A stretch of DNA of 64,000 bases from Antedon mediterranea (taxonomy: Eukaryota; Echinodermata; Crinoidea; Comatulida; Antedonidae), in assembly GCF_964355755.1 (NCBI RefSeq), contig NC_092676.1, positions 20,876,288 to 20,940,287 on the forward strand, read 5' to 3'. The translations under genes and the position numbers were made by a program. The notes under the pieces are model-generated. The model made no database searches. It saw only the letters and a program-made list of their open reading frames with translations, and had not been told where the DNA came from. Positions 1-64,000 of this stretch are shown here, piece after piece. How positions within the stretch are numbered: position 1 is the first letter of the stretch; each line of letters begins with the position of its first letter.

Positions 1-469
1 CAGCTTTTTAATTAATTTGTCTTTGATCCTTTTCAGATTTCTAATATTTTAAACATATGTTTTTCTTTTCTTCGCTTTTTCCTCACTGTTTCAAACATTT
101 TATTTTTTCAGCATACTTCAAGCAATTAATTGATAATTAGGTCATATGTTTTATGAGTATCAAATCGCATTGGTTAATTCTTCTTTTCTTTCTTTAAGAT
201 CCTGATTTTTTTTTTTTTTTTATTGTTATTTAACTTTTAAGTTTATCTATTTTTTTGTTGATATTAAGTGTTGCTCTTACGGTGTAGGCCTACCATGCGA
301 TGGAATTATATATTGAAATTAAATTAAACATTAAGTTTTAAGAAAATTGTAAAAGGCTAAATAGGATATTGAATGTAGTTCTGGTCCATTAAATCTATAT
401 TTTAGGTATATTATTATAAGTATGACACACGCACGCTTAACAGTATATCCTGGTCATACCTCAAACTGG
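1..469. other. AT-rich stretch without a recognised gene
   Basis: I see only A/T-rich sequence with homopolymer runs and one AGGCCT palindrome near 287. No splice-bounded open frame or known repeat end is evident. Confidence 0.6.
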
Positions 470-1010
470 CATTTCCAGTAAAAATATGATAACATCTTCT
501 ATTAGAGCTAATATAAATGTTTACATTTTGAACATTTTGACACCAAATTGAACTTTTTATGACATTTGGTTACAGAGATACAGACATATTTAAACATTAA
601 AGGTCAAAGGTCAGTAAATTACATTTCCTGTGGATTTGGAAGAACATGTTTAATTAGAGTATATATAAATATGTATGCTCTTAACAATTTGAAACAAATT
701 TCAAGAAATTTTGACCAGTAGTTATTGAGATATAGTAAGCCGAGGTCAAAGGTCAAAACATTGAGAAATTACATTTCCGGTCGTTTTTTTGAAAAAAGTT
801 CTATTAGAGCGAATATAAATATGTACCCTCTGATCTATTTGACACCAATATCATTTCAATTGTTAAACCCGTTGCAGAGATATGGCTGTTTAAGATAGAA
901 ATATAAAAATTGAGGTCAGAGGTCACAGAGGTCAAATCAGATTTCCAGAAACTTTGTTTTGGTATTTCCATATCATGTTCTATCAACATGCCAAAGGGCA
1001 CACTTGTATC
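470..1010. repeat. Diverged tandem repeat of about 150-168 bp, about 3.5 copies
   Basis: The block catttcc recurs at 470, 622 and 772, and as gatttcc at 940. In the first three copies it is followed by an attagagy-ataaatatgt segment at the same offset. Just before copies 2, 3 and 4 there is a direct repeat of AGGTCA (aaggtcaaaggtca, aggtcaaaggtca, aggtcagaggtca). The arrangement is tandem with periods 152, 150 and 168. It lies directly upstream of a LINE-like 3' end and may be part of that element. Confidence 0.65.
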
Positions 1011-1149
1011 CACTATGGTAACATCATTTCCCCTTAGGGACTGGACTATTATTTTTATTATTATAACTACAGTTTACATTATACAATATTTTTGTGCCTT
1101 TTTGTTTAATTTTATTTGTCAATTTGACGAAAGAAAGAAGTTTTTTTTT

Positions 1150-1312
1150 GTTCTCTCACTTAAATTAAATAATTAAATATATTACTTATCTGGAGGACCA
1201 AACTTAAAGCCTTGGCTTAATGCGTCCTCCTCACACAATTGTATTTATTAATTTATGTTTCTGTTAATATTTTATTGTATTGTGTGAAACAATAAACTTG
1301 AAACTTGAATAT
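1150..1312 (+). mobile_element. Non-LTR retrotransposon 3' end (LINE tail), fragment
   Basis: The segment has an imperfect hairpin (ggaggac ... gtcctcc enclosing aagcc/ggctt) and ends in a run like ttgtgtgaaacaataaacttgaaacttg. This is the style of CR1/L2/Jockey-like 3' UTRs in invertebrates. No reverse transcriptase is attached here. Family assignment is by general resemblance only. Confidence 0.45.
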
Positions 1313-1766
1313 AATATGGTCGCTCATAAACGTACCTTATTGTTGTTATAAATTTATATAGGCCTAATAGATTATAACTACATTATACAATATACTACCT
1401 TGATGTTGGTATTTCCAGATTCACGCTGGTGTTTAACAAACCCCTGAAGGTGCCATGTTGTTTCCTAAAAGTTTGAAATACAAAAATGATATCGTATACA
1501 AAATTAGTTTTTTTTTATATTTTTCAATCAATTAAATAATCAATTAAATTCAATTGAAAAAACTGAAATTCAAAGAAACCAGTCAAAATGTCGGTCAGAC
1601 AATGGATATTTGTTTTAATTTGATGGTTTATTTTGTCTTTTTTTAAAAAGAAATCATGATATGGTTTATAAGATCTAAGATAATGATGATTATTATTAGT
1701 ATTATAGTAAAAGCAAATATTGAATCACCAATCAATTTCAACATAATAAACGTATAAACAACTTAC

Positions 1767-1879
1767 GGACTGTTGTCACTTGAAATGACTGTTCGATACT
1801 TTACTGTGATTAGAAAAATCTGGACGGTAATCGCTCCCAGTACAAACCAAGTAAATCTTCTTGACTGTATATTTGCCAT
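1767..1879 (-). CDS. Exon 1 (membrane anchor) of an ST8Sia-like sialyltransferase running off the left edge
   Basis: This is the 5' coding exon of another unit of the sialyltransferase array. It encodes 37 codons starting MANIQSRRFTWFV, with a hydrophobic stretch (about residues 10-25) that would be the type II Golgi signal anchor. It ends in a consensus donor (CC|GTAAGT) in phase 2, the same phase as the other three intact anchor exons. The start at 1879 was chosen by alignment with those exons, although the frame stays open to an earlier ATG at 2023. The remaining exons would lie below coordinate 1. By family, the product would transfer sialic acid to glycans in the Golgi. Confidence 0.7.
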
Positions 1880-2049
1880 TGAAAACAAGGTGATAGCGAA
1901 GTAAAAGTGATAACAATCAGTTTTATAATAATAATTTACGGCAGTGCACAAGTAAACGAAATCGCGGAGGAAATAAATCCAATGTGTATAGACCACCAAA
2001 CTGCGACAGTCTAATGTGTGCACTAAACCGTGACAATGCCTTTCAGTCA

Positions 2050-3650
2050 GAAACTACATTACCAGTTGCATTATGGTGGAGCAATTGTACCGCATACTGT
2101 ATGTTATGTATGCCCATGTAGATGATAACATTTTATTTGTTCAAACAGCATAGTAGAATACAGTTAGTAACAGGAAACAACATAGAATAATATGAACATA
2201 CAGAGAGACAAAATACCGTGCTAATGTTCAAAACAATACGTTTGGAGAGCAAAAATTAGTTCCCACTAGGACGGCGTAGTTGAAATGCAAGCTAATTGAC
2301 CAATGACAAGCAGCAGTTAGAATGATCCATCGCTTGTGATTGGTCGAATCATTTACTTAAGCTTGGTTCGCCGACGAAACGCAATGACGCAACCGCACCA
2401 CAAGACATTTGGCCAACAATCGCGACGTGATGGACCATCCAAACTGTTGTGATTGGTCAACTCACCCACGTCGTTGTGAACTTTGAAATAATTATACTTC
2501 TGCAGAATCAGCAACGTTGTAGAAATTATTATACACAATTGCAATTCATAACCAATAAAATTTTCATAATTTTAACCTCAGTAAGCATAATAAAGTGACA
2601 AATAAATGACACAATTATGGTTCACTTTCTCGCCTCTTTTTGGCAGAAAAAAATAATAGGTTATACCTTAACCGACTATTATAATACGGTATATTCTACA
2701 GAGGTTTATATAACGCTGTGCAATGCCAATAGGTGGTTAAATCTTTATATAGAATTATTAAAAAAAAAAAAATGAAAATAAATGAAATAAATATTAAAAA
2801 CAAAACGAAACGTAACATATAAGTAAGCAACAAATATAACCATGAGACATAAAACTAAAACACAAGAGTAAGGAAAGATTTTTTTTTAAGCTTACTATAA
2901 TTATTTGAATTTTATATTTTTATTTATGTTCTTATTGTAAAAAAAAAAAAAAAAAAAAAAGAATTAAGAATAATAATTGTATTGCATTTTATATATTGTA
3001 AATATTTATTTATTTATATACCTTTGTCGTGGGTATGTATGTATGCATGTGTGCAATCATGTACTCGAATATATGCACTTGTGTGTTTTGTACAGAGACA
3101 TAGACCTATTGTAGAAAGGAATAGTTAAAATAAAAGAAAATAATGAAAAAAGTGGATAATACATATAAAAGTATAAAGTATATATATATATATATTTGAC
3201 CGAATTGTTTCGATCAAATCGTACTAAAGATAAAAGAAAGTACAAGAAAATAACAGAACAGAATAACAAGGAAATATATATTTGGATGAAGTGTAAAATC
3301 ATTGTATTGATCATTTGAGAACGAAATGAATAAAATAGTGGTTAACGCCACAAAAGAGAAAAAAAAAATAAATGACACAATTCATTCAATCTTAGCTCAT
3401 TTAAATCCAAAACAAATTGCTCAATTATTAAAATTAATGATGGTAACTTTAAACTTCCATACGTACCAGAACCAAATACATGCTAAGGCCATTAAACCGT
3501 AAACTTAGATCGACTTGTCCTTACTACGTTCCCTAAATTGTGCTATAGAGTGCCGTTGCACGCGACTAAAAACACAACCACTAACATTAGGGTTTTCAGG
3601 TTCTTGCTTTCCTGATAAACGATAAGTAGTTTCTGCTATATTAGGAGCTG
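2050..3650. other. AT-rich intergenic stretch
   Basis: The stretch holds long A and T homopolymers (around 2761 and 2940), a short TA microsatellite near 3181 and no supportable exon. It separates two units of the sialyltransferase array and presumably contains the 5' flank of the left-hand unit. Confidence 0.55.
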
Positions 3651-3654
3651 TGTT

Positions 3655-4770
3655 ACAACCGCTAATGTAGAAAACGCCAGCTAATGTCGAAACAACCGTT
3701 AATGTAATCCACCGCTAATGCAGTAAAACCTCCAGCTAATGTAGAAACATCAACAGCTTTGTAGTAAATAAAAATCAACACCAGGTAATGTAGAAAAGGT
3801 CAACACCTTATGTAGTAACGAAAATTGCCTCCCAGCTTATGTAGTTACTATCGCCAGGTAATGTAGAAAATGTTATATACAGTATTTTACAAAAATGTCT
3901 AAATCATGTGCAAATTCATCGATCTTTACTTAACTATCAGTCTTTCCACCTCGCTTTCTAAAATGACCACACATCGTAAGCAACCATCTCTGTTTAAGGG
4001 ACCGCTTCTCATAATCGACCATCTCCCATCACAACGACCTCTCGAAAGTGACCGCCTCTATTGAACGACCACCGTTTAAAAGAGGTCGTCACTTACGAGA
4101 GGTATGGCCGTTAATAGAGGCGGTACTTTAATAGAGTCGTCACTGACGAGACTGGTGTAGTCGTTAAGAGAGAAGGTCGCTTACGAGAGGTGGTCAATTA
4201 TGATAAGCCGTCCCTTAAAAGAGACGGTGGTCGTTCAGTAGAGGTGGTCACTTACGAGAGGTCGTTGTGACGGGAGATAGGTAATTATGAGAAGTGGTCC
4301 TTTAATAGAGATAAAGAGGTCGTGGTCCCTTGAAAGAGGTGGTCACTTACAAGAGGTGTGGTCGTTAAGAGAGGTGGTCGCTTAGGAGAAGTGGTCGATT
4401 ATGAGAAGCGGTCCCTTATGAGAGGAGGTGATCCCTTACGAGAGGTGGTCGATTATGTGAAGCGGTCCCTTAACAGAGATGGTTGCTCACGATGTGTGGT
4501 CGTTTTTCTTACGAGAGGTGGAAAGACTGATAGATCGATGCATTTGCACATGATTTAGACATTTTTGTAAAATATAACATTTTCTACATTAGCTGGCGAT
4601 AGTAACTACATAAGCTGGGAGGCAATTTTCGTTACTACATAAGCTGTTGACCGTTTCTACATTAGCTGGTGTTAATTTATATTTACTACATAAGCTGATG
4701 ATGTTTCTACATTAGCTGGAGGTTTTACTACATTAGCGGTGGATTGTTCTACATTAACGGCGTATTAACA
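3655..4770. mobile_element. Foldback element with long inverted arms built of short repeats
   Basis: The two ends are inverted copies of each other. The left arm runs from about 3690 to 4075 and the right arm from about 4360 to 4760. Each arm repeats blocks such as ccagctaatgtagaaa and cagcttatgtagta on one strand. The core (about 4075-4530) is a degenerate tandem repeat of the type gagaggtggtcgcttac. No open frame is credible; the 66-aa frame at 4358-4558 is simply the tandem repeat read through. The element is non-autonomous, and the arms differ by several substitutions, so it is not very recent. Confidence 0.75.
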
Positions 4771-5402
4771 TGGCGTATTCATTGTTATTGTATTTTTATT
4801 TCAACCATCTTTAAAGAGGGTAGCCGTTCCAGTTTAGCCCTGTGCTTAACTGAATAATAATTCTGCATTGAGAGATCTACCAGACAGGATTGTCATTTGT
4901 TGAGTACTTTGCCTTTTGATTTATAATATTACTGTAGCTCAACGCGTTATGTATTTATTTATATTAATTTGGCAGATCTTTTAAAAAATGGCCCCTGAAT
5001 GGCTAAATAGGTTAGGCCATTTTACTGTCAAATAATTCTGTATTTTATTAATTGTTTGGTTTAAAAAAATAAAGTCCGTTTTCTGAAGGAGAGATTTTGG
5101 TTAAATTTAACAGTTATTTTTTTTTTTTTTTCAATATTCAATATTTTGTTCAAAATTAGCCATTCAAAGTTTGATTTTATTTATGGACACCAATTTACAC
5201 TGGATGCGTGTTACCTCATCATTGTTGTTTTGTAAACATATACTTCTTAGAAAATAGTTAAATTTGCTGATGATACATGTAAAACAATGATGAGGACTGA
5301 AGTTTAAAATTTAGTTAGTTGGTGTGATAGGAATTCGTCTTTGTATCAAAGAAAATTGTCTTTGACTTCTGGAAATCTAATATGCAACTGTTACCTTAGT
5401 CT

Positions 5403-5572
5403 GGGTTCCAGACGGAGTTTTGTCTTAATATTAGTAAAAAGATAAATATTTTGGCACATATGGCGTTTCATACGTATACTACTTGGTTTTGGATATTTTC
5501 AGACAAAAATCGCGGTCGAAATAAAAACAAATAAATAAAAAAAAAGATAATACAGACTTGGGGCAAGTCTAC
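5403..5572 (-). mobile_element. Short dispersed element of about 170 bp, uninterrupted copy
   Basis: One end is agtctgggttccagacgg and the other gacttggggcaagtctac. The same sequence occurs at 19725-19810 plus 22171-22260, in the opposite orientation and split by an insertion. Both ends carry small internal inverted repeats (gtctgg/ccagac and acttg/caagt). No coding content is seen. Confidence 0.65.
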
Positions 5573-5589
5573 TGTTACCTTTAAGTATC

Positions 5590-5960
5590 AAAGATAGTGA
5601 TGTCAGTACCACTAACGAATTTTTAAAAATACTTAGAAGTATTGGTAGATGAAAAATTGTAATCCAATACATGTAACACCGCCAAAGAGTATGCGAAAGT
5701 AACCCAAAGATTGTACTTTTTGAGAAAATTAAGAAACTTTAAGATTGGTAAAGATGTCTCTTTTTCACCATGCAATGACACAGTCCATATTAACTTTTTG
5801 CTGTATTGTGTGGTTGAATAGCTTATCTAAAAACAATTTAAATAAATTACAGAAAATAATAAAAAATTGCTAAGAAGGTAATAGGTGCATCTATCTATCC
5901 ATTCAGGTTATCTGCGATAAGGCTATAGAGAAAAAAACCCAAACATTTATAATTAATGGA
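5590..5960 (+). pseudogene. Broken LINE reverse-transcriptase C-terminal fragment
   Basis: Across two plus-strand frames the translation reads YLEVLVDEKL, a stop, then TQRLYFLRKLRNFKIGKDVS. After a frameshift near 5757 it continues with TQSILTFCCIVWLNSLSKNN and LNKLQKIIK. This order (YLGV-like box, QR..FLRKLR, QS.L.F....W, L.KLQ..I) is typical of the RT thumb and C-terminal region of CR1/L2/Jockey-group LINEs. It carries a frameshift and stops, so it is dead. It sits just downstream of the 3' end of sialyltransferase unit A. Confidence 0.6.
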
Positions 5961-6243
5961 AAATTCACCCTCTTTTTATACTTGAGTAAATCCGGTAGGT
6001 CGATCCCTTCAATTAAGTGACAGATACACAGGGTATACACCCTGTATGCACTGGGCATAGTAATAGTGGGAAGATCCGATTTTGAAGAACCAAAACGGGC
6101 CTGGAAGAAGAACAGGGGAGCGCTAACATATACAGTCGACAAAATTGAGCATCATAATAATGCAATATTTTTACACATGTTATGTATTTGCGGGTTGTTG
6201 AGGTTTTGTATATTTTTATTGATATCTTCATCTATGAACTCTT

Positions 6244-9200
6244 CTATCTGCACTTATCTGAAACTAGACGGAGTGCTCGACTTTTAGGCCTATGTAATGA
6301 TTGAAACAGTTTGTATTCAGCTGGCATGTGATGGGTAGTGGTATAATTCAGTGTTCGGTTGTCATAGCAATGATGCTTCAACGGTTGACCATTCGGTAGT
6401 TCATAAAATGGGTAAAAACCATATAAGGAAACACGTCTGCACATTGTAGCCGCTGCAGTGTACATGATTAGCCCCAGCGAAGGATTATTATTTCTCCACA
6501 ATATACAAGATAAAACATATGTCATTGCTCCTTAATAATAATAATAATAATCAGGAGATATAATGAATTCAAAAGTAGGAAGCAGGATGTGCAGATAGTG
6601 AGCACGTAATGAGCAAACAAGGCCAGAGAAAGGAATAAATGGAGAGATAGACTGACATTATATAGATAGTTTAAACAACATGGTCATATGTGGCACTCTT
6701 TTTTCACACAAAACTACTAACCAAAATATTCATGTAGGCCCTACTTAAACCGGAAATTGTAGACCAACGAAATTAAATAAGTAGCATACGTATGCAGTGA
6801 CCACTATGTAGTTGAAAGCAGTCGTAGTCGAAACTAAGGGTAACATTGATGAATACAAATAGCCAAAAACATGATACTTAAAAGCTGGAAACCAAAAAGA
6901 GCAATATTCACCAATGAGCTAAACAAGAAGTTTGCAGTAATTGAAGGGATCCAATATTTTAGAAATGCATCGAAGGAAGAAGTGAAGAAGAAATAAAGTT
7001 GCAGAAAGAAATAGACAAGAAATGAGAAAATGTGTATAACAAAACAGCAAAGTGTAGGCCTACAGAAAGAGCGAAAAGGATAGTGGTTGAAAGATAAAGT
7101 ATGCATCAGAAAAGACAATTACAGTATAAGGAAAACGGGTAAATGATCGAAATGACATACAAAGCAGAGAATGAATAAAAACGCTATATCCTCACGAAAA
7201 TGATATCGGAACGACAGACACAGAAGAAGACCACATCAACATAATCAATAAAGACGAAAAAAAGCATGTCACTTACCTTTTAATTAGTGGAAGTATATTT
7301 CGGTACGAATATACAATTCTAACTGTTAAATTATTCTGTTTGATACCTTCTACAAGATTATGTGCGTAGCTTATATTCTTTTCTGCGTTCAATTTAGAAA
7401 TCCATATATAAGTATCATGCAGCTCTTTAAATGTTTCGTATGAAGTTCTGTAGCAACTATTTGAAGTGTTTGTTAGACATATACCGCTTATAACACTGGA
7501 TTGATTGTTGAGCACCATCATATCTATTTTACTACAAACATCTTGTTCAAAACCAATAGTTTGTGCAAGATTTCCTCTAAAAACAAAGTCGTGTGCATCT
7601 ATTTCACGTCCACAACTGCTGTTTAGTAGAATACCAGCACTGCCTACAACTGCACCGGTTCCTTGCAGAGGAATACTGTCGATGCCATCTGGTAAATGTG
7701 TCATATTCTCATTTTGCTTGAAGCCATCTTTGTAAATTAGTGTTAATAGAGAAGGTTTGATTCCGGCTTTCTGAAGTCGTTTTCTTTAAAATAGAATAAC
7801 ATAATTTTGGAACACCAAATAATAATATTGGTTTTTACTTATTATAATAATGTTTTTGTTGAATATGCCATCTTAATGTCCCATAATTTATTCACTATGA
7901 CCAAGAATTGAATCAAAAACAATTTATTTTCCTAAAAAAACTGTAATCTGACTTTGTGTCAATAGGATTTTAGTTAAATTTAACCGTTTATTTTGTCTTT
8001 TTCTATAAGTAATTAACTTTTACTATTAAAACTGTAAAATGGCCTATTTGTTTTTGTGGGAGGGGAGGGGGTTAGAGTTCAATATATTCTTAATATAGGC
8101 CCACTTATTTATTGCAAAAAAAAAATCATAAAACATGTAGGCCTATAGTAATAGTAATATTTCAATGTTGTGTTTCATATTTGGACCTACCTCATTTTAG
8201 TTACAGCAGTGCCGTTAATGTAGCCGGTCAATAAGTGCCTTATAGTCGAATTTCTATTCGAAATGATCTTTGTTCCATTGTTTCTATAATAGACAACGCA
8301 AGTATAATAAGCATATAATAAATCGATCTATATAAAAGGCAACACATAAAAAGTGTTCTCTATTCAAGCCACGGTACAACATCCGATTGGTGTTAATTTT
8401 GCACTCAACATCACTCTTACAACGGAGATGGTCATGGGCTATATAACAGGTTCGTAAACCAAATATTTACTGAATTATGACTTATTATTATTATCGCTGG
8501 ATCAAAAGGCTGTCAAATGTAGAATTTATGTAGGCTTTATAACTATATTGTTATATATCTTTCTAAAATGTTTCGTGTATAAGGCCCTGTTTATTCGTGT
8601 TTTTTTTTTCATTCTTACCGCGTACAAAATCCTACATCGGCTATGCTGCGAATGGAATGCGAATTATTCGTTTTAAGGTGACTATAAACGTATACGTTAC
8701 GTTTTATTCTAGGTATAATCTAACCTTGAGCGTCCCTACAAAATCCCATGTTATACCTAAGGTTTGAACGTAGTATTCTTCATTATTCTACTAATCCGCC
8801 GAATAATTACCAGCTAATCGTTGATACAGAATCGTAATTAGGCCTATAATAAAAAAAAAAAATAATCAACTGTACCTTTTGGCGCCTATTTACTCTGGAT
8901 TTCCTAATTTGTAATCAAAAAGTATGTAAATGCATTTTAATTTTACTTTGCTGCGCTTTCATCAGTTTACAGGAGGGATAAGGTACTTAAAAGTCCCATT
9001 GTATCATCGTATTCGGGATTGTCAACGTTGGACCACCACCACCGCACCGGAGTCTGCTAATTTCCAGTTTATTGATTAGTATAGTAACGAAATTGTTATA
9101 AAACGGTACACGCCTCAAGATTTTTTCCCCATTAGTTTTCGATTTTTGTCTATCCAATCCAAGTGTTTGTTGAAAGAAAGTCCTACAGTTAAATAAGTGT

Positions 9201-12002
9201 TAATGTATATAAGCCCATGGAGTAATTTATAATTCTTCCATAAGCTTACTAATTACATGTACATGAATAAAGTAAAGATAAAACCGTCACATTTTATATC
9301 CTATTTGTTTTGTGTATTTGCATTGTATTTCAGTAATAAACGGCTACTACTGTATAGGAAACATTTGTTTTGTGTATCGTATGGTAATCATCAAATCAAT
9401 AATTTAAATAATAATATTGAATTATTTGCATATCTACGGATGTACCATCATTTTAAAAATTCTTTTCAACATGTTCTATAGCAATACTTTCGAATTCGTA
9501 AATAACAGTGTACTTGCTTTTTTAAACTTGAGTCTGCGGACGGTACCTAAAACTTGCAAGTGTATTTACAATATAGTGTAAAATGTTCTGTATTTATTTT
9601 TTTGCAATGAATTTTACTAACCGCATACATTGCGTACTTATAAACATTTAGCCTACCAGACGTATGGCATGTAACATTTTCTTTCAATATTTCGTGTACC
9701 AATGGATTTAGAACATAGAAAATAATACTTCAATTGAAACTCTTGCATATAATTTTACATGTTCTACAAGTTTTCTTGGCGTGGTTGAAATCGGTTGATC
9801 AGTGGAGCTCTAGGCCTACTAATGCTTTTAAATTACAGTTTTTTTCAGGTAAATAAATTTTGTTTCGATCCATTTTTTTAATGACATATATTCGACAAAC
9901 ATTTTTTTAAGAATTATTTGTTTATGTGGACAATACATCTTTAATGCATACCAACATAGACATATACCAAGTATTTATACAAGAATCATTTCAATTGTCA
10001 CAATAGTAGAACGCACAGTTCAGATAATATTGTTACTGCACTTCCATTATCATCAAATCATACCATTATAAATACAACAGATAGCTATGTATACCTCTTA
10101 ATATTTACGACAGAGATAATGAATGCGCAGTGCCATACCCGTATCTTAAAAACGTATTGATTCTAGGCTTCGGTAAAGGCATATTCAAGCTTTCGTATTT
10201 CCTGTAAGTTAAACAAAATATTCGATTAAACTATAAATATAACTAATCAATAAAAAAAAACACAAGTCACAAGAGTTAAACGGTATACTTTGTAAGAGGA
10301 ACTATATCGAAAAAAATAACAGTTTTAGTATCTTAACAACAACATCTGTTTACAAATTATTATGAATCTGCGTTTTTTTTATTCATTTTCACTCGAGCTC
10401 CAGCGTTCTTTTCCGCCTTGGAAGCCTTAAGCCGATTTTCTACTACGCATGCGTATAAGCTGACGCTTTCGATTCGCGTCAACAAATTCGTCTAGTAAAA
10501 GCAGCTTTAAGCTGGTTTTCCACTAGGCGAATTTATTCACACGAATCGATAGCGTCAGCTTATACGCATGCGTATTCATGTTTGCATCCTCCAAATACCT
10601 TTCTACGCATGCGTATAAACTGACGCTTTCGATTCGCGCAAACAAATTCGCCTAGTGGAAAATCGGCTTTAGTGCTGAAGAACGGAGCAGTGAAAATACG
10701 TCATGCGTCATCTTCATATTTGCTTTTGGTTGTTTTATGATATTTCATTTCACTTTTTGTCTGTGTAAAGCGGTTAGAAACATTAGTATAATAGACAACC
10801 ATTATTATTATTAGTATTAATATATGTTTTGATCGATTATTCATTATACGTATTATACGTAAAATGACGATAAAGAAGCCCAGGCGATCAATATGTTAGG
10901 CAGAAAAAATAAAGGTCAACAGTGTCTGCTAAACCCAAAGTATATGCTCATAACACATACTAAGAGACAATAACACCGGTGGTGTAAAAGATACCAGTAG
11001 ATCCAATGTTTTGTCTCGCTGCGCACCTCGAAATGAATTAATTCGTACAATTCAACTGTTCAAGGCTAAACAACCAGTAGATCCAATGTTTTGTCTCTCT
11101 GCGCACCTCGAAAATAATTAATTCGTACAATATTCAACTGTTCTAGGCTGAGTTAAATTTGAAATAGGCATTTGGTGAGCCTATATATGTAATAAGAGTT
11201 TGGTTCTGAATTTGTTTCCAAAATTGGTCGACTATTATTTTGTTTATTACCATGAAGTAGTATATATATAGATATAAATCTAAAGGCAAATTACTGAAAA
11301 ATGACAATGCTGTGGGTATCAGTGGCTGGATCTCAATTGAGATACAAAGAAAAGAAGCGAAAAGCTAAGTCAAAACGATAAGTAAAACAGCCAGAAAAGT
11401 TAGCAGAGCTTTCGGACAACACTAGCCCTTCATCAGTGCAAGTGAAGGAATTCTATATATATATATAGATATATATATAAATCCAAAGGCAAATTACTGA
11501 AAAAAATGACAATGCTGTGGGTATCAGTGGCTGGATCTCAATGGAGATACAAAAATAAAAAGCGAAAAGCTAAATCAAAACGATAAAGTAAACAGCCAGA
11601 AAAGTTAGCAGAGCTTCCGGGCAACACTAGCCCTTCATCAGTGCAAGTGAAGGAATTTGGATAACGTCATAGATATATATATATATAAACAAATCAGGCA
11701 AAGAACATTAATTCTAAACCGCCCGATGATATACTGAAATTTAATTAATTAATTTGAAACGATAAAGATGAGGAAATCTGTGAGAATGAGAAAGTGCGTC
11801 GTGTGGGACGGATCGTAAGAAGGTAGGTCGTGTATGCTGATTAAAACTAACATTTAACCATAACAAAAAGTATCCAAAATAACATAAAAACTTACAGGTT
11901 TGTAGTATTCATTGATAAATTTTCTATAGTTATAATAGTAATTGCTCCAACTACGAACCAAGTAATTCGTAGATTTAGTAATGGTTGCGATACTATTTCC
12001 AT
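6244..12002 (-). CDS. ST8Sia-like alpha-2,8-sialyltransferase, unit A (five exons)
   Basis: This is a GT29 Golgi sialyltransferase of the ST8Sia type. Coding exons, 5' to 3' on the minus strand, are 12002-11896, 10201-10139, 8283-8191, 7783-7277 and 6493-6244. All internal junctions are phase 2 and the joined frame is 339 aa. Residues about 13-26 form a type II anchor, followed by a stem of about 60 residues with N-glycosylation sites. Sialyl motif L starts near residue 131 ([19 protein letters not shown]). Motif S ([16 protein letters not shown]), motif III (HHCYDN) and the VS box (HHMPAE) are in the last exon. The motif L first cysteine is glycine (GTGAVVG), while an extra cysteine appears in DVCSKID and another in motif III. 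The last-exon acceptor aligned with unit B is lost; an AG 9 bp downstream keeps frame. Donor and acceptor substrates cannot be read from sequence. Confidence 0.85.
7832..8090. repeat. Intronic copy of a dispersed AT-rich repeat
   Basis: Between exons 3 and 4 of unit A, phrases such as ttagttaaatttaaccgttt and ttttgtctttttctataagt match, diverged, the 256-bp repeat seen at 16832-17087 and 30358-30613. It is probably an old copy of the same non-autonomous element. The limits are uncertain. Confidence 0.4.
10387..10698. mobile_element. MITE-like element with three mutually inverted copies of a 70-bp module
   Basis: A module containing acgcatgcgtataa, gctgacgctttcgattcgcg and caaattcgcctagtgg is present forward at about 10428-10497, inverted at about 10514-10580 and forward again at about 10603-10672. 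The outer ends form imperfect inverted repeats (taagccgattttctac against gtggaaaatcggcttta). It lies in the intron between exons 1 and 2 of unit A. The CpG-rich palindrome acgcatgcgt makes it stand out from the AT-rich surroundings. No coding capacity. Confidence 0.7.
10993..11152. repeat. Tandem duplication, two copies of 80 bp
   Basis: The block beginning accagtagatccaatgtttt occurs at 10993 and 11073 and is nearly identical over about 80 bp. It lies in intron 1 of sialyltransferase unit A. Confidence 0.85.
11276..11657 (-). repeat. Two direct copies (period 203 bp) with hammerhead-like core
   Basis: Two nearly identical copies start at 11276 and 11479, separated and followed by TA-rich microsatellite. 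On the minus strand copy 1 contains CTGATGA (11436-11430), a stem GGGC/GTCC, then GAAA (11413-11410), a mini-hairpin GC-TCT-GC and TA. This is the order of the conserved hammerhead ribozyme core. In copy 2 the GAAA is changed to GGAA, while stem II is improved to GGGC/GCCC. Tandem ribozyme-bearing units of this size resemble metazoan retrozymes or Penelope terminal repeats. Against this, I cannot find a convincing helix I. Confidence 0.45.
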
Positions 12003-14540
12003 TGTGGGATGGATGAGGCCGCTAGCTGAAAACACTGTAATGCGTAGAAAATGTAGAACATTGAACTACTTTAAACACCTGTAGCATACCGTTCATGGCG
12101 CATTGATACGGCATAATAACAAGGTCTGTAGCTACATCGAAGCTGAGTGACAAAACACGGCGTACTGGTAGCTTATTGGTAGTGGACATTTGACGCATAA
12201 AGGACAATTTGCACAGACAAGCGGTAACGATAGGCGAAAAAACTGCGTGCTTGTCCTACGTAGAATTTATATCTATCCCGAGCGGGTTATCCGCCCGTCC
12301 GCTCCGCGTTTTGTGTAAATTGTCATGAGAAATAACATAGGTTGTATAATTGTTGTCTAAAATGTAACAGTTGTCAATTAAGTATTGCCTATTAAATTGT
12401 CTATTCTAATGTTTTACGATTGGAAAGGTCTTTAAGATCAACTAAACTCTCCCCTTAGCTTTGGGAAGAAATTGGTTTTCAGAAACTGGTCAATCTCTTT
12501 CTGGGGCAAATTTGTATAAAGTTCAGCGCAAGACTGTTGTAGGTAAGCCACCGATGAAAATGCCATGGTGTTCAATGCACGTACGGCGTTCATTATATTA
12601 GTCCAAGTATATCGTTTACGTTTTAAAAGTACTAACCTATGGTTTCTGTAACGCAGCGTAAGTAGTTTTACCAATCACAGGCGATGAATTGTGGCTTGTC
12701 ATTGGTCCAACACGCTTACGTTACGTTAACATCATTACATTACACGTTGATTTGAAATTTTTTGATTAAAAGCAGCACAATAATAATAAATGTGTGGAGG
12801 CCCTTGGGGGTTTATTTTACCCTATATTGTTATATACTGTTAGTGTATAATTGCTGTTATTATGTACGAAAATCACGGATGACTTTTTAATATCCAATAT
12901 AATGGAAATTACTCATTTCTTGGCTTGCCTTATAGTAGAGGGAAAAAAGGACTATATAACAATCGTATCCCAGCTGGCTAGAACAAGTACTTGTAACGTT
13001 CCGTCTGAGCGTCCGCCGTCCTCATCCTACCACTTCTAACGATAACGGAGCCTATAATGTCGCCATGAAGAGGATGATTGGCGGGTGTACTTTTTTTATG
13101 TTTCGTGGTTAAACAACACGTCTATTCATTCAGTTTTTTCAATTCAATTTTTTTATCTTCTATCTTTTTTCCTTCGTAATATTCTGTTGTTGTACTGTAT
13201 CTCTTTATTATTATTTTAACACATATTTCATACTACTTGGTTGGCAGGTGTATTTCAATATAGCATGGAACACATCGGCAAGCCGTTCGCTGTAGAAAGA
13301 GTCAAGCCTTACAAAATTCTCATGTCTTTATTTCTCTTTAGGTTCGTATACTTGGTTACATTTTTCGTACCAGCTGTTTATTCGTTCGTAGACATATTAC
13401 TACTGTTATTATTATACTGAAATTAATGACGAATTAATGTTCGGTCGATACTATAAAGCCTAATGATACATACCTATAACCATCCACTAAAATTCCTTTC
13501 ACGTCACTTTAAAGGTCGTCTGTAAAGAACTTTGGGTTTTTTATTAAGCGATGTCGTGGTGGATCGTGAGAAAATCGTTCTTTTTTTACCTCTTTTCACA
13601 AAGGTGCATTCAGTTTTCAACGTTGTTTACAGTAAAATTTAATGTTAGACAGTTATCAATAAGTAGAAAGGTGATTAGTATAGGCCTACAGTCAAATTAT
13701 AATGTCTTTATACGGGTCCGTCAAGAGAACAAATAGGCCTAATAATTTAGCCATAACGCTTATATAAATAATTTAATTAAGATTTAACATTTTTACACTT
13801 ACAAGTTTGTTAAATTTTAACCATGGGGTTTATCTAATTACAAATAGCGCCCGGACCGGAGGCAAAGTGAGTGTATTCTATATTGTAAAAATAATTAATC
13901 ATTGATGGAAAGGTTACATTTTTATGGAAATGATATAACATCCTTTACCTTATATTTTAGAAATTTTGAACCAGTACTTTTCAACATTATTTTAAATTAT
14001 TTTCTTAATATACTGCCTACTGCCAAAATAATAATTTAAAAAAAAAATCGAATTTAAAAAAGAGCCGAATCGATATTTTATTGAAATGTAATAACCTTGC
14101 CTCTCAAAGTATTCCTTGTTAATATTGAAACGTATAATGAAATTATAATGATGAATTAAAATATTATTCAGTGTCACGCGTCTTCATAATATTATTATCA
14201 TATATCTTTACATCAATAGTTGGTATGCATATAGGCTCATTTCTTGCCAATTTCATTAGTTTATCTCGTCGTATGATAATTTTTAATTTATTGAATTCCT
14301 TGTAGTACATTCAAACATCAATATTCATAAACATTTTATTTCACTTTCACTAAAAAAAAATAAAAAATAAAAGCTTTTAATAAATAGGCTCCTAACAATC
14401 TTCAACTATATCATTATTTGATTATCTGGTTTAGGCGTGCAAACACTACAATTTTTTTTATGTAATACTTTATAATAAAGCCAAAGAAAAAAAAACATTT
14501 ACTCAATAGTTATTAATAGTAATAATTAATAATAGTAATT
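12003..14540. other. Intergenic stretch between sialyltransferase units A and B
   Basis: It contains a CG-rich patch at about 12280-12310 (gagcgggttatccgcccg) that recurs in weaker form near 16010 and 18365. The rest is AT-rich. A 78-aa minus-strand frame at 12438-12674 has no recognisable family or splice context, and I do not call it. The 5' flank of unit A lies at the left end. Confidence 0.5.
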
Positions 14541-14544
14541 AATT

Positions 14545-14735
14545 AATTAATAAACAGTAAAGATAAAATATTCTATGAGCGTCGAATCATGACTAGAACT
14601 CATGCCTTTTTAAAACTATAATAAAACTAAGCGAAGATAAAAAAAAAACATTCGCTCAATAGTGTTGAATTAATAAACAGTAAAGATAAAATATTCTATG
14701 AGCGTCGAAGCATGACTAAAACTCTTTTCAAAACT
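14545..14735. repeat. Tandem duplication of about 130 bp downstream of unit B
   Basis: The segment aataaacagtaaagataaaa tattctatgagcgtcgaa, followed by catgactaraact, appears at about 14550 and about 14678. The intervening sequence also recurs (acattcgctcaatag / ttactcaatag). It is non-coding and lies immediately downstream of unit B. Confidence 0.65.
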
Positions 14736-14784
14736 CGTTATACATAGAATGTCATATAGTATATAGGGCCTAACTATTGAGACC

Positions 14785-17700
14785 TTATGCATTACACTTA
14801 TCTGAAACTAGACGGAGTGCTCGACTTTTATTTAATGATTTAAACAGTTTGTATTCTGCTGGCATGTGGTGGTTAGTGGTGTAATTCAGTTTTCGGTTGT
14901 CATAGTAATGATGCTTCAATGGTTGACCATTCGGTAGTTCATAAAATGGATAAAAACCATATAAGGAAACACGCCTGCACATTGTAGCTGCTGCAGTGTA
15001 CATGATTAACCCCAGCGAAGGATTGTTATTTTTCCAGAATCTATGAACAAACAAAATAACATATGGTTAATAATTGAATTAGGTATGTTTAAATAATAAC
15101 AATATGTGTTAGCACTATCATATACAGTTATGTGCATCATCATGTATTAATGTCTACAGTCTACAAACTTTTCTTGAGGTAACTAACGTTCATTCAGGAG
15201 ATATTTGCTTCATATATTATAGAAAGAAAACAAGTTCCAGGCCGCGGTTAAACACCTTGAGATAACATGCGTGTGAACCGTGTATTGCAATAAAAAGTGT
15301 TGGCATTTTTACATTATGTGTCAATTAAGGTATAATCAGAGTAGGCCTAGAACCAATATAAGACAACTTTACCGTTTTACTAGTCCAAGTATCCCTCGGT
15401 AAGGGTATACAATTTTAACTCTCAATTTATTCTGATTGATGCCAATAACAAGCTTATGTGCAAACGTTGCATTTCTGGTAGCATCGAATTTGGAAATCCA
15501 TACATATGCATAATTAAGCTGGTTAAATGTATCGTAAGAGTTATTATGACATGCATTTGTAGAGTTTGTGAGGCATATACCGCTTCTCGCAGTAGAAGCA
15601 TCGTTGAGCACCATCATATCTATTTTACTACCAACGTCTTGTTCAAAACCAATAGTTTGTGCAAGATTTCCTCTAAAAACAAAGTCGTGTGCATCTATTT
15701 CACGTCCACAACTGCTGTTTAGTAGAATACCAGCACTGCCTACAACTGCACAGGATCCTTGCAGAGGAATACTGTCGATATTATTAGGTAATTTTGTCAT
15801 TCGTTTATTCTGTATGAAACCATCCTTGTAAATCAGCGTTAATATCGACGGATTAAATCCAGCTTTGATAAGCCTTTTTCTGTAATTTAATAATAACAAT
15901 GTAAGTATGAACATTTTATATTGTAAAAATAAAGAGGAATGAATACGAGAGGTAATGGTAAGCGGAAAAGTGCTTGCTTACATAATTAATATGTATCTTC
16001 AACCACCCTTCCGCTCCGCTTTTGTGTAAATTTTCATAAAAAAATAACATATTCTATATTTTTGTTTTCCGCTTACATCTACCGCTCGTCTGTGTAAATT
16101 TGCCTTAAAGTATTTAATTTCATTGTTTGACAATAAATGTCTGGGGCTTTTATAGCACGCAAGCCAGAAGTCTCAGCTTAAGATTTGGCACGTTAGGCCT
16201 GCAATACAGTACAAAAAGTTAAAATTCATAAATACGAATAAAAATGTATGTATTGAAAATAAAAAAACTGACTAAAATCTAAATAAAGAGGAAACTACAA
16301 AAAATAAAGAGAATATCATTCTTTTCATATCATATCATTTTTTAATCGATTCATGTTGATCAAATGGCTGTAGGCCTAATGGTATTATAATTTTAAAATA
16401 GTAAAATGTTAACAATGAAATTACCTCATATCAGAAACAGCTTTATCGTCAATGTATTCAACCAATCGACATTTTATAGTTGAAGAATTCTTTGTCGGAT
16501 GTGTCTTGTTTCTAAACAAACTTTAATGATTTACGATAGTTTATTTTTATCATTTCTTACGCATGCAATCGTGATTCAATAGAAAATAAATTAAAAACAG
16601 TAAGTTTATTCCATAACCATTTGCGTAACAAAACTAAACTAATATAAATAGCTATACAGTATGCTACAAAGATTAGCTTTTTATCATGAAATTATAATGA
16701 AAATAAAATAATTTTAAAAATCTGTCGAGAATTGACTTTTCTGTGGAATTTTGAATTCATGTAATAATTTTTACTTAAAAGACATATTGCCCCCCTGAAA
16801 AATTAATTCCTATAATTATTTTTAATATGCTATTTTAATATCGCATAAGAGTTATTCATTTTGACCAAAAGATTGGATTGAAAAAAAAAACATTATTTAC
16901 CTGAAAAAATTGTATTTTAAAGCAAAAAAATAGTTTTTGGTTGGATTTAACCATTTTTTGAAAAAATTATAAATTTTTTTGTTTTCGTTTTTTCTACGAA
17001 AGTGATTAACTTCATTAACACTACAAAATAACATATTCAAAGTCTGATTTAATTAATCTTCATTTTTCATGTTTTTGGGGGACAATAAATATTTGAAGAT
17101 GTCATTAAATGGAAACAAAAGGCCTTACTGGAATCATTATTTTGCTGCTACCCTTATCATCATCATAATGTATAATTTATTTATTATTAATTAATTATTA
17201 TTTTGAAAATGGTCACCCTTCTCACAAGATGAATTTCAGTAAAGCCGCTACCTCTGAGTGGAACCTTTGGAACCCAACGAAGTGTCACCTATGGTGTTGG
17301 TCTAGTGGTGTTTAAACATTGCTTTTCGTTTATTCTAGTGGTATCCCATGAATGTGTATCCCAAATTAAAGGTTCTATTGTAGTTGTAACAAATATCATT
17401 TTGGATAATATAGGCTTAAATACTAATTGAGATAGCAGAATGTCAAAATGCCTGCAAATCAACCAAAACAGACTTGATATTGTTCTTTGATAATTGTTAT
17501 TAATATGCGTGAGTTCCATACCCGTATCTTAACTTAGGTGACGGCGCTTTGAAAGTTCCAAGAAGTCTTCTGAAAAATGGAAGTTACTAGAATAAATTAT
17601 TTCATTTAAAAGATTATTATTCCTTTGTAATATAATACATAAAACTGAAAAATATGCGATTTAGAACCAATAGCAAGCATTTAGCAACAATTTATTAATG

Positions 17701-18316
17701 TAGATCTGATGAAAAACTATCACTTTCAGGACAACAATTAAATGTAGCTATATTTCATTATCTTTAATATAAGAATGAATTAATTATTTTTCATTTACGA
17801 CATGGCGTATAAAATAAACACAATTATCCTGGTTGATCTGACCGTACAGGTTCTACTGTACAAGTTGTAAACGTTTATAGTTTATTAATACAGTTAGGAA
17901 ATGCGCTTGCATGGATGAATAATGTTTAGTACGGTAACAACTTATTCTCATTTTAAAATATTACGGGTGTAACAATTATAGAATTTATTCTCTAGACTTA
18001 AGAAAACGCTTAAATTGTGTACTAAATTTACCTAAATCTTTATAAGTTTAAAATCTTGAAGTTAACATTGTAAATTATAGTTTTGTTATGTAGAAGATGC
18101 ATGGCCTCTGGCTTAATACAGTATATAAATGCGAGGCATATTCGCTTTGTTGGTTTGAGTTATGGATATTCAATCTTACAGGATACAACGTAAAAACAAA
18201 CTTACTTACAGATTCTCCGTTGTTAGATTTTCTATAATAGTTAATACCACCGTGATTGCTCCAAAAATGAACAAAGTATTTCTTCGAGTTAGTAACGGTT
18301 GTGCCCATATCTCCAT
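14785..18316 (-). CDS. ST8Sia-like alpha-2,8-sialyltransferase, unit B (five exons)
   Basis: Paralogue of unit A with the same five-exon structure. Coding exons are 18316-18210, 17569-17522, 16511-16425, 15879-15373 and 15040-14785, all joined in phase 2, giving 334 aa. The anchor exon starts [20 protein letters not shown]. The catalytic exon carries a canonical motif L with both cysteines ([20 protein letters not shown]) and DVGSKID. The final exon carries motif S ([16 protein letters not shown]), motif III as HHYYDN, the VS box HHMPAE and a C-terminal cysteine. In characterised ST8Sia enzymes, the first motif L cysteine pairs with the motif S cysteine, and the second with the C-terminal one. 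All four are present, so this copy looks catalytically competent. All splice sites fit consensus. Substrate preference is unknown. Confidence 0.88.
16832..17087 (+). mobile_element. 256-bp dispersed AT-rich element, copy 1
   Basis: This copy differs from the one at 30358-30613 at only a handful of positions over 256 bp and is in the same orientation. It begins attttaatatcgcataagag and ends tgtttttgggggacaata. It lies between exons 2 and 3 of sialyltransferase unit B. It is non-coding, and its high identity to the second copy suggests recent mobility. No clear inverted termini are seen. Confidence 0.75.
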
Positions 18317-18591
18317 TATGTTAACAAATCAAATAATATTGTGTAACACGTACAAATAAGAAGCCGATCGTCTGTGTAAATTGGCTTTAAGTAGACCTGG
18401 TAGAACATCGATGTTCTTAAAGTCATTTTCATTGTTTATTAAAGTTGTTTATCATACGGGTCACGACATGCCGTTATGCAATCCCCAGACACGCACGTGA
18501 TCGTAAGAGTTGAAACAATAAACTGATTAGTATTAAGCATCACTTGGTCTACTCGTCTTATTTCTACAATAGTTTACAGACCTCATATCAA

Positions 18592-18660
18592 ACGCAGCTT
18601 TATCGTTAATGTAGTCAGCCAATCGATTTATACTTATAGTTGAATAATTCATATGTTCTC
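18592..18660 (-). pseudogene. Decayed copy of sialyltransferase exon 3, upstream of unit B
   Basis: On the minus strand it reads STISINRLADYINDKAAFDMR, clearly homologous to exon 3 of unit B. The 5' part is shortened, the acceptor-side phase no longer fits (two leading bases rather than one), and the donor is GTCTGT instead of GTAAT. It lies 5' of the anchor exon of unit B, so it cannot be part of that gene in normal order. Confidence 0.75.
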
Positions 18661-19148
18661 AAGAAAATATTATAATAATTTACGATTGCTCATTTGATTA
18701 TAATTTTCTTACACATGCCATCATTCGTGAATTAAAAGAAAATAAATCACAAACATAAGTTTTATTCCGTAACCATTTGCGTAAAACAACTAAACTAATA
18801 TAATATTAAACATATATTACAAAGAATGGCTTTTTCATCATCAACATAATTTATGTATTAGGCGCGTACAGTCCAAAACCTAATGAGGGAAACCAAACCT
18901 TTATTTTGAAAATTGTCACCTTTCTCGTATCATGAATGTGAACTTCTATAAGTTCTTTTTATATGGGTGTTGGTCATTTGTTTTGATAGTGTTTCCCTGA
19001 ATACTAAATTAGAGGTTCTGTAGCAGATAATATAGGCCTAGGCATAAACTTAATTGAGATAGCAGAATGTCGGAATGCATGTAAATCAATCAAAACAGAC
19101 TTCACATTGTTCCTTGATAGTTATCAATAATATCCGCGAGTTCCACAC

Positions 19149-19175
19149 CCGTATCTTAACTTAGTTGACGTCGCA
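19149..19175 (-). pseudogene. Remnant of sialyltransferase exon 2
   Basis: The 3' part of exon 2 (TSTKLRYG, donor GG|GTGTGG) matches unit B exon 2 (SPKLRYG). The 5' half and acceptor are replaced by unrelated sequence. The intron downstream of it (about 18980-19148 in window coordinates) is also homologous to the corresponding part of unit B. Confidence 0.65.
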
Positions 19176-19359
19176 CAGTGGGCCAGAATCAATTCAAAGT
19201 GTGCTAAAAGTGGCAATCCGAACTTTTTAATATTATTAGGAAGAAGACATCTTAAATTATATAAATCCACTAATTATTTTACATTTATATATTATATAAT
19301 AATAATAAGAATAGATAGATATAAAAAGATAATAAAAATAATTGTTGGTTTGAGTTATG

Positions 19360-19470
19360 GATATTTAAACTTACAGGATGCAACATAAAAACAAACTTAC
19401 AGATTCATTGGATTCTTCGTATTTTTAACAAATCAAATAATATTGTGTAACACGTACTGTGTAAATTGGC
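19360..19470 (-). pseudogene. Exon 1 copy with internal deletion
   Basis: Both flanks match the unit B anchor exon region (gttggtttgagttatggata on one side; aacaaatcaaataatattgt on the other), and the donor side (cttacagatt) is kept. About 85 bp holding the start codon and the transmembrane segment are missing. This copy cannot supply an N-terminus. Confidence 0.7.
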
Positions 19471-19540
19471 TTTAAATGGATGTTAATTATATTAAAATAT
19501 ATAAGTAAAAGGTTAACAATAACATTCAAAAGTACATTAT

Positions 19541-19615
19541 CTCATATCAAGCACAGCTTTATCGTCAATGTAGCCAGCCAATCGGCATTTTATAGTTGAA
19601 GAATTCATTGCCCGA
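19541..19615 (-). pseudogene. Exon 3 copy with mutated donor
   Basis: It reads [22 protein letters not shown] in frame, close to exon 3 of unit B, but the donor GT is AT (ATGAG|ATAATG), so normal splicing is lost. It lies 5' of the gutted exon 1 copy at 19360-19470, showing that it belongs to a separate duplicated unit. Confidence 0.75.
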
Positions 19616-19724
19616 TGTCGTTTCAATGATTTGCGATTGCAATCATTCGTGAATCAAACAAAAACATATCACAGTAAAATAATTTTCTCGGGTAAACGGT
19701 AAGCGGGAAAAATTGGTCTTATAG

Positions 19725-19810
19725 TGTAGACTTGCCCCAAGTCTGTATTTATTGTCTTTTTAAAAAAAATTATTTGTTTTCATTTCGATCGCGATTTTTG
19801 TCTGAAAATA
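19725..19810 (+). mobile_element. Left half of the 170-bp dispersed element, split by an insertion
   Basis: It matches the reverse complement of 5403-5572 up to gtctgaaaata, where similarity stops. The other half resumes at 22171. Confidence 0.7.
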
Positions 19811-22170
19811 CAGACTTGTGAAACACGTATAGAAATCGATTTGCAGACCGCAAACATCCGATAAGAATGACGTAGGTTATCATACCGTATTTGGCTATGT
19901 GGGGCGGGGCGGTATCTAAATATGGATTTCGTATCAACCAATGATCATTTTGTTTCAAAATGAAAAAGATCGAGTACGTACGTACGTACAGTGCTGAATG
20001 TACGATCGAGACTGAACAACTGTTGAAATTAAAATCGTGTTGCCAAGTTGTTTTGTTTATTAATTGTTTAGTCCTGGCCTAGGCCTGCTTCGTAGGGCTA
20101 CTCAACTCGTACGTATGACCTGCCAAATAAAACGCCAATAAAGTACATACCACCACCGACCGGCACACAGCAGGGGCTACACCACCACACAGAACAGGAC
20201 AGGGTCTGGGGTGGGATTAAAACAAATTTTCTCCACATAATAAATGATCCATTCAATGTTTGATTTGGCGGAGAAGCTAGCCTATCATCACGAGTTTTCA
20301 TGTTCTTGGGAAAAATCTCATCAAATGTTTACCAGACTACTACTTACTATGCATATAAAATCATTTCTAGCCTTCAAAAACTTTCATCAATGTACCCATG
20401 GATTAAAGGATAGAAGGATATGCATCGACGGTGACATCAAACGATTTGACAACACGCTTGCCTATACTAAAGCACTGCTGCCAATCAAACATTGAACTCC
20501 GTGTCTCTAACGGCGGCCCTCTGTAGAACGCTGCAAATCAACTGCTACATTTTTTTTTTAGACCAAAACGTAACCATGTAGAAATCGTATGCGCAGTCTG
20601 AATGTTCTATTGACATGTCTGCGTCGATGATTAATTGACAACAAAAATGTATTGCTGAACAATTCTGTTTTAGTTTCATAACAATCGGACTACGAAAAGT
20701 TCACTTTCTTACGACTGGTAATTTTAAGTAGTTGGTAATATTAATAAAATATGCAATTTTTATATTTGAATTATCATTATTTGCCTGCCATCTTCTGTCA
20801 TTAAAAATTGCGTTAATCTATAGAATATTAAATTATGCATTTGACCATGTATGTTGTTAGCGTGTCCGGTGTCCACACATATATGGCTAAGCAGTGGTTT
20901 CTTCATAAATCTCCTTAATTATCGATGTAATTATATTTAAATTTTAGTGCCTGGTGATTGGCTAGTGGTTATGTCATCATCATCACATCCAATCACCGGG
21001 ACTAATTGAATGAAAACAGCGATCCCTGATCCGGGATTGGCTGGCTATGTATAGTTGCGAAACGTTACCTAGCGGTCGTTTTGAAAAGTTCACGCAGGGC
21101 AAATAAAACTTAATCACGAACAAACGAAGTACCTATTATTATTCACACGTACACAACAACGGTGAGGAGATCATGATTACACGTTGTATCTACTACAAAG
21201 ATTAAGATTAGCCTAGGCCTACCTAGGCAGTATCAATGTCGGCAAATCATATGGTTTACTAGTAAGCCTAAGGCCTAGTATCCTTGCTGATTTTGTAATT
21301 TTACATGTAGGCTGAGACAACAAATAAATAGTTATTGTCTCAGATGTAGGGCTACTACAGGTCATTAATGCTAAAAACATTAGCGTAGATCAATCGCGGC
21401 AGAAACCTATACTACAATGCATCTACAATTCTAAGCCAATAACAATATAGTATTGTTTTTATCTGGTATATTGATGAAGTAGGCCTACACAGGGTCTTCA
21501 CAATAACATACAATGTAATTTAATAACTGTTTTCAATAAACATTATACTCAGTGGCGTGAGGCAGAGGCCTGAAGCCACTTGTTTAGGAAATCTAAGTGG
21601 CCCTCCAAGTTTCAAAGATCGAGGCCTCGGACGTACGTTTTTAGCATTTTCGACATATTTTATGCCTGTTCCTCTGGGCACTGCTCATGGGGGCCCCAAG
21701 CTTCGGTTTAGCCAGTGAGCGCACATAGCCGTTACGCCACTGATTATACTGTTCAAATATTAATGAATACATACAGTGCAACAAAGAACGCGCCAAAGAA
21801 GCGTAGCCAACAAGGTTAAATGTCGTTGCACATGTGCAGTAAACAATATATTAGGCACGCGACCGTTTCGTTGTTATCATGCGGTTAATTAAACTGTAAC
21901 ATTGTGGGCGGTCCGCGATCTGTCGGCGAGAGTCAAGGAACCCTTGATCTCACGTCGATGCATATCCTTCTATTCTTTAATCCATGATGTACCCAAGTAC
22001 ACATTGTCTAAACGTAACATAGCGCATGCGCATCGTCTTAGATGTTGAGTCTTTGAAATTCTGAAATATGAATATTAAAACGACGTACGACTGAGTAGCC
22101 AATGGCATGCGGCTGAAACTAGTCAACTGGATAATTTATGCACCACTTATGCGTGTTTCCCCAGACGGAG
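19811..22170. mobile_element. DNA transposon of about 2.36 kb inserted at TA within an older element
   Basis: The uninterrupted copy at 5403-5572 gives the empty site. Here TA (19809-19810 and 22171-22172) flanks the insert. The ends share a weak inverted repeat (gtgaaacacgtat against gggaaacacgcat). Inside, a 34-bp block at 20398-20430 recurs inverted at 21953-21986 with one mismatch. I find no transposase; the 83-aa frame at 20244-20495 is unrecognised. A TA duplication would fit the Tc1/mariner group, but the termini are too weak to assign a superfamily. Confidence 0.6.
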
Positions 22171-22260
22171 TATCCAAACTCAAGTAATACACGTATGAAA
22201 CGCCATATGTGCAAAATATTTATATTTTTACAAAACTCCGTCTGGAGCCCAGACTAGTCT
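22171..22260 (+). mobile_element. Right half of the split 170-bp dispersed element
   Basis: It resumes the match to the reverse complement of 5403-5572 with tatccaaa and ends ggagcccagactagtctt. Confidence 0.7.
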
Positions 22261-22269
22261 TAGTGTTAA

Positions 22270-22430
22270 AACATATTGCTTTTCGTTCCTTTTAATAGTG
22301 TTCCCCTGAATACTATAAATCTCCCCAGGGTTCTGTAGCAAATACAAAACATCATTTTGGATAATATAGGCCTATATATTTAATTGAGATAGCAGAATGT
22401 CGAATGCCTGTAAATCAACCAAAACAGACT
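22270..22430 (-). repeat. Third copy of a sialyltransferase intron segment
   Basis: The sequence from ttgcttttcgttcc through gagatagcagaatgtcgaat to aaaacagacttcacat matches about 17310-17480 and about 18980-19110. It marks the former intron between exons 1 and 2 (or flank) of the unit that owns the anchor exon at 22853-22962. Confidence 0.6.
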
Positions 22431-22852
22431 TCACATATAATAATTATGGGTGTGAAGATGATTTGTTTTGTATACCCAAGAATCGATTGTATTTGTACTA
22501 TTTTTACACAAATCTTTATAAGTTTGAAATGTTGATGTTTAACAGCGTGAATGTATTATATTTATTTTTGTTATGGAGAAGAACACAGTAAGACTACCTC
22601 GCAAATAATGTATATACAGTATACACACAATGAATATTCGCATATGCCTTATTTTATTCGCATCACAACAATCTCTTTTCAGAACTATTATTATGCAGTA
22701 AGCTACCGTACGTGGTGTATTGCACATTTTTATATCAACACATTGTTTTCGCCATGCAAACGTTCTAACAATATATTCGCACTGTTTGTTGAGTTTAATG
22801 GATATTCAAATTTTATGAAAACTTACAGGATACAACTTAAAAACCCACTTAC

Positions 22853-22962
22853 AGATTTGTTGAATTCTCCGTTGATATATTTTCTATAGTTATTATAGCA
22901 ATTGCTCCAAAAATAAACCAAGTAATTCTTCGAGCTAGTAACGGTTGCGACCATATCTCCAT
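22853..22962 (-). CDS. Intact sialyltransferase anchor exon (unit C) without its own catalytic exons
   Basis: It encodes 36 codons, MEIWSQPLLARRITWFIFGA then a hydrophobic run and ENSTNL, ending in a good donor (CT|GTAAGT) in phase 2. It is therefore splice-compatible with exon 2 of unit B. Between it and unit B there are only decayed copies of exons 1-3 and a transposon. Either it is a relic of a unit that lost its catalytic exons, or it works as an alternative distal first exon for unit B. The sequence alone does not decide. Its intactness (no stop, conserved donor) slightly favours use. Confidence 0.7.
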
Positions 22963-22999
22963 TATGTTACGAACATGTGTTTCAGAAACACGTACAAGG

Positions 23000-24165
23000 A
23001 AACAAATCGTTAACCCTCACGTCGTTGCTGATAGAATAGGGAAAGTTAAACAAAATCAAAGCACTCGGAAACTGTGAAGAACTTTGCAAAATATTGTCAC
23101 AGAGAGGGCGCATGTTGATACTTCGGCCCATATTAAAAGAATAATTTGTTATTTGTGAAGTTATCAATGAACCGATTTTTAAAATGTCAATATAGACATG
23201 TTCTGTAAGTATATAGGCCTACCGATGCACACAGAAATATTCAAAATGATAACTTGAAAACTGTAGGCGCTTTGTTCTTACAAACACACATACAAAGCAA
23301 GTACTATTCTATTTGCCTAGTAACAAACACTTTTACTGTTCTGGGGGTCTTCAAATTCAGTATGTTTACGGTAAAGAGGATATTAAAATGGTGTATACTA
23401 TATTATACTGTTTTTCTGTCGTTTTCTAAAGGCCTGTCTACATTATCATACTTTATACGACTAAAAGATGTGATGTGCTCATATGAATTCAGTACGAAAA
23501 TGTTATTAATACAAATGCTACGGTATGCAACGAAAGAAAAAAAAACTACTATGCTATATTATATAACACCTAAATCAATTCCTGTCATTTGATTGGACGA
23601 TTGTGGGTCACATGATGTATAGTACGCACTATTGAACGATCGTTTAATGATACTTTTTTTCGTCTACAAAAAAAAAATCTGTTCGCGTTCGGAATTTTTT
23701 TTTATTCTATTGCTTTTGAAATTAGCGATTAGCCAAGGAAGTACATTTTTGGACAGATATGTACTAATTTAGATCAAAAAGGCATTTAAATTAACTTTAA
23801 ACCATTTTTTAGGGTTTAGATTAATTAATGGGAACATTAGCCTAGATGAGTTTCAGTTACCGGTCGAATTGTCGTATTGCTGTCTTTCAGCCTAGGCCTA
23901 GCTAGGCCTAGTAGTAGGCATGTTAGTATTAGGCTATGCCTAGGCGTTTTAGCCTCGCTAGGCGCGGCCTTGGTTTAGGATTGTTTGGTCGTTTGTTGAC
24001 ATAATTAATACTAACAGTAGGTGCATTTATAAAATCCATATACATAATAATATTTAATATAATTATTAAAAACCAAATGCTACTGTTTTAATTAATGTGA
24101 ATCATTTCTCTTGGATGGACTACCTTTTATTTGATTCTAATGATTGGAATCTATTTAGATGTTAT
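23000..24165. other. Intergenic stretch between the sialyltransferase array and SYCP3
   Basis: I see AT-rich sequence and a degraded piece of the gtctacactatcaaac / tgtgatgtgcccat element near 23425-23490. A cluster of AGGCCTA palindromes lies near 23890-23960. The 112-aa plus-strand frame at 23254-23592 overlaps that degraded element and has no recognised homology. Confidence 0.5.
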
Positions 24166-24170
24166 ATAAA

Positions 24171-24296
24171 ACAAATAATGAATCTTTTATATTCGTGTAA
24201 TGGTACAAATAATGGCATTTGGTGAATGATGAAAGGCTATATATCAACTCGGCTGTTGCCTCGTTGATATTTAACCTTTCAAGATTCATTATTTGT
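24171..24296. mobile_element. Short inverted-repeat element (126 bp)
   Basis: The 16-bp ends are perfect inverted repeats (acaaataatgaatctt at 24171-24186, aagattcattatttgt at 24281-24296). An inner palindrome (tatcaac/gttgata) lies near 24242-24270. It is about 100 bp upstream of the presumed SYCP3 promoter region. Confidence 0.65.
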
Positions 24297-24379
24297 ATAC
24301 TATACTATACTATAGTCAAATTAAAAAGATTTCAATGTTGCATGTTTCTGTGATCTATACCATTTCGAGCGCGCAAACT

Positions 24380-24748
24380 ATTATCCAATCACCAACAAGA
24401 AGAAGAGAAGAGCAATAACTGTGTGTGGAGTCGAGTGAGTGTGTGTGTGATATTAGTGGTGGGTCTATGTTTGGTGGCGTGCGCATGCCCTTGAAGCAGA
24501 CGACAAAAAACGGAGAGAGAGAGCTGAGAGAGAGAGACGGTCGACACGCGGGACCACCACTATAACACCGTGCCGACGCGACGACTTCACTTCAATTCAC
24601 TGTTTATCTAGGCCTAGACTTAGCCTGACCACTTGAAGATTTTTACAAAAGTTCTTTCTTACTATCTAGGCTACCTATATTCTATTCTAGGCCTACTATA
24701 GGGCCATTCTGTTATTAGAAACTGAAACGCATAAATAAAAGAAACAAG
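24380..24748 (+). promoter_or_regulatory. Presumed SYCP3 promoter and 5' non-coding exon
   Basis: The stretch is richer in G+C and CpG than its surroundings and contains GA/GT microsatellite (gagagagagagctgagag). It ends in a strong donor, ACAAG|GTAAGC, at 24748/24749. A matching acceptor (ctttttttttaag) stands 10 bp before the SYCP3 ATG, so a spliced 5' UTR is the simplest reading. The transcription start is not visible; no TATA box is convincing. Confidence 0.55.
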
Positions 24749-24779
24749 GTAAGCTAAAACTAAAGAGGCCGGCGGTAGA

Positions 24780-25135
24780 GGCTAGCCAGGCTTAGCTTAG
24801 GCCTAGCCTAGGTAGGTCTAGGCTTAGCATAGAGTTACTTCATGTGCCTAGGCATAGGCATAGCCCTCTAGTAGGCCTATCTTAATAATAGATAGATCAT
24901 AGATAGAGCGCTAGGGCTAGCCTATCTCCTACTAGAGGCCTAGTCTAGGCTAGGCCTAGGCCTAGAGACCTACTTTACTATTCAAGCCTCGGCTAGCCTA
25001 GCCTAACTAGGCCCTACTAGCTAGAGGAGGCCAGCCAGGCTTAGCTAGCCTAGGCTAGTCAGGAATGTGATGCTAGGATAGGCCCTACTAGGGCGGCCTA
25101 GGCTAGCTAGGGCAGGCCTAGTTAGGCCTACTATA
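24780..25135. repeat. AGGCCTA/CTAG-rich palindromic tract
   Basis: About 350 bp in the first SYCP3 intron is built largely from overlapping pieces of TAGGCCTA, GCCTAGGC and CTAGCCTAG. It contains dozens of CTAG tetramers. The pattern is irregular, with no fixed period. Confidence 0.7.
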
Positions 25136-25198
25136 AAAAATAAATACAATTTTAAAATAGGCAATGCAATATCAAACTTTTTTTTAAGGTTCACCATC

Positions 25199-28100
25199 AT
25201 GCCAAGAGCTACAGCTGGAAGAAAGAAGCTACAGAAACAAGTTGTACCTGAAGACAACTTTGACTTTGATGATCAAGAACAAAACAACCAACAAGGACAT
25301 TCTGGTTATTATTTTTTTCTACTGTATTTATATCACTTTACTTTAAAATAATAATAATATATTTTGAATAATGTACATTTTTTAGAATAATAATGGTTTC
25401 CGAACCCTTAAATTGAAGATAAATAGCCTGATATTATACCTGATAGACCTCTGATAGTAATGGTAATCACTTCATATACTCAAATGAATATGTTATTTTC
25501 ATTTTCTGAATGATAAACCCAGTAACTAATAAGTTTCACCAACGCATTCACCGACAACGCATTTTACAACATACTATAATCTAATAATCCTAAGTTAATG
25601 ATTAAGTGTAATGTAATAAAAACGCTTTTTTCTGACTGAATTTAAGTTTTATGCAAATGTCTAAGGGCCCGTTTCTGCTGCCAACCCAAAATATACCGTA
25701 TAAATATACCGTATAAATATACCGTATATATACCGTATATGAAATTCGTGCACCGTTTCCGCTGCACATACTTCGTGGGTGGGTTGTAAAAAAGTTGGCT
25801 TTCATTACCCAAAATGCATTTCGTGAGACGGAAGTATGGATTGACCTCGTGTAGTGAGGTTTTTACCTACCGGTACATGCTGACAAAAACAAAACAATGA
25901 TGGTTTCTCAAAACGTCGTAGCATTGCTTTCTATTTTAAATCTAATGAGCAGAAGTGGCAACGAATTTACACCGCACATACAAGCACAATCTAGAAATGT
26001 TAACTCTGTTATTCAAATTGAGTTTATATTATGCTATATTATCCTATATTGCCGTTTTAATTTCCATTTTCTATTATACAGTATTTTACCATGATTTTAC
26101 ATCACGTTGTTGTGTAAGAACATTCGATTTATTGTAATTAAAATCTCGGTATCTCTTCTGTTGCCATGCAGTCTCCCCCCAACCTTCGCTTCCCCCCACA
26201 ATTGAATTGCAAAAATAGTGATTTGTTCGGTCCACAGTGACATTTTGATCTGTTGCTTGCTTTTACACGTGTGTTTCAACTTTCAATGCAGCAGAAAAAC
26301 CAAAACAAACGCGTCGCGCTCTGTTAGTTTTTGACCTCGTGTCACGAGTCGGGTCACATTTACGGTATATTTTTAGTGCAGCAGAAATGGGGAACGAAAT
26401 ATACGGTATATTTTGGAATATACCGTATAATATCCACAAACGATGGGGATATTTATGCGGTATATATACCGCAAATATTTACGGTATATTTTTTATGAGA
26501 CCCATTTCTGCTGCCAAAAAATATACCGTATATAAAATATACCGTATATATACGGTATATTTTTGGCAGCAGAAACGGGGCCTAACTTAACTATTATGAA
26601 TTGTTCAGAATCAGTTAGAAACCAATAATATTGAATTCTTATCCACTATACGACCCCCAGGAGAAGTGCACCATTTGTCCGATGTGAGTCATAACTTTAT
26701 GTATACCATGATGCACCTGTGTGTAAAAAAATGTGACTTACCTTTAGGTGACCATGACTCGCCCATTTCGACGCACTGTGACCATGGTGTTTATGATATG
26801 GTGGGTGGTAAAGTGACAAACATAATTGACCCACCATTGTTCATTGATATGACGTACCATCTAAGTTTTTTGACGCACCCTGTGTCAGTAATTATTTATA
26901 AATGACGCACCCATGACTCTCCTGGGGGTCGTATAGTGGATCATACAATTGCATTAAGCTCTGTCTATACTATCGAACTAGTTTGACAAAAAAGTGTGAT
27001 GTGCCCAAATATGTAGGGATATGATGCCATCGAGTCCTTTTTTTTTTGTCGCATAATATTTATTTAAGATGGTGTAGACAGACCTTTAGAAACTCAATAG
27101 ACAAACTAGAACAGTATACTATAATATATACACTATTTAATATCATTTTTACCATAAACATTTTTATTATTACAGAATTTGAAGACCCCATTGTCAGCAG
27201 AACAGGAATGAAAAGACAGTATGCTGATGATGCTGAGGAGGGTACAGCTGACCCCCCGTATGAGTAAGTATTATTACATTTTAAAAACAAGTTTTAGTTA
27301 TCTACAAGTTTTAGTTATCTGCAAGTTTCAAATCAATAATTTTTATTTACATTTATGATTAATTATTGATTGAATTGTTTATGGGTGCATACATTTTTTA
27401 TTCCAAACTTTGGGAAAGTTTCCGGGTAACTTGGTCATTAGTACCAGGGAAGAGTTAAATTATTATTGTAATTTAACTCTTCCCAGTTGTTACGCACCAG
27501 TTCTTTAACACTAGTAGATTTTATCAGAATGTTATGCAAATCATGTGTACAAAATTAAAACAGTACCTGGTGGTGTTCAGTTTTTGTGAATTCTTAACTG
27601 GATTCCAGGATTTTTAGATGTTCTTGTGCCTGCAGTATGTTCCAGGAGCTTCAAGCTTTTATCATAAATACACAGCCTATATTTTATTTCTGGACCCTAG
27701 AAACCTTAACTTTTTTTGAAAAACATCGGAATTGCCCATTTTGGTTATTGTGTTATAATCAAAGTTAATTTGACACTAACACAGATGAGTCGTCACACTA
27801 ATGACATAATATATGTAAACTTTTCATGGGAAAATAAGTTTTAGTTAACGTTCAAATTTTGATTAATTTAATCTCCTTGTTTTTCGTTTGGTTTTATATT
27901 CACAGCTGTTATTCTATTGAGTTCAGACTAACTTTATTAACAGATTTTCAATGACGGCATTTTTATGTTATAATTAATTTTGGTAAGTTTCACCTTTTTA
28001 AGGAATATTCAAATATTTGTTAAACTAACATTATATCACTATCACACATACTGCTAATTGGATTTTTTTGCATCACAAAGTAGATTTGTGGACATTTGCA

Positions 28101-31100
28101 TAGCTTTCTGGTGGATCCATCTAAAATCGCACGACTATTTGCCGATATACCTACTTTTTTGTTGAAATTTTCTCACAAAAAAAATTATTCCAATGTTTGT
28201 TTAAAAGCACTAATAATATGTTTACACATTTACCTTGATTTTAATTGTTTTAAGCTCTGTCTGCACTAACAAACTATATGTGACAAAAAATGTGGTGTGC
28301 CTTTATATGGGCATAATGAAATAATATCACTACAATATTTGTGCATATCACTACCATATTTGGGCATATCACTACCATATTTGGGCATATCACTACCATA
28401 TTTGGGCATATCACTACCATATTTGGGCATATCACTACCATATTTGGGCATATCACTACCATATTTGGGCATATCACTACCATATTTGGGCATATCACTA
28501 CCATATTTGGGCATATCACTACCATATTTGGGCATATCACTACCATATTTGGGCATATCACTACCATATTTGGGCATATCACTACCATGTTTGGGCATAT
28601 CACTACCATATTTGGGCATATCACTACCATATTTGGGCATATCACTACCATATTTGGGCATATCACTACCATATTTGGGCATATCACTACCATATTTGGG
28701 CATATCACTACCATATTTGGGCACTTCACACTTTGTCAAACAGTTTGATAGTGTAGACAGAGCTTTACATCTTGAAAACTAAGTTCATACTCATCTTATC
28801 AAATATTCATTTTTTTAATTTAAGTAATGAAGTTCAAAATATGATTCAGAATTTTGGAGGTGAGTTTTTAAGATTTAAGAATATATTAACCTAAAAAGTT
28901 TTTTGTTGACATTTAATGCATAAATCAATAGAAAATTCAATAAAAGAATGGAACTAACAATCAATTTCAAATTGATTTGAATTTCTGTAAAGGTTGTATG
29001 TATGCACAACTTGCCAACAAGATACTATGTGTTGCAATTCATGATTCACAAGTGTATTACATTGTCCTGCTAGGAACAAATTATTCTTTTTATCATATTG
29101 AAAATGATATATTTAGTAAAGCAGAGGCCCATTGCCACCTCTACACCAGGTTTTTTTCTTTCCTACACCCTTGGGAAAATTAAATTGTACCGTAGCTGTT
29201 GCAAATTTACTGTGGTCATCCTCAAATTCAAGATGGTGTCCAAAGTGGCTGCCAACTCTGATCACAAGCCTATTAGGGTTCATAACTCAATAAAAACTAG
29301 ATATATTTATTAAATATTATATTGATGAATAGCCATTTAGCTTATCTTTCCTATCGAATACCATAAATCTTCTAATTGTAACCATGGGTTATTATTCTTT
29401 GATTGTTTTTAGGGTATGTTACTATTAGAAGGGGGGTTACTATTAGAGTAGGGGGTTGCAATTACTAATCTGAAATTAGGCACCTGAAAAACTTTTCCGG
29501 TCAGCAACTCATAGCAAAATAATAAAACAGTACGAATAAACAAATTTGGTTGAATTTTTTAAAACTCAAAAACACTCAATCCTCCCCCACTCCCGAGATC
29601 AACATGCTTTATCTCCTCTTTTTAAAAATTTGTGTGACTCTAATAGTAACCCCGATGGGTTGCTAGTGGGTTATTAATATAGATTGACTTAAGGTAGGTT
29701 ATTATTAGAAGGGGGGTTACTATTAGAAGATTTATGGTATGATTTTCTGAAATAATTTTCACTAAATAGCTTTTATAACAAAGGCTATTTTTGTCACTTG
29801 AACCTCTGCTTATATCTTCCACACTGCATCATTTGATCTTTATGTTTTTAGCTGATCTACGCAAGTCAATTTCTGGGAAGAGAAAACGATTGGAAACATT
29901 CACACAACAGTCAATGAAAGCGGCCAATAGCAAAGTAGAAAAAATGTGGAAAACCCAGCAGACACAAAGGTATACTGTTTACATTTTTGGCTTGGTTTGT
30001 AGTTAAAATGTGTGTTAATTACATTTATAACAATTATGAAGTCTTGCTAAAACATTAACAAACTACTATGTAGACTAAAATTAAAGTAAAACAAGGAATA
30101 GAGGGCACTATAAAAATATTTGTCCATTTATTGATGTGCATTTGTTATTTAATATTAGGCAAAAACTGAACGATGAATATGGAAAACAAGTGAATACAGT
30201 CCTTGACCAATGGGAGGCAGATGTGACAAGAGTAAAGGAACAAGAGGAAAAACTCCAGGTATTGACAAGTAAATTCTTAAGCTCTGTCTACACTATCAAA
30301 CTGTATGCGATGTGCCCATATATTTTGTCGTTTTATAATTTTATAATTAACTGATTAATTTTAATATCGCATAAGAGTTATTCATTTTGACCAAAAGATT
30401 GGATTGAAAAAAAAAACATTATTTACCTGAAAAAATTGTATTTTAAAGCAAAAAAATAGTTTTTGGTTGAATTTAACCATTTTTAGAAAAAATTATAAAT
30501 TTTTTTGTTTTCATTTTTTCTACGAAAGTGATTAACTTCATTAAAACTACAAAATAACCTATTCAAAGTCTTGATTTAATTAATCTTCATTTTTCATGTT
30601 TTTGGGGGACAATACATCTTTAGATAGAATGTTTTACTGTGTGCAACAGAACTAATACTGAACTACTGAATACTGAATTTTATCAAATGTATGGATGTAA
30701 TTTAGATGTTGTTTTTTATAGTATTTAAATTTTCTGTCGAGGAAACTGTTTTATATACATTTTTATGTGAGACAACTAAAGATCAAAATTACTTTTGTCC
30801 TTAATAACTAGGAAATTGGTATGCAATGCACAAGGTCTGTAAATAATAGTTGCAATTATCCTTATTACTTCCATAGACTCTATTCAAACAACATCAGAAG
30901 TTGTTCCAACAGTCAAGAGTGGTCATGAGTCAACGGCTTAAAACTTTAAGGCAACTATTTGAACAGTACTCAAAGGTTTGTATTAAAGCCCCCTTCCCTA
31001 TGTCTTTTAGATATAATTTAAGATCACAAACTATATTTAATGTAAAATTAATACTATATGGTCCTATTGCGATAACTTTTTTCGTCTTTAAACGGTTAAA

Positions 31101-34100
31101 AATGTGAAAAATAAGTCGATTCTAATAATTATAGCGGCCCGCTATAAATCCCAAAATGCATTGCGCGCGGATTGATATTTTTGTTTTTCACCTGTAATTC
31201 GCCCACTTTTCGATCGATCGTGGGCCCAAAACAAATGGAAGACTCCTAACTTTTCAGAGAAAATACCGGGTTTTCCCCAATTTGTATCAACGGAGTCTGG
31301 CAAAAATAGAAAGACAATTAATGCAGCAACTATACAACGTCAGGCTAGGTATAGCTAGCGTACGATGTTCGTACGTTACCGATGTTTACCAGCTCGGCCT
31401 ACAAAACTAAGCCTAGCTAGGCTAGACCTAAGACCGTCCACGAGAGGTCGATCGGCGCGAGCTACTTAGGTAGTGCATTGTTTCTCACTTTTTATCATAA
31501 TTTACCATAAAACGTACATTTAAGACAAGGGATGACATGGTTTAATGTTTTTAAAGTGATATATATGTATTATTTTCCAAAAAACTTCCAAAATTGCAGG
31601 GAAGGGGTCTTTAAGCTCTGTCTACACTATAAACTTTATGTGATAACATAGAAATAAGGAACTTTTATTAAGCTCTTACACTATCAAACTAGTTTGACAA
31701 CAAAATGTGATGTGCCCATATATGGACATGATGACATCATATCACCACCATATTTGGGCACATCACATTTTTTTTCTTTAAACTAGTTTGATAATGTAGA
31801 TAGAGCTTCAAATTCAACATATTGTACTGTTGGAAACTCTAAGAAGCAGACATTGTATTTAGAAAATTTATGATCATGTCATCACTACCATATTTGGGCA
31901 CATCACACTTTTTTTGTCAAGTTCCTTATTTCTATTATTATTTATATATTATCAGATTATTGTTTCTCAGAAAATTAAATCTCTATGTAAGACCATATCA
32001 TAAATAATAAATATATATTGTTTTTGTGTACTAAAAACAATATTGTTTTAAAATGTATCTAGAGAATTATTGATTTTAATAGATTTAAACCATAATACTC
32101 AGGTTATCAGTTTTTCCAGGGAAGAGTAAAATTACTATAATTTTACTCTTCTCTGGTTTTTCAATATTTGCCAATTTATACATTTGTACACTATGTGATT
32201 AAACAATAATTTATTTTATTTTAGAATAGCGCCCTCTGTCATTTTGCATTTGTGTAGATTGGTTAGGTAAATACTGTACGTCATATACAGTATGTTAACT
32301 GATTACACTACCTTTTCAGGATAATTGGCGCCCTCTACCATTTTGCATTTGTGTAGATTGGTTAGGTAAATACTGTACGTCATATACAGTATGTTAACTG
32401 ATTACACTACCTTTTCAGGATAATTGGCGCCCTCTACCATTTTGCATTTGTGTAGATTGGTTAGGTAAATACTGTACGGTCATATACAGTATGTTAACTG
32501 ATTACACTACCTTTTCAGGATAATTGGCGCCCTCTACCATTTTGCATTTGTGTAGATTGGTTAGGTAAATACTGTACGTCATATACAGTATGTTAAACAC
32601 TGATTACACTACCTTTTCATGGATAATTGGCACCCTCTACCATTTTGCATGTGTCACAATTGTAGGCAAAATAAAATTTTCTGTATTATCAATTATACTG
32701 TAAATCCAATTCAACATTTATTTCACCTTTTTTTTCAATTTAACATTAACAAACATTTATTTCATAAAATAAATAATTAATAAACAAATAATACAGAGCA
32801 TAAAAATGAAAACCAAACTTTATAATTATAAAATATAAAACAAAATTTAATATAGACACTCATTTAATCATCATACTAGTAAATGTGTATTCTTCAAAAA
32901 TACACAATTAAAAAAAGTTCATGTAGATCATTGTGTGATTGTGGCTTAACATACCATCTGAGTTGATCATTTCTATTGATTTTCTCACATTTGTCATTGC
33001 TAACTCTTCCAATAAAGGACACCTTTGGGCTTGCCTAATTTGTTTTTAATGGTAAAAAGAATTTTGGACCTCAAGCAAAATCTGGTTTTGGGAGAGTTTC
33101 TGGTTTTCACAGAGTCCAATATTGGGAGAGTGACTTGATTTTTTATTTCTATATTGTTTTGAATATTTTCCATATTTGATCTAAAGAATGTAACTTCAAC
33201 AGTATATTATGTTGTATTCTTCTATATTTATATAGTTTACAATACATTGATATACACTTGCCGGAGGTTGCAATACAATATTTTAATATCTTCCTGTGTC
33301 TGTGATGTCAGCACTACCTGTTAATTTCTTATACCATCTTTGGTATTTCATACACATCCTGTTTCCCTTCATACTACTATGACTTCCACATGGATTATAT
33401 CTTGCTTTTATCACATGGAATGGACTTGCAGCTTGCTAGTCATATGCCTAAATTAATCTCATGCTTATTATTCGTTCAAATAAATTGTTACCATTTAAAT
33501 TCTTAATTTTAGTAATACATTAGAATCCCTCCTTTGAGACACCCCTATAATTCACCCCCCCCCCCTACCCCACCCTGTTTAGAGGACATGTGAAATGAAT
33601 GATTTAAAATATAAGTTTTAACACATTTATGACTATGCTAATATATAACTCCATACACATCCCGAACCGGTTCATTTTCATTCTTTCTTCTGTGGTTGGT
33701 ATCTAGAAATCAATTGTTTTATTGTACTATAATGATAATATTTATTCCATAAAATAAAACATACATTTTTGTCTTGTTCCGGTGGGTAGTTGTAATATAA
33801 TAGTAAAATCCTGTGTATTTCCACGTACTGTGAAAAACAAAAGTATGGTCTGTGTTCTGGTTATTGGTTAATTTGCAATACAAAAAGAATATTTTTAGAT
33901 GCCTTAGGGATTATAATTGGAATATTTAGTATATTAAACTTTTAAGTATCGGTTAATATATTTATGTTTTATTTATTAGTATAAACAGTAAAGATCCTGA
34001 TTGTTTTTTTGCATAATTGAGTTTCTTAAAGAGTTTCTCTTTATATTTAATTACTGTAGTCATATTTATTATCTATATTGCCGGATGGTTGAAATATGTA

Positions 34101-37100
34101 CTGTTTACATTGCTTCATAAACTAAATCCTTAGTGTCATTTTCTGAAAGCAGTACTTTAAATCATACTTTAGTTAGCAATTATTTTAATACTTTATGTAG
34201 TGTTTTCCCACTCCCCATCCTAACAGCAATTTTTTATTTTATTGTATTTTGCAATGTAACTTTCTAAAAGTCCTTTTTTGCTATTTTTTCACTGCAATTG
34301 TTACCTTGTTGTATGATACTTTAATAGTTTGTTTTGTCAGTGTGTACTAAATTGTATGTATGTACTGTATGTATTTCCTGTAGGGTTTTGCTATTACAAA
34401 ATATCACAATCAGCCAGGAAAACAGAATCTAAGATTAAAGTATAATATATAGCTTTTATTATCATGTTACTATGTTCAGATTTTTTCAATATTTTAAACA
34501 GAAAATATCCTCCTTAGGATAGAAATATTTTAGTTAGGTACCCTGGCTTCAAAATGCAACAAAGGGCTTACTGAAATTGCTTCCCTATCTGCTATTGATA
34601 CATTAGAACCTTTTCCTGCTTGAAAAAATGTTGAAAGAATGTTTTTTTTAGAAACCAGTTTTAATAATCTGTTAAATAACAAAGATCACGTTGTTGAAAT
34701 GGGGTTTCCCTTAATTTTCATTGACAAAAATGTGCCATGTCTTCCCAATTAACCTTGTGAATTTTCACTATTTTTTTTTTTAGTGATACTGATATATTAC
34801 AACAAATCATCTTACATCTTCGTTCTTAAATTATATTATTTATCTATATATAAATTTACGTAAGGGCAAAATTCGGTAAATCGCGCCTTACTTTTAGAAT
34901 TTTTACTCGATGGTATGTAAAGTTGGTTCGTACTTTCGGTACTGATTTTAACCACCTGATGTAACCCTGTTTACTAATTAAATTAAGTTAGATAATTAGT
35001 TATTGACGATTAAAACGAATTTAGGTTCAAAGATTTGCCCCAAATAGGGGTGTTTTCCGATCGTGGTATACACTGTCTAATGGATGTCCATCTTGAAAAA
35101 TACCCGCCACAAAAATGCGAGGAGGCTTCGCATTTTTCTATCTCCTCCTACGATAATTGTTTTTAATAGCTGAAAACCGGTTGAACAGTTCGAGTACAGC
35201 ATCATAATGTTGAAGACAGGCCGATTTTCTTTAAAAAATACTATTTTGATACATTTAATATACGTTTTTACAAATGTATTGATTTGTGATGAATGGAACA
35301 TTCCAAATTATTTGGTTTAACCATACAGGTATAGATTTAGATTTATGTGCCTCCTTGGAGAATAAACATAAATAGTATTGCAATGCTGTACAATACTGTT
35401 AAGGTATTAACCACTTTTGATCGCAATTTGAATCGCAAATGTCTTACTGTGAGTGTTGGTACTGTTAGATGTAATATAAAAATATATACAAATAAACTTT
35501 ATTACTGTGAGTGTGGGTAGGCCCTACTGTTAGATTATAAACATATAATATACAAATAAACATTCCAAATTATTTGGTTTAACCATAGAGGTATAGATTT
35601 AGATTTATGGGCCCCCTTGGAGAATAAACATAAATAGTATTGCAATGCTGTACAATACTGTTAAGGTATTAACCACTTTTGATCGCAATTTGAATCGCAA
35701 ATTTCTTACTGTGAGTGTTGGTACTGTTAGATGTAATATAAAAATATATACAAATAAACTTTATTACTGTGAGTGTGGGTAGGCCCTACTGTTAGATTAT
35801 AAACATATAATATACAAATAAATAAACGTTATTACTGACAGTTGCTTCTCAACGTTTGTATTAATTAATAATTTAAAAATATATAACGTCGTAGTGGTGT
35901 ATCGTTACATGTACTTTACTATTTCAATCGACTATGACAGTGAGAGTTTTAACAAAGTACCGTATTAAATCGTAAATGTTTTACTGTATTTAGTGGTATA
36001 TTATTTATAGGCCTATAAAACATTAAAAACAATATTTCGTTACTGAGTGGATAAGAATATATTTTAAAATGTTTCCTCTTTGTACCTATCTTCTTTCCCC
36101 ATCCCTCAACCCTTAATGTTACATAAAAAACACAAATTGGGTTTGTTTAAATGAGTCCAAATAAAAAAATTTGTTTCTCTCTCGGAAGTAATTCCCAGGG
36201 TGCTAATTTTGGTTGACTACATAAATCATTGTGTATATTTATTCGTTTCTGTAAACGACAATGTATTATAGTCCTGCGGTACGTACATTTGAAATCTCCA
36301 TTTTTTTCTCGCTGGAAATACTGTGTATTCGAGAACCATCTGTGGGCACGACCTAGATGGTACGCGAGCGAAGCGAGCGTGCCATCTAGTAGTAGTAATT
36401 TATCATTTAAAAAAAACAAAAACTTCTGCTTCTTGAATTATGTTATGAATAGCATTATTATATTTATTGTAGACTATGGGTGATCTTGAAAACAATCACG
36501 AGGAACACCAGAGTATGGTTCAAGGAGAATTAAAGAAAGAGATGAGTCTACTTCAGAAGAAAATATTAATGGACACAGTAAGAAATTTAGATGTTATCTT
36601 TTTTGAGTTTGGGTAAAATGATACAGTATAAACGGAAATAGGATTACCCCCTCTACAACCCAGCAGCACACAAGATCTGAGAGACGTTCTATTATTCTTA
36701 TTGTGTTTTTTATCATGTAAATTTCACAGAACCAACAGCTTTACATCCTTTCAAAAGGCTGATGTAACAGAAATAAATCTTGCCAAATTGGCATTGATGC
36801 AGTTCTTTTTACATACCTTTTTACATACCATCTTGCACTTTATTTCCGTTGCTTTTATAATGACTTTACCATGCTAGTGATTTGATGGATATAACATTTT
36901 TAACCGAGTTAATACAATGCATAATTTGTTTTCTAAGGTCAATATAAACATTCTCATATTCAATCAAACAAATTATAGTTCTAGTTTTTTTGGTTACCCA
37001 TACAATTTTTACAGTTGGACATTTAAAATTATATGAAAGCTAACTTACAGATTTTGGGAATAACAGGGATGGCATTTGATTGCAAATCTTTTTATTATCT

Positions 37101-37214
37101 TAATGTACAATCATATTTTCAAATTTAAAAAAACTAATTTATATATTTGTTTATTTTTAGCAACACCAAGAAATGGCCAACATGAGAAAATCCTTACAAA
37201 CAATGCTTTTCTGA
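25199..37214 (+). CDS. SYCP3: Synaptonemal complex protein 3 (eight coding exons)
   Basis: SYCP3 forms the filaments of the meiotic chromosome axis (lateral element of the synaptonemal complex). Coding exons are 25199-25304, 27176-27263, 28825-28859, 29852-29969, 30159-30258, 30877-30975, 36473-36577 and 37161-37214. Every junction has GT-AG and correct phase, and the sum is 705 nt, 234 aa plus stop, close to the 236 aa of the human protein. The N-terminus is basic (GRKKLQKQ), then acidic. The Cor1/SYCP3 domain runs from about residue 66 to the end and is predicted coiled coil. Landmarks are NEVQNMIQNFGADLRKSISG, KRKRLETFTQQS, KMWKTQQTQRQKLNDEYGKQ, QRLKTLRQLFEQ and the terminal KSLQTMLF, which SYCP3 needs for filament assembly. 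The ATG follows a good acceptor at 25188. The sixth intron is 5.5 kb and holds most of the transposons. No break is seen. Confidence 0.95.
25665..26582. mobile_element. PIF/Harbinger-type non-autonomous element, 918 bp, TSD TAA
   Basis: The termini are inverted repeats (gggcccgtttctgctgcc at the left; ggcagcagaaacggggcc at the right), flanked by TAA on both sides (25662-25664 and 26583-26585). A 3-bp TWA duplication is characteristic of PIF/Harbinger. The ends are filled with the self-complementary word ataccgtat, and a partial inner copy of the terminus occurs near 26500. No transposase. It lies in the SYCP3 intron between coding exons 1 and 2. Confidence 0.8.
26641..26941. mobile_element. 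301-bp MITE with 24-bp perfect terminal inverted repeats
   Basis: Bases 26641-26664 and 26918-26941 are exact inverted complements (core ctatacgacccccaggag). The inside is rich in CpG-containing words (gacgcac, tgaccatg). The target duplication is unclear because the palindrome runs through the junction. No coding potential. It lies in the SYCP3 intron. Confidence 0.85.
26954..27088. mobile_element. Dispersed MITE family 'AAGCTCTGTCTACACTA', copy 1
   Basis: The left end is ttaagctctgtctatacta and the right end tggtgtagacagaccttt. Inside are tgtgatgtgcccaaatatg and a poly-T/A arm. Related copies in the window are at 28250-28766, 31678-31807 and 49171-49404, with fragments at 23425, 30279 and 31611. 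It ends 88 bp before SYCP3 exon 2. Confidence 0.75.
27448..27485. repeat. Perfect 16-bp stem hairpin
   Basis: The stem gggaagagttaaatta pairs with taatttaactcttccc around the loop ttattg. A related hairpin occurs at 32113-32155, so this is a dispersed hairpin sequence. It lies in the SYCP3 intron. Confidence 0.85.
28250..28766. mobile_element. MITE copy 2, expanded by an internal 21-bp minisatellite
   Basis: The ends are ttaagctctgtctgcacta and tagtgtagacagagcttta. The inner segment is a tandem array (28323-28720) of about 19 units of 21 bp with consensus catatcactaccatatttggg. One unit carries a single substitution (catgtttggg). The unit is the normal internal sequence of this MITE family. 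Because 21 is a multiple of three, the array is open in several frames on both strands; these are not genes. SYCP3 exon 3 starts 59 bp downstream. Confidence 0.9.
29359..29740. mobile_element. MITE of about 382 bp with inverted repeat ends
   Basis: The left end ataccataaatcttctaat is matched by attagaagatttatggtat at the right (29722-29740), and the homology continues inward (gtaacc/ggttac). Inner copies of ggggggttactattagaag indicate secondary duplication. It lies in the SYCP3 intron between exons 3 and 4. Confidence 0.75.
30279..30335 (+). mobile_element. Truncated MITE fragment
   Basis: The left end of the AAGCTCTGTCTACACTA family (ttaagctctgtctacactat then gcgatgtgcccatat) is present without a right end. 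It starts 20 bp after the SYCP3 exon 5 donor. Confidence 0.7.
30358..30613 (+). mobile_element. 256-bp dispersed AT-rich element, copy 2
   Basis: Nearly identical to 16832-17087 and in the same orientation. It lies in the SYCP3 intron between exons 5 and 6, directly after the truncated MITE. No coding content. Confidence 0.75.
30983..31614. mobile_element. Non-autonomous element of about 630 bp with TTAA-ended inverted repeats
   Basis: The left end is ttaaagcccccttccct and the right end agggaaggggtctttaa, inverted complements with one mismatch. The interior is richer in CpG (tagcggcccgctata, gatcgatcgtggg) and in CTAG/AGGCCT words than the flanking intron. It starts 7 bp after the SYCP3 exon 6 donor. 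A TTAA target would fit piggyBac-like elements, but TTAA here belongs to the ends, so the class is uncertain. Confidence 0.65.
31611..31935. mobile_element. Nested MITE pair
   Basis: A MITE of the AAGCTCTGTC family begins at 31611 and its other half reappears at about 31868-31925. A complete second copy (31678-31807) sits inside it. The outer copy also has the inverted words agaaataaggaactt and aagttccttatttct bracketing the insertion. Confidence 0.65.
32113..32155. repeat. Hairpin with 18-bp stem (one mismatch)
   Basis: The stem ccagggaagagtaaaatt pairs with aattttactcttctctgg around actat. It is related to the hairpin at 27448-27485. Confidence 0.8.
32222..32660 (+). repeat. Tandem repeat, about 4.3 copies of 99-103 bp
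   Basis: Units starting ggataattggcgccctctac are at 32319, 32418, 32518 and 32621, with a partial diverged one at 32222. Each holds a near-palindrome, tactgta cgtcat atacagta. It lies in the 5.5-kb SYCP3 intron. Confidence 0.9.
32661..34842. other. Intronic sequence of SYCP3 without distinct features
   Basis: AT-rich intron, with a short C-run (cacccccccccccctacccc) near 33549. No open frame or repeat end was recognised. Confidence 0.5.
34843..36389 (+). mobile_element. Non-autonomous Helitron, copy 1 (1547 bp)
   Basis: The 5' end is TCTATATATAAATTTACG after a host A. The 3' end has a hairpin (gctcgc-type loop tacgcgagcgaagcgagcgt) followed by CTAG and a host T at 36390. TC at the start, a subterminal hairpin, a CTRR end and insertion between A and T without duplication define Helitrons. 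Two nearly identical 262-bp blocks (35299-35560 and 35561-35822) lie inside. No Rep/helicase is encoded. It ends 83 bp before SYCP3 exon 7. Confidence 0.9.
35299..35822 (+). repeat. 262-bp tandem duplication inside the Helitron
   Basis: Blocks starting cattccaaattatttggttt at 35299 and 35561 differ at only a few positions (for example gtgcctcc/gggccccc). The second Helitron copy has a single, diverged version of this region. Confidence 0.85.
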
Positions 37215-37254
37215 GAGGATTGCTCCAAAGAAAGAAAGGAAAGATTGTAAGTAG

Positions 37255-38215
37255 ACCAGTCATCCTCGTTCATTCATCTGGTCATCAACCATCTTTCGTT
37301 CATCTGGTCATCAACCATCGTCTTTTATTCATCTGGTCATCAGCCATCTTCTTTCATTAATCTGGTCATCAGCCATCTTTTATTCATCTGGTCATCACCC
37401 ATCCTCTTTCATCTGGTCATCAGTCATCCTCTTTCATTCATCTGGTCATCAGTTATCCTTTTTCATTCATCTGGTCATCAGCCATCTTTGATTCATCTGG
37501 TCATCAGCCATCTTTCATTCATCTGGTCATCAGCCATCCTCTTTCATTCAACTGGTCATCAGCCATCTTTCATTCATCTGGTCATCAGTCATCCTCTTTC
37601 ATTCAGCTGGTCATCAGTCATCCTCTTTCATTCAGCTGGTCATCAGTCATCTTTCATTCATCTGGTCATCAGTCATCCTTGTTCATTCATCTGGTCATCA
37701 ACCATCTTTCGTTCATCTGGTCATCAACTATCGTCTTTTATTCATTTGGTCATCAGCCATCCTCTTTCATTAATCTGGTCATCAGCCATCTGTTATTCAT
37801 CTGGTCATCACCCATCCTCTTTCATCTGGTCATCAGTCATCCTCTTTCATTCATCTGGTCATCAGTTATCCTTTTTCATTCATCTGGTCATCAGCCATCT
37901 TTCATTCATCTGGTCATCAGCCATCTTTCATTCATCTGGTCATCAGCCATCTTTCATTCATCTGGTCATCAGCCATCTTTCATTCATCTGGTCATCAGCC
38001 ATCCTCTTTCATTCAACTGGTCATCAGCCATCCTCTTTCATTCAGCTGGTCATCAGTCATCCTCTTTCATTCATATGGTCATCAATCATCCTCTTTCATT
38101 CATCTGGTCATCGGCCATCAACTTTCATTCATCTGGTTATCAGCCATCTTTCTTTCAGCTTGTCATCAGCCATCATCTTTTCATCTGGTCATCAGTCATT
38201 ATCGTGTTTTCACAT
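37255..38215 (+). repeat. Minisatellite in the SYCP3 3' UTR, about 38 units of 23-27 bp
   Basis: Unit: ttcattcatctggtcatcag followed by ccatcctct or ccatct. It begins about 45 bp after the SYCP3 stop. A block of several units starting at 37269 recurs at 37681, so there is a higher-order period of about 412 bp. Long plus-strand frames (up to 265 aa) are artefacts of the repeat. Confidence 0.92.
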
Positions 38216-38288
38216 TTGCAATTGTGCATTTTTTAATCCTAGTTGTGTTAGTACATTAGTTATGAAGGATTTATGTGTTGTATAGTTA

Positions 38289-38294
38289 AATAAA
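38289..38294 (+). terminator. Candidate SYCP3 polyadenylation signal AATAAA
   Basis: This canonical hexamer is the first clear one after the minisatellite. If it is used, the mature 3' UTR is about 1.1 kb and consists mostly of the repeat. Confidence 0.5.
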
Positions 38295-38299
38295 TTTTA

Positions 38300-39180
38300 A
38301 AAGAAATCACCTCTTGTCTAAAAATGTTTTTTTTTTGTGTTAATATTCACATTACACACATATTACAAGAAGAATGTCATTATTTTAGTATTTCTTTATT
38401 TAAACATTGCTAAACAATGAACATAGATAGAGAATTTGTTTTTTTTCTTTCTTGGGGTTTCATTTGTTGACAAAAACATTAAACTACTTGTTTTATTTAA
38501 AGAAAACATTGCCAAACGCGGAAGTTTCAAATTGATGTAGTGATCATGTGATTTATATTTTTTCACCTAATTTCTTTCAAACTCAATTTTGATGGGTAGT
38601 TGTTTTCCTTAAACATCATTCAATTTAGTAATAGTTTACTGAAATGTCAATAATTTGAAAATTCAGTGTTTATACTTCAATCATTATTTGCATTAACTTT
38701 ATATTTGTCCCAAATTTCCTGGAATACGTAATTAATTGTACTTTTTATCTTTTTTTTTGCGTGATTCATATCCCATTAATGTTTTTGAATACAGTTATTA
38801 ATGAATGTCATGATTGACAATATTAAAAAATAGTTATGAATGCAGTTTGTTTAATGTTGCATACCACAAGTTGAATAATTTTTAAAAAAATTTTGGTTGA
38901 CAGGAAGTTTGAATAAAACTTTTTTCGGATGATAATAGTGCGCTTTCACTTTGGGCGGAAATTTAAAATACTAATTAACTTCTTTAATACTACACTAAAT
39001 AAAATTGAATGAAAGATATCGTGATTATAGGTATAGATTTTTTTCTAATTACAAGGACTGTGGATAAATTAATCAGATTGACAATTTCCAGCAAAAAAAT
39101 TGATTTTGTTACCAAAATTAGAATTGATTGATTGTTGACATACATCACTTGATGTTATCTTTAAAGTGATGCATCTGTAA
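38300..39180. other. Intergenic AT-rich stretch
   Basis: No gene, repeat end or RNA was recognised. Short phrases (ttttggttgacaggaagttt, tttcggatgataatag) could be very old repeat debris. Confidence 0.5.
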
Positions 39181-39188
39181 GTTTAATT

Positions 39189-39567
39189 CAGGGAATCTCA
39201 ACAGGTGGCTCTTGCATCTTTTAGGTGCATTTCATATGACCCATCAATTCAAGAGTGACACAAAGTCAGAAAGTGATTTTAAAATCCTGAAAGCCTATGA
39301 GATTTCAGGGATTCGCTCCATGGTCCCAGTAACATGTTACACCCATAGTGGTGTAACATGTTGGAATGGAAAAGGCCCCTGGTTTAGCACTCTTTATTGG
39401 CCCTCCGATGCTGGGTTGCATTGGGCTGCTTTTGCTCTGAGGCCCCTTAAGATTTGGGGTTATAGCCAAAGAGCGCTGATAACTATTACGCCATGAGCTA
39501 TGTTCTCTATCTGGCCCGCAAGTAAATTAAAATCTGGCCCATGGTAGAAAAATGTTGAGAACCCCTG
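39189..39567. mobile_element. hAT-type non-autonomous element with 8-bp target duplication
   Basis: The ends are cagggaatctcaac and gttgagaacccctg, the hAT terminal type CAGGGGTTCTCAA. They are flanked by gtttaatt (39181-39188) and gttttatt (39568-39575), an 8-bp duplication with one mismatch. The 94-aa frame inside has no transposase motif. Confidence 0.8.
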
Positions 39568-39575
39568 GTTTTATT

Positions 39576-40800
39576 GAAGTATTATGTTTCACCGAAGATT
39601 TATTTGAAAATATAATGAAATACAGTATTATTAAACCTGGATAAATACAGATTTGTTGTGAAGTTACAGTGATTTATTAGTGTACAGATTACTTTGGATC
39701 AATCACAATCTCATTACATTTGTTATCTTTTAATGGAATCGACAGTAATTGTAAGGAGGACATTGGCATATTGACAAATGTACCTCATAAGGAATAACTG
39801 GTCTTAAAGATGTAACCAGTAAAAAGGAAAACAATATTGATTGAACAATATTTGAAAGCCTGTTTTTAATTATTTTTGTCCAAATAATCTGGCTTCTCAC
39901 TTATGGATATTGTTGCACATGTAACATTCTAATAAACACACCTGAAGAGTTGACTTTTCTAAACTAAATATTACATGGTTGATATTTGTGTGTAAATCAT
40001 ATTCTTTTAAATTAAAACACATAATGAATGAATATAGAGGACAGTCTTATTAATGGGACAATTATTTTGGTCCTGAAGAAGGTGTCCTTTTAATAGGTTC
40101 TACTGTATCAATATTTAAACTGTAAATAATAATACCCACAATAAACTTATTGTCTTAATATAATTATTGGGAGTATCACTAAACAGTGATATCTTTGATT
40201 TTGCAGGTAGTTTTAAATTGAGTGCTTAAGGATACCTAAAATAGAATATATTTCTTATTAATTGTTTGTTAAATTTTGTATGATAATACTTGGAAATTTA
40301 AGTAGATCAGATTAAGTAAGTTTAAGAAAAGAGAAGATGAAGGTCGATGCATGTTTAATAATTTAAGAAAAATGAATTCAACAAACGAAGATCGTCTACT
40401 GTATCTATAATTCGTTAATTTGACAAATTTAAAAATCTATAAAGTATTTAGTCAATTTTAACAATAATCAGACAATTAACAAATGTGTTGATTTTGTTTA
40501 TATTTAAATTCTAAAATTGACTGCTAGAATATACATGAATTCTTTGAAATAATTTGAATGTTAAAGTAGTTGAATGTAATTAACAATGTTACGGGTACTG
40601 AGTATTTATTAATACCTCCTATGCTATTTGCTTGTAAAATTAATTAGGTTACTGTAACAGTAATCAATGTATTGCTGGTACTGATAGTGATTATAGGATA
40701 CATGACTAGCCAATCACACAATGGTAAAAATAGGTCTGATATAAAGTTTAGGCGTGGCATCATTTTAGTGATGAAGAAAAAGAGAAACATCTTGGTGCTA
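39576..40800. other. Intergenic AT-rich stretch
   Basis: I see no exon pair, RNA gene or repeat terminus here. Confidence 0.45.
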
Positions 40801-40807
40801 AATCATG

Positions 40808-40869
40808 ATTTGAACAAGGACCCAAGGATTGGTAAGCAAACATTTTGACTGCCACACTACAGTGCCACT
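40808..40869 (-). mobile_element. Degraded tRNA-derived SINE head
   Basis: On the minus strand, agtggcactgtagtgtggca, then aatgtttgcttaccaatcc and gttcaaatc, parallel the better-kept copy at 47232-47305. It is a weak A-box/B-box remnant, not a functional tRNA. Confidence 0.45.
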
Positions 40870-40974
40870 ACAAACAATTTTCCTTGTTCCCTATAAAGTA
40901 GGTTTAAAGTCGGCCTAATAAGGACAATTGTCCTCAATAAAGTCCAAGAATGTGCAAAACATTTAATTTCCTGT

Positions 40975-41212
40975 GCTCCACCCCTTTCCTTTTGCACCCA
41001 TTCTCTTCCCTTTACCCTCCTCTTTTCCTTACCATTTTCCTCCTTCCTCTTTCACTTCTTCTTCTTTACTCCTCTTCTCCTCTTTTTCCCTTCACTTTTT
41101 ACCACTTTTTCCACTCTTCATACCCTCTTTCTCTCCCTCATATGTTGCGACATCCTCTTTACCCTCCTCTTTCGTTCCTCCTCTATCTCCCCTCCATTTT
41201 TCATCCTATTCT
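40975..41212 (+). repeat. Polypyrimidine tract of about 240 bp
   Basis: It is almost entirely C and T with scattered A. The open frames of 105 and 86 aa here are low-complexity artefacts. Such tracts can form triplex structures. Confidence 0.8.
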
Positions 41213-41219
41213 TTTAAAA

Positions 41220-44170
41220 CAGACCTGTGTTAGTATAGTAGACACAATTTTATCAAAAAGAAGTTAAAAAGATTTATCAATGGAAAAAATCATTGAGAAA
41301 AGGGTTTGATCATGGTGTTTTCTGGTTGTAGATTGCATGATTAACACTTCTATAAGCATTGAATTTACATGCTGAAGTTGCACTTGAAAGCTTAAGGACT
41401 CTTTTGTCTGTGGCATTTAGTATGTCCATCTATGGAAACTTCTACATTTTTTATGCTACTTAATTCAAGAGACTAACTGGTGTGATTTTGCCTTCAACAG
41501 ACAACACCACAAATTGGCCGTGAATTATTAAATAGAAGATCTCTGAGATTGTTATAATTTTATCCTACTTGTTATGATTAGCAGTTAATGAGCTTTAATT
41601 GAATGGGCAAGTATTGAAACATCATGTCTAAGGCCAACACTTTTATATTAAGGTCTAGAACTTGTGATGTTTCACATCCGACAAGTAGTAGTTTACTGGC
41701 CAATTACAGGATGGGAACTCAAAACTATGCAATTTTCTTATCCAACATTAATATCTCATACTATTTACTATATTAATAATAATAATAATATATATTTTAA
41801 TTTAACATTTAATTTTTAACACTGTTTTTTGTCTGTAGTTTAATTTCTTTCTCCACACGCAAGTTTATAATCCAGCGCTTGGCAGTGACGTGAACACGTT
41901 GGTGGCACTCTTTAAAACAAATGTTCCTGGTTACCACAGTTATTCAGTTAACCATAAAAGAATTTGAAAATGGCACAATAATATTATATTATAATCTGTT
42001 TATCACAATAACACTTTCATTTTTCTGTTTTGTTGTATTAACTCTTTTATAATGATATAAACATTTTTATCTACGTATGTAAATTGGATGTCAACAAGTC
42101 CTGATACAATGATATATTATTTTTGTTTCTGTCTTTCCCAAATTTGGAATAATAGATATACAGTACCCCATTCCTTTTGGGCACCTTCAGGGGGACATCG
42201 CTATTAAGGAGACACCACTTAAGGGGACACTTTCCCATCATAAAAACAAGGGGAATAGAGGCTTTACCGGGTTTATATATTATATATAATAAAATGTGTT
42301 TTTAATGTACAGTATATAGTTTTATTATTATTATTTATTAAAATGAACAACTAATGCAAATTAACTAGAAATAAAATTGAATCGTTAAAAGATAAAAATA
42401 ATTTATAAAAAATAGTTCAAACAGAAACTAATGTTATTTGAACTCAATGTAGAGGTAAAGTTGGTATTCGTAACACAACTTTATACATAATTTATGTAAT
42501 TACAACAAATCTTAAAGTAAGGTATTATATAGGAGACACTATTCTTCATCTTTGCAATTCAACACTTGGAAAACAAACATGCCATCTTTAGAAAGAAGCC
42601 AAGTAGTAATTTATAAAAAGTAAAGTTATTCAATGGTTTTATTATCATACATAAAGATGTCTAGTTTTACCCGTTAATTGTACTAATGGCTATTAGAGTT
42701 GTTGAGATAAATAATCCGCTGTGTTCTCATCAATATTTTACATATTTCACTGAGATTTAATAGGTAAAATATGTAAAAACATAAACTAAATCCATCAAAA
42801 TAATGATCAAAGTCATTAATTTAATTCATAAAAAATATAATATAATTTAAACTACATAAAACACATTTAAAGTATCAATCCAGTGAGATTAAGCGAGAAA
42901 TGTTTTGATTGTTGTTCGTGGAAAAAATATATTGGAATTGTAATATCCCAATCCTAGCTTGCCAGTTACGGTGATTTGTCATTATTTATCTGGGTCAATT
43001 AAAGTAGTCTGAATTACAGATCATTTATAAAGATCGGCTTGTTCGTGTATTTTACAGACTCTTGCCAAATTGTTGGCAAAACACAATGGTTTATTTTATG
43101 TATTTATGCATGCTCATTACAGAAGGCGATGGATTAAACCGAATAACTTTTAGAACGATTGGTTCTCGTTATTTGCGAAAAATGCTTTGATTATAGGCCA
43201 AGATTTATCATGTGACAACTCATCGAGCATTTATTAGGATTGCATGATAAATATTATACCATGAATCATTATAAGAGTTTAATAATATTACTTTCATTAC
43301 TGAAAACTCAACAATTGTAAACAGTTATATCCATGTTTCAAATTTATATTGTTAATCACTGTTACTGTACTTTTAGCCATCTTCTTCTGAAGACACATGA
43401 CCATCATTGACGGATACTTAATATCAGTTGACTTAACTTCTGGTGTACTCAAGATCTATGTAGTATACCATGTTACACACTTATTTTTTATTTTTTAGTA
43501 TAAATTAGTATATGCTATAAACAGTTGACTAATTCAACCACAAGAGAAGTTAATTCTGTTCAGGCATATGCCTATTGCTTGCTCCTGGCAAGATTGTTCT
43601 TGATAGCATGTTGAATAAATATTATTAAAACCATTCCCTCCCCCTCAACCTACTTTCCTTGTTTTTTTTTTCAGTGAACCAGACAGCATAAACACTTTTG
43701 AACTTTTGGTCATTTTATGATACAATTGTGTTTGTTTCGATTCTGTGAACCAAAATGAAATCAGTAAACAAAAATAACAAAATTCTATGTTAACAAAACA
43801 GAATTGTGAAGATGAATAAATTCCTGCACAACAAACAAAACTCTAAATCTTTTTTTCACAATCAAATTAAAGTTGTTTTGATTTCTTTAGGAATGGCAAT
43901 TGTAACGGTACAATACTTGCGCTTAGTTGTCAACAAGCCATACAAGGTCAGTGTTATAATTTTGAATGAATTCAGTAATTTCATTTTTGTATATATTGTA
44001 ATTTGTGCCTAGCCTACATCTAAATCATATTACCGCTGGACATGACATTGTCATACCCAATCATAATATTTAGTGGGTTGTATTTGTCTACTATAAAATA
44101 TACATAAAGAAAAAATACATTAACTTTTTAAAATGTATTTATTTTGTGAACCAAATAATGTGACTGTAGG
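41220..44170. other. Gene-poor stretch
   Basis: It contains phrases of a repeat mentioning ggggacacctcttaaggggac near 42170-42240, with relatives near 46250-46430. A lone exon-like segment at 43891-43946 has good splice sites but no partner. No gene is called. Confidence 0.45.
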
Positions 44171-44376
44171 CCTGAACAGTTCACCTATGCAATGAAATAC
44201 CGTGCAAAATGCTGACAGACGAGAACAATGAGGTGTCAAACTTGTGAAAGCACGAGTTTGAGACCTGTTTGTGTCGTTGGGTTGCCTTCATGGGTTGAAA
44301 TTTTAAAACATGCGCCTAATCCTCGTACCCTCAGTTCCCGGTAAACAATAAGGCTTTATGTTTGTCTGTGAGTGCA

Positions 44377-44670
44377 TACCTCCGCCTACTGTAAAATTCT
44401 CCTACATAAGATTTCATCTGAAAAAAAAAATGTATTTTGAAAATTCTCTTTCAACACTAGCAAGTTAAAATACTAAAAAGTGGTCCAGAATTGGGACCCT
44501 GGTCCAGATTGCCTCTAACATTTAATGGAATGGTCCTTGACCACATATCTATCTATATTTTCAAAGAAAGATCTTGAAGTTGCAGTAATTTTGTAGGTAA
44601 TCCTGCTAACAAACAAACAAACAAACAGACACAAGCTACTACATATACAGTACCTTCTTGGCGGAGGTAA
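44377..44670 (+). mobile_element. LINE/SINE 3' end ending in ggcggaggt
   Basis: The left boundary is tacctccgcc and the right cttggcggaggta. Before the right end are phrases gtaatcctgctaacaaacaa acaaacagac. This layout is common to RTE/CR1-like 3' ends in marine animals, but the family assignment is uncertain. Confidence 0.5.
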
Positions 44671-44679
44671 ATAATATGT

Positions 44680-47230
44680 ACTTTGCTACATAGTACTGTA
44701 TCATTGATTTTTACTACTATTCAGTACATAAAAACATGTATTAGGTCTAAAATTGTGCCTGCCCTCAAGTCTAAAACTTCAAAGCTAAATAAATAATTTT
44801 TAAAAAAACGTTAGGCCTATATGGATTAACATTATTTGTTTAACATGTGTTTGAATGATGATAATGTGTTTGTAGGATTTAATCAAGGTTGTTTTGTACC
44901 ACGTACACAGTTGTTTGTAGTTATTATTGAAAACATAATTTAAACATTTGATTGTAATTGTTATGTCATTTTATGATACACTTAATTAGTCTAACTGCTA
45001 ATTTACATATGAACAATGGAATAGTGGTGTACAGTGGTGTTACTGTATTGGAAAATTGTGATCAACTAAAAAGTGTATAATGAAGTTATGGCATTTGTAT
45101 CATTGTTTATTAAACTATTTGTCCTGGTCAGATGCTTGCCCTCTTTAACATAAGAGTACTTTATATATTATTTATAATAGCTTTTTAACAAAATGTTAAT
45201 AACTGTGGAATAATTTAGTTTTTTATATCAGATTTTAGCAATTGTCATCTTTACAATGTTTTTTCTTTTAAACTCAGTGTTTTTATGTAATTTTAAAACT
45301 TTTTTTCAACTTCGGCTGCCAACTTACTCGATCGACCCCACGAATATTGGTCCTGTTTCTAATTTTATATTACGAGATATTAAATATGTCACATAATCAT
45401 AATGCAAATTGGGAAGGGTATGTACATTAGAGGAACCATTATTTTGAAATAGTGGGTCCCAGAGCCTAAAAATTAAAAGTGCTGAACTTAACCAAATGTT
45501 CTATTGTATTTTGCTTCCACGGGATTCACCTATATTTTATCAACAATTTACCAATCAGTGTAATATATTTGATAAATCCAATTTAAAGGTGTATATAGTG
45601 CCAAATTGGTTGTAATTTACTTGTTTTTGGACTCAAATACATGATGTACTACTGAATCATTTGCTTTAAAAGACATACTGCACCAGAGTAACATATTTCA
45701 TACAAGGCCTCATCAAAAGATATACAATGTAATGATTACAAATCAACATACAAGAAAATGAAAGGAGTGGTTTCAATAGGACAGGCTATCAACACTTCTT
45801 TTAAGGTCTTTCCAATTCAGATGTTGGAGTGGTTTATGTCAAGAGGGTATGGACATCTAGTAGAAATCTTTAATAATAGATACATTGTCTATTACTGGTT
45901 ACTACAAGGCCTAAGCTAATCTTTCTTTTCAATTATATGTTTTTTATTAGAAAATTCCCATCTGTTTTCTTTTGGTGTTATAGCTAAAAATTATTTTAGT
46001 ATACACATTTTTTGGTCGTATTTAAATTTACCAATGAAGTCTTTAATTAAATTACACTGATGGTTATTTTTGCATTAAATGATTGATCGAAATAATTTTT
46101 TTATTTATTTTTTTTAACAAATTAAACTTATTTTGATATCCGTAAATAACTATTTTGATACCATTTCATTGTTTTGCTGCACAATTTTTGTTTGATTCAA
46201 AAAGATTATTTAAAGTTTTAGGTTTATTTCAATAGGTTCACAGATATGCAGTAGGTACAATCTCCATTTAAGGAGACACTTTGGAATACCCAAAAAAGTG
46301 ACAGTATTAATAGGGTGTCCCCTGTATAGCGGTTTGGTGTGGTGTATAATACTGTATTTCTCCTTTTACGTTTTACATGAAAGTACTGTATAGAGGTGTC
46401 CCCTTGGAGTTGGTGTGCCCCAAAAAAGTGGTCATGGCTTTTAAAATCGTGCCACTGATGTCATTGCCAAACGATTTAATTATTGCGGACCTTAAATTCG
46501 TAATGTATTCATGTTTCACACCATGTTATGGTGGCCTCATTTCTGATGCTTAAGAATGTTCCGTATGAATTTCTGTTTTCTGAGTGTATTAACGAGTCCT
46601 GAAAATGCGGTCATGGAATAATATTAAACCTACGAAATAGAATAATTAATAATATAGTATCCCTTAGGTTATAGTATGTTTCTGTGTTTTATGGTAAAGC
46701 TAATTTATTGCTACTAAAAAGCTTATTCAGAGAATAAGATTAGTTGATGAGTGCAGTTCATTAAATTTTATCTGGTGATTAACAATTCAATTGATCTATA
46801 TTGACAAGGTTAATCTCAATTTTGCAATTTCATATTCCAATAAAGATTAGAATTCTTGTCCTAGAAATTAAGAGATAAAACCATTTATTTGCATGGATTA
46901 AAATAGAAATAGAGGTTAGCACAGTAAGTCCCACACCTTAAATAAAATACAATAACTAATACTAATAATAATGATACACAAAAGTTTTAAAAATGTTTTA
47001 TTTTTTTGTATTCATATACCCAACAGCGTTCAATTCCAATTACTGGATAAGACAGGGTGGCGCCAGTTGGATACCAGGGCCCGTCGGGGAAGCTTGTGTT
47101 TCGTTAGTCGAGAGAAAAATGTCTTGCATTAATAATGTAACGTAACTTATATAGGTACCTTCAAACTCTACTGTTTTGGAGGTGTTTTCTCAGTAATTTT
47201 TGGCCATGAGAAATATTAAATATATTTTGA
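44680..47230. other. Gene-poor stretch
   Basis: AT-rich; only repeat debris such as the aggagacactttggaatacc / ggtgtccccttgg words at 46260-46430 was noticed. Confidence 0.45.
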
Positions 47231-47231
47231 T

Positions 47232-47305
47232 TAGGCAAGGATTTGAACTCATGAACTTGGGGTCACCAAGCAAACATGTTAACCACTAACACTGCAGTGC
47301 CACCC
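47232..47305 (-). mobile_element. tRNA-derived SINE head
   Basis: On the minus strand, ggtggcactgcagtgttagt ggttaac resembles an A box and gagttcaaatcc a B box, 74 bp apart overall as in a tRNA. Acceptor-stem pairing is not kept, so it is a retroposon head, not a tRNA gene. Confidence 0.55.
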
Positions 47306-47309
47306 TTAT

Positions 47310-49165
47310 TTATCATGATATAATTATTATTCAATATAAATAAACTGTATGTGTATTCGTTTATTCAATTATATATAAAGTGAATCATAATTATCTGTAC
47401 TTCTGAAAATATCATTTTTTCCAACAAACTTCCAACTGGTAAGATGTCATGATTGGGTTTAAATTAGTAGTCTCACACTGCTCCAAAAAGTAGGATGCCC
47501 TGTACAAACCATGAATTGTATAGCGATAGTATTATTTCCAACTGTGACTGGAGACTGTTCAAGTATACATGCAATGCACAGTAATATTAACTTGTTGTTT
47601 TGTAAGTATTGTTTCATCATGTGTAATATTTTAAGTACATTGCCCTATTCATTAAAATAATATCAGCAGTAAGATGGCTATTACTGTTTCACCACACACT
47701 ACCTGTCCCACTAACCTCTTTCTTTCTTTTATTTACCCACAAATATAAAGTATAAACATTGTAACATAAATAAAACATAATACATCAAGGGAAGGGCTAA
47801 ACAATATTTAAAACTAATTATAAAGTTCAGCCCCTAAACATTGATATATAAACAGTTTCCAAATATCATGCAACATTTATTAGAAATTTCTCATATAAAC
47901 TATATATCAATGGCATTAAAACCATGTGATCAATTGAAAAGAAACTTTACAGAACTGATACTGGGGATTAGGTATGCAGATGGACAGTGGGTATGCAGAT
48001 GGACAGTGAGTATTTTGCCCAATCCATAGTGCAATTGGTTGTGGATTTAAATTAAAGTAAATATATAATAACCGCAATATATATTTTGTCAATGTGGTAT
48101 ATTGTTTCAATGAATAAGTAAGTGAAAGTATATTGCCCATTTAAAACAATGTAGGCAGATAATATTGGTTGGTTGGTTGGGCAACATTGGTTGACCACAT
48201 GCTGTTACTAACATCAATCGACCGTGTAAAAAAGTATTGTGCAATATTTTTACAATTTACATAAACAAAACATCAACATTATTCAACACCAATTTATTTT
48301 ACCATTTCCTTTCATATGTTTTAAACAAAGTTATTGTTCAAATTTCATATCCTATTTTTGATAATTAATAATTAAAAAAAATAATTGTAGTCACTCCCAT
48401 TTGTAGTGGTAGGCACCAAATGATTATACACTATATTACTGTATATTTTTGAGATGTTACTCAATTTACATTTAACTATTATTGTTGTTTTAAATATTTG
48501 AAATTGTGTATTTGTGATGTTTGTTTTCCACAACATTTAATGACAATACCATAATTCAACAAATACATATATCCTAACAGGTTTTTTTTTAAACAATTAT
48601 TAAATTAATAACAAAAAAGACTTTTGAACCTTACGTTTGGTTGGCTTCTTGCCACACCAATGTATAATAGCCGCAAGTGTTTATTAACCAGTTCTATTGT
48701 TTCCTTTTCCGTGATCTTTTTACCGGGTCATAAACAGTACTTTCTTTGGTTGAATCTTATATTATAATTATTATTAATGGTGAGGGTGTTGGTGGAGAAG
48801 TCTATAGACATACTGTAGGAACTATGATAATATACTAAAAATTGCCGCAGTGAATGCTACTAGCAGATGATCTACTAGGCCTACTGTGAACATACAAATG
48901 TCCTCAAACCTAATCAACTAATCAAGCATGCTTAAAGATAGCGGAAAGGGGCATCGGATTGCATAATCCATGCCCAAAAATTGGCTGTCTGGAGGTCCAG
49001 CGTTTTAGTGGAAAACAAACTCCAAAAATAGGTTCTGATTCTATTTGTCAAACTATTTATAAAGTTTAAAATATATTAATCATAATCATAAAGTTTCTCA
49101 GTTTTTCTGAGTTACAAAAAAAATTATATTATATAAACTATCATATTTATTAGTGAACCCAGTGG
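47310..49165. other. Gene-poor stretch
   Basis: Short tandem words only (gtatgcagatggacagtg twice at about 47971-48008; ggttggttggttgg near 48168). No gene recognised. Confidence 0.45.
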
Positions 49166-49170
49166 TCTAT

Positions 49171-49404
49171 AAAGCTCTGTCTACAATATCAAATTTTATC
49201 TGACAAAAAACTGTGTGATGTGCCCATATACGGCCATAAACGGCCATAATGATGTTGTATCACTACCATATTTGCATATTTGGCCTTATTTCGTGTTCCC
49301 AAATATGGTAGTGATATGCCCAAATATGGTGGTGATACAACATCATCATCCCCATATATGGATACATCACACATTTTTTTGTCAAACTAGTAGACAGAGT
49401 TTTA
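49171..49404. mobile_element. MITE of the AAGCTCTGTCTACACTA family, copy 4
   Basis: The left end is aaagctctgtctacaatatc and the right end caaactagtagacagagttt. The inside is a long imperfect palindrome of tgtgatgtgcccatat and atcactaccatattt words (for example atatggtagtgatatgccca near 49303). Confidence 0.8.
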
Positions 49405-49572
49405 AAACTAGATGTTGAATGTGACATAGAAGTGATGCCATCAGAACATGTTCTCTTGTGACCGCTGTATATCTGTAGCGTAATTATATTTGACCAATGT
49501 AGCCACATTGAGCTTTGATTCTGTTGAAGTTCACGATGTGGAAATCGTGTTATTTTATTTATTATTTATTTA

Positions 49573-50894
49573 TCTATATATAAATTTACGTAAGGGCAAA
49601 ATTCGGTAAATCGCGCCTTACTTCTATAATTTTTACTCGATGGTATATAAAGTTGGTTCGTACTTTCGGTACTGATTTTAACCACCTGATGTAACCCTGT
49701 TTACTAATTAAATTTAGTTAGATAATTAGTTATTGACGATTAAAACGAATTTAGGTTCTAAGATTTGCCCCAAATAGGGGTGTTTTCCGATCGTGGTATA
49801 CACTGTATAATGGATGTCCGTCTTGAAAAATACCCGCCACAAAAATGCGAGGAGGCTTCGCATTTTCCTATCTCCTCCTACGATAATTGTTTTTAATAGC
49901 TGAAAACCGGTTGAACAGCTAGAGTACACCATCATAATGTTGAAGACAGGCCGATTTTCTTTAAAAAATACTATTTTGATAGATTTAATATACGATTATA
50001 CAAATCTATTGATTTGCGATGAATGGAACATCCCAATCTCTCAGTCTGCCAGAGTTTGGTTTAACACAAGTACTGTAGGTAAATTTATGAGCCCTTGGTT
50101 TAACACATACGGTAGGTAAATATATGGGCCCTTTGAGAATAAACTTGTGAGATTGTGGATAGGCTCTACTGTTAGATATATAAACACATTATTATATACA
50201 AATAAACTTTATACTGACAGTTCTTTCTCAACGTTTGTATTAATTAATAATTACCAAATATAAACGTCGTAGTGGTGTATCGTGACATGGTACTTTAATA
50301 TTTCAATCGATTATGACAGTGACAGTTTTAACTAAACTAAATAAAGAATGTTCTCTAATATAATTAGGAATCTCTTGCCATACACGGGGAAAATTAGTGT
50401 ACAATGAATATTTAAAAGAAATAAATAAATAAATAAAATAAAAAAAGTATTAAATCGCAAATGTTTTACTGTATTTAGAGGTATATTATTTATAGGCCTA
50501 TAAAACATGAAAAAAATATTTCGTTACTGAGTGGATAAAGAATATATTTAAAAATTGTTCCTCTTTGTACCTATCCGCTTTCCCATCCCTCAACCCTAAT
50601 GTTACATACAAAACACAAATTGGGTTTCTTTAAATGAGTCCAAATCAAAAACTTGGACTCATTTTGTGATAAGTTTCTCCTTCGGAAGTAATTCCCAGGG
50701 TGCTAATTTTAGTTGACTACATAAATCATCGTGTCTATTTATTTGTTTCTGTAAACGACAATGTATAGGCCTATAGTCCTGCGGTACGTACATTTGAAAT
50801 CGCCAGTTTTGTTACGCTGAAATTACTGTGTATTCGAGAACCATCTGTGGGAACGACCTAGATGGTACGCGAGCGAAGCGAACGTACCATCTAG
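49573..50894 (+). mobile_element. Non-autonomous Helitron, copy 2 (1322 bp)
   Basis: The same termini as the SYCP3 intron copy: TCTATATATAAATTTACG after A, and a hairpin followed by CTAG before T. The first 400 bp are close to identical to copy 1. It carries one rather than two versions of the internal block, plus an extra insertion at about 50335-50450 ending in an AAAT-rich tail. No coding capacity. Confidence 0.9.
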
Positions 50895-51405
50895 TTTTAT
50901 TAATTTTAGCAACATTAAAACAATACATAAACCTTGAGTGTGCCAAGGAGTGGCAAAAGAGGTCAAAGGACCACTGTCGCCATAAGGCGTGCCACACCAC
51001 CAACATTTCTCATAAGAATTTTGCATATCTTTCTAATATGCATTAATTTAATTCTTATTTATTTATATGATATTTTTCTTTATTAATTGAGAGTCACACA
51101 ACCAAAAATCAGATCATAACAGATGGTTTGATATCATTATGTAGGAGTTATTTTTGTCTATCATTTGCAGTTGGTCAAATGCTTTAACAATTAAAACATA
51201 TTAATGTGATGTTTTCACTTTGTCACCTCATTGGTATTACCAACTGTTATTATTCCTTTCTGATACTATACGTTTTCGAACTTTTTTTTTCAGTTGTCTT
51301 GGGTCAATTTGTTTGGTTTATTAGGCTTTTTCCTGGTTTATTTAACAATAACATTTTCTTTCTTTTTAAACTTGTGTTAAACAGCGCATAGCTGTGAGTG
51401 AGCGT
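50895..51405. other. Intergenic stretch between Helitron and SINE
   Basis: No gene recognised. Confidence 0.4.
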
Positions 51406-51408
51406 AAT

Positions 51409-51728
51409 GAGTGAGTGGCCGAGCGGTTAAGACAGTGGAACCGTAATTACGTAGCCATAACATCGGCAGGGGTTCGAGGCTCACTCACTCCATGGTTCTG
51501 GTGGTAGAACGAGTCTTCTCGGATAAGGACTATAAACCGTAGGTCCAGTGTACACATCTAGCTCGTGTGCACTTTAAAGAACCTAGTACATCTTTCGAGA
51601 CGAGTAGGGGGTTACCCCGGTGTATTAGTACATCACAGCCACTGATCACCAACTGGGCCCTCTGGGAGACCAGTCTTTGACTGAAGAGGTTACTCAGTAT
51701 AAATATAAATTTCATTCATTCATTCATA
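51409..51728 (+). mobile_element. tRNA-derived SINE, nearly full length, ATTC tail
   Basis: The head has acceptor-stem halves gagtgag (51409-51415) and ctcactc, an A box tggccgagcggttaagac and a B box ggttcgaggct, as in a class II (Ser/Leu-like) tRNA. A body follows with ggataaggactataaaccgt, cactttaaagaacc and a gggccctctgggagacc segment. It ends in (attc)n. The body words resemble conserved core domains of marine-animal SINEs (possibly the Nin type, from memory). The T stem is poorly paired, so it is not a working tRNA. Confidence 0.8.
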
Positions 51729-51729
51729 G

Positions 51730-54700
51730 AGACTATTTGTATTTTGTACTACCGTATACAAATTTTAAACCATTTACTGCAAATGTGTATTGTATATAAC
51801 TCAAGATGCTAATCTACAGTATATACTGATTCTTTATACTTTCCAATGTGATAAGCTGCCATCTTCTATAGTTCCTCGTTCAGGGAGCCACTCCTTATAT
51901 GGTATATAATCGACTGTCCCGTCAGTCGGGACTTTTACATGGCTATTTTGGTTTTGGTCTTGGCTATTTTCTGAGTTTGGCCTAAGAGAAGTCTCACCTA
52001 TCCTTTATCCTACATCTCAACAAAAACACTACCAGTGCTTAATTTTGTGTCACATTATGTTGTGTGATATAAGGTGACCCACTACAGTATTTCTTAATTA
52101 AAAGCCCTCCCACTTTATAATTAGGGTTAAAATGCCTGTATTTAATACTTAAAAAATCAACTATTTACCACTCAATAAGATTAAACAATTATACAGTAAA
52201 TCCTCTTAAATTATTTTTCAATAAAAATCATAGATCACTGCGACAAGATGCCTTTTGTTACTCTGCATCCCTGATTACAATTTGTCATTTGAACTCGTAA
52301 GTTGTGGACTAGTTAATCAAGCACATTGGTAATATCTAGGCCTAGGTCATAATAAATAATAAATAAGTATTTATGATATATTGCTTAATTTTTTTAATGA
52401 TATTTTTAATATTTATGTAAATTTTGTGCTAAATTACATTACACCATTTAGTTTGTCATTTCAACACATTGTTATCCTCTTATTACTTCATAAAATTTTA
52501 TCATTATTTGGTTTAATTTATTTAATGTAAATTTGTACTAAATAACAATGCACAATTAATTTTAATTTCGAAACAGTAGGAAATTTATCTTCTCTCATCG
52601 CGTATGTTTTGATTTTATTTGTCAACCTGTTGCAAGTACTTTGACCGAGTGTATTCCTTAAGTTTCTTAATATTTGCAACGCAATAGTCCAATTGCGGTA
52701 CTCCAATGAAAGGTATATTTCCATGACAATCAATTATATAAAGTACACTAACATTGATTACTTTCCAAGTGATTTGAAAAATTGTTTACTGATGTCGTAC
52801 TTCCAGACAACAGTTAATAGTAAATAATTCAACTTTTTAATTTGTCTGATTTGTTTGGCTTCTACACTAATTCTACACTTATTTGTGCCTTCCATGGCTA
52901 TCTCCTATGGAGTATGGTTGTCGCATTTATTTTTTTTAGAATATTACTATTATTATTTTGGTAAGGTAACCCAACTTAGTGAGGATACATAGCAACAACA
53001 GACCCATATAGCAAGGGTAGGCCCATCAACCATAGACAAATTAAGTTAAGTTTAAGTTACTGCTATATAATCTATAAGAGCATTATTAATTTGATTTGTT
53101 ACAGTTGAGAAATATATTGTTTTTTTTTTCTTCGTAGGTAAAATTTAAATATGAACCGAACCTATATATTTTACGTGATCTACCGCCCAAGGTTTTCTGA
53201 ATTAACAATGCATAATGGAAATACTAGGCTTATGCCGCTTTAGTACTATACATTTAACAAAGCCGGTTTCAGTGTAAATTGTGTATACTACTCAATTACA
53301 ATAATGTGTATACAGTACTTGTGTATGGTATAATAGAACTGAATACTCAAATCATACTAATATAACATTGAGCAATCTGTTTCTTTCTGATATAATATGT
53401 AATAACTTGGATAAAAATCAAAAGTGAAATTAGGAATGATTTTATAATCAGTTATTTAGCAGACAGACACATTGTTGTGACTACCCTAATTAATATTCAA
53501 TTGAAATTACAACCATACCAATAGTTGCTGTTATTCTTTCATATTGATGATATACTAAGCGACTATTGCTATTGAGTCTAACAGTCATTCTTTGAATGGT
53601 CAGAAACATATGAGCATGCATAGAATGACTTTTTGACTTGGCAGCTTTGTGGTGCGTCATGAAAATAAAGGTGAATAAATTAGGAGTTTGCTTACCAATT
53701 TTTACCACAATTTTTTATGTGTCCGGATTGAATTTTATATTTCAATTTTTGTTAATACGTTACTAATTAATTTTAAATAAAAAAAAAATTAAAAAATAAT
53801 ATTAGCTGCAATCCAATTCATTTTGAAAACCCCTGACAAATTGTTTGTTATCCAATGTTAAATACAATACAGTAAAAAAGTTTAAATGAAATTATACAAT
53901 GTATGTTTTTGTCTATTGTTTTAAAAATTCACATTAGCTGTTCAAATTCAAAATCTTAAACCTCAGTGTTTGGTTTTCTAAACATTGTAATATTCTTTCC
54001 ACAGATTTTTTATATATAATTTTATTCAGCTTTATCTAGATTTTTAAAGCTATAAACATAACATTCTGAAATGGAATGAATTTATGGATTAATTTTGATT
54101 GACATATGTTCCAATTAGTAGTGGTCTTGACATAATTTTTTGCCTTGCAACACACTTTTGAATTGTTTCTTTTCTAGTAAAAGATCTAGGAAACAAGGTT
54201 ATGTGGATTTATGTATGACCTTCATCCACACCTCAGATAGAATACACAAGCAATAAAAACTTGCAAAGTCACTTTTCTTTTTTCTCAGGTGTACACTAAT
54301 CCATGTACAATAACAAATAGTGTTTAGCAGCATATTAGCCCCTCTTCAGTTACTACTAGATTTCAGTGATGGTTGTTTTGTAAATGTTTGCCTTTAAATC
54401 TGACCATTAACACTATTTTGTAGAACTGTTGTATACCAAGGCTTATGTTTCTATTGGATCTATTGTATTGGACTGTTAAAGTCACTTAACAGCTTAGTTT
54501 AGACTCATGCTAACATTTATTAGACTTTTGTATCATTTGAATATTTGGAACAAAATTAAATGAGTAAAAGTATTAAAATAGTTATCGTTATATTATGAAC
54601 TGTAGGCCTTATGCTAAAAAATAAATATAAAAACATTTTAAAGAAAGCAAAATTTAAATTCCTTTAGTTCAAAAAGTATTAAAATAGTTCTTGTTATATT

Positions 54701-56425
54701 ATTAACTGTACTAACATTTAAAGGATACAAAATTCTTGGGAAAATATAATTTCTGTTTTTATTGAACTTAAAATCACATGTATTCAATGGTTTTTTGGTT
54801 AGTTTGAATCATGTGTACCCAGTGATGATCATGTTGCTTTTTATTTTGAAAATGAAACAGTGTACAATACCTAGACAGGATTTTTATCGTGTGATACCCC
54901 TGTCTAAGTTATGGTTTCATTTTCTTAAGTACAGTGCGTTCAAAAGAAATATATATTATAATAGTATTTTGTATTTCCTAGTATCGTACCAAAGTTTCAT
55001 GCCAGATTTACAATTGGTATATTATGGTTAGACATAATGAACATAGCTTTTTTGTAAGCTTTTAAGAATTGGTAGAAAATACTGTTTGTGTCTGTTTGTA
55101 TAACCGCATTATAGAAAAATTGTTCAAAACATTTTGTGGTAATCGCGTAATACAGAACATATAATCTGTTTTATTATTATAATTGTAACCAGGGCGTATT
55201 TGTGTTTTTAGTGCATTCTATGTTTCACCTTTTGTTGTTGCACATTTTGGATACATGACGCTTGATATGCGTGTCAATTCCAATACATACAGTAGTTTCA
55301 TTGGGGCTACAAAGGAATCAGCGCACCAAGCAAACTAGCAGTAAAGTCTTATTTTTTTAAATGGAAAACCACTGTTTTTCGCAATATTATGTTGCAGGTG
55401 TGATTGCTGTATATTGGTATTGATTTTACTGGATAGTTGTTGGCCTATTTCATTTCACTGCTGAATGTAGGTCTCTCCATCAATCTTATATTGTGTGAAG
55501 TCTCTTCTGAGCCCATTGGATGATAAAACACAATTTAACAGTAAGCAGTCATACAACCATGTCACACATTTTCACTTCATATTAAAAATCACAAAAAAAT
55601 CACAAGCAATATTACGTTTCTGTATATTTATTGTCTTCTTCTTCTTTGGCACTATTCTGCTATATATTTCTACATTTGCATGAAATGGAACTTTAAGCCT
55701 ACCCTTTATATTAGCAATAAAATGTTCATTGAACATACACATTACAACTTAGTTGTAAATCTGCGAAACACATGTTTCATTTTTTTCAATACCTTAAAGT
55801 ACTTAATCTTAATTCTCTTAAACTTACTTAAAATATCTGAGAATTTTACTTGCATAAAGAATCCTAAAAAGTCTTTTTGTACATTTTTCTTAAAATTCTT
55901 TAAAAAAGTTTATAAATAGTAATTACTGTAATTTATCAGTAAACAATATAACAAATTCATGTTATTAAATGCGGTTTAAAGTTGCTTTTTATATCCTTAA
56001 ACGCGTAACAAATCAGCCCTCTGGCTGTACTCTTAATGATCTTACATAACTTGTAAGATTTAGCATTTTTAACAAAGCATAAATATAGCAAAGCAACGTA
56101 TACAACTAACAAATGTGTTCCTAAGCGTTAATAGGCCATTTTCTTAGGTCTGCTACGACCATGTCCAAAATTTGAATACATATATATGAATTTATAACCA
56201 AAAAAAAAATATTGAACATAAAATATATAACTTTAATTTCTTATTTACATTATTAATCTCAACACATACTGTGTGAGATTATTTCAAAATAATTTACAAG
56301 TATATACAAATATAATTTGATTATTGATATCAAAAATTTACATAAATCATCGAGTGATCAAAATTTGATCATGTGAAAAATATAATCTGTGAGTCTTATA
56401 TTACAAGTCCATAATCAATTTTGTA
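51730..56425. other. Gene-poor stretch downstream of SPDEF
   Basis: AT-rich sequence. I could not link any splice-bounded frames. The right end (from about 56,200) is presumably SPDEF 3' UTR; no clear AATAAA was found on the minus strand close to the stop. Confidence 0.45.
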
Positions 56426-56430
56426 TTTTT

Positions 56431-59400
56431 TTAGCATGGCTGAACAAACTGGTAGACAAGTCGTTGCGATACTTCAGTTTTTTTCATGATTGATTTCTTG
56501 TAGTATTGTCGAATTGATCGGCTAAGTTTGTCGTAGTTCATTGCTGGTCTGTTTTTACGCATTCCCCAGAGACGAGCGACCTCAACTGAATCTTCAATTT
56601 TGAAAATTCCTGAATAAAATATAAGAAAAGCAAGCATTTAGTATATATATTCTCAATTTTTCCGTATAAGTGGTTAGTGATAGGTATTTCTGTAGACATG
56701 AATGGATTTGGTCTCAAGGTAAATTTGAAATTGAATTTTAATAGGAGAAGTATCTGAGATACTTATAATTTTATCATTAAATTATTACAAGGAGATCTAA
56801 GTTCTGCTAGGACTGTATTGTATATGAATTTAAAAAATGTTATATCAAAAACAAATTACCTTCAGCTCTGTTTAGCCATCTGATGCAATAACTGTACGAA
56901 TCTGGTTGAAGCAAGAGTTCCTTGAGAAACTGCCATAGGTGAATTCCTCCTTTGTGGTTTGGAGTCATGGAAGTGTTTGGACCAGAAGCAGTTGGTGATG
57001 GAAGAGATATTTCATCTGTAAGAAGTAACATAATATATTAAGCAACGATGAATTATTATTCCAAAATCTAATCTAAATGATGCATCTTTTTAAATCATAA
57101 AACTGATCGGATTTGTTTTTCTAAGAGATACTGCCGGTTCCATTTTTTAGAGATAGGTAGTAATATATTTATTGAAAAAGTTCGAATTTACTAATTTACA
57201 TGGTACCAAAACTTGGAAACTTAAAAAAAAATGAAACTTACCATCACTGTTTGATCCGATACTTGTGTTGTCACTTGGGTGTGGAAACATATGGTCCATA
57301 TATGTGTCTTCTTGTTTGATTTCTGGCTGAATAAATTGCATTTGTTGCATTTGTGGACTTGGATACATTTTGGCAGCTAGAAATGGAATAAAGTACAGTG
57401 TAATTAATATTTGTAAGTTAATAATATAATTTAAAATTCGTCGTGATTTTAAATTCTTAAAATTGATCTCTATTGTTTTGGCATCTGAAAAGTTTAAGAG
57501 GAGATATTTACCTGTTTTCCAAATGTCGAGATGAGCAAACAGAATATCACCACATCTTGGGTCAATTTGTCGGAAGTTTAAGTCTGTTAACATACACAGT
57601 TGGAACCCATTCATTGCAAAGCACTCCATGCTCGTTGGCTGCATACCATAATGATGGAATGTCCATAGGATCCACTTCTCAACTTGTTCATGTGTCCAGA
57701 ACTGTGGATCTATACAAGGAAAAACAATTTTATGAATATTTAATTATTGTTGTATTATTCTGTAGTGAATTAAATATTTAGTCCCATTAAAAACAAACTT
57801 GTTTTAGTCGTGAAATTTGGAGAATTAAAAATCAAAACTTACCTTGTGGAATATTAAGATACTGACAGGCGACTGTGATATCTTTCATAACTTCTTTCAC
57901 AATAAGTTGCTGCACTTGATCCATACTTTCGTTTTCGTACGAGTTTGGGCTATCAAACATCGACTGTTCAACACTAACTGGTGATTCTGACGATCTATCT
58001 AATTCTTGTTGTTGTGGAGTACCATAAGCAAACGGATTCTGAGCAAACATATGCGGCGAGTCCACGAATCCTTGGCTACGGTTGTAGTTGTTACTGATGT
58101 CTAAAAACGACTTATCCTGAGTAGAAAAAAAGATTTCAATCGTGAAAACACAGATATTTTTTTGTGAATAAATCTAAGTACGTTCTTTGTTCTGTAATCG
58201 CTGCTTAAAAATGGAAGCTACAAGAGAGGAAACGCTGTATACAGGAAGTAAGCTATACGTGTACAAGGTTACTGTTCTTAAGCACTTCCTCATACGACTA
58301 ATGGATACAGCTCACTAACCATGTTTTCAATGCGAAGATTTATGGAAAATCAACACAAGAGTACCACTCGTTATCAAAATATAAACTAAAACATATTTCA
58401 AATTGCATTTATTAACAACCGAACTACAAATTATTGCGCGAAAATCGCGCTAACTGTAAAGTTAATCATCACCATAATCCAGCCTTATCATTATCACGCT
58501 AAATATTTTTCTTTATAATGATAGATTTAACAAGAAAGTTAAGTAATGGTCTTTAATCGTATGTTGAAAATTAATAATATATCGTGACCTCACATATAAG
58601 CAGTGAGTCATCAGTCGTGCCTGTGATTGGTCAGATGTGTTCAGGTATTGACAGAAAGGGGAAGTCCCGGTTTCTCCCTGAGCTACTCGAATACATGCCG
58701 TGTTGTTATTCTCAACGATAAGTACCATCAACGAATAGTGGTACCATATTTATGTTCAAGTGTTTACACTCTGTACTTTTAATTAAGATGATATGTAGTC
58801 TGAGTGAGTTGGACAAAACTCAATATAAATTATCAAATTAATTTTGTAAACATGAGTGTTTTAGATGTTTGAACTCTAATTAAAAGAATGTTTAAGAGTC
58901 TTACCTGTTCTTGTTGAAAGCTTGAAATTGGGTTTAATAGGCAAACTTCTCCCATCTTTTCTTGGTTTGGTTTGTTGAAAACTGAAAAAAAAAAACCAAT
59001 TGTTAAACAATACGTAAATAAAGTAATGAAATGAAGTATAGTTAAAATGAATATTTCATTAAATAAAATAAGTAGTCAATTATTTTTATAAGATTATAAA
59101 AATAATTGATCTGATTCTCCAGGACCCACAACGTGGGTTTCGTTGATGACCCCTCGATGGGTTATATTTCCCTGGTACGTCGTCAGTGAATACTAAACAT
59201 CAGTTTCAAAATAGCTTACTTTGTGATTGTTGTTGAGATTCCAGCGTTGGCGTAAAGAAGCCTAGTAAATATAAAATAAATGTTAAGTTCAGTAAGTCCT
59301 AGTCTGTTGTTAACCCGCTACAAGTTTTGGTTGTGAATGGTATAATTAAAAGATGCATTCCACTTTATGACTTACAGCGAGCTGACGTCATTGACCCGCC

Positions 59401-62400
59401 TTCTTCATTTCAATTCGATCTCGCGATGTGACGTCAATCGAGAGATTCAGTCAGTGACTGTTTTTCTGAATTCATGAATTATTCATTAAATTTGGAACAC
59501 AGTGGCACAAGTTTACCAAGCTAAGATTCATTACTGTTTGTTTATAGTTTTCGTGGTCTGCTTACGTTCGAAATAAACATTAATTGTAGGAATCAATTTG
59601 AATGTTAGTATGAAGCTGACTATAGTTACTTAGCCTATATTGATTTTAATTCAGTTTAAAAAGTGCAAAATAACGTCACAGCACAAGAAAATGTACCGGG
59701 CACACACAGTCCAATCAGCCAATGAAAACATACATTACGTCATATCTACTTTTAGGCATGATGAAAACGTGTTCAACCAATTGTCGAATGGTGAATCTTC
59801 TGGTGTTTCCATAGGAATTGCCGCGGTCAACGACTCGAGCGAAGACTGTAAAACAGTATTCTGGCATTTCGCCATGTTATTATTTTGATATAGCCTAAAC
59901 CTATAGCGCCTTGCTTTCACCAAATTAACAAGTGTAAGACTAAACATTAATATTATGTTCAGTGAACTACCATGAGTGAACGAGCAGCGTTTGACCCTGG
60001 CTTAAATGATTCATGACTTTTACTTTTCAAAAAGGCAACAAAACCATGCACATAAAACTCTTATTACTCAAACAGTGATACTTTTTCATAATTTAAATTT
60101 TAGTTTAAAAAATTTAACTTGAATTTAATGTTTTTCAATGTTTGTAATTTTAAAATGAAGATTCTAAATTGAATTCTGCTAAAATTATGCGTAAATTGAA
60201 GAAAACTAGTATTAGCAGGTTGTGTATAAATCCCACCACTTGATGACATTTTAAAATTTTGCATGGAACAATTTTAGACCAATTTCCTTCCCTTTCGGAA
60301 AGGAACCATAGCTTCGTCGGATGCTGTAATATAAAACCTACTGATATTGACCAAGGCTGAATATGGACTTGAAAGATTTAATATTTTTCTGCCAATTCCG
60401 CTATTAAATTTTACTGCTACAAAACCTACCGAAATTGTTGACATCAAAGCAACACCGACCTATTGGATATTGTACATGCTTTAGCATGTGGCCATATTCT
60501 AATAATATTAATATTGATACGAGATGTCAGATCATCCATGACAGGAACATTTAGACGGATCATCGATGGCGCATCAACGACGGGTTATTAATTCCAATAC
60601 TAATTGTACCACAGATAAGACAATTAGTTATTGTCTAACTACAAGAAAATGTTTGTGGTAAAAAGTACGGTACGATGAAGAATTTCAAACCAGAAATGAT
60701 TTTCTCACGAGAATAACACACATGTTTCAGAGAATAGAGTTTGCAGTCTTAATAATAAAGTGTTTAGATAGTTATTGAAATCATATCTGCATCATATTTG
60801 CATATTATTATTACTGTGAATAAAACTGTTACAAAACTCCCGAAGAATAAGAAAAGCACTTCGGCCCCACAGTAAAAACTCGCGGAGGTGAAGAAAACCA
60901 GTTGGGCCCTACAATTAAAAACTCGCGAAGATGAAGAAAACCAACTAGGCCCTACAAATAAAAAACCGTGAAGATAAAGAAAAGCAATTGGGCCCTACGA
61001 TCAAAAACTAGCGAAGATGAAGAAGAAAACCAGTTAAGCACTACAATTAAAAACTCGTAAAGATGAAGAAAACCAACTAGGCCATACAAATAAAAACTCG
61101 TGAAGATAAAGAAAAGCAGTTAGCCTAAACCCCGCAGTAGGCCCTAATTAAAAACTCGCAAAGATGATGAAAATGAGTTAGGCCCTACTTTCAAAACTCC
61201 CAATATGAAGAAAACTAGTTTGACCCTACAATACAATCATTTGATTTTGTTGGTAATGTATTTCCAATCTAAGTTGGTAAACCGAAATTGTAATATTGTA
61301 CATTGATATAATTACAAATTAATGATTCGCTCTTAATTATAATACTGTTGAAATGAGATTTAATTTGTTACCGTACTATATGGTATTGCTGTATTCTCAT
61401 CAGGGTTTAACTTTTCTATACGGAAGAAAGGTGTTAGATATTTGCTGGGTTTCACCCAATAACCTTCCTTTGATTTGTGTTTGAATGTCATTTTCTATAG
61501 TCTTATATGTCCCTATAACGTAAATTTTCTAAACATTTAGGCCTACTTTAAGCGGACACGTACACATTTTCCGGATTAAAATTGAAAAGATTCTTATCTG
61601 GACAACGTTTTTTTTGTCGAGTTTGGTCGTTCTGAATCACATGTTTGAAATAGTTAATTGTAGTATTAAAGTAAGTGTACTTCCTATTTTAAAATGGAAC
61701 TTCCATGTTACATAATACATTATGGTTGTCAAAATAAGATTTGTTTATTTTGCCCATAATTGCCGCCCATAAACCGTGTGATAACTCACGAGCAAACAGT
61801 ATTTTGATCATATTAGCTATGGACCCTGCCAGATTAGGGAATTTCCCTTTTTCTGTAATCAAACGTGTCAAGTGACATTTGTATGCCAGTGATTACACAT
61901 TGGGGTTATCTTTATTGTTGATACCACCAATTATGACGTCATTCATAAATCACACTGGAGGTGAATGCACGGCGTTATAAGTGCCCCTTGGACCATGATA
62001 AACATTGTACACAACATTTACTGTACTATATTATAATTTTGATTTTCACCTTGTGTTGAATAAAACTAATTAAACTGAGTGTATATTGATAAATACGATT
62101 AATTGGGGAGTATCTATATTATTTAATAGCTACTTAACCAAATTAATGTCACTCAAAAGAATGTAATAATTATGCACAGTTTATAGTATTTAGACGACTT
62201 ATTGTGGTTCAAATATTGACTTTATGGTCTGATTGTCGGTTACTGCATATAATACTGCACAGTGATTTTTTTATGTTTAAAAGAAACATTAAATACACCG
62301 TTTTTTGAACAATTATGATGGCGATCGCACCCCGTTAAAGATGAAGAAATAGAAAGAGTCAGAAGGGTTAATAATCCTCGAATAGGCTAATAAGCGATTA

Positions 62401-63404
62401 CTGATTCTAGGACTGTGTAAAGCAGCTTTGTTATTATAGCATTGAGGATTTTTCCTCAGTGGACTTGTTGAGTGTACGTTGTACATGCAGTACTGTATAG
62501 CAATTATATAAATAAATAAAAAAATAAATATTGTACCATTTGATAATTTGACACATTCGTGTATTATAATTATTTTCTCGAGTGGTTAAATGGCGAGTAT
62601 GCCTACACATCCCCCATGATATTAAACGACGCGATGTTGAATCATAATATGGACAAGTTTACGCAATATACCGTAAGCCTACATGTAAATGACTTTGTAG
62701 TTGAGTGTAATAAACTCACGGTTATCGACCTTTGTGTACATATATACTTCAAATTATATTATCAATCTTACTACTATTTGGTTTGTTTTCATCTGATATC
62801 TTTCAACCGTTAATGATAGTGATGTTAGATTAAACTATTCCCTGTTGCTGTGCCAAATCAATATTAAATAATACATCGTAAAGCAAGTTGTTAATGGTAT
62901 ACGTGCCAGTCATTAATTGAGTGAAACATTGCAAATATTATTGGAAGAAGAGTATGACGTCACAATGACGTAAAGTCAACTAACGATTTTACTATACGCG
63001 TTTATGAATTATACATATTGATAATCAGTGTCAATATCTTGTATTCACTTTCACAGAATTAGATAAATAAATATAGACAACAGGTTAGGTGGCTAGAGTC
63101 ATGTTGTCGATTAGCACGTAGGTGTATCACTAGAGAAAAGAATAATAATTGACTTGGCAAAACGCTTAAAAACATCACTTGTTTTTGGCATTGATATCAG
63201 GTCTGTGCGATGATTTGGTTTTGCTTAAAATAATAGGCGTATTTAACTGGTCACTCGCGAACACCTCGCCGTGATCTACTCCACTTACTCACACATTTTA
63301 CATAAACAGCAATGCGTTTGAGGAGCTAAATCTGCCAAACAGCCCAGTCGACACGTATAGCAAACCAAAATACCTGCCCACAGTAGAACTTTTTCTTGGG
63401 ACAT
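56431..63404 (-). CDS. SPDEF: SPDEF/PDEF-type ETS transcription factor (eight coding exons)
   Basis: SPDEF is a nuclear ETS factor of epithelial and secretory cells. Exons, 5' to 3', are 63404-63374, 59261-59220, 58981-58905, 58116-57843, 57709-57512, 57376-57242, 57015-56860 and 56609-56431. All junctions are GT-AG and in phase, giving 363 aa. The first two exons are short (10 codons plus 1 nt, and 42 nt) and are inferred from phase and open frame. Without them, an ATG at 58955 gives 330 aa. The Pointed domain lies at about residues 112-207 ([20 protein letters not shown], then HLDIWKTAAKM). An acidic, proline/glutamine linker with IKQED follows. The ETS domain is at about 277-360: [40 protein letters not shown] and [20 protein letters not shown]. 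Its [20 protein letters not shown] recognition helix is intact. The human protein is 335 aa. SPDEF is distinguished from ELF/EHF by the ending [11 protein letters not shown]. Confidence 0.92.
59393..59436. promoter_or_regulatory. Pair of perfect CRE palindromes in SPDEF intron 1
   Basis: TGACGTCA occurs at 59393-59400 and 59429-59436, 36 bp start to start. This is the canonical full CREB/ATF binding site. They lie 132-175 bp upstream of the second coding exon. Related near-sites (aacgtcac near 59672 and ttacgtcat near 59736) follow. Function is inferred from sequence only. Confidence 0.55.
60836..61232. repeat. Degenerate minisatellite in SPDEF intron 1, about 8 units of 44-50 bp
   Basis: Units follow the pattern gggccctacaattaaaaact cgcgaagatgaagaaaaccagttag with substitutions and small indels. 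It is non-coding. Confidence 0.85.
61233..63370 (-). other. Distal part of SPDEF intron 1
   Basis: AT-rich intron without exons that I can support. Notable words are perfect CREs at 61934-61941 and 62955-62962, the latter followed by TGACGTAA at 62965. Confidence 0.5.
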
Positions 63405-63510
63405 CTTGTTTAGGGGATACCCCTTTCCGGCGCACCGACAACCCTCAGGCGACAACCATCAGACGACAACCCTCCGGCTCCGACGACACACCCATATTAA
63501 AGAGATATTT
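63405..63510 (-). promoter_or_regulatory. GC-rich 5' UTR/promoter-proximal segment of SPDEF
   Basis: Directly 5' of the inferred first ATG the sequence turns GC-rich. It contains a 14-bp tandem repeat on the plus strand (gacaaccctcaggc, gacaaccatcagac, gacaaccctccggc). Its GC content contrasts with the AT-rich flanks and fits a transcribed leader or core promoter. No TATA box is evident. Confidence 0.4.
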
Positions 63511-64000
63511 TCCTGTGAAACGAACGATGGGAAATAGAAGACTGTGAAACTTTGGGTCCCTTGGTGTCCCTTAATAGCTCATGTCTTTCATAAATAGGCC
63601 TATAATAGTAGTAGTTAGATCGTGAAAAGTTAAATTATAAATAGGATAATGAATATGGAATTTCATGGAAAATACAAATCAAAATACGTCACGGTACAGT
63701 TTTAATATTGACATTCTTGGTGTTCAATTAATTTTGACAAATGAATGTTTCTCTCCTCAGTGTTGTTTCCTCGAAAAGTCATTTGTATTATTACTTAGCT
63801 ATAGGCAAAACGAATCAATAGTACGCTTATTTTAAACTTTACTAACAATATTTTATCTCAACGGATGAGAGGTGTTAAATAACGCTGAATTTCACCTAAA
63901 ATAACTTTTCCTTTTGTGATTAAATGTCTCTTTGTATGTTATATCGTCACATTTCTAAATATTCTGTTTGTAAGTGATCAGATTTTCTAAAAATACACGG
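63511..64000. other. Upstream flank of SPDEF
   Basis: AT-rich sequence with one AGGCCT palindrome near 63596. No gene recognised. Confidence 0.45.

Follow-up and report, generated by a model that had tools for sequence, protein, structure and literature searches.

Excerpts of earlier papers describe several systems with which the locus analyzed here can be compared. In sea urchin and amphioxus, the ST8Sia EX genes are alpha-2,8-sialyltransferase genes that have been duplicated in tandem (PMC2564942). Like them, the locus, which lies in a window of 64,000 nucleotides from the crinoid Antedon mediterranea, is a tandem array of ST8Sia-like genes, and its GT29 domain is closest among solved structures to the alpha-2,8-sialyltransferase 5bo6. 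The passages considered from PMC2564942 hold no partial exon 1–3 cassettes, and the word "exon" does not occur in its main text. In the UGT1 cluster, as excerpted, a tandem series of variable first exons precedes common downstream exons, and every first exon has a promoter of its own (PMC3325998). The present locus likewise has repeated first exons upstream of one shared downstream set, but only two of these first exons are intact, as candidate alternative starts, and the copies also carried exons 2 and 3. Human B4GALNT2 is described as having alternative first exons, 1S and 1L, with isoforms whose tails differ in length while the transmembrane domain is common to both (PMC9959560). The resemblance is that of a Golgi glycosyltransferase with two first exons, which in B4GALNT2 alter the cytoplasmic tail and here are candidates; here, however, it is the anchor that differs, the tails being almost alike. 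In tandem exon duplication, as treated in the part considered of PMC9013439, exons are also copied inside a gene, but here the copied unit is a three-exon block with dead inner copies rather than mutually exclusive exons.

Gene structure and dead exon copies

The complete gene of interest, which we call unit B, is a five-exon ST8Sia-like gene on the minus strand (18316–14785; Table 1). Its exon 4 is catalytic and holds what we take to be sialylmotif L, and exon 5 extends from what is presumably sialylmotif S to the C-terminus. When the protein of distal exon 1 joined to unit B exons 2–5 was used as the query, PF00777 (Glyco_transf_29) gave 155 bits against a curated cutoff of 23, which places unit B among the GT29 sialyltransferases. 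The best two PDB sequences, 5bo6 (E 2.5e-34) and 5bo8 (E 3e-34), are both alpha-2,8-sialyltransferases, and the next stands at E 1.7e-13. Judged by these closest relatives among PDB sequences, unit B belongs to the ST8Sia subfamily.

Upstream of unit B are one intact exon 1, two copies of exon 3, half of an exon 2, and one gutted exon 1, and the exon 1–3 segment is present three times, as a distal cassette (D), a middle cassette (c2), and in unit B itself. The initial annotation held that no exons 4–5 accompany the extra exons 1–3, and this is borne out, as no match to exon 4 or exon 5 was found between 16 kb and 24 kb. The array as a whole consists of complete ST8Sia-like units, with 10 intact exon 1s found (distal, B, A, and seven others). 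Further partial copies are present in the array, namely an exon 4 that has no exon 5, a piece of exons 4–5, and a doubled exon 3.

The similarity of the two extra exon 3 copies to exon 3 is far above chance (E 9e-23 and 5e-13). Inactivating changes are found in exons 2 and 3 of both extra cassettes and in the middle exon 1, as in a relic of partial tandem duplication. The distal exon 3 had been placed at 19541 with a dead donor, which is correct (GT has become AT), and its acceptor is lost as well. Exon 2 is missing from the distal cassette despite surviving intron-2 sequence at 22436–22360. The other dead copies had been recognized with mixed accuracy: a gutted exon 1 does exist but ends at 19401 instead of 19360, and a second exon 3 copy exists but ends at 18582 instead of 18592, errors of 41 and 10 bases, while the exon 2 placed at 19149 ends there but is a 3′ half only. 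The positions given for the distal exon 1 and distal exon 3 stand. The distal cassette also contains a stretch bounded by 34-nt inverted arms that is probably a mobile-element insertion.

Table 1. Features of unit B, of the two extra cassettes, and of the repeats at their junctions (positions in the window)
Feature	Position	Strand	Remarks
Distal (D) exon 1	22853–22962	−	Start codon, 12-residue tail, hydrophobic anchor, phase-2 end, donor GTAAGTGG
Surviving intron-2 sequence, distal cassette	22360–22436	−	89% to 19107–19026, 90.7% to 17475–17391
Stretch with inverted arms, distal cassette	20397–21986		Arms 20397–20430 and 21953–21986, 97% complementary; probable mobile-element insertion
Distal exon 3 copy, dead	19541–19618	−	Acceptor lost by 16-nt gap relative to unit B; donor GT to AT
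Element terminal repeat, distal exon 3/middle exon 1 junction	19457–19480	−	17-base core 19473–19457, 0 mismatches
Middle (c2) exon 1, gutted	19401–19424	−	Coding part mostly missing, donor kept
Middle exon 2, 3′ half only	19149–19174	−	5′ half and acceptor replaced
Middle exon 3 copy, dead	18582–18650	−	Stops when read from nearest AG; donor GTCTGT
Element terminal repeat, middle exon 3/unit B exon 1 junction	18364–18390	−	17-base core 18388–18372, 0 mismatches
Unit B exon 1	18210–18316	−	
Unit B exon 2	17522–17569	−	
Unit B exon 3	16425–16511	−	
Dispersed inverted-repeat element copy, unit B intron 3	15940–16108	−	
Unit B exon 4	15373–15879	−	Catalytic
Unit B exon 5	14785–15040	−	Runs to C-terminus, stop

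Origin of the extra cassettes

The terminal repeat of one element lies at both junctions between the cassettes, and at the second it sits 47 nt before the ATG of unit B. We searched both strands of 178,287 bases for its 17-base core, AAAGCCAATTTACACAG, allowing up to 2 mismatches, and found three sites only: 19473 and 18388, each without a mismatch, and 16106 in unit B intron 3, with 2 mismatches. The element is dispersed, with 592 first-look candidates and at least 48 matches among the 40 that were scored, and its ends are inverted in all five of the copies that were fetched, which were chosen from the match list for long or two-strand matches. By these features, the junction element appears to be short and dispersed with inverted ends, that is, MITE-like.

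We propose that two rounds of tandem duplication copied exons 1–3 of one ST8Sia-like gene and that the joins would have formed at the terminal repeat of this element. Because the joins are at the element and a copy of it lies in unit B intron 3, exons 4–5 would never have been included. The sequence that follows the middle exon 3 has no significant alignment to unit B intron 3 (its score is reached in 129 of 500 shuffles), and the sequence that follows the distal exon 3 has a modest one only (16 of 500). Position and the terminal repeat are therefore the main grounds for deriving the junction from intron 3. We consider it probable from the sequence that the extra exons originated by tandem duplication of exons 1–3 and that extra exons 2 and 3 are dead, a judgment that does not extend to whether the distal exon 1 is used.

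Since complete units make up the array at this locus, a complete unit is the usual copy, and the cassettes could instead be the remains of formerly complete upstream units from which exons 4–5 were deleted. However, both extra junctions share the terminal repeat and the exon-1 flank that follows it (middle and B agree at 33 of 33 bases), and it is unlikely that two independent deletions would have had matching ends, although one deletion followed by duplication is possible; overall, we regard loss from complete units as unlikely. An assembly artefact, from uncollapsed haplotypes or misjoined reads, is hardly credible: we found no point in its support, and the copies differ at ~7–24% of aligned sites, by distinct indels, and by an insertion, which in our judgment is too much for haplotypes or read errors.

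Sequence and divergence of the distal exon 1

The intact exon 1 reported at 22853 is confirmed (22962–22853); it is 110 nt long with 36 open codons and the donor GTAAGTGG. It matches unit B exon 1 at 82.9% over 105 columns (E 2e-25) and unit A exon 1 at 79.1%. The initial annotation was also right that it ends in the phase of unit B exon 1: all 10 intact exon 1s of the array end in phase 2, and the reading frame is preserved when the distal exon 1 is joined to unit B exon 2. D and B are two intact first exons of the same phase, both open and both with GTAAGT donors. The distal anchor has a 15-residue hydropathy maximum of 2.00, and the six anchors computed span 1.91–2.59. A different tail and anchor had been predicted, a consequence that is weak for the tail: the predicted tails of D and unit B, one of which is MEIWSQPLLARR, differ at only 2 of 12 residues, and anchor length is the larger difference between the two N-termini. 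The R-R-x-T-W-F-x-x-G-A pattern of the seven more distant units is retained in the distal exon 1 but partly lost in unit B exon 1, where the conserved W is absent.

D and B differ at 15 of 101 sites in exon 1 versus 46 of 270 intron sites (Fisher p 0.75). The D–B 5′ flank, where 34 of 65 sites differ, is excluded from the intron total on account of its doubtful homology. Changes found only in D number 3 of 98 in exon 1 versus 13 of 217 in the introns and dead exon 3 (p 0.41). No selection on the distal exon 1 is detectable, as it has diverged no less than the neighboring non-coding sequence. In the better alignment, unique exon-1 changes are D 3, B 9, and A 15, with 2 ambiguous, of 98 (D versus B, binomial p 0.15), and the exon-1 tree gives D a branch of 0.022 versus 0.162 for unit B. 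An alignment with poorer gaps gives D 3, B 13, A 13, and 2 ambiguous of 101. Three substitutions spare the ATG and frame 77% of the time by chance, so the intactness of the distal exon 1 is weak evidence. A hand-placed codon alignment of exon 1 from D, B, and A has gaps of 6, 9, and 3 nt. All three lengths are divisible by three, versus 1 of 10 gaps in the D–B flank and introns; this suggests that coding constraint acted somewhere.

Changes found only in D are unevenly spread, with 8 of 59 in intron 1 (where B has 1, the middle copy 2, and 1 is ambiguous), 1 of 82 in intron 2, and 4 of 76 in dead exon 3; the locus may be a mosaic, which makes dating unsafe. A deeper intron-1 segment has 27 of 113 D–B differences, with two copies only and no third.

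Our overall reading is an ordinary partial tandem duplication with decay, with alternative first-exon use possible but unproven. Simple decay after partial duplication had been offered at the outset as the alternative, and it gains support from exons 2 and 3 being dead in both cassettes, from one exon 1 being gutted, and from the distal exon 1 diverging like its non-coding surroundings. The extra exons would then be decaying by drift, and unit B would make one enzyme. Points against decay of the distal exon 1 are its intact state and consensus donor, the retained motif pattern, the fewer unique changes and shorter branch than in unit B, and the exon-1 gap lengths.

Possible use of the two first exons

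If the distal exon 1 were transcribed, the only productive splice that we found would be into unit B, to exon 2 or, by skipping, to exon 3, and it would pass over unit B exon 1, which is without an evident acceptor. The initial proposal of such a splice is no more than possible, given the intact ATG, frame, consensus donor, and phase 2. It regarded the distal exon as the additional copy; the geometry makes the distal copy the one that retains the outer 5′ flank. Because tandem duplication spares the outer flanks, the distal exon 1 would retain the original upstream region, and transcription may therefore still start there. Unit B exon 1 is placed ~50 bases from a duplication junction.

The 5′ flanks of D and B have only an 11-base match in common (44 of 500 shuffles reach its score), so their homology is thinly supported, and comparisons of the D flank with unit A, with the unit at 1879, and with unit B beyond the junction gave nothing. 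Four other units share a conserved block 101–149 nt upstream of exon 1, but no significant match to it is present in D (41 of 500 shuffles), B, or A, so no promoter is recognizable in any of the three.

On balance, we think it a little more probable that the distal exon 1 is unused than that it has any use. Use beside unit B exon 1 is doubtful, and use in its place is quite unlikely. In the former case, the two would be twin alternative first exons with their own promoters, both spliced to unit B exon 2, and would give slightly different tails and anchors of different length. The shared phase, open frames, and consensus donors, the gaps in multiples of three, the ordinary hydropathy of the distal anchor, and the existence of two-first-exon glycosyltransferase genes such as human B4GALNT2 (excerpts of PMC9959560) all speak for this arrangement, but the distal exon 1 is not more conserved than its introns, its intactness is weak evidence, and the tails scarcely differ, and we think the arrangement rather doubtful. 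Alternatively, the distal exon 1 could be the sole working first exon, with unit B exon 1 a relic inside a 5.3-kb first intron. The retained outer flank, the element fragment that marks the junction just before unit B's ATG, and the lost W and more numerous unique changes of unit B exon 1 point that way; yet the frame of unit B exon 1 survived two indels and 9 substitutions, which is unlikely for a relic, the homology of the D and B flanks is thinly supported, and no promoter is recognizable in D, B, or A. We give this alternative little credence.

A duplication joined at transposon ends may have given two working first exons, a distal one with the ancestral promoter and a proximal one as a new, faster-evolving anchor exon, and hence one catalytic module with two membrane anchors; we think this rather improbable. 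If the distal exon 1 were used, the locus would show clearly how a partial duplication can swap the membrane anchor of a Golgi enzyme and leave catalysis untouched, with the join of the duplication still readable. If it is unused, as we think slightly more likely, the locus illustrates, in a good state of preservation, the shedding of partial copies by tandem enzyme arrays. Annotators should be cautious, as either the distal or the proximal exon 1 could be called the gene start without evidence.

We also considered a spliced non-coding leader that would orphan unit B exon 1, and dropped it; the unit with exon 1 at position 1879 lacks the AG, and no leader exon was identified. In several units, a pyrimidine-rich stretch with an AG lies shortly before the ATG, and that of D is further upstream.

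Incomplete exon cassettes upstream of unit B

Self-comparison, exon searches, and alignments place two incomplete cassettes, distal (D) and middle, upstream of unit B, the complete five-exon ST8Sia-like gene. The exon searches of this stretch gave no exon 4 or exon 5 match, in agreement with the initial annotation, which had described extra cassettes lacking these exons. A whole-genome DNA search with unit B exon 1 and its flanks returned four matches, and these were the in-window copies only. In the D cassette, exon 1 keeps its ATG, 36 open codons, and a GTAAGT donor; exon 2 is absent, yet intron-2 sequence is present at 22436–22360; and exon 3, which ends at 19541, has lost its acceptor region (a 16-nt gap) and carries AT in place of the donor GT. 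Inverted arms of 34 nt bound a stretch (20397–21986) between the D exon 1 side and D exon 3. In the middle cassette, just the last bases of exon 1 before 19401 remain, exon 2 is cut down to 19174–19149, and exon 3, which ends at 18582, runs into stops when read from the nearest upstream AG. The origin of the extra copies and the dead state of their exons 2 and 3 are probably the outcome of partial tandem duplication and decay within the sialyltransferase array, and one first exon, D exon 1, survives among the extra copies.

Exons of unit B and the intact distal first exon (window coordinates)
Feature	Position	Strand	State
D exon 1	22962–22853	minus	intact
Unit B exon 1	18316–18210	minus	
Unit B exon 2	17569–17522	minus	
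Unit B exon 3	16511–16425	minus	
Unit B exon 4	15879–15373	minus	
Unit B exon 5	15040–14785	minus	

Junctions, flanks, and the direction of duplication

The terminal sequence AAAGCCAATTTACACAG lies after each extra exon 3, ahead of the next exon 1. With up to two mismatches allowed on both strands of 178 kb, it was found at three places only: the two junctions, at 19473 (D exon 3 to middle exon 1) and 18388 (middle exon 3 to unit B exon 1), and unit B intron 3, at 16106. The intron-3 copy (~16108–15940) is a member of a dispersed element for which a first look gave 592 candidates, with 48 matches listed from the 40 scored; inverted ends were present in all five copies chosen from the listed matches for long or two-strand matches. 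Another copy (12431–12217, 67%) lies ~215 nt upstream of exon 1 of unit A, another unit of the array. A breakpoint of the duplication inside the intron-3 element copy is the natural interpretation and would explain why exons 1–3 alone were copied. Directly after D exon 3, the sequence can be aligned to the beginning of unit B intron 3 at a score reached by 16 of 500 shuffles, and the sequence after middle exon 3 gave no alignment with that intron above chance (129 of 500). An intron-3 origin of the junctions thus draws its support from position and the repeat and not from the stretch as a whole.

Tandem duplication does not alter the outer flanks: the upstream sequence of the original gene stays with the outermost first exon, and exons 4 and 5 stay with the innermost copy. 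The distal exon had been taken as the extra one, and this layout would reverse that assignment. An element fragment sits 47 nt before the unit B exon 1 ATG, the flank of that exon is identical to the middle copy flank at 33 of 33 bases, and the D flank has no such fragment. Between the flanks of D and B the only match is 11 bases long, with a score reached by 44 of 500 shuffles. A 42-base block located 101–149 nt before the ATG is present in four other units tested and is not significant in D, B, or A (41, 327, and 422 of 500 shuffles, respectively).

Coding capacity and possible use of D exon 1

The proposal that D exon 1 shares the phase of unit B exon 1 held: all ten intact exon 1s, D included, end in phase 2. 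In a join of D exon 1 to unit B exon 2, as proposed, the predicted frame would continue. Judged from their sequence, none of the extra copies of exons 2 and 3 could act as a splice partner, and thus the only productive partner found for D exon 1 would be unit B exon 2, or exon 3 if exon 2 is skipped. D and unit B have predicted tails that differ at two of 12 residues and exon-1 peptides with 65.7% identity over 35 columns. The hydropathy of the D anchor falls inside the range spanned by the six units for which it was calculated. Against PF00777, the protein of D exon 1 joined to unit B reaches 155 bits; among solved structures its best relatives are the alpha-2,8-sialyltransferase chains 5bo6 (E 2.5e-34) and 5bo8 (E 3e-34).

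Of 101 exon-1 sites compared between D and unit B, 15 differ; across three segments of intron the count is 46 of 270 (Fisher p 0.75). Exon 1, polarised with unit A, carries changes unique to D at 3 of 98 sites, and the introns together with the dead exon 3, polarised with the middle copy, carry them at 13 of 217 (p 0.41). Unit B has nine unique exon-1 changes versus three for D (binomial p 0.15). In the exon-1 tree, D and B group together (support 86), and the branch leading to D is short. With indels left uncounted, three random substitutions would spare both the ATG and the frame in 77% of cases. A hand-placed codon alignment of D, B, and A has gaps of 6, 9, and 3 nt in exon 1, none of them D's own; D–B gaps in the flank and introns are a multiple of three in 1 of 10 cases. 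These exon-1 lengths would fit coding constraint on units A and B and say nothing certain about D. So short an exon and so shallow a comparison allow no firm answer on selection, and we lean slightly against D exon 1 being used in any way. Known cases include tandem-duplicated ST8Sia EX genes in sea urchin and amphioxus (PMC2564942), UGT1, where repeated first exons precede shared exons (PMC3325998), and B4GALNT2, a glycosyltransferase with two first exons (PMC9959560).

The array and the rest of the window

Across the 354-Mb genome there are at least 150 exon-level matches to PF00777 (GT29). The window (C7:20876288–20940287) covers part of a tandem array of sialyltransferase exons on the minus strand of its contig, C7; array counts cover 178,287 bases, comprising the window and twelve further stretches. 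Here exon 4 matches at ten places, each over at least 454 columns, exon 5 also matches at ten places, and nine units carry both. Partial copies lie, in coordinates before the window start, at –101253 to –101707 (exon 4, with the next exon 4 reached before any exon 5 match) and –26223 to –26800 (the end of exon 4 and exon 5 only). Intact exon 1s occur at ten places (D, unit B, unit A, and seven others), so that without D there are nine versus nine units carrying exons 4 and 5.

Exon 5 of unit B shares 95.5% identity with that of a third unit, at –7630 to –7871, and 91.3% with that of unit A versus 78–81% with the seven others matched, and exon 4 of unit B is ~79–82% identical to the nine other long matches, which suggests that exon 5 may have been exchanged between units. 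The third unit (exon 1 at window 1879) has its 48-nt exon 3 in two copies, at C7 ~20870392 and ~20870883 (window ~–5893 and ~–5402), each with an AG acceptor and a GTAAGTT donor. The pair looks like a doubled stem exon, apparently intact, and is perhaps a better candidate than D exon 1 for a choice between exons or a lengthened stem.

Upstream of the array, a coding stretch at 57147–57743 on the minus strand matches the SAM/Pointed domain PF02198 (E 3.1e-19); we take it to be, probably, an ETS-family gene. Self-comparison revealed a tandem repeat of a 21-base unit at 28324–28729, with copies mostly 92–98% alike and several frames open. A long open frame on the plus strand at 37251–38285 is built of repeats and is probably a repetitive non-coding stretch.
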